The position numbers and the translations under genes are program-made. This document shows positions 1-19,277 of a stretch of 19,277 bases of DNA, piece after piece. This DNA is from Cyanobacteria bacterium UBA11370 (GTDB lineage Bacteria > Cyanobacteriota > Cyanobacteriia > Cyanobacteriales > Coleofasciculaceae). Position 1 is the stretch's first letter, and every line of letters starts with the position of its first letter. The DNA lies in the NCBI GenBank assembly GCA_003486645.1, contig DNGI01000314.1, positions 1-19,277 of the forward strand, in the 5' to 3' direction. The notes below the pieces were generated by a model. That model worked only from the letters and a program-made list of their open reading frames with translations. It was not told the origin of the DNA and made no database searches.

Positions 1-9
1 CTCACCCTC

Positions 10-942
10 TCACCCCCTCACCTCACTCCCGATTAAAGCCGCGCGATCGCGCCATGCTAAAACCGTAAAAGCGACTAACGTGCCAAGTAAAGCCGCACCA
101 ACCGCTTGATGGGTAACGGTTAGGGGTTCGACTTGCAGGTGTAACCAGAATGTCGCCACACCCAAGATTATCTGTAAAACCACTAATCCTGCCGCACTAT
201 TCGCTAATTGCCGCAAGGTGGGATGTAAAGCTGGGGTGCGCCATGCCATCCATACGAGTGTTAATGTTGCTAGCGTTGCTGGGACTACACCCGCAATGTG
301 GCTATTCATGACGGTACACAATTGAGATGCCCCAAAACATTGATGTAATGCCCAACGGGAAGCCACTAACCCACCCACTAAACTTTGTAGGTACACTAAA
401 ATCGCGGCGGTTAAACCGATCCAGGGTAACTTCCCGACTGCCCCTGTCCCTTTATAAGGCAGGAGTGCTGTGCCAATCACCAGTAACGTACTGAAAAATA
501 GCAGCGCTGTCCCTAGATGGGCAGTGACAATATCAAACCGCAAAAGTTCAGTAACCGTCAGTCCCCCCAAAACACCTTGAAACACAATTAAGACTAACGC
601 AAAGGTGGCTGCCCAAGGCAACCAGTTGGGTAAAGAGTGTCGAGCCCACCAACACCAAACCGCTAAGGCGATCGCACTCAACCCAATTAACCCCGCATCA
701 AGTCGGTGAAACCACTCTAAAAATACCTGAAGATTCATCTGCTGACTTGGCACTAACTGACCATAACACAATGGCCAATCGGGACAAGCCAAACCCGCAT
801 TCATCACCCGCGTCGCACTCCCCACCGCCATTAACAGGAGGGTAGCGATCGCTATTTTCCAAACCAGGCGACGGATGCGATCCTGAGATTGGGAAAGATC
901 TTTAGGGGTAACACCATGTCCATGAAAGACTGATTCAGCCAT
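10..942 (-). CDS. ctaA: Heme A synthase (COX15/CtaA family)
   Basis: This integral membrane enzyme oxidises the C8 methyl of heme O to give heme A for the aa3 oxidase. The 310-residue product has about eight hydrophobic segments. It carries the family's two Cys pairs (C53/C59 in the LACPDWPLC stretch, C202/C209), the Glu and His of LEWFHR (E76, H79) and further heme-ligand His residues at H142 (TAHLG), H215 (NSHIAG) and H278 (VTHQAVG). I chose the ATG at 942, preceded by GGGAAT, over the TTG at 957, which adds five residues and has no better ribosome binding site. It is divergent from coxBAC, whose CoxA needs its product; ctaB would be expected just beyond the left edge. A tnpB gene ends only 43 bp upstream on the same strand, so the native promoter has probably been displaced or replaced. 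The family call is very secure. Confidence 0.95.
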   Translation of the reverse strand: MAESVFHGHGVTPKDLSQSQDRIRRLVWKIAIATLLLMAVGSATRVMNAGLACPDWPLCYGQLVPSQQMNLQVFLEWFHRLDAGLIGLSAIALAVWCWWARHSLPNWLPWAATFALVLIVFQGVLGGLTVTELLRFDIVTAHLGTALLFFSTLLVIGTALLPYKGTGAVGKLPWIGLTAAILVYLQSLVGGLVASRWALHQCFGASQLCTVMNSHIAGVVPATLATLTLVWMAWRTPALHPTLRQLANSAAGLVVLQIILGVATFWLHLQVEPLTVTHQAVGAALLGTLVAFTVLAWRDRAALIGSEVRG

Positions 943-981
943 AGTACCAATTCCCAACTAACTGTATCAAACCGATACCAA

Positions 982-1090
982 AATGCTAACAATTGCTAAC
1001 ATTTCTTCCTCCTTCAACCTGGGGATGACGGCATCCTTCCAGTCCAGAGGCGATCACGGTCGATCTGACCGCTAATTCTAAATTGAGCGA
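982..1090 (-). ncRNA. Candidate omega RNA (reRNA) at the tnpB 3' end
   Basis: TnpB guide RNAs normally overlap the 3' end of tnpB and run out through the element's right end. On the minus strand there is a strong hairpin at 1019-1042: outer CTGG/CCAG and inner GGATG/CATCC arms closed by a CCGT tetraloop, with a 2-nt AA bulge. It lies within the last codons of tnpB. The 22-nt near-palindrome at 982-1003, with wobble pairs, spans the tnpB stop and could be the right-end hairpin. By analogy with characterised systems, the guide would be the flanking DNA beyond about 980, which here is the ctaA leader. Extent and existence are inferred from structure and position only. Confidence 0.4.
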
Positions 1091-2149
1091 GGCATTTAAA
1101 TCTCTATCGGACTGAAACCCACACTCCGAACAGCAGTAAGTTCGTTCAGCTAAAGACAATGATTCTTTTACTGTTAAACAGTTAGAACAACGTTTACTAC
1201 TGGGAAAGAACCTGTCAACTACAACCAACTTACTTCCGTACAGCTCACATTTATATTCTAGTTGCCGACGAAACTCGTAAAATCCCCTATCCGCGATCGC
1301 TTTAGCTAGCTTATGATTCGCCAGCATCCCAGATACATTCAAATCCTCTATCCCGATAACAGCGTGGTTCTGACTGATATAGGTTGTGATTTTGTGCAAC
1401 GTATCCTTGCGGATGTTGGCTATTTTTCTGTGCAGCCTAGCTACCTTGAGTTGAGCTTTCTTGTAGTTTGAAGAATGGGGTTGTTTATGACGGTTAAGCC
1501 CTTGAAGACGAGCGAGTTTCTTCTCGTATTCAATGTAGGCTCTAACACCATCAAACACTTCTCCTGTCGAGAGTGTAGCCAGATGGTTGATGCCCAAATC
1601 CACTCCAACCACATCGACTTTTTTCTGAGTTGGTTTCGGTTCAACTTCAATTTTGAACGAAATGAACCAACGGTCAGCCGTCCTAGAGATCGTCACAGAA
1701 GAAGGTTTTATTCCCTGTGGCAGTCGCTCATAGGTTTTTATCCAGCCAATGACCGGAACTTTAATCTTTCTAGGGTCAACTGTTATGCTGCCATCTAATG
1801 TAAACGAATCTCCTCTGCCTTTTTTCTTAAACCGGGGAAAACCTCCTTTCTTTGAGAAAAATCGCTTAAACGCATCAGCTAGGTGTCTCAACGCATACTG
1901 TGGAGCGCACTTGGACACTTCGTAATACCACTCAAATCGAGGCTTCACTAAGGCAACCAGCCATTTATGTAAGTCGATTGCCGTAGGAAACTTGATTTTC
2001 TCTTCTGGGCGATGCGAGTTGTTGTCCAAGATTTGCTGACACAATCCCAATGCCCAGTTGTACGCATGACGAGCAGTACCAGCGTGTTTAGCCAGTAGTA
2101 GTCGTTGAGAAGAATTAACTTTGAGTTCGGTCTTGAATGCCATTATCAT
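986..2149 (-). CDS. tnpB: TnpB-family RNA-guided endonuclease (OrfB)
   Basis: The 387-residue protein is near the usual TnpB length of about 400. It has an N-terminal OrfB helix-turn-helix-like region (FKTELKVNSSQ) and a RuvC-like nuclease with its three acidic positions intact: D184 in GVDLG, E268 in IGIEDLN and the DRDLNAS motif (D348/D350). A four-Cys zinc finger (C321, C324, C340, C343) lies before the last acidic residue. TnpB proteins are RNA-guided DNA nucleases that help retain IS200/IS605 elements. Nothing here looks broken, so the protein is probably active. Start choice: ATG at 2149 or ATG at 2143; both are preceded by the 10-bp inverted repeat shared with the divergent RHH gene. 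The 3' end overlaps a candidate guide RNA. The gene contains one HIP1 octamer (1293), suggesting long residence in cyanobacteria. Confidence 0.95.
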   Translation of the reverse strand: MIMAFKTELKVNSSQRLLLAKHAGTARHAYNWALGLCQQILDNNSHRPEEKIKFPTAIDLHKWLVALVKPRFEWYYEVSKCAPQYALRHLADAFKRFFSKKGGFPRFKKKGRGDSFTLDGSITVDPRKIKVPVIGWIKTYERLPQGIKPSSVTISRTADRWFISFKIEVEPKPTQKKVDVVGVDLGINHLATLSTGEVFDGVRAYIEYEKKLARLQGLNRHKQPHSSNYKKAQLKVARLHRKIANIRKDTLHKITTYISQNHAVIGIEDLNVSGMLANHKLAKAIADRGFYEFRRQLEYKCELYGSKLVVVDRFFPSSKRCSNCLTVKESLSLAERTYCCSECGFQSDRDLNASLNLELAVRSTVIASGLEGCRHPQVEGGRNVSNC

Positions 2150-2179
2150 GAGTAAATAATACCATAAATTTTACTCATG
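2147..2179. promoter_or_regulatory. Perfect 10-bp inverted repeat over both start codons (candidate RHH operator)
   Basis: CATGAGTAAA (2147-2156) and TTTACTCATG (2170-2179) are perfect inverted copies separated by a 13-nt A+T-rich spacer. Each arm contains the start codon of one divergent gene: tnpB at 2149 and the RHH gene at 2177. Only 27 bp separate the two ATGs, so the transcripts must be nearly leaderless, or each promoter must lie within the other gene. Ribbon-helix-helix proteins typically bind short palindromes and autoregulate, so operator function is a reasonable inference. A left-end transposon hairpin is the alternative. Confidence 0.5.
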
Positions 2180-2329
2180 GACAAAGAAACCAAGCGGCTT
2201 AACATCAACCTCCCAGTGTCAGAAATGGAGATACTAGACACTTACTGCAAACAGAATAAGCGCAACAAGACTGATTTAATTCGTGAGTATATTCGCTCAC
2301 TAGAGAAGAAGTTAAGGAAACGTGATTGA
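2177..2329 (+). CDS. Small ribbon-helix-helix (CopG-like) protein divergent from tnpB
   Basis: The ATG at 2177 opens a 50-codon frame ending with TGA at 2327-2329. The product begins MDKETKRLNINLPVSEME. The pattern of a basic N-terminal strand (KRLNINL), then helix A (VSEMEILDTYCKQN) and helix B (NKTDLIREYIRSLEKKLRKR) is the classic RHH/MetJ-Arc layout, in which the paired beta strand contacts DNA. Length and charge also fit. It faces tnpB across a 27-bp gap holding a perfect inverted repeat, so it is probably an accessory regulator of the element that represses tnpB and itself. It has no Shine-Dalgarno sequence. The RHH call is from pattern; function is inference. Confidence 0.7.
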   Translation: MDKETKRLNINLPVSEMEILDTYCKQNKRNKTDLIREYIRSLEKKLRKRD

Positions 2330-2805
2330 TTGTGAGCAAATGGTAGACAAACTACAACTGTTAATTAGCCCTGAGTTAAACTTCTTGGAGAAGTCGGGTA
2401 AAAGGTTTGTAATTTTCTCTTCCCCACTCCCCACTCCCCACTCCCCACTCTTGACGATTCTGCACTAATCGTCCAATAACTTTAGATATTTTTCAGATTG
2501 GTATATACCTTGATACAAATCTTATATTAAATTAAATTAAATTTATATTTATTAATTTTTTGGCAACTCAACCAGGACAGTATCTCAATGATGATTTCCC
2601 TTATCCCCTCATCTCTTGGTCTGTTGAGCCTCCTCCACGATCCCAAAACGAATCTGAAAAAATCTATGAAGATTCACTTTTAGGACACACCGAACTCTTG
2701 ACCTGCTTTACATTGGTAAACGGAACATAAGGAGTTCTCACTCCCCACGCTCCGCTCCCTGATATTTTGTGAAGTTTTGTAACAAAAACCGTCAACGCGC
2801 TAACC
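2330..2805. other. Intergenic region upstream of coxB
   Basis: No convincing gene. The stretch contains a small hairpin at 2380-2394 (possible element end), four perfect tandem copies of CCCCACT at 2422-2449, a 10-bp palindrome GGTATATACC at 2500-2509, and a very A+T-rich tract at about 2520-2562. The last of these could be the coxB promoter or an UP-like element. A further pyrimidine-rich CTCCCC/CTCC stretch lies at 2739-2760. A 57-codon frame (about 2562-2732) lacks a proper start and ribosome binding site and is not called. Confidence 0.5.
2422..2449. repeat. Heptamer tandem repeat (CCCCACT)x4
   Basis: Four perfect back-to-back copies of CCCCACT, one of several 7-bp tandem arrays in this window. 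They fit the short tandemly repeated repetitive (STRR) class known from cyanobacteria. Confidence 0.85.
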
Positions 2806-3831
2806 GTGAACATTCCAAGTAACATTGCGACTCTAATTGCAGGCATTGCCCTAACCTTAGTCAGTCTGTGGTACGGTCAAAACCACGGACTCATGCCAGT
2901 CGCCGCCTCTGAGGAAGCGACTCAGGTAGATGGGATATTCCGTTTAATGATGACTGTCTCCACTGGTTTATTTTTGCTGATTCAAGGCGTGCTAATCATT
3001 TCGCTGATCAGATTTCGCCGCCGTAAAGACGACCAAACCGACGGTCCACCGATTGATGGCAATATACCGTTAGAAATTCTGTGGACAGCGCTCCCCGCTG
3101 TTATCATCATGATCCTCGCTGTCTATAGCTTTGAGGTCTACAATAACATGGGTGGACTCGATCCCATGGCATCTCACGACCACTCCCACCCACAGATGGC
3201 GCACGCTCATAAAACCCCATCGTCCAATCGAGAAGCCGATAAAAGTCTGATTGCCTTTGATCCGGGTCAGGATGCGATCGCCCTCGGTTTAGGTGCGTCT
3301 CCAGATAAAGAAGGTCAAAATCCAGCCCTAACGGTTAATGTTATGGGTTTACAATATGCCTGGATTTTTAGCTACCCCGATACAGGTATATCCTCTGGAG
3401 AATTGCATATCCCTATTGGGCAAGAAGTCCAGCTTAACATTGCGGCTCAAGATGTTTTGCACGCCTTCTGGCTACCCGAATTTCGGATTAAGCAAGATGC
3501 TATCCCCGGACGAGATTCTCAATTACGCTTTACAGCCAGTAAAGTGGGTCAATACCCAATCATTTGTGCTGAACTTTGTGGCGCTTACCACGGCGCGATG
3601 AAAACCCAGCTTTTTGTTCATACTCCAGAAGAGTATCAGGCATGGGTTGAACAGAATCAAATTGCTAGTGCTGAGGGTGTTCAAGACACAGTAGCGCTAA
3701 ATCCGGCTGAACGATCAGACGATGAGTTTTTAGCTCCTTATGCTGAACAAATCGGGATTGATTCTAACATCATCAAGCAGCTCGATGTCTCACACCATCC
3801 TGCCACTCACTCAATAGCGATTAGCAATTAG
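2806..3831 (+). CDS. coxB: Cytochrome c oxidase subunit II (CuA subunit)
   Basis: Subunit II takes electrons from cytochrome c6 or plastocyanin and passes them to heme a in CoxA. The 341-residue protein has an N-terminal hydrophobic segment (7-23) and transmembrane helices at about 45-68 and 88-109. A cupredoxin domain follows with all CuA ligands: H219, C254, E256, C258, H262 and M265, the last five within CAELCGAYHGAM. The heme-proximal LEILWTALPAV signature is present. The start is GTG at 2806, giving MNIPSNIATL, the usual cyanobacterial N-terminus; there is no good Shine-Dalgarno. A His-rich loop (about 124-135, HDHSHPQMAHAH) follows the second helix of the hairpin and could bind metal. 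First gene of coxB-coxA-coxC. Confidence 0.97.
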   Translation: MNIPSNIATLIAGIALTLVSLWYGQNHGLMPVAASEEATQVDGIFRLMMTVSTGLFLLIQGVLIISLIRFRRRKDDQTDGPPIDGNIPLEILWTALPAVIIMILAVYSFEVYNNMGGLDPMASHDHSHPQMAHAHKTPSSNREADKSLIAFDPGQDAIALGLGASPDKEGQNPALTVNVMGLQYAWIFSYPDTGISSGELHIPIGQEVQLNIAAQDVLHAFWLPEFRIKQDAIPGRDSQLRFTASKVGQYPIICAELCGAYHGAMKTQLFVHTPEEYQAWVEQNQIASAEGVQDTVALNPAERSDDEFLAPYAEQIGIDSNIIKQLDVSHHPATHSIAISN

Positions 3832-3999
3832 CGTTAAAGCGGTTTCGGCGATCGCTCTAGTACCAAAAGGCAGAGGGCAGAAGGTAGAAAGGCTTATTTT
3901 TTCTACTATTGGCTCCGTTGTTAACGGGTCACTTATTTCCGCCATGCTGTACTAGGCTTGATCACTCCCAAATCTTTGCATCCAAACATTCAAAATTCC

Positions 4000-5685
4000 A
4001 TGACGACTCAAGCAGAAAATATCGAATCCGTCAAGGCTTCTGGTCATATTTCCGAACCACGACAGCGGCAATGGCGAGATTATTTTACGTTTAATACTGA
4101 CCATAAGGTGATTGGCATTCAATACCTAGTCACCTCGTTTTTGTTCTATTTAATTGGTGGCGCACTAGCAGCCATGATTCGGACTGAATTAGCCACACCA
4201 GAACCGGATTTTGTCAGTCCAGAAGTTTATAACCGACTGTTTACCATGCACGGGACAATCATGATTTTCCTGTGGATTGTTCCGGCGGGTGCTGCCTTTG
4301 CCAACTACCTGATCCCCTTAATGGTGGGAGCAGATGATATGGCATTTCCGCGACTGAATGCAGTAGCCTTTTGGATCACACCTCCAGGCGGGTTACTGTT
4401 ATTAAGTAGCTTTTTCTTTGGTGCGCCTGAATCCGGTTGGACTTCTTACCCACCGTTGAGCTTAGTTAGTAGCCAAGTCGGTGAGGGAATTTGGATTTTT
4501 AGTCTGCTGCTAATCGGAACGTCTTCTATTTTGGGGGCGGTTAATTTTCTCACCACTATTTTAAAGATGCGGATACCCAGCATGGGGATAAATCAAATGC
4601 CCTTATTTTGTTGGGCGATGATTGCCACATCCGCTCTCATTCTGCTGTCTACTCCAGTTCTGGCATCAGCACTAATTCTGCTTTCATTTGACTTAATTAT
4701 TGGCACCAACTTCTTTAATCCAGCAGGAGGAGGCGATCCAATTGTTTACCAACATATGTTTTGGTTTTACTCCCATCCGGCAGTTTATATTATGATTCTG
4801 CCGTTTTTTGGGGTGATTTCAGAAGTGCTGCCTGTCCATGCTCGTAAGCCAATTTTTGGATATCGCGCGATCGCCTATTCAAGTCTGGCAATTAGTTTTT
4901 TGGGCTTAATTGTTTGGGCACACCATATGTTTACCAGTGGAACTCCAGGCTGGTTACGGATGTTTTTCATGGTGGCAACGATGATTATTGCTGTACCCAC
5001 TGGAATTAAAGTTTTTAGTTGGTGTGCCACTCTTTGGGGCGGCAAAATTAATCTAAATAGCGCCATGATCTTTGGCATGGGGTTTATTTCTGCCTTTGTG
5101 ATCGGGGGGTTGAGCGGCATTATGGTGTCGTCGGTACCGTTTGATATTCACGTCCATGACACCTACTTTATTGTGGCTCATATGCACTACGTTCTGTTTG
5201 GAGGTAGTGTCTTAGGTATCTTTGCTGGGTTCTATCATTGGTTCCCGAAAATGACAGGGCGGATGCTTAACGAAACGTGGGGAAGAATTCACTTTGTCCT
5301 AACATTTGTTGGTTTGAATCTGACGTTTTTACCCATGCACGAATTGGGTTTGTTAGGCATGAATCGCCGAGTGGCTCTGTATGATCCACAATTTCAAGAT
5401 TTGAACGTCCTCTGCACAGTTGGTTCGTATATTCTGGCTGTTTCTACGTTCCCCTTTATCATTAATGTACTTTGGAGTTTAGTACGGGGTGCTAAAGCCG
5501 GACGTAATCCTTGGAGGGCGCTTACTCTAGAGTGGCAAACTACTTCTCCTCCAGCCATTGAGAACTTTGAAGAGGAACCGATTTTGTGGTCAGAACCCTA
5601 TGACTACGGCGTAGATAGTCATCGCTTTGATAGCGACCAACCCATTGAAGAAATACTGGCTGAAGTGAAAGCTGATGTTGGGTAA
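4000..5685 (+). CDS. coxA: Cytochrome c oxidase subunit I (aa3-type, heme-copper family A)
   Basis: Catalytic subunit of 561 residues with about 12 transmembrane helices, reducing O2 to water and pumping protons. Ligands visible: low-spin heme a H84 and H396; heme a3 H394; CuB H259, H308 and H309; and Y263, the Tyr normally cross-linked to the CuB His. The D-pathway Glu of GHPEVY is absent. The motif reads YSHPAVY, with Y257-S258, which is the signature of A2-type oxidases. The K-pathway Lys is likely K337 in PTGIKVFSW. I start at ATG 4000 (MTTQAENIE) rather than TTG 3958, whose extra 14 residues do not resemble the family. No clear Shine-Dalgarno. It lies 168 bp after coxB. Confidence 0.97.
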   Translation: MTTQAENIESVKASGHISEPRQRQWRDYFTFNTDHKVIGIQYLVTSFLFYLIGGALAAMIRTELATPEPDFVSPEVYNRLFTMHGTIMIFLWIVPAGAAFANYLIPLMVGADDMAFPRLNAVAFWITPPGGLLLLSSFFFGAPESGWTSYPPLSLVSSQVGEGIWIFSLLLIGTSSILGAVNFLTTILKMRIPSMGINQMPLFCWAMIATSALILLSTPVLASALILLSFDLIIGTNFFNPAGGGDPIVYQHMFWFYSHPAVYIMILPFFGVISEVLPVHARKPIFGYRAIAYSSLAISFLGLIVWAHHMFTSGTPGWLRMFFMVATMIIAVPTGIKVFSWCATLWGGKINLNSAMIFGMGFISAFVIGGLSGIMVSSVPFDIHVHDTYFIVAHMHYVLFGGSVLGIFAGFYHWFPKMTGRMLNETWGRIHFVLTFVGLNLTFLPMHELGLLGMNRRVALYDPQFQDLNVLCTVGSYILAVSTFPFIINVLWSLVRGAKAGRNPWRALTLEWQTTSPPAIENFEEEPILWSEPYDYGVDSHRFDSDQPIEEILAEVKADVG

Positions 5686-5686
5686 T

Positions 5687-5840
5687 TTGTTGGTTATTTG
5701 TTGTTTGTTGCTTGTTGTTGGTTGTTAGTTAGGAGTAAAAAATAAAAACAACGGCTAACAAACGATGGAGAATAGACAACAAATAACGAATAACGAACAA
5801 CTAACAACCAAAAACCAATAACCAACAACCAAAAAACGAG
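5687..5840. repeat. Imperfect inverted repeat of TTGTTGGTT / AACCAACAA units
   Basis: The coxA-coxC gap starts with a G/T-rich tract of TTGTTGGTTRTT-like units (about 5687-5730). It ends with the complementary A/C-rich tract of AACAACTA/AACCAACAA units (about 5779-5835), so the transcript could fold into a long imperfect hairpin. The same sequence family and arrangement recurs at 12899-13072. An effect on coxC expression or message stability is possible but unproven. Confidence 0.65.
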
Positions 5841-5843
5841 TTT

Positions 5844-6467
5844 ATGCAAAGTTCAACCATCGATCCATCTAAAACTGCCCTAAACTATCATCACGAAGTT
5901 GAAGCGACGGATCATCACAAGGCGCATCCTGATTTGCGGATGTTTGGGGTAGTTGTATTTCTAATTGCCGAGAGTATGATTTTTCTCGGTTTGTTTGGGG
6001 CTTTTTTGATTTACAAATCAACCCTACCGGCTTGGCCTCCCGAAGGAACACCAGAGTTAGAATTATTGCTACCTGGGGTTAATACCATCAATCTGATTGC
6101 TAGCAGTTTTGTGATGCACAGAGGTCAAAGTGCAATTAAGAAAAATGATGAATCAGGCTTACGACTCTGGTTTGGCATCACGGCGCTTATGGGTGCCCTT
6201 TTCTTAGTTGGACAGGTTTATGAGTATGGTCATCTGGGATTTGGGTTGACAACCAATTTATTTACCAGTTGCTTCTTTGTTTTGACAGGGTTCCACGGCT
6301 TACACGTTACTGTGGGTCTATTGCTAATTTTGACTGTACTGGGGCGATCGCTCAAACCTAAACACTATTCTGGTGAAAAACACTTTGGTGTAGAAGCGGC
6401 AGAACTTTATTGGCACTTTGTTGATGTAGTGTGGATTATTCTGTTCACATTGGTTTATTTACTTTAA
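5844..6467 (+). CDS. coxC: Cytochrome c oxidase subunit III
   Basis: Third core subunit of the aa3 oxidase: 207 residues with five predicted transmembrane helices. The protein shows the family motifs FLIAESMIFLGLFGAF in the first helix, GFHGLHVTVG in the fourth region and the C-terminal ELYWHFVDVVWIILF. The N-terminal tail is soluble and His-rich (HHEVEATDHHKAH). The length matches the short five-helix bacterial form. The ATG at 5844 follows an ACGAG that may serve as a weak ribosome binding site. It is the last gene of coxBAC and is followed by an intrinsic terminator at 6494-6518. Confidence 0.96.
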   Translation: MQSSTIDPSKTALNYHHEVEATDHHKAHPDLRMFGVVVFLIAESMIFLGLFGAFLIYKSTLPAWPPEGTPELELLLPGVNTINLIASSFVMHRGQSAIKKNDESGLRLWFGITALMGALFLVGQVYEYGHLGFGLTTNLFTSCFFVLTGFHGLHVTVGLLLILTVLGRSLKPKHYSGEKHFGVEAAELYWHFVDVVWIILFTLVYLL

Positions 6468-6493
6468 GGACTTTTCTCCTTTTCGTTAATATC

Positions 6494-6518
6494 AAGCCTC
6501 CATCTGGGGGCTTTTTTT
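6494..6518 (+). terminator. Rho-independent terminator after coxC
   Basis: Arms AAGCCTCC (6494-6501) and GGGGGCTT (6506-6513) pair over 8 bp with one G-T wobble around an ATCT loop, followed by a run of T through 6518. It lies 27 bp after the coxC stop. Confidence 0.85.
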
Positions 6519-6567
6519 ATAGTTCTACAATTGACTGAAGTGAATACTTCACGGAGTTATAGATAGT

Positions 6568-6602
6568 GCTAATAGCTAATAGGTAATAGCTAATGGCTAA
6601 TT
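6568..6602. repeat. Heptamer tandem repeat (GCTAATA)x5, imperfect
   Basis: Five consecutive 7-bp units: GCTAATA, GCTAATA, GGTAATA, GCTAATG, GCTAATT. STRR-like; it abuts the MITE-like element that starts at 6607. Confidence 0.8.
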
Positions 6603-6606
6603 GCTC

Positions 6607-6726
6607 ATACCAAATCCGGTTAATACACCCTCTTTAATTAGATTTGCCAAAATCTACGTAGAGACGTTGCATTGCAACGTCTCTACCATTGATCCTAAAA
6701 AAGGATTTTTAAACCGGATTTGGTAT
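6607..6726. mobile_element. MITE-like element with 15-bp terminal inverted repeats and an internal palindrome
   Basis: ATACCAAATCCGGTT at 6607-6621 and its exact reverse complement at 6712-6726 bound a 120-bp non-coding unit. Near its centre (6658-6686) is a 29-nt palindrome, GTAGAGACGTTGCA-T-TGCAACGTCTCTAC. The same palindrome occurs alone at 11406-11434. No coding capacity and no obvious target duplication at the ends. The nested symmetry fits a miniature inverted-repeat element or a dispersed structured repeat of the kind common in cyanobacteria. Confidence 0.6.
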
Positions 6727-6764
6727 CATTATTCAAAAGCGGTTAATTGTTACCCATCGAACTT

Positions 6765-7730
6765 TCATGATTCCTGACTCCTGACTTGTGAATTCTTACC
6801 TGTATTCTTCCAATGCCTGACACAAGGAGCTAAAGTAATTAAGTCTTCAATATTCCGTTGCATGGTCATGCAAATAGTATCTAAAGGTAGGTCATTCGCA
6901 TCATAACCAAAGGGATTTTCAATTTCAATACCGATTTCTTCAATACCTAATAAGGTGAAACTTACTAAACTAACTATCAAAGCTGTCCACCAGGTAAAGT
7001 CTTTTACAATTTCAAAGGGAAGGGTTAGGCAATAAATCAATAATAACTGTTTAAGATGAATGGCATAGGCTAAGGGAATTGGCGTTTTTAAAATCCTTTC
7101 ACAACCCCCTAATACATCAACCATTTCATCCAGCAATTTAAGCATTGCAGTAAGCTGATAGGTGTTGAGACAGCCCCGTTCGTGTTGTTGCTGGAGATAA
7201 TCGCCAATCCAAAAGGCAATTTCTAGAGGTGGGTGGTTCATCGTCTTTAGTTTTTCATAACAATCGACTGGAACTAATGCCTCTAATTCAGCATTCAAAG
7301 GTTCTGACCTCAGATGTAACTTCGTAGCAACAGCAAAGGCTACTAATAAACGCAATGTAGCAATTTTATTGGTTCTATCTTCTGGTGTATTTTCGGCGAT
7401 CGCTCCCCAAATTTGACGAGCAAAGTTGCGAACTGTATTGATTAAATTTCCCCACAGTTTGCGACCCTCCCAAAATCGCTCATAAGCAGTATTGGTTCTG
7501 AAAACTAACAGTAATCCCAAGACAATACTCGGTACAATTCCACTCAAACGTGACCAAGCTATAGAAGGATGATAGTGATAAAGTATCGAAATCAGAAGAC
7601 CAAATCCCCCGCAAAAAATGACTCTTGGTAAAATGCCTGGTATAACTGAGCCTTGCCATTGTAAAGCGACTTGAAACCAAGTCCATTTTTTCCAATTCGT
7701 ACTATTATTTCCAAATTTAATATTAGGCAT
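6765..7730 (-). CDS. Bestrophin-family anion channel-like membrane protein
   Basis: The 321-residue membrane protein matches the bestrophin/RFP-TM family (UPF0187, YneE-like). It has a first hydrophobic pair, the signature RTNTAYERFWEGRKLWG at about 78-94, later hydrophobic segments at about 226-262, and the C-terminal NPFGYDANDLPLD at about 273-284, equivalent to the conserved bestrophin NPFGxDxxD region. Bacterial relatives form pentameric ion channels. In cyanobacteria a thylakoid chloride or bicarbonate role has been discussed, but nothing here decides the ion. I use ATG 7730, which has GGA six bases upstream; GTG at 7742 would add four residues. It is monocistronic and its 3' end points towards coxC. 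Confidence 0.88.
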   Translation of the reverse strand: MPNIKFGNNSTNWKKWTWFQVALQWQGSVIPGILPRVIFCGGFGLLISILYHYHPSIAWSRLSGIVPSIVLGLLLVFRTNTAYERFWEGRKLWGNLINTVRNFARQIWGAIAENTPEDRTNKIATLRLLVAFAVATKLHLRSEPLNAELEALVPVDCYEKLKTMNHPPLEIAFWIGDYLQQQHERGCLNTYQLTAMLKLLDEMVDVLGGCERILKTPIPLAYAIHLKQLLLIYCLTLPFEIVKDFTWWTALIVSLVSFTLLGIEEIGIEIENPFGYDANDLPLDTICMTMQRNIEDLITLAPCVRHWKNTGKNSQVRSQES

Positions 7731-7747
7731 TTTAATCCGCACGCCAT

Positions 7748-8660
7748 GACAAAATTGACAAGCTGCTTTGGTATTTAATAAAATATACCCTGCTCACGAA
7801 CATCAAGAAACTATCGGTTCAGTTGCGTGAGCCGAATCGGGGGCATGAAATGGAGAAAAACAGCTAATTTGGATGACTAATCGGTAGCAGACTCAAGCTC
7901 TAGATATCTTTACGGGTGAAGAGAATTTTATAGCATTTTTCAGAGTCATGAGATATAGTTTTTCGCTTCCCTTTTGGCCTCCCCTGATGCAAGAGGTTTA
8001 ATATCAAGCTTACTCCTAACACCTCCCCATCCCCCATCCTGGCTTTAGTAATACAGCGTAATATGAAGATCTGTAAATTTACAACTGTTCCTGTGTATAA
8101 AAGCCTGTATGATAGATCTATAGCCCAACTGTATTACAACAGCCTCAAGGGTTTTTTTAATTCGCTGTTGTGGCAGTTTCCTCTGTTAGCTACAGGTATA
8201 ACCCTGGTTGAGAGATAGTTAACAGAGGGTGGGTATTCTAAGGGTGTATCTACTACTCAGGCTCTTATACTCAGACTCTCATACTCAAGGTCTTAAGAAT
8301 TCCTGCCTAATCGCAGGTCTTTCAAAGACAGTCGGTAATACAATGGACTTAGGGAAAGCCACCTTCCAAACCCTTGCTCCGAGGGAAACAGATAGGTCAA
8401 GTCAAAAGCCACCAATCAGAAGTTGCACGAAAGCTCTCGTAAGAGAATTCCCGCTTCTCTGGGAATATCAGACCTTTTAATTGGGTTTTTAACGCGCCTT
8501 TTAACGGGTCTTTTAATTGGGCGGTGGAGAAGATAAGCTCGTAGAAGCCCCATTAATTATATCATAACTGGATTGAGACTGTAGTTCTCAAAGAAAGTTA
8601 GTGAGCAACAGATAGCGACTCAGTATTAATGAACCAGGTTTGAAATAATGCTAGTCGTAA
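7748..8660. other. Gene-poor 0.9-kb region with nested inverted repeats
   Basis: No gene that I can support. Visible structure: GTAATACAG (8048-8056) and CTGTATTAC (8129-8137) are exact inverted copies. Between them sit two AGATCT sites (8067-8072, 8114-8119) at almost symmetric distances and a perfect palindrome TGTAAATTTACA (8072-8083). Next come ACAACAGC/GCTGTTGT arms around a T-rich loop (about 8136-8173) and an ATTCCC/GGGAAT hairpin (about 8446-8468). Three CTTTTAAYKGGG-like units follow at about 8473-8520. An 83-codon frame at 8229-8480 has a GTG start without a ribosome binding site. Its second half may be an eroded transposon tail. The histidine kinase promoter should lie near the right end. 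Confidence 0.4.
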
Positions 8661-11372
8661 TTGGGAGCGCTCGCTAAACAAAAGCAACGCACGGGTTTAG
8701 GAGAATTGGCAAACGACGCTCAAACCGAAAACGCTAGACGTTTGCAAAAGCAGAGTCTGGTGTTGATGAAGCTGGCTCAACCTCAGACTCTCAACAGTAG
8801 AGATTTCAAAGCCGTACTTCAGGAAATTAGCGAAGCGGCGGCTGATGCTTTGGAGGTAGGGCGAGTAACCGTTTGGTTATACAACGAGGACTGCACGAAG
8901 CTCGATACGATTGATTTATCTCAAGTTTTTGCACGTTACCCCTGTCAGAGTCAAAGGGAAGCAGAGGAGAAGAGTTTTGCACCTCCAATTACCCCATCCC
9001 CCCATGCTTCTACACGGTTAGATACCCCGATATGGCTGAGTAATCGGATGGTTGGCGTAGTGAGTTACGAACAAATTGAACCTGACATTAGAGAGTGGAC
9101 GAATCAGGATGAAAATTTTGGCAGGGCGATCGCTAATTTAATTGCTCTTAAGCTAGAACTGTGTCATTGTGAACAAGCTACCGCCGCACTAGCTGAGAGT
9201 GAAGCGTCTTACCGATTATTAGTCGAAAATTCCAGCGATCTGATTTCCCGACATACAGCCGATGGGACTTATGTCTATGCTTCCCCAGCTTGCCAGACTC
9301 TGTTAGGATACGAACCGGATGAGTTAGTTGGGCATTCTCTCTACAAATTCTTGCATCCTCAAGACGCGGTAGCGATTGAAAAGGCTCACGCGAATCTGCT
9401 CAATGTGCCAGAAATTCAGCCCGTCAGTTACCGTATCCGCCGTCAGGATGGGGAATATATCTGGTTTGAAAGTACGATGAAACCCATTCCCGATCCGGAT
9501 ACCGGGAGTGTAGCAGAAATTTTTATGGTTTCGCGGGATATTACCAAGCGCAAGTTAGGTGAGAAACCCTTGGCTAAAACCAACCCGGATCGCTTCAACC
9601 TTCACCATCTTACGGCGGGAAAACCACTTGGGACTAAATTACTGGATCGCTCTAGTTTAGCGCGTCGTCTCCCTGGCTTACCGAACACCGCACCACCCCC
9701 AACCCGTAGCCGTATTTCTACCTTAGCCGCTGTTGTGGAAGATCGACTGATCGGTGTGATGACCTTGTTAGGGAATCAACCCCTAACGTCTGAATCCCGC
9801 CGTACCTTCGGTTGGGTGGCGAATGCGATCGCTGTCGCTATTGATCAATATTGGGCGCGGGCAGAATTTTTGAGTCGTCGAGAATCTCTGCTGTTTGGGT
9901 TAGCCAATCAAATTCGTGAGTCCCTAGAACTCCATACCATCCTGGAAACCGCTGTGGAGTCCATCCGTAGCCTCTTAAAGATTGACCGTTGCCAATTTTT
10001 GTGGTATAGACCTCATGAACAAGACCCCTATTGGGAGGTGGTGAAAGAAGCTAGAGATCCCAAATTACCTAGCCGTATTGGTCAGTATGCCAAAGATCAG
10101 ATGGAACCGTTGGTCAAGCGGCTTTTAAACGGACAAATCATCCAAGTTGATGAAGTTGAAACGTGCAGTGACTCGGCTTTAGAACAATTTTTAAGTGGAT
10201 TAGGCTATACCTCTCTGTTGTGCATCCCCATTCAAACCCGTACTGGAGAAATTGGCGCAATTAGCTGCGGTCACGGTACGGGAGTGCGTCCGTGGGATAA
10301 TAGTGAAGTGGAACTCTTGCAAGCGGTAGTTGCTCAATTAGCGATCGCACTGGATCAAGCCGAACTCTACGCCAAAGCACGTCAAACCGCCGAAATTGCC
10401 CAAGCCCAAGCCCAAGAACTCGAAGGTGCCCTTAACCAGCTTAAAGCAGCCCAAGCCCAACTGGTGCAAAGTGAAAAAATGTCGAGCTTAGGGCAATTAG
10501 TAGCAGGTGTTGCTCATGAGTTGAACAATCCGGTTAACTTTATTCACAACAATCTGGCTTACGCCAGTGCTTACATTTATGACCTGCTGACCTTAGTTCA
10601 TCTCTACCAAGACCATTACCCCAATCCCGCACCTCCAGTTGCCGAGCAAGCTGAACTGATTGATATCAATTTTATCACCGATGACCTGCCTAAACTTCTA
10701 CGTTCCATGCAGCGGGGTACAGATCGGATTAGTTCAATTGTGAATAGTTTGCGGAATTTTGCACGATTGGACGAAGCAGAAATGAAGTCCGTTGACTTGA
10801 ATAAAGGGATTGAAAGTACATTATTACTCCTGCAACATCGGTTAAAACCCAAAGGCGTACAGTCCGAAATTCAAATATTTAAAGAGTATGGGAATTTACC
10901 CAAGGTTGATTGCTATCCAGGACAGCTTAATCAAGTTTTTATCAATATTATTAGTAATGCCATTGATGCTTTGGAACAATCGGCGACTGGAACTCCCCAA
11001 AACCCCTCACCCAGAATTACAATTCGCACTAAATTAATTGATCGTTCTGAGTATCCTCAAGAGTCGCTATGTTATCTTACAGAACCCCATCCTAACCAAA
11101 ACATAGACTTAAACTTACTCACTCAACACCATTCTCAAAGTGTTGTTATTCAAATTGCCGATAATGGCGCAGGCATGACTGAATCTGTAAAAGCACGGCT
11201 ATTTGATCCGTTCTTTTCAACTAAACCTGTGGGACAAGGTACGGGTTTAGGATTGTCGATTTGCTATCAAATAGTTGTCGAACATCATCATGGTATTTTG
11301 AATTGTACCTCTGCGCCTGGGGAAGGGACTGAATTTTGGATCGAGATTCCGATTCAGCAGATGGGAAGTTAG
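8661..11372 (+). CDS. Multi-domain sensor histidine kinase (GAF-PAS-GAF-HisKA-HATPase)
   Basis: The 903-residue protein has no transmembrane segment, so it is likely a cytoplasmic sensor. In order: a shortened GAF-like domain (about 40-172), a PAS domain ending in the usual DITKRK (about 180-303), a linker followed by only the C-terminal half of a GAF domain (about 347-403), a complete GAF (about 405-572), a coiled coil, an H-box with the phospho-acceptor H619 in GVAHELNNP, and an HATPase domain. The kinase boxes read NIISNAIDAL (N), IADNGAGM (G1), DPFFSTKP (F) and GQGTGLGLSI (G2). No bilin-binding Cys is evident. An in-frame TAA precedes the TTG at 8661; other starts are GTG 8760 and ATG 8766. 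There is no good ribosome binding site, so the true start is doubtful. No response regulator is adjacent, making it an orphan kinase. Confidence 0.9.
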   Translation: MGALAKQKQRTGLGELANDAQTENARRLQKQSLVLMKLAQPQTLNSRDFKAVLQEISEAAADALEVGRVTVWLYNEDCTKLDTIDLSQVFARYPCQSQREAEEKSFAPPITPSPHASTRLDTPIWLSNRMVGVVSYEQIEPDIREWTNQDENFGRAIANLIALKLELCHCEQATAALAESEASYRLLVENSSDLISRHTADGTYVYASPACQTLLGYEPDELVGHSLYKFLHPQDAVAIEKAHANLLNVPEIQPVSYRIRRQDGEYIWFESTMKPIPDPDTGSVAEIFMVSRDITKRKLGEKPLAKTNPDRFNLHHLTAGKPLGTKLLDRSSLARRLPGLPNTAPPPTRSRISTLAAVVEDRLIGVMTLLGNQPLTSESRRTFGWVANAIAVAIDQYWARAEFLSRRESLLFGLANQIRESLELHTILETAVESIRSLLKIDRCQFLWYRPHEQDPYWEVVKEARDPKLPSRIGQYAKDQMEPLVKRLLNGQIIQVDEVETCSDSALEQFLSGLGYTSLLCIPIQTRTGEIGAISCGHGTGVRPWDNSEVELLQAVVAQLAIALDQAELYAKARQTAEIAQAQAQELEGALNQLKAAQAQLVQSEKMSSLGQLVAGVAHELNNPVNFIHNNLAYASAYIYDLLTLVHLYQDHYPNPAPPVAEQAELIDINFITDDLPKLLRSMQRGTDRISSIVNSLRNFARLDEAEMKSVDLNKGIESTLLLLQHRLKPKGVQSEIQIFKEYGNLPKVDCYPGQLNQVFINIISNAIDALEQSATGTPQNPSPRITIRTKLIDRSEYPQESLCYLTEPHPNQNIDLNLLTQHHSQSVVIQIADNGAGMTESVKARLFDPFFSTKPVGQGTGLGLSICYQIVVEHHHGILNCTSAPGEGTEFWIEIPIQQMGS

Positions 11373-11406
11373 ATTTTGGATTTTGGATTTTGGATTTTGG
11401 ATTTTG
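11372..11406. repeat. Heptamer tandem repeat (GATTTTG)x5
   Basis: Five perfect copies of GATTTTG begin at the last base of the histidine kinase stop codon and run into the 29-nt palindrome at 11406. Confidence 0.88.
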
Positions 11407-11435
11407 TAGAGACGTTGCATTGCAACGTCTCTACA
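11405..11435. repeat. Palindrome TGTAGAGACGTTGCA/TGCAACGTCTCTACA, second copy
   Basis: A 15-bp-arm palindrome with a single central base, identical over 29 nt to the core of the element at 6658-6686. It lies in the 82-bp gap between two convergent genes (kinase and aldehyde dehydrogenase), where it could act as a two-way transcription stop or 3'-end stabiliser. It has no T-run, so it is not a classical terminator. Confidence 0.8.
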
Positions 11436-11454
11436 GGGTTTCGGTTTCTGCCTT

Positions 11455-12867
11455 CTAAAACCACCAGGGATTGGGAACTGATTCAGTTTGGATTAAAAAT
11501 ACTTTTTTCCGCATAAATCGTTTGAGTGCAGCGAGTCCCATCCGCGATCCTCCCATACCCGAAAACTTAAAGGCATTTTTCTCAGCTTCATGCACAACAG
11601 CCGTTAACGTAGCATCATTAATACTAATAGCACCAGCTTCTAGACGTTGAGCAATTTTGAGGGCTTCCGTTTCAGACTCTGCAAACACTGCCGCACTCAA
11701 TCCATAGATACTATCATTCGCTAATTGTACAGCTTCCTCAACCGTAGAAAATGACATTATCGGCATAATAGGACCAAACGTTTCCTCTGTCATCACCTTC
11801 ATAGAATGGTTGACATGAGTCAGAATGGTAGGACGACACCATAACCCCCCATCTAATTCTTGAATCCCACCGCCACAACAAACCACTGCACCATTTTGTA
11901 CAGCATCTTGGATATGTTCAGTAATAATTGCTGCTTGTTTTTCAGCAATAATGGGTCCAATTTCTCCATCTTCAACCGTAGGATAAGCAAAATGAAGCTG
12001 TTGTGCCTTTTCTACTAATTGTTCCACAAAGCGATCGCACACTGATTCTGCTACATAAATCCGTTCAATTGACACACACGATTGTCCACTATTAAAAACT
12101 GAACCCCATAAAATTGCCGAGGTTGCTAAGTCTAAACCCGCTGATTCTAATACAATTGCCGGATCTTTTCCTCCCAATTCTAAAAATGCCGGAATAAAAC
12201 GTCTTGCGGCTTCCTCTGCTACTTGTTGACCTGTTTCAACACTCCCCGTAAAGCAGATTAGATCCACGCAATCAACTAACGTTGCACCTGTCTCGGCTGT
12301 TCCCTCAAAATAGGCTAAGACTTCTCGCAATGCAGGTACTGAGTCAATCGTTTCTACTAAAGGTTGAATGAATCGAGGAGCAATTTCACTCGGTTTTACC
12401 ACAACAGCACACCCAGCTAACAAAGCAGGTATAGTATCCGTTGTAGAGAGTAACAAGGGAAAATTCCAGGGACTAATGACTCCAACTAAGGAATAAGGAA
12501 CCCATTCATTTTGCATATGAATAAAGGGAATTGCTGTCGTTTTTTCTTTCTCTGGTAACAACAATTCCTCCGCTAATTCACACCAGCGATCAATGCTAAA
12601 GATGAGTGAGTCAACTTCCTGAACCGACACAAAAAATCTTCCTGTATCAGTAACTAACGCCTCAATTAGCTCATCCTTGTGAGAAAATAGGGCTTCCTTC
12701 CACTGTTGGAGTGCTTCAATTCGCTGAGTTAAACCTCCTAGATGCCAATCAATCTGTGCCTCTCGTAAGCGACTACATTGAATACCAAGTTGCTCTGGTG
12801 TGGGTGGCATAATCCAATAATCCACTTGTCCAGTGCGAGGATTGCGAATCCCATAACCATTGTCCAT
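11455..12867 (-). CDS. NAD(P)-dependent aldehyde dehydrogenase family protein
   Basis: Oxidises an aldehyde to the acid; the substrate cannot be told from sequence. The 470 residues are typical in length. The catalytic set is complete: N135 in SPWNFPLLL, K158 in VKPSE, the FTGS cofactor turn (206-209), general base E230 in LELGGKDP and nucleophile C264 in GQSCVS. A later ETFGPIMP motif is also canonical. I start at ATG 12867, which is preceded by TAGGAAC as ribosome binding site; TTG at 12888 would add seven residues. It is convergent with the histidine kinase and is separated from the next gene upstream on this strand by a 185-bp repeat-filled gap. Candidates include short-chain, betaine or apocarotenal aldehydes; I do not choose between them. 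Confidence 0.92.
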   Translation of the reverse strand: MDNGYGIRNPRTGQVDYWIMPPTPEQLGIQCSRLREAQIDWHLGGLTQRIEALQQWKEALFSHKDELIEALVTDTGRFFVSVQEVDSLIFSIDRWCELAEELLLPEKEKTTAIPFIHMQNEWVPYSLVGVISPWNFPLLLSTTDTIPALLAGCAVVVKPSEIAPRFIQPLVETIDSVPALREVLAYFEGTAETGATLVDCVDLICFTGSVETGQQVAEEAARRFIPAFLELGGKDPAIVLESAGLDLATSAILWGSVFNSGQSCVSIERIYVAESVCDRFVEQLVEKAQQLHFAYPTVEDGEIGPIIAEKQAAIITEHIQDAVQNGAVVCCGGGIQELDGGLWCRPTILTHVNHSMKVMTEETFGPIMPIMSFSTVEEAVQLANDSIYGLSAAVFAESETEALKIAQRLEAGAISINDATLTAVVHEAEKNAFKFSGMGGSRMGLAALKRFMRKKVFLIQTESVPNPWWF

Positions 12868-12898
12868 CAAGTTCCTACAAATCGACAAGTTTAAGGTA

Positions 12899-13072
12899 TC
12901 GTTGTTTGTTGTTGGTTGTTTGTTGTTGGTTGTTTGTTGTTGGTTGTTGTTTGGTGGTTGTTATTTATTATTTATTCTTCGTTGTTTTTCTAGTAACCAC
13001 TGAGTACTGATTTCTGACAACTAACAACTAACGACTAACAACTAACAACAAACAACCAACAACCAACAACTA
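12899..13072. repeat. GTTGTTTGTTGTTG array and opposing ACAACTA heptamer array
   Basis: On the left are three perfect 14-bp copies of GTTGTTTGTTGTTG (12901-12942) plus partial copies. On the right are eight 7-bp units of the ACAACTA/ACAACCA type (13017-13072). The right array is roughly the reverse complement of the left, so the pair forms a long imperfect hairpin around an A+T-rich centre. It fills the gap between the mcdB-like stop and the aldehyde dehydrogenase start and matches the family seen in the coxA-coxC gap. Confidence 0.75.
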
Positions 13073-13073
13073 A

Positions 13074-13679
13074 CTAAAGTAACCAACTACTTTTGGCAAA
13101 ATCAGCAGGCTTGTCGCTTTCTTTTTGTACGGGTCTTCCTAACTGTCGAACTGGACTCTGAGTTGGTGTTTCTTTGACAGATTCGTTTCCTTTTTTTAGT
13201 AGCTCAATTTCTTTGGTTAGTTTTTCATTGGCTTGTGCCAGTTGTACAGCAGCATTTTTAGCTTGCTCAAACTCTGTTTTTAACTTATCAATTTTCTCTA
13301 ACTCTTTTTGTAGTTTCTCGAATGATTCTTTTTGGTGTTGCAAATCGCTTTGTAAATTTGTAACTTGTTCTTGTAACGAGCTTTCTTTTGTTTTTGCTTC
13401 CTCTAGAGCATCTTTCAACTCAGCTAATGTTGTTTCCCGCTGCTGTGCTTCTTCTAAAGCCGCTTTCAATTGAGTGACAGTTTCTTCTAATTCAGCCTTT
13501 GTCGCCGTTGATGGTTTAGCATTGGCTCTAGTTCGTGTATTCATAACCGATTCCTCTATTGCTTCAGTATCCTGTTCTAAAACCTGTTCTGGTGTCGTTT
13601 CTTGAACAGTTTCACCTTCAGGTTCTGGTGATTTGTCCACCTCTTCTCGTAATAAGTCTGTTAAACGTTTTTTAACCAT
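13074..13679 (-). CDS. mcdB: Coiled-coil partner of the ParA-type ATPase, McdB-like (type 2)
   Basis: The 201-residue protein has a short basic start (MVKKRLTDLL), an acidic disordered stretch (about 13-45), a basic patch (NTRTRANAKPSTATK, 47-61), a long continuous coiled coil (about 62-165) and a disordered tail ending FAKSSWLL. McdB proteins, which coat carboxysomes and stimulate the ATPase McdA, are small and disordered with a coiled coil. They carry an invariant Trp within the last few residues; here it is W199 of 201. The gene lies 83 bp downstream of a small ParA ATPase on the same strand, the mcdA-mcdB order. ATG 13679 has AGGGGAAAC upstream. No carboxysome gene is in the window, so the assignment rests on architecture, the C-terminal Trp and pairing. 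A generic plasmid ParB is unlikely because no HTH is seen. Confidence 0.65.
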   Translation of the reverse strand: MVKKRLTDLLREEVDKSPEPEGETVQETTPEQVLEQDTEAIEESVMNTRTRANAKPSTATKAELEETVTQLKAALEEAQQRETTLAELKDALEEAKTKESSLQEQVTNLQSDLQHQKESFEKLQKELEKIDKLKTEFEQAKNAAVQLAQANEKLTKEIELLKKGNESVKETPTQSPVRQLGRPVQKESDKPADFAKSSWLL

Positions 13680-13762
13680 TAATCTGTTTCCCCTTTAGTT
13701 TAGCGATCGCTAGCCTTCAAATACTCACCCAAATAAAATTTCTGATCTTGAATTTTGTTAGC

Positions 13763-14428
13763 CTAGCCCATTTTGAATTTTGAATTTTGAATTACTTCCC
13801 TTTCCCAATCACGTTGTAGTTCATCTGCCACACGACAGTAATCTGCTTTAGCTTCACGAGCATTTTCTCCTCGCCATCGCGTAATTGGAACCCCTTGAAG
13901 TGCAGCGCGTTCGTGAGCCTTGTAAGATCGAACAAACGCATGAAATACCGGAACACCCAATTCCTGAAGGGTACTTTGCGCCTCCAATGCTTCCCTGAGA
14001 CTACGAGAATCTACCCGCGTCAGCAACACCCGATGAGTCGTTCCCACAGGCGCGATCGCTTTTCGGACTGTTTCGAGTAATACAGCCAAGTCCATTGGTG
14101 CAGGGGGTGTAGGTAAAACGATATAATCTGCGATCGCCGCCACTGCTGCTAAAGCATCGGAGTGTAGCGCTGGAGGCGTATCTACCACAGCTAACTCATA
14201 CCCTTTAATTTTCCGTAAACGACTCAAAAGCTTTGGATTGGTTTCTTGAGCAACATCAAAACCCATCACCCCCTCACCCCGTTCAGTCCACCAGGTTGCC
14301 GAACCTTGCGGATCAGCATCCACCAGCAGGACAGGTTGTTTATCCGACAGCGCGGCGGCTAAATTAATTGAGGTAGTGGTTTTCCCAACGCCTCCCTTAC
14401 CATTAATAATTGCGATGATGCTTGGCAC
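13763..14428 (-). CDS. mcdA: ParA/MinD-type ATPase, McdA-like (type 2)
   Basis: The 221-residue ATPase is a short ParA without an N-terminal HTH. It has a deviant Walker [12 protein letters not shown] (signature K11, K16), the [11 protein letters not shown] switch region (about 37-47) and a Walker B-like VVDTPP (81-86). Such proteins bind the nucleoid non-specifically in the ATP state and position cargo. With its coiled-coil, C-terminal-Trp partner it fits McdA, which distributes carboxysomes. The retained signature Lys indicates type 2 rather than the Synechococcus elongatus type 1. The start is GTG 14428, with GGA about 10 bases upstream. The last codons (QNSKFKMG) are encoded by a heptamer repeat array, so the C-terminal tail is probably repeat-derived. 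A ParA of other function remains possible. Confidence 0.7.
13771..13791. repeat. Heptamer repeat (TTTTGAA)x3 inside the mcdA 3' end
   Basis: Three perfect copies of TTTTGAA overlap the final codons of the ParA-type gene and specify its NSKFK tail on the minus strand. Confidence 0.8.
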
Positions 14429-14565
14429 GATAGATCCGTCAGCTAGAGGTGCTGATTGATAAACAGCGAATAGCTTACTTGAATGCTCGGTTTATGACTG
14501 TGGTAACTATAATCTACCTCTATTGATTAGAATGCCAGTCTATGGAAACAAAAGCAAGAGCTAGA

Positions 14566-14614
14566 AGTCAGGAGTCAGGAGTCAGGAGTTAGGAGTCAGA
14601 AGTTAGGAGTCAGG
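14566..14614. repeat. Heptamer tandem repeat (AGTCAGG)x7, imperfect
   Basis: Seven consecutive units: four AGTCAGG, two AGTTAGG and one AGTCAGA. It lies in the 269-bp gap between the YbjN-domain gene stop (14698) and the mcdA-like start (14428). The rest of that gap shows only a TATAGT-like box for mcdA near 14505 and no gene. Confidence 0.85.
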
Positions 14615-14697
14615 AATCCAGTGAAATACAAAACCTTTTACAAAACATCACACTACAATAAAACTATCCGCTACATCCGCTACCCCATCCGTTGCCA

Positions 14698-15891
14698 CTA
14701 GGCTTCAATTTTGGCGATCGCATCTTCTGGCGATAACTCCCCCTCAACCACTGCTTTAATTCCAGGCAGGTATTCATCCATCATTGTTACGTTGGCGTAA
14801 ACCAACTGCCTAATTAATGCTGATGTGAGTCTGTCTCCTTCTACATCAATACTGGTTTTGTAGCGAATTTCGCCGTCGGTGAAATCTAATTCAAAGTTGC
14901 CGATAATCATGCCATAATTAGCTCTGGCTATAAATTCTCCTACAGCCCGACGCTTGGGTTTTGGTACTTTGATGGGGCAAATCGAATAAAAAGCGAATTG
15001 TTTCTGTTCTTCTCTAGCTTTGGCATAACACTGCCATCTCCCATTGTCTCCCTCAAAAGCGAGGTTTAAAGATAGTTCTCCTTGAATTTTAGTAAAAGCC
15101 CAATCATCTTCTGTAAAAAAGTTGACTATCGCCTGAAAAATTGGCGGTGTTGCCGTAGGATTTTTAGATCTTGATTCTGAATGGTATTCGGTTAGTTCTT
15201 GAAATAAGTTGGATACTGCCTCCAGAGTTTCAGTGGCTAATTCTTTTGTCGTTGCACTGAGACTACCACTGACTAAATCTTTGAAGAAGTTGGTGAGGCT
15301 TTCCGATAGATTTTCACTGGAAAGTCCTTCTCCTGAAAGTGCTGTTGGATTAACATAAGACCAAAATGTTTGGTAGCCTGTTTCACCCGATTTCTGTTGT
15401 TGTTTAACGGATAAGGCTAACCAACTTTCAGTAGAGAGTAGGGAGTATGGGGATTTGGGATTTTCAGGTAGTTCGTTAGTTTTTCGTGTTCCTGATTTTT
15501 CGTTAGTAGATTCGGATAGTAATTCAGGTTGTTGTTGACTGAGGTTTAAAAGGTAGGCGGCTGCTTCATCAGCGTTGCTGGCATTTTCTAGGAGGAGGGG
15601 AAGTAAGTCAGGTTTGAGAATAGTTTCGATTTGGATATTAGATGAGGGTTGGAAGTCGCCAGCGGAGAGTAAACCACGTATTTCGGGTTTGAGGTTGAAT
15701 AAGGCTTCGGTGTCGATGCGTTTGTAGAGTTCGGGGGTTACGCTGAAGGTGAGGTGACAGTTGATGATTTCCTCATCTTGTTGGGTTAGGGATAGAGTGA
15801 AAGTGTGAACAGTTAGGGAAGATTGAGAGGTGTCGCGTAGGGTTAACTCTCCTTCTAATTGCAATTGGAAATGTTCAATAGTATTACTCAT
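14698..15891 (-). CDS. Unknown N-terminal region fused to a C-terminal YbjN domain
   Basis: The protein has 397 residues from ATG 15891; a TTG at 15900 would add three. Residues about 251-395 look like a YbjN-type domain: FFTEDDWAF, GRWQCYAKAREEQKQFAFYS, ANYGMIIGNFELDF and EIRYKTSIDVEGD, followed by LVYANVTMMDEYLPGI. The YbjN fold is related to type III secretion chaperones. Residues 1-250 are not recognised: a beta-rich start (about 1-120), then a Ser/Glu/Asn-rich low-complexity region. Free-standing cyanobacterial YbjN proteins are about 150 residues, so this is an unusual extension. It is the third gene of the toxin-like locus, 89 bp after the putative immunity gene, which suggests a chaperone or adaptor for the secreted protein. 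The domain call is good; the role is inference. Confidence 0.75.
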   Translation of the reverse strand: MSNTIEHFQLQLEGELTLRDTSQSSLTVHTFTLSLTQQDEEIINCHLTFSVTPELYKRIDTEALFNLKPEIRGLLSAGDFQPSSNIQIETILKPDLLPLLLENASNADEAAAYLLNLSQQQPELLSESTNEKSGTRKTNELPENPKSPYSLLSTESWLALSVKQQQKSGETGYQTFWSYVNPTALSGEGLSSENLSESLTNFFKDLVSGSLSATTKELATETLEAVSNLFQELTEYHSESRSKNPTATPPIFQAIVNFFTEDDWAFTKIQGELSLNLAFEGDNGRWQCYAKAREEQKQFAFYSICPIKVPKPKRRAVGEFIARANYGMIIGNFELDFTDGEIRYKTSIDVEGDRLTSALIRQLVYANVTMMDEYLPGIKAVVEGELSPEDAIAKIEA

Positions 15892-15980
15892 CTTGAGCAA
15901 GAGTTTTTGGTGAATTGTCAGTTAATTTTGGTCAGACATTCGGGAAATTGTAGGTTTTTATCTGCTCAAATAAGATCCAT

Positions 15981-16361
15981 TTATTCTGACAAATCCAGTC
16001 CAGCTTCACTTAATTTTTCATTCATTTCAGGAATATACCATTCGTTACTATCTACTCTAGTTAAAACTCCTAAAATATACTCACTTATATCAATTACTTT
16101 GTCACCCCAAGGTATTTTTATATTCTCAGGAACATCACCTGTTAATCTATAATTCCTTATCTGTCTTTCTGGTAAATCAGGATAGTAATTTAACGTAATC
16201 CACATTCCCAAAATTTCTGTCTCTAAAGCTTCATCACCTTCAAACTCATCAGCTTCTGATTGAGTAAAAATGCAATTTAAAGCCTTGCTGACTCGTAAAC
16301 CTATTTCTTCAAGATTGGCTGTATCATTTATCCTAATTTGAAAATTTACTTGGGTATTCAT
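15981..16361 (-). CDS. Small acidic protein, putative immunity protein
   Basis: The 126-residue product is strongly acidic and soluble, with no signal peptide or membrane segment and no family I recognise. It has a beta-alpha style pattern (NFQIRIND, GMWITLNYYPDLPE, RNYRLTGDVPENI). It starts at ATG 16361 with AGGAAG upstream and lies 21 bp after the stop of the large carrier-toxin-like gene, hence the same transcript. A small acidic unknown directly downstream of a polymorphic toxin is the standard position for the cognate immunity protein. Its base composition (28% G+C in 16021-16080, counted by hand) matches the adjacent toxin tip rather than the carrier. That the gene is real is likely; the immunity role is inference. 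Confidence 0.75.
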   Translation of the reverse strand: MNTQVNFQIRINDTANLEEIGLRVSKALNCIFTQSEADEFEGDEALETEILGMWITLNYYPDLPERQIRNYRLTGDVPENIKIPWGDKVIDISEYILGVLTRVDSNEWYIPEMNEKLSEAGLDLSE

Positions 16362-16382
16362 AATAATTATTCTTCCTTACAA

Positions 16383-19277
16383 TTATTTTATTTTTGGGTC
16401 TTTAATAATTAAAGGATTGCCTATAGACGCATCTTGGTCAATGTTTCCTGCAAGTTTTTGATCTCTTTTAATAGAAGAGCTGACATTTTCATCAGTACGA
16501 ATAAAAACATTAAATCGAAACATCTCTTCTCCAACATCTCTGTTGCCTGATATTTGAGCTAGTTCTTTACGCATATCCCAGATTATTTCATTAAATCCTG
16601 GTATCTTACTTTTTGATCCTACTATCTCTCCTGGTTTACGGACTACAGCACCGTTTTGCAGTGCTTGCCTATACAGTGCATCACTCTTGACATAAGCATC
16701 AATGTCAAAATCTGTTGGATTAAACACATAAGGTTCCCCAGAAGGTGAACGTTTTTTAGGATTCAGCTTAACACCTGATGCTAAACTTCCCTTAACATGA
16801 ACTTCTGCCTTTGAATCTAAAGCTTGGAATCTAGGAATGAATTGTTGCATTTTGCTTTGTACTTCTTCTTGCTTAGCTTTCCAGGCTTTTTCCCAGTCTT
16901 CATTTGCCTGTGATAGAGTTATGTCGGGAGTTTTATTTTCAGGGTTAACCTTGCCTTCTACATGATATGTAGTATCGCCAGTCTTCACTAATTCAAGTGA
17001 AGTAAGTTTATACGCCGATTGAATGGCAGGCAATTTTGCCTTGATGCTATCAGGCGTGGCATCGCTTTCTCGCATTAGTTGAGTTGACTTGTTCAAAGCT
17101 TTACCAAGGTCAGCTTCCTTCTCTTCTTTCGTCCGCTCATCGGGTTCACCTTCCTCACCCTCCTTATCCTTACCTTTCTTACCCTTATTCCCCTTAAACA
17201 AACTCTTCGCCTTCTGAAGAACCTTATCAATAGCCTGATCAATCCGATCGCGCACCTTCTTAACAATATCCTGCACCTTCTTCGCCAAGTCACCAATACC
17301 CAGCAACGAAGCCAAGAACCCAATCGCCACAGGCAACGACTTCGCTAGTGCATTCTCTACCAACTTCGCCGCACCACCCACAGCACCAGAAGCGATTTGC
17401 ACCACCGCATCAGTAATCGCATTCACCAGTTCCATCACCTGGCTACCCTGGTTAATAAAGAACATCACGATGTCATAAATCGCCATCGCCGCCTTCACAA
17501 ATGCTGAAGCCGGATTCAACAAACCAATAATCCATTTCACCCCAGCGGTAATTACCTGGGTGATCAGCATACTCTTAATTTCTTCAATTACCGTCTCCTT
17601 CAAGTCACCAAACTGTTCTTGAACCTGCTCCCACAGTCCCATCGGTCCTTTATTAGCAATAATCTGGAATATCTCAACCGTTTGCTCCATCCCAGCAACT
17701 ACAGGTTCAGTGAACATTTTCACTGCCTTAGAACGGATATAATCCCAAGTCAGCCCTAGTATCTGTGTTACCAAACTGAAGATACCTTGGAGGCTAAAAA
17801 TATCATCTGGTAATTGAATACCCAATCCTCCCATCGCACCCGTCAGCCAACCAATTAGACCCGTTTGCAAGTGGGTCATAATGTTAGTAACAAAGTTATC
17901 TAAACCTTGGCGAATCCCACTGATCAGATTACCCAAGAAACCAATCGGGTCTAATATAATCTTGTCGAGCGCGCTAGCTGCTTTAGCCAACACGCCCATC
18001 AGCATATCCTTGAGTTTATTAATACTGTCGATCGCCCCAGCCATTGCATCAAAGGCTTGAGCAAACCAAGGTTGATTCGATGCCTTCATCTCGTCAATCT
18101 GAGCATCAAGTTGCTGGAGGTTCTCAGTATATTGTTGAGCTAGGGTATCAACTAATTGAGTCTCTTTATCTTTAACACTCTGCTCTAATTCATCAAACTT
18201 ACTTTGAATATTCTGTGCAGCTTCCGTTCCTATCTGCTGAAGACCTTCCGGCAACCCTTTAACATACTCCTGAATTTTCTGTCTGCCTTCATCAATTTTC
18301 TGTTTCGCCTTGTTGAGTTGCTCGGCAACATAATTAGCAATACCCGTTAGGGCTGTATCCATCTCCTGGCGATAGAGATTCCGTCCTTTATCAAAGAAAG
18401 CTGTAACTTCTGGTGGCACACCAAACAATTTGTCTGTTCCCCAACGAATCAAACCGTCTGGTCCTTCATACCGCTTCATGTACTCTTTCATGTAAGGAGC
18501 CACATACTCCTCAAATTTTTTCTTAGCGGTATCACCAGCTACCTTAAATCGGTCAGTAACTTCTTTATCTAAACCATCCAGAATGCCTTCAACATCTTTT
18601 TTCGTATTCTGATAAATGCCATCAATATCGTTGGCAATTTTAGTCCGTTCCTGCTCATCCTTGGTCTTCGTTTCATCCTGCTTCCCCGTTACTTGGGTTA
18701 ACAGTTGCTCCCGTTGACCGTGCATTTCCTCTAACTGGGTTTGACTGGTTGTCTGTGCCTCAGTTTGCGCCTGGTTTAAGGTCGCTTGTTCCTGCTGACG
18801 ATACTCCTGTGGAGCCTCAACTGCCTTAGTTTGAGCGTCTTTCTTCGCTCCCACAGCTTTGAGAAACTGGGGTTCATTAGACTTCGCCAGTTGTTCTTCA
18901 GTAACCTTACCTTCAGCCATTTGCTGGTCAAGCTTTTGGCTCTCTGCTTTCATCGGTGCAGATACCTCAGTTTCCGGCTTAGGCTTGGGTGTCGCTTGAG
19001 CCGCGCCAATATCAGGCGGTTTGGCTCCCGCTTCCGGCTTCTCTAAGGGTTTAACCTCTTTGGGTTTAATACCACTGGTATCAGGGGCTTCCTTGGTTTT
19101 GTCTTCAACGGGGCCAGCCGCTTCCTTTGCTGCGTCTTTAGCTTGAGTTGATAGGGTTTCACTAACGGAACTCAGCAGATTACTATCCTTAAATTTGTCA
19201 GCATCTTCCAGGGTTTTAGGCGCAGTTTGGTCAACTTTTTCCATCACCGCCCTCTTGAAAGCCTCAGCATTGAACGT
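16383..19277 (-). CDS. Contractile-injection-type polymorphic toxin carrier with nucleotidyltransferase-like C-terminus (5' incomplete)
   Basis: The frame is open from the stop at 16383-16385 to the window edge, with no stop before 19277, so the 5' end is missing. GTG 19247 and ATG 19244 are internal candidate starts. Numbered from 19247 there are 954 residues: a Lys/Glu/Pro/Gln-rich disordered start (1-130), coiled coils (about 130-240 and 300-400) and an Ala/Gly/Leu/Ile-rich amphipathic helical carrier (about 400-690). A highly charged linker (GNKGKKGKDKEGEEGEPDER, about 695-720) and a C-terminal module follow. The module has VKGSLASG (G820-S821) and TDFDIDAY (D846, D848, D850), matching the GS and DxD elements of nucleotidyltransferases. 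The carrier resembles segments of DUF4157-linked proteins of extracellular contractile injection systems. The target is unknown. A putative immunity gene and a YbjN-domain gene follow. Confidence 0.75.
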   Translation of the reverse strand, partial: TFNAEAFKRAVMEKVDQTAPKTLEDADKFKDSNLLSSVSETLSTQAKDAAKEAAGPVEDKTKEAPDTSGIKPKEVKPLEKPEAGAKPPDIGAAQATPKPKPETEVSAPMKAESQKLDQQMAEGKVTEEQLAKSNEPQFLKAVGAKKDAQTKAVEAPQEYRQQEQATLNQAQTEAQTTSQTQLEEMHGQREQLLTQVTGKQDETKTKDEQERTKIANDIDGIYQNTKKDVEGILDGLDKEVTDRFKVAGDTAKKKFEEYVAPYMKEYMKRYEGPDGLIRWGTDKLFGVPPEVTAFFDKGRNLYRQEMDTALTGIANYVAEQLNKAKQKIDEGRQKIQEYVKGLPEGLQQIGTEAAQNIQSKFDELEQSVKDKETQLVDTLAQQYTENLQQLDAQIDEMKASNQPWFAQAFDAMAGAIDSINKLKDMLMGVLAKAASALDKIILDPIGFLGNLISGIRQGLDNFVTNIMTHLQTGLIGWLTGAMGGLGIQLPDDIFSLQGIFSLVTQILGLTWDYIRSKAVKMFTEPVVAGMEQTVEIFQIIANKGPMGLWEQVQEQFGDLKETVIEEIKSMLITQVITAGVKWIIGLLNPASAFVKAAMAIYDIVMFFINQGSQVMELVNAITDAVVQIASGAVGGAAKLVENALAKSLPVAIGFLASLLGIGDLAKKVQDIVKKVRDRIDQAIDKVLQKAKSLFKGNKGKKGKDKEGEEGEPDERTKEEKEADLGKALNKSTQLMRESDATPDSIKAKLPAIQSAYKLTSLELVKTGDTTYHVEGKVNPENKTPDITLSQANEDWEKAWKAKQEEVQSKMQQFIPRFQALDSKAEVHVKGSLASGVKLNPKKRSPSGEPYVFNPTDFDIDAYVKSDALYRQALQNGAVVRKPGEIVGSKSKIPGFNEIIWDMRKELAQISGNRDVGEEMFRFNVFIRTDENVSSSIKRDQKLAGNIDQDASIGNPLIIKDPKIK

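Follow-up and report, generated by a model that had tools for sequence, protein, structure and literature searches.

Does the long open frame at the edge of this contig encode a delivered toxin, and do its neighbouring genes serve it? The window analysed here, 19,277 nucleotides long, makes up an entire contig (C443) of a genome of 7.13 Mb in 550 contigs that is 88.5% complete. A preliminary description read the frame as a payload of an extracellular contractile injection system (eCIS) with a nucleotidyltransferase-type tip. That reading is supported by eCIS_core domains in four of seven long tip-bearing proteins, by eCIS genes in the same genome and by the resemblance of the predicted tip fold. 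We consider, with a probability of about 0.72, that the locus encodes an eCIS-delivered nucleotidyltransferase toxin with cognate immunity, arranged as a three-gene effector cassette (Table 1). The fold resemblance, the motif conservation, the linkage of tip and partner, and the linkage to eCIS genes in a relative were all computed here.

Table 1 Features of the effector locus in the window
Feature	Position	Strand	Basis or remark
eCIS-type carrier protein of 1520 aa, last 964 residues	16383..19277	-	Runs off the contig
Carrier, disordered/coiled-coil and amphipathic part	17136..19277	-	Sub-threshold Apolipoprotein match, residues 303-413
Pre-tip linker, 65 residues (RTKEEK...GKVNPENK)	16941..17135	-	Precedes other tips in relatives too
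Predicted nucleotidyltransferase-fold tip, 185 aa	16386..16940	-	Structure prediction, fold matches
Invariant GS motif, residues 830-831 of the 964-residue frame	16785..16790	-	Alignment
DFDID, residues 856-860	16698..16712	-	Second and third Asp invariant in 26/26 rows
Strand FNVFIR, putative usual third-carboxylate position	16497..16514	-	Our own position assignment
Acidic protein of 126 aa, predicted to be the cognate immunity protein	15981..16361	-	Tip-specific linkage
Protein of 400 aa ending in a YbjN domain (PF10722), candidate loading chaperone	14698..15900	-	Companion of carriers

The full-length protein and its carrier

The open frame leaves the window at the contig edge, as first described. 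When its last 195 residues were used as a search query, seven long proteins were found, the first of which (P0001, 1520 aa) is the full-length form of the same protein, identical over the whole query (100%) and adding 556 residues to the frame. P0001 apparently comes from another assembly, in which it lies on a 24735-bp contig. In the assembly studied here, the N-terminus that the frame lacks is best matched by a paralogue on contig C361 (75% over residues 1-338). The first codon of the carrier copy on contig C439 is the one at the edge of the window, which suggests that the assembly broke at a repeat. This copy is the second carrier of the genome (L032, G000:C439, 1-3672 and 3723-5564) and has a different tip and a 613-aa next gene.

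The carrier is disordered or coiled-coil and amphipathic in appearance, in line with the preliminary description, and the Pfam Apolipoprotein match in this part is below threshold. In relatives such as L042, L043 and L053, the linker stands before other tips as well, so the variable part of these proteins begins just after it. Searched without the tip, the carrier matches 10 of 19 genomes of the family, including its own, in 22 rows. Ten of 15 carrier C-termini were scanned with Pfam (all except L047, L049, L050, L057 and L059; for L044, the last 102 residues). Two of these ten end in an NS_2 nuclease, one in a CdiA-CT RNase A and one in Ntox4; GH-E matches one over and one under the cut-off, and Pfam found nothing in the remaining four.

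An N-terminal DUF4157-like domain had been considered possible upstream of the window. This holds for relatives, with eCIS_core (PF13699/DUF4157) well over the cut-off in P0002-P0005, but only in part for the protein itself, which keeps an alignable remnant. P0001, P0006 and P0007 do not match eCIS_core even at E values up to 1. In the alignment of the full-length P0001, the tail of eCIS_core (TDTVQQNG) is retained, repeats of DPVRNSLNLFKAQTIQR are located where the rest of the domain would be, and the HELTH motif is absent. The full-length protein has lost most of DUF4157.

Predicted fold and motifs of the tip

The module that follows the linker is real, although it spans about 185 residues and not the 150 first assigned to it. 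Structure prediction had been named as the step that could overturn the nucleotidyltransferase reading; the tip is modelled with high confidence (pLDDT 96.7), and its best fold matches are nucleotidyltransferases, which the predicted structure appears to resemble weakly. The GS and DFDID motifs, previously numbered 820-821 and 846-850 from a GTG at 19247, are found at the positions given in Table 1. In an alignment of 26 rows (A3, with the window and without P0016 and the tips of P0002-P0004, which are in A1 and A2), GS, the two Asp residues of DxD and a Ser close by do not vary in any row. Judging from the model and the alignment, GS and DxD lie on the structural elements expected of a Pol-beta nucleotidyltransferase.

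Neither Pfam nor NCBIfam yielded a model over the cut-off for the tip family in the scans made, which appears to set the family apart from known eCIS polymorphic toxins. For NTP_transf_2 (PF01909)/MNT of Pfam, no row scored over the cut-off; five of 26 gave weak matches, with a best E of 0.0082, and P0024 reached 16.7 bits against a cut-off of 21. The GSX10DXD spacing of NTP_transf_2/MNT does not occur in the tip family, where 18-27 residues separate GS from DxD, compared with 10 in four nucleotidyltransferases of the same genome. The putative third-carboxylate position is occupied by Asn, as in the window, in 14 of the 26 rows, by Thr in 7 and by Asp in only 2. The long spacer and the scarcity of Asp at this position favour an alternative in which the tip has a nucleotidyltransferase fold without catalytic activity, binds, for example, nucleotides or nucleic acid and exerts any toxicity through sequestration. 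However, a dead enzyme would need neither GS nor the two Asp residues of DxD, and these are invariant across eCIS and RHS contexts. Class II CCA-adding enzymes function with just two carboxylates. We regard an inactive fold as quite unlikely and favour an active nucleotidyltransferase tip.

Distribution of the tip

That the tip module is more than a chance resemblance is confirmed at the sequence level, since seven long proteins share it, its motifs are invariant, and its profile finds 23 proteins, one of which (P0016) is a fragment of the window's own tip. Short forms occur in Nostoc (P0008 and P0010). RHS core scores over the NCBIfam cut-off in tip proteins P0022 (Serratia fonticola) and P0030 and below it in P0024 (Brevibacillus), and P0028, also from Brevibacillus, is named RHS by its source. 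Because the tip ends both eCIS-core and RHS proteins, one tip sits on different carriers; together with different tips on one carrier, this is a trait of polymorphic toxins. The tip is rare in cyanobacteria, with matches in three of 386 genomes of the phylum, two of them marginal (E about 1e-3) and the third its own. At the order level, two of 388 genomes have it, namely its own and G468.

Cyanobacterial payloads of this tip type had been called poorly described. Among the papers listed, in which subscription journals are little covered, we found none with such a tip on an eCIS or RHS protein. RelA/SpoT-like toxin tips are already in print, according to the available text of PMC3482391. On an Eleftheria terrae plasmid (L062, 6471-6854), an unannotated 127-aa acidic ORF overlaps the end of a tip-bearing LysM protein and is a possible immunity gene of another family.

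The 126-aa neighbour

The small acidic gene reported 21 bp downstream of the frame is present, and its product has a pI of 4.2. Its family comprises seven proteins and occurs in two of 388 genomes of the order, the same two as the tip, directly downstream of it in both. The other nine family genomes with the carrier gave no match to either tip or partner, a count in which some first-look candidates are unscored. In Microcoleus vaginatus, tip protein P0002 and family member P0032 each lie on a 42192-bp contig.

We compared the downstream genes of 14 carriers, namely the one in G468 and 13 from the 22 rows (window included), choosing each next gene with a simple largest-ORF rule. In all 14, the first ORF of at least 70 aa after the carrier lies on its strand, at a distance of 6-75 bp in 13 cases and 260 bp in the remaining one. 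BLAST of the last 150 residues, all against all, matched 4 of 91 pairs, and that of the next genes, run separately, matched the same four: the window with G468, and L098, L099 and L104 with each other. This agreement follows if tip and neighbour are inherited together, and it does not prove immunity. A tip-specific gene immediately downstream is a trait of polymorphic toxins, and the small gene probably protects the producer.

The 126-aa protein could instead be a tip-specific chaperone or loading adaptor in an eCIS aimed at eukaryotes or at the producer's own filament. According to the accessible portion of PMC8213781, many antibacterial eCIS toxins are without a recognisable immunity gene, and the part of PMC8894136 available to us describes thylakoid-anchored Anabaena CIS that include two DUF4157 proteins and fire on cell lysis or ghost-cell formation, with no target found. 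Such an adaptor role fits poorly with the presence of the tip on RHS-core proteins and with sibling tips that include CdiA-type RNase A, Ntox4, GH-E and NS_2 nucleases. Moreover, the next genes beside two NS_2 tips match SUKH-1 below the cut-off, and a more general companion, the YbjN-like gene, already adjoins. We consider the adaptor role unlikely and retain immunity as the preferred function. Beside a third NS_2 tip (L100), the next gene is itself YbjN-like.

The YbjN-like third gene

The YbjN domain of the third gene scores 36.1 bits against a PF10722 cut-off of 22, and the protein is 58% identical to its G468 counterpart. Since it is matched in 100 of 388 genomes of the order, in some over the C-terminal part only, the gene is not tip-specific. 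Its seven matches in its own genome correspond to four genes, on C443, C14, C361 and C57, each with a same-strand carrier or eCIS_core gene on its contig; none was found on the eCIS_core contigs C516, C504, C203, C533 and C20 or the carrier contig C439, several of which are short. The gene is also present at 10 of 12 loci examined, a biased count because nine of the 11 loci L095-L105 were chosen for a same-contig YbjN-like match, and we therefore rely on the own-genome count. Our literature search found no paper that treats YbjN together with contractile injection. By eye, XisH/XisI-like genes are located between the carrier and the YbjN-like gene in L096 (3473-4980), L101 (6142-6758) and L102 (5307-5648 and 11179-11526); the available text of PMC11297309 names XisH and XisI as eCIS cloud domains.

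eCIS genes in the same genome and in G468

The genome has seven eCIS_core matches and three tube matches. A lack of secretion genes would have spoken against a delivered payload, and on contig C504 there are genes for sheath, tube, AAA, Pvc16, spike OB, gp25 and baseplate J. In G468, an AAA ATPase is followed by the effector, partner and YbjN genes, all on one strand. On the AAA ATPase side, spike, tube and sheath homologues lie within 20 kb on the same strand; on the other side, gp25 and baseplate J homologues are located about 13 kb away, also on the same strand, with partly annotated genes in between. Structural genes in the same genome (C504) and next to the effector (G468) are traits of eCIS effectors. 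The protein might still be a surface or cytoplasmic protein that merely resembles eCIS cargo, as its full-length form is without an intact eCIS_core and, by eye, no eCIS structural gene was recognised among the window ORFs (Pfam scan of three proteins). Yet eCIS_core is present in the closest relatives and the G468 effector adjoins eCIS genes, and we regard a non-cargo protein as very improbable.

Proposed function and comparison with known systems

Under the preferred cargo reading, we infer delivery, toxicity, nucleotide transfer, protection and a chaperone role. The long protein would be cargo of a contractile injection system, and its N-terminus and coiled carrier would dock it to or in the tube, as relatives and the literature suggest. 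The 126-aa neighbour would bind and block the tip in the producer, consistent with its tip-specific linkage, and the YbjN-like protein, as a more general companion of carriers, is plausibly a loading chaperone. The acceptor of the tip could be tRNA, a protein or a small molecule, of which tRNA or protein is favoured.

The following comparisons are with the systems as described in the available parts of the cited papers. Like eCIS-associated toxins (EATs; PMC8213781, PMC11297309), the proteins combine DUF4157, here in close relatives, with a very long linker and a C-terminal toxin-like tip, and some EATs have immunity genes, as predicted here. Unlike EATs, the window's protein has a degenerate DUF4157, and the cassette includes a YbjN-like gene. 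Within the portions available, the word nucleotidyltransferase does not occur in the main text of either paper, and the name YbjN is absent from PMC8213781. Sle1-type tape-measure-like effectors of Streptomyces CIS (PMC13277306) likewise have a coiled-coil carrier without DUF4157 and a variable C-terminal domain, and one has a toxin-antitoxin pair; by description they differ in that close relatives here fuse DUF4157 to the carrier. MenT toxins (PMC10435456, PMC11541572) are nucleotidyltransferases that inhibit growth and have a partner protein, as predicted here, and tRNA is their acceptor (PMC10435456); they are described as own-cell toxin-antitoxin modules, whereas the present domain tips a carrier. 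RelA/SpoT-like polymorphic toxins (PMC3482391) share a Pol-beta-related fold predicted as a delivered tip and are set apart, by description, from GSLAxG...DFDID with its 18-27 residue spacer.

The tip-specific partner gene and the RHS-borne relatives point to antibacterial use. More tentatively, at somewhat below even odds, the tip may represent a so far unnamed family of toxins, a nucleotidyltransferase with two carboxylates and an extended GS-DxD loop, used in eCIS and RHS weapons, with a standard cyanobacterial cassette made up of a carrier, a swappable tip with its swappable immunity gene, and a YbjN/type-III-chaperone-like loading factor that stays fixed. If so, cyanobacterial eCIS with this cassette would be antibacterial weapons with dedicated effector chaperones. 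Tip and partner form a small cloneable pair. An active tip would extend the eCIS repertoire by a nucleotidyltransferase-type activity, and effector loading becomes testable through the YbjN-like companion.

Two further regions of the window, both on the minus strand, were identified by eye: immediately past the effector cassette, a ParA-like ATPase along with a coiled-coil protein of 201 aa (13074-14428), and a transposase-like OrfB/TnpB protein adjoining cytochrome oxidase genes (986-2149).
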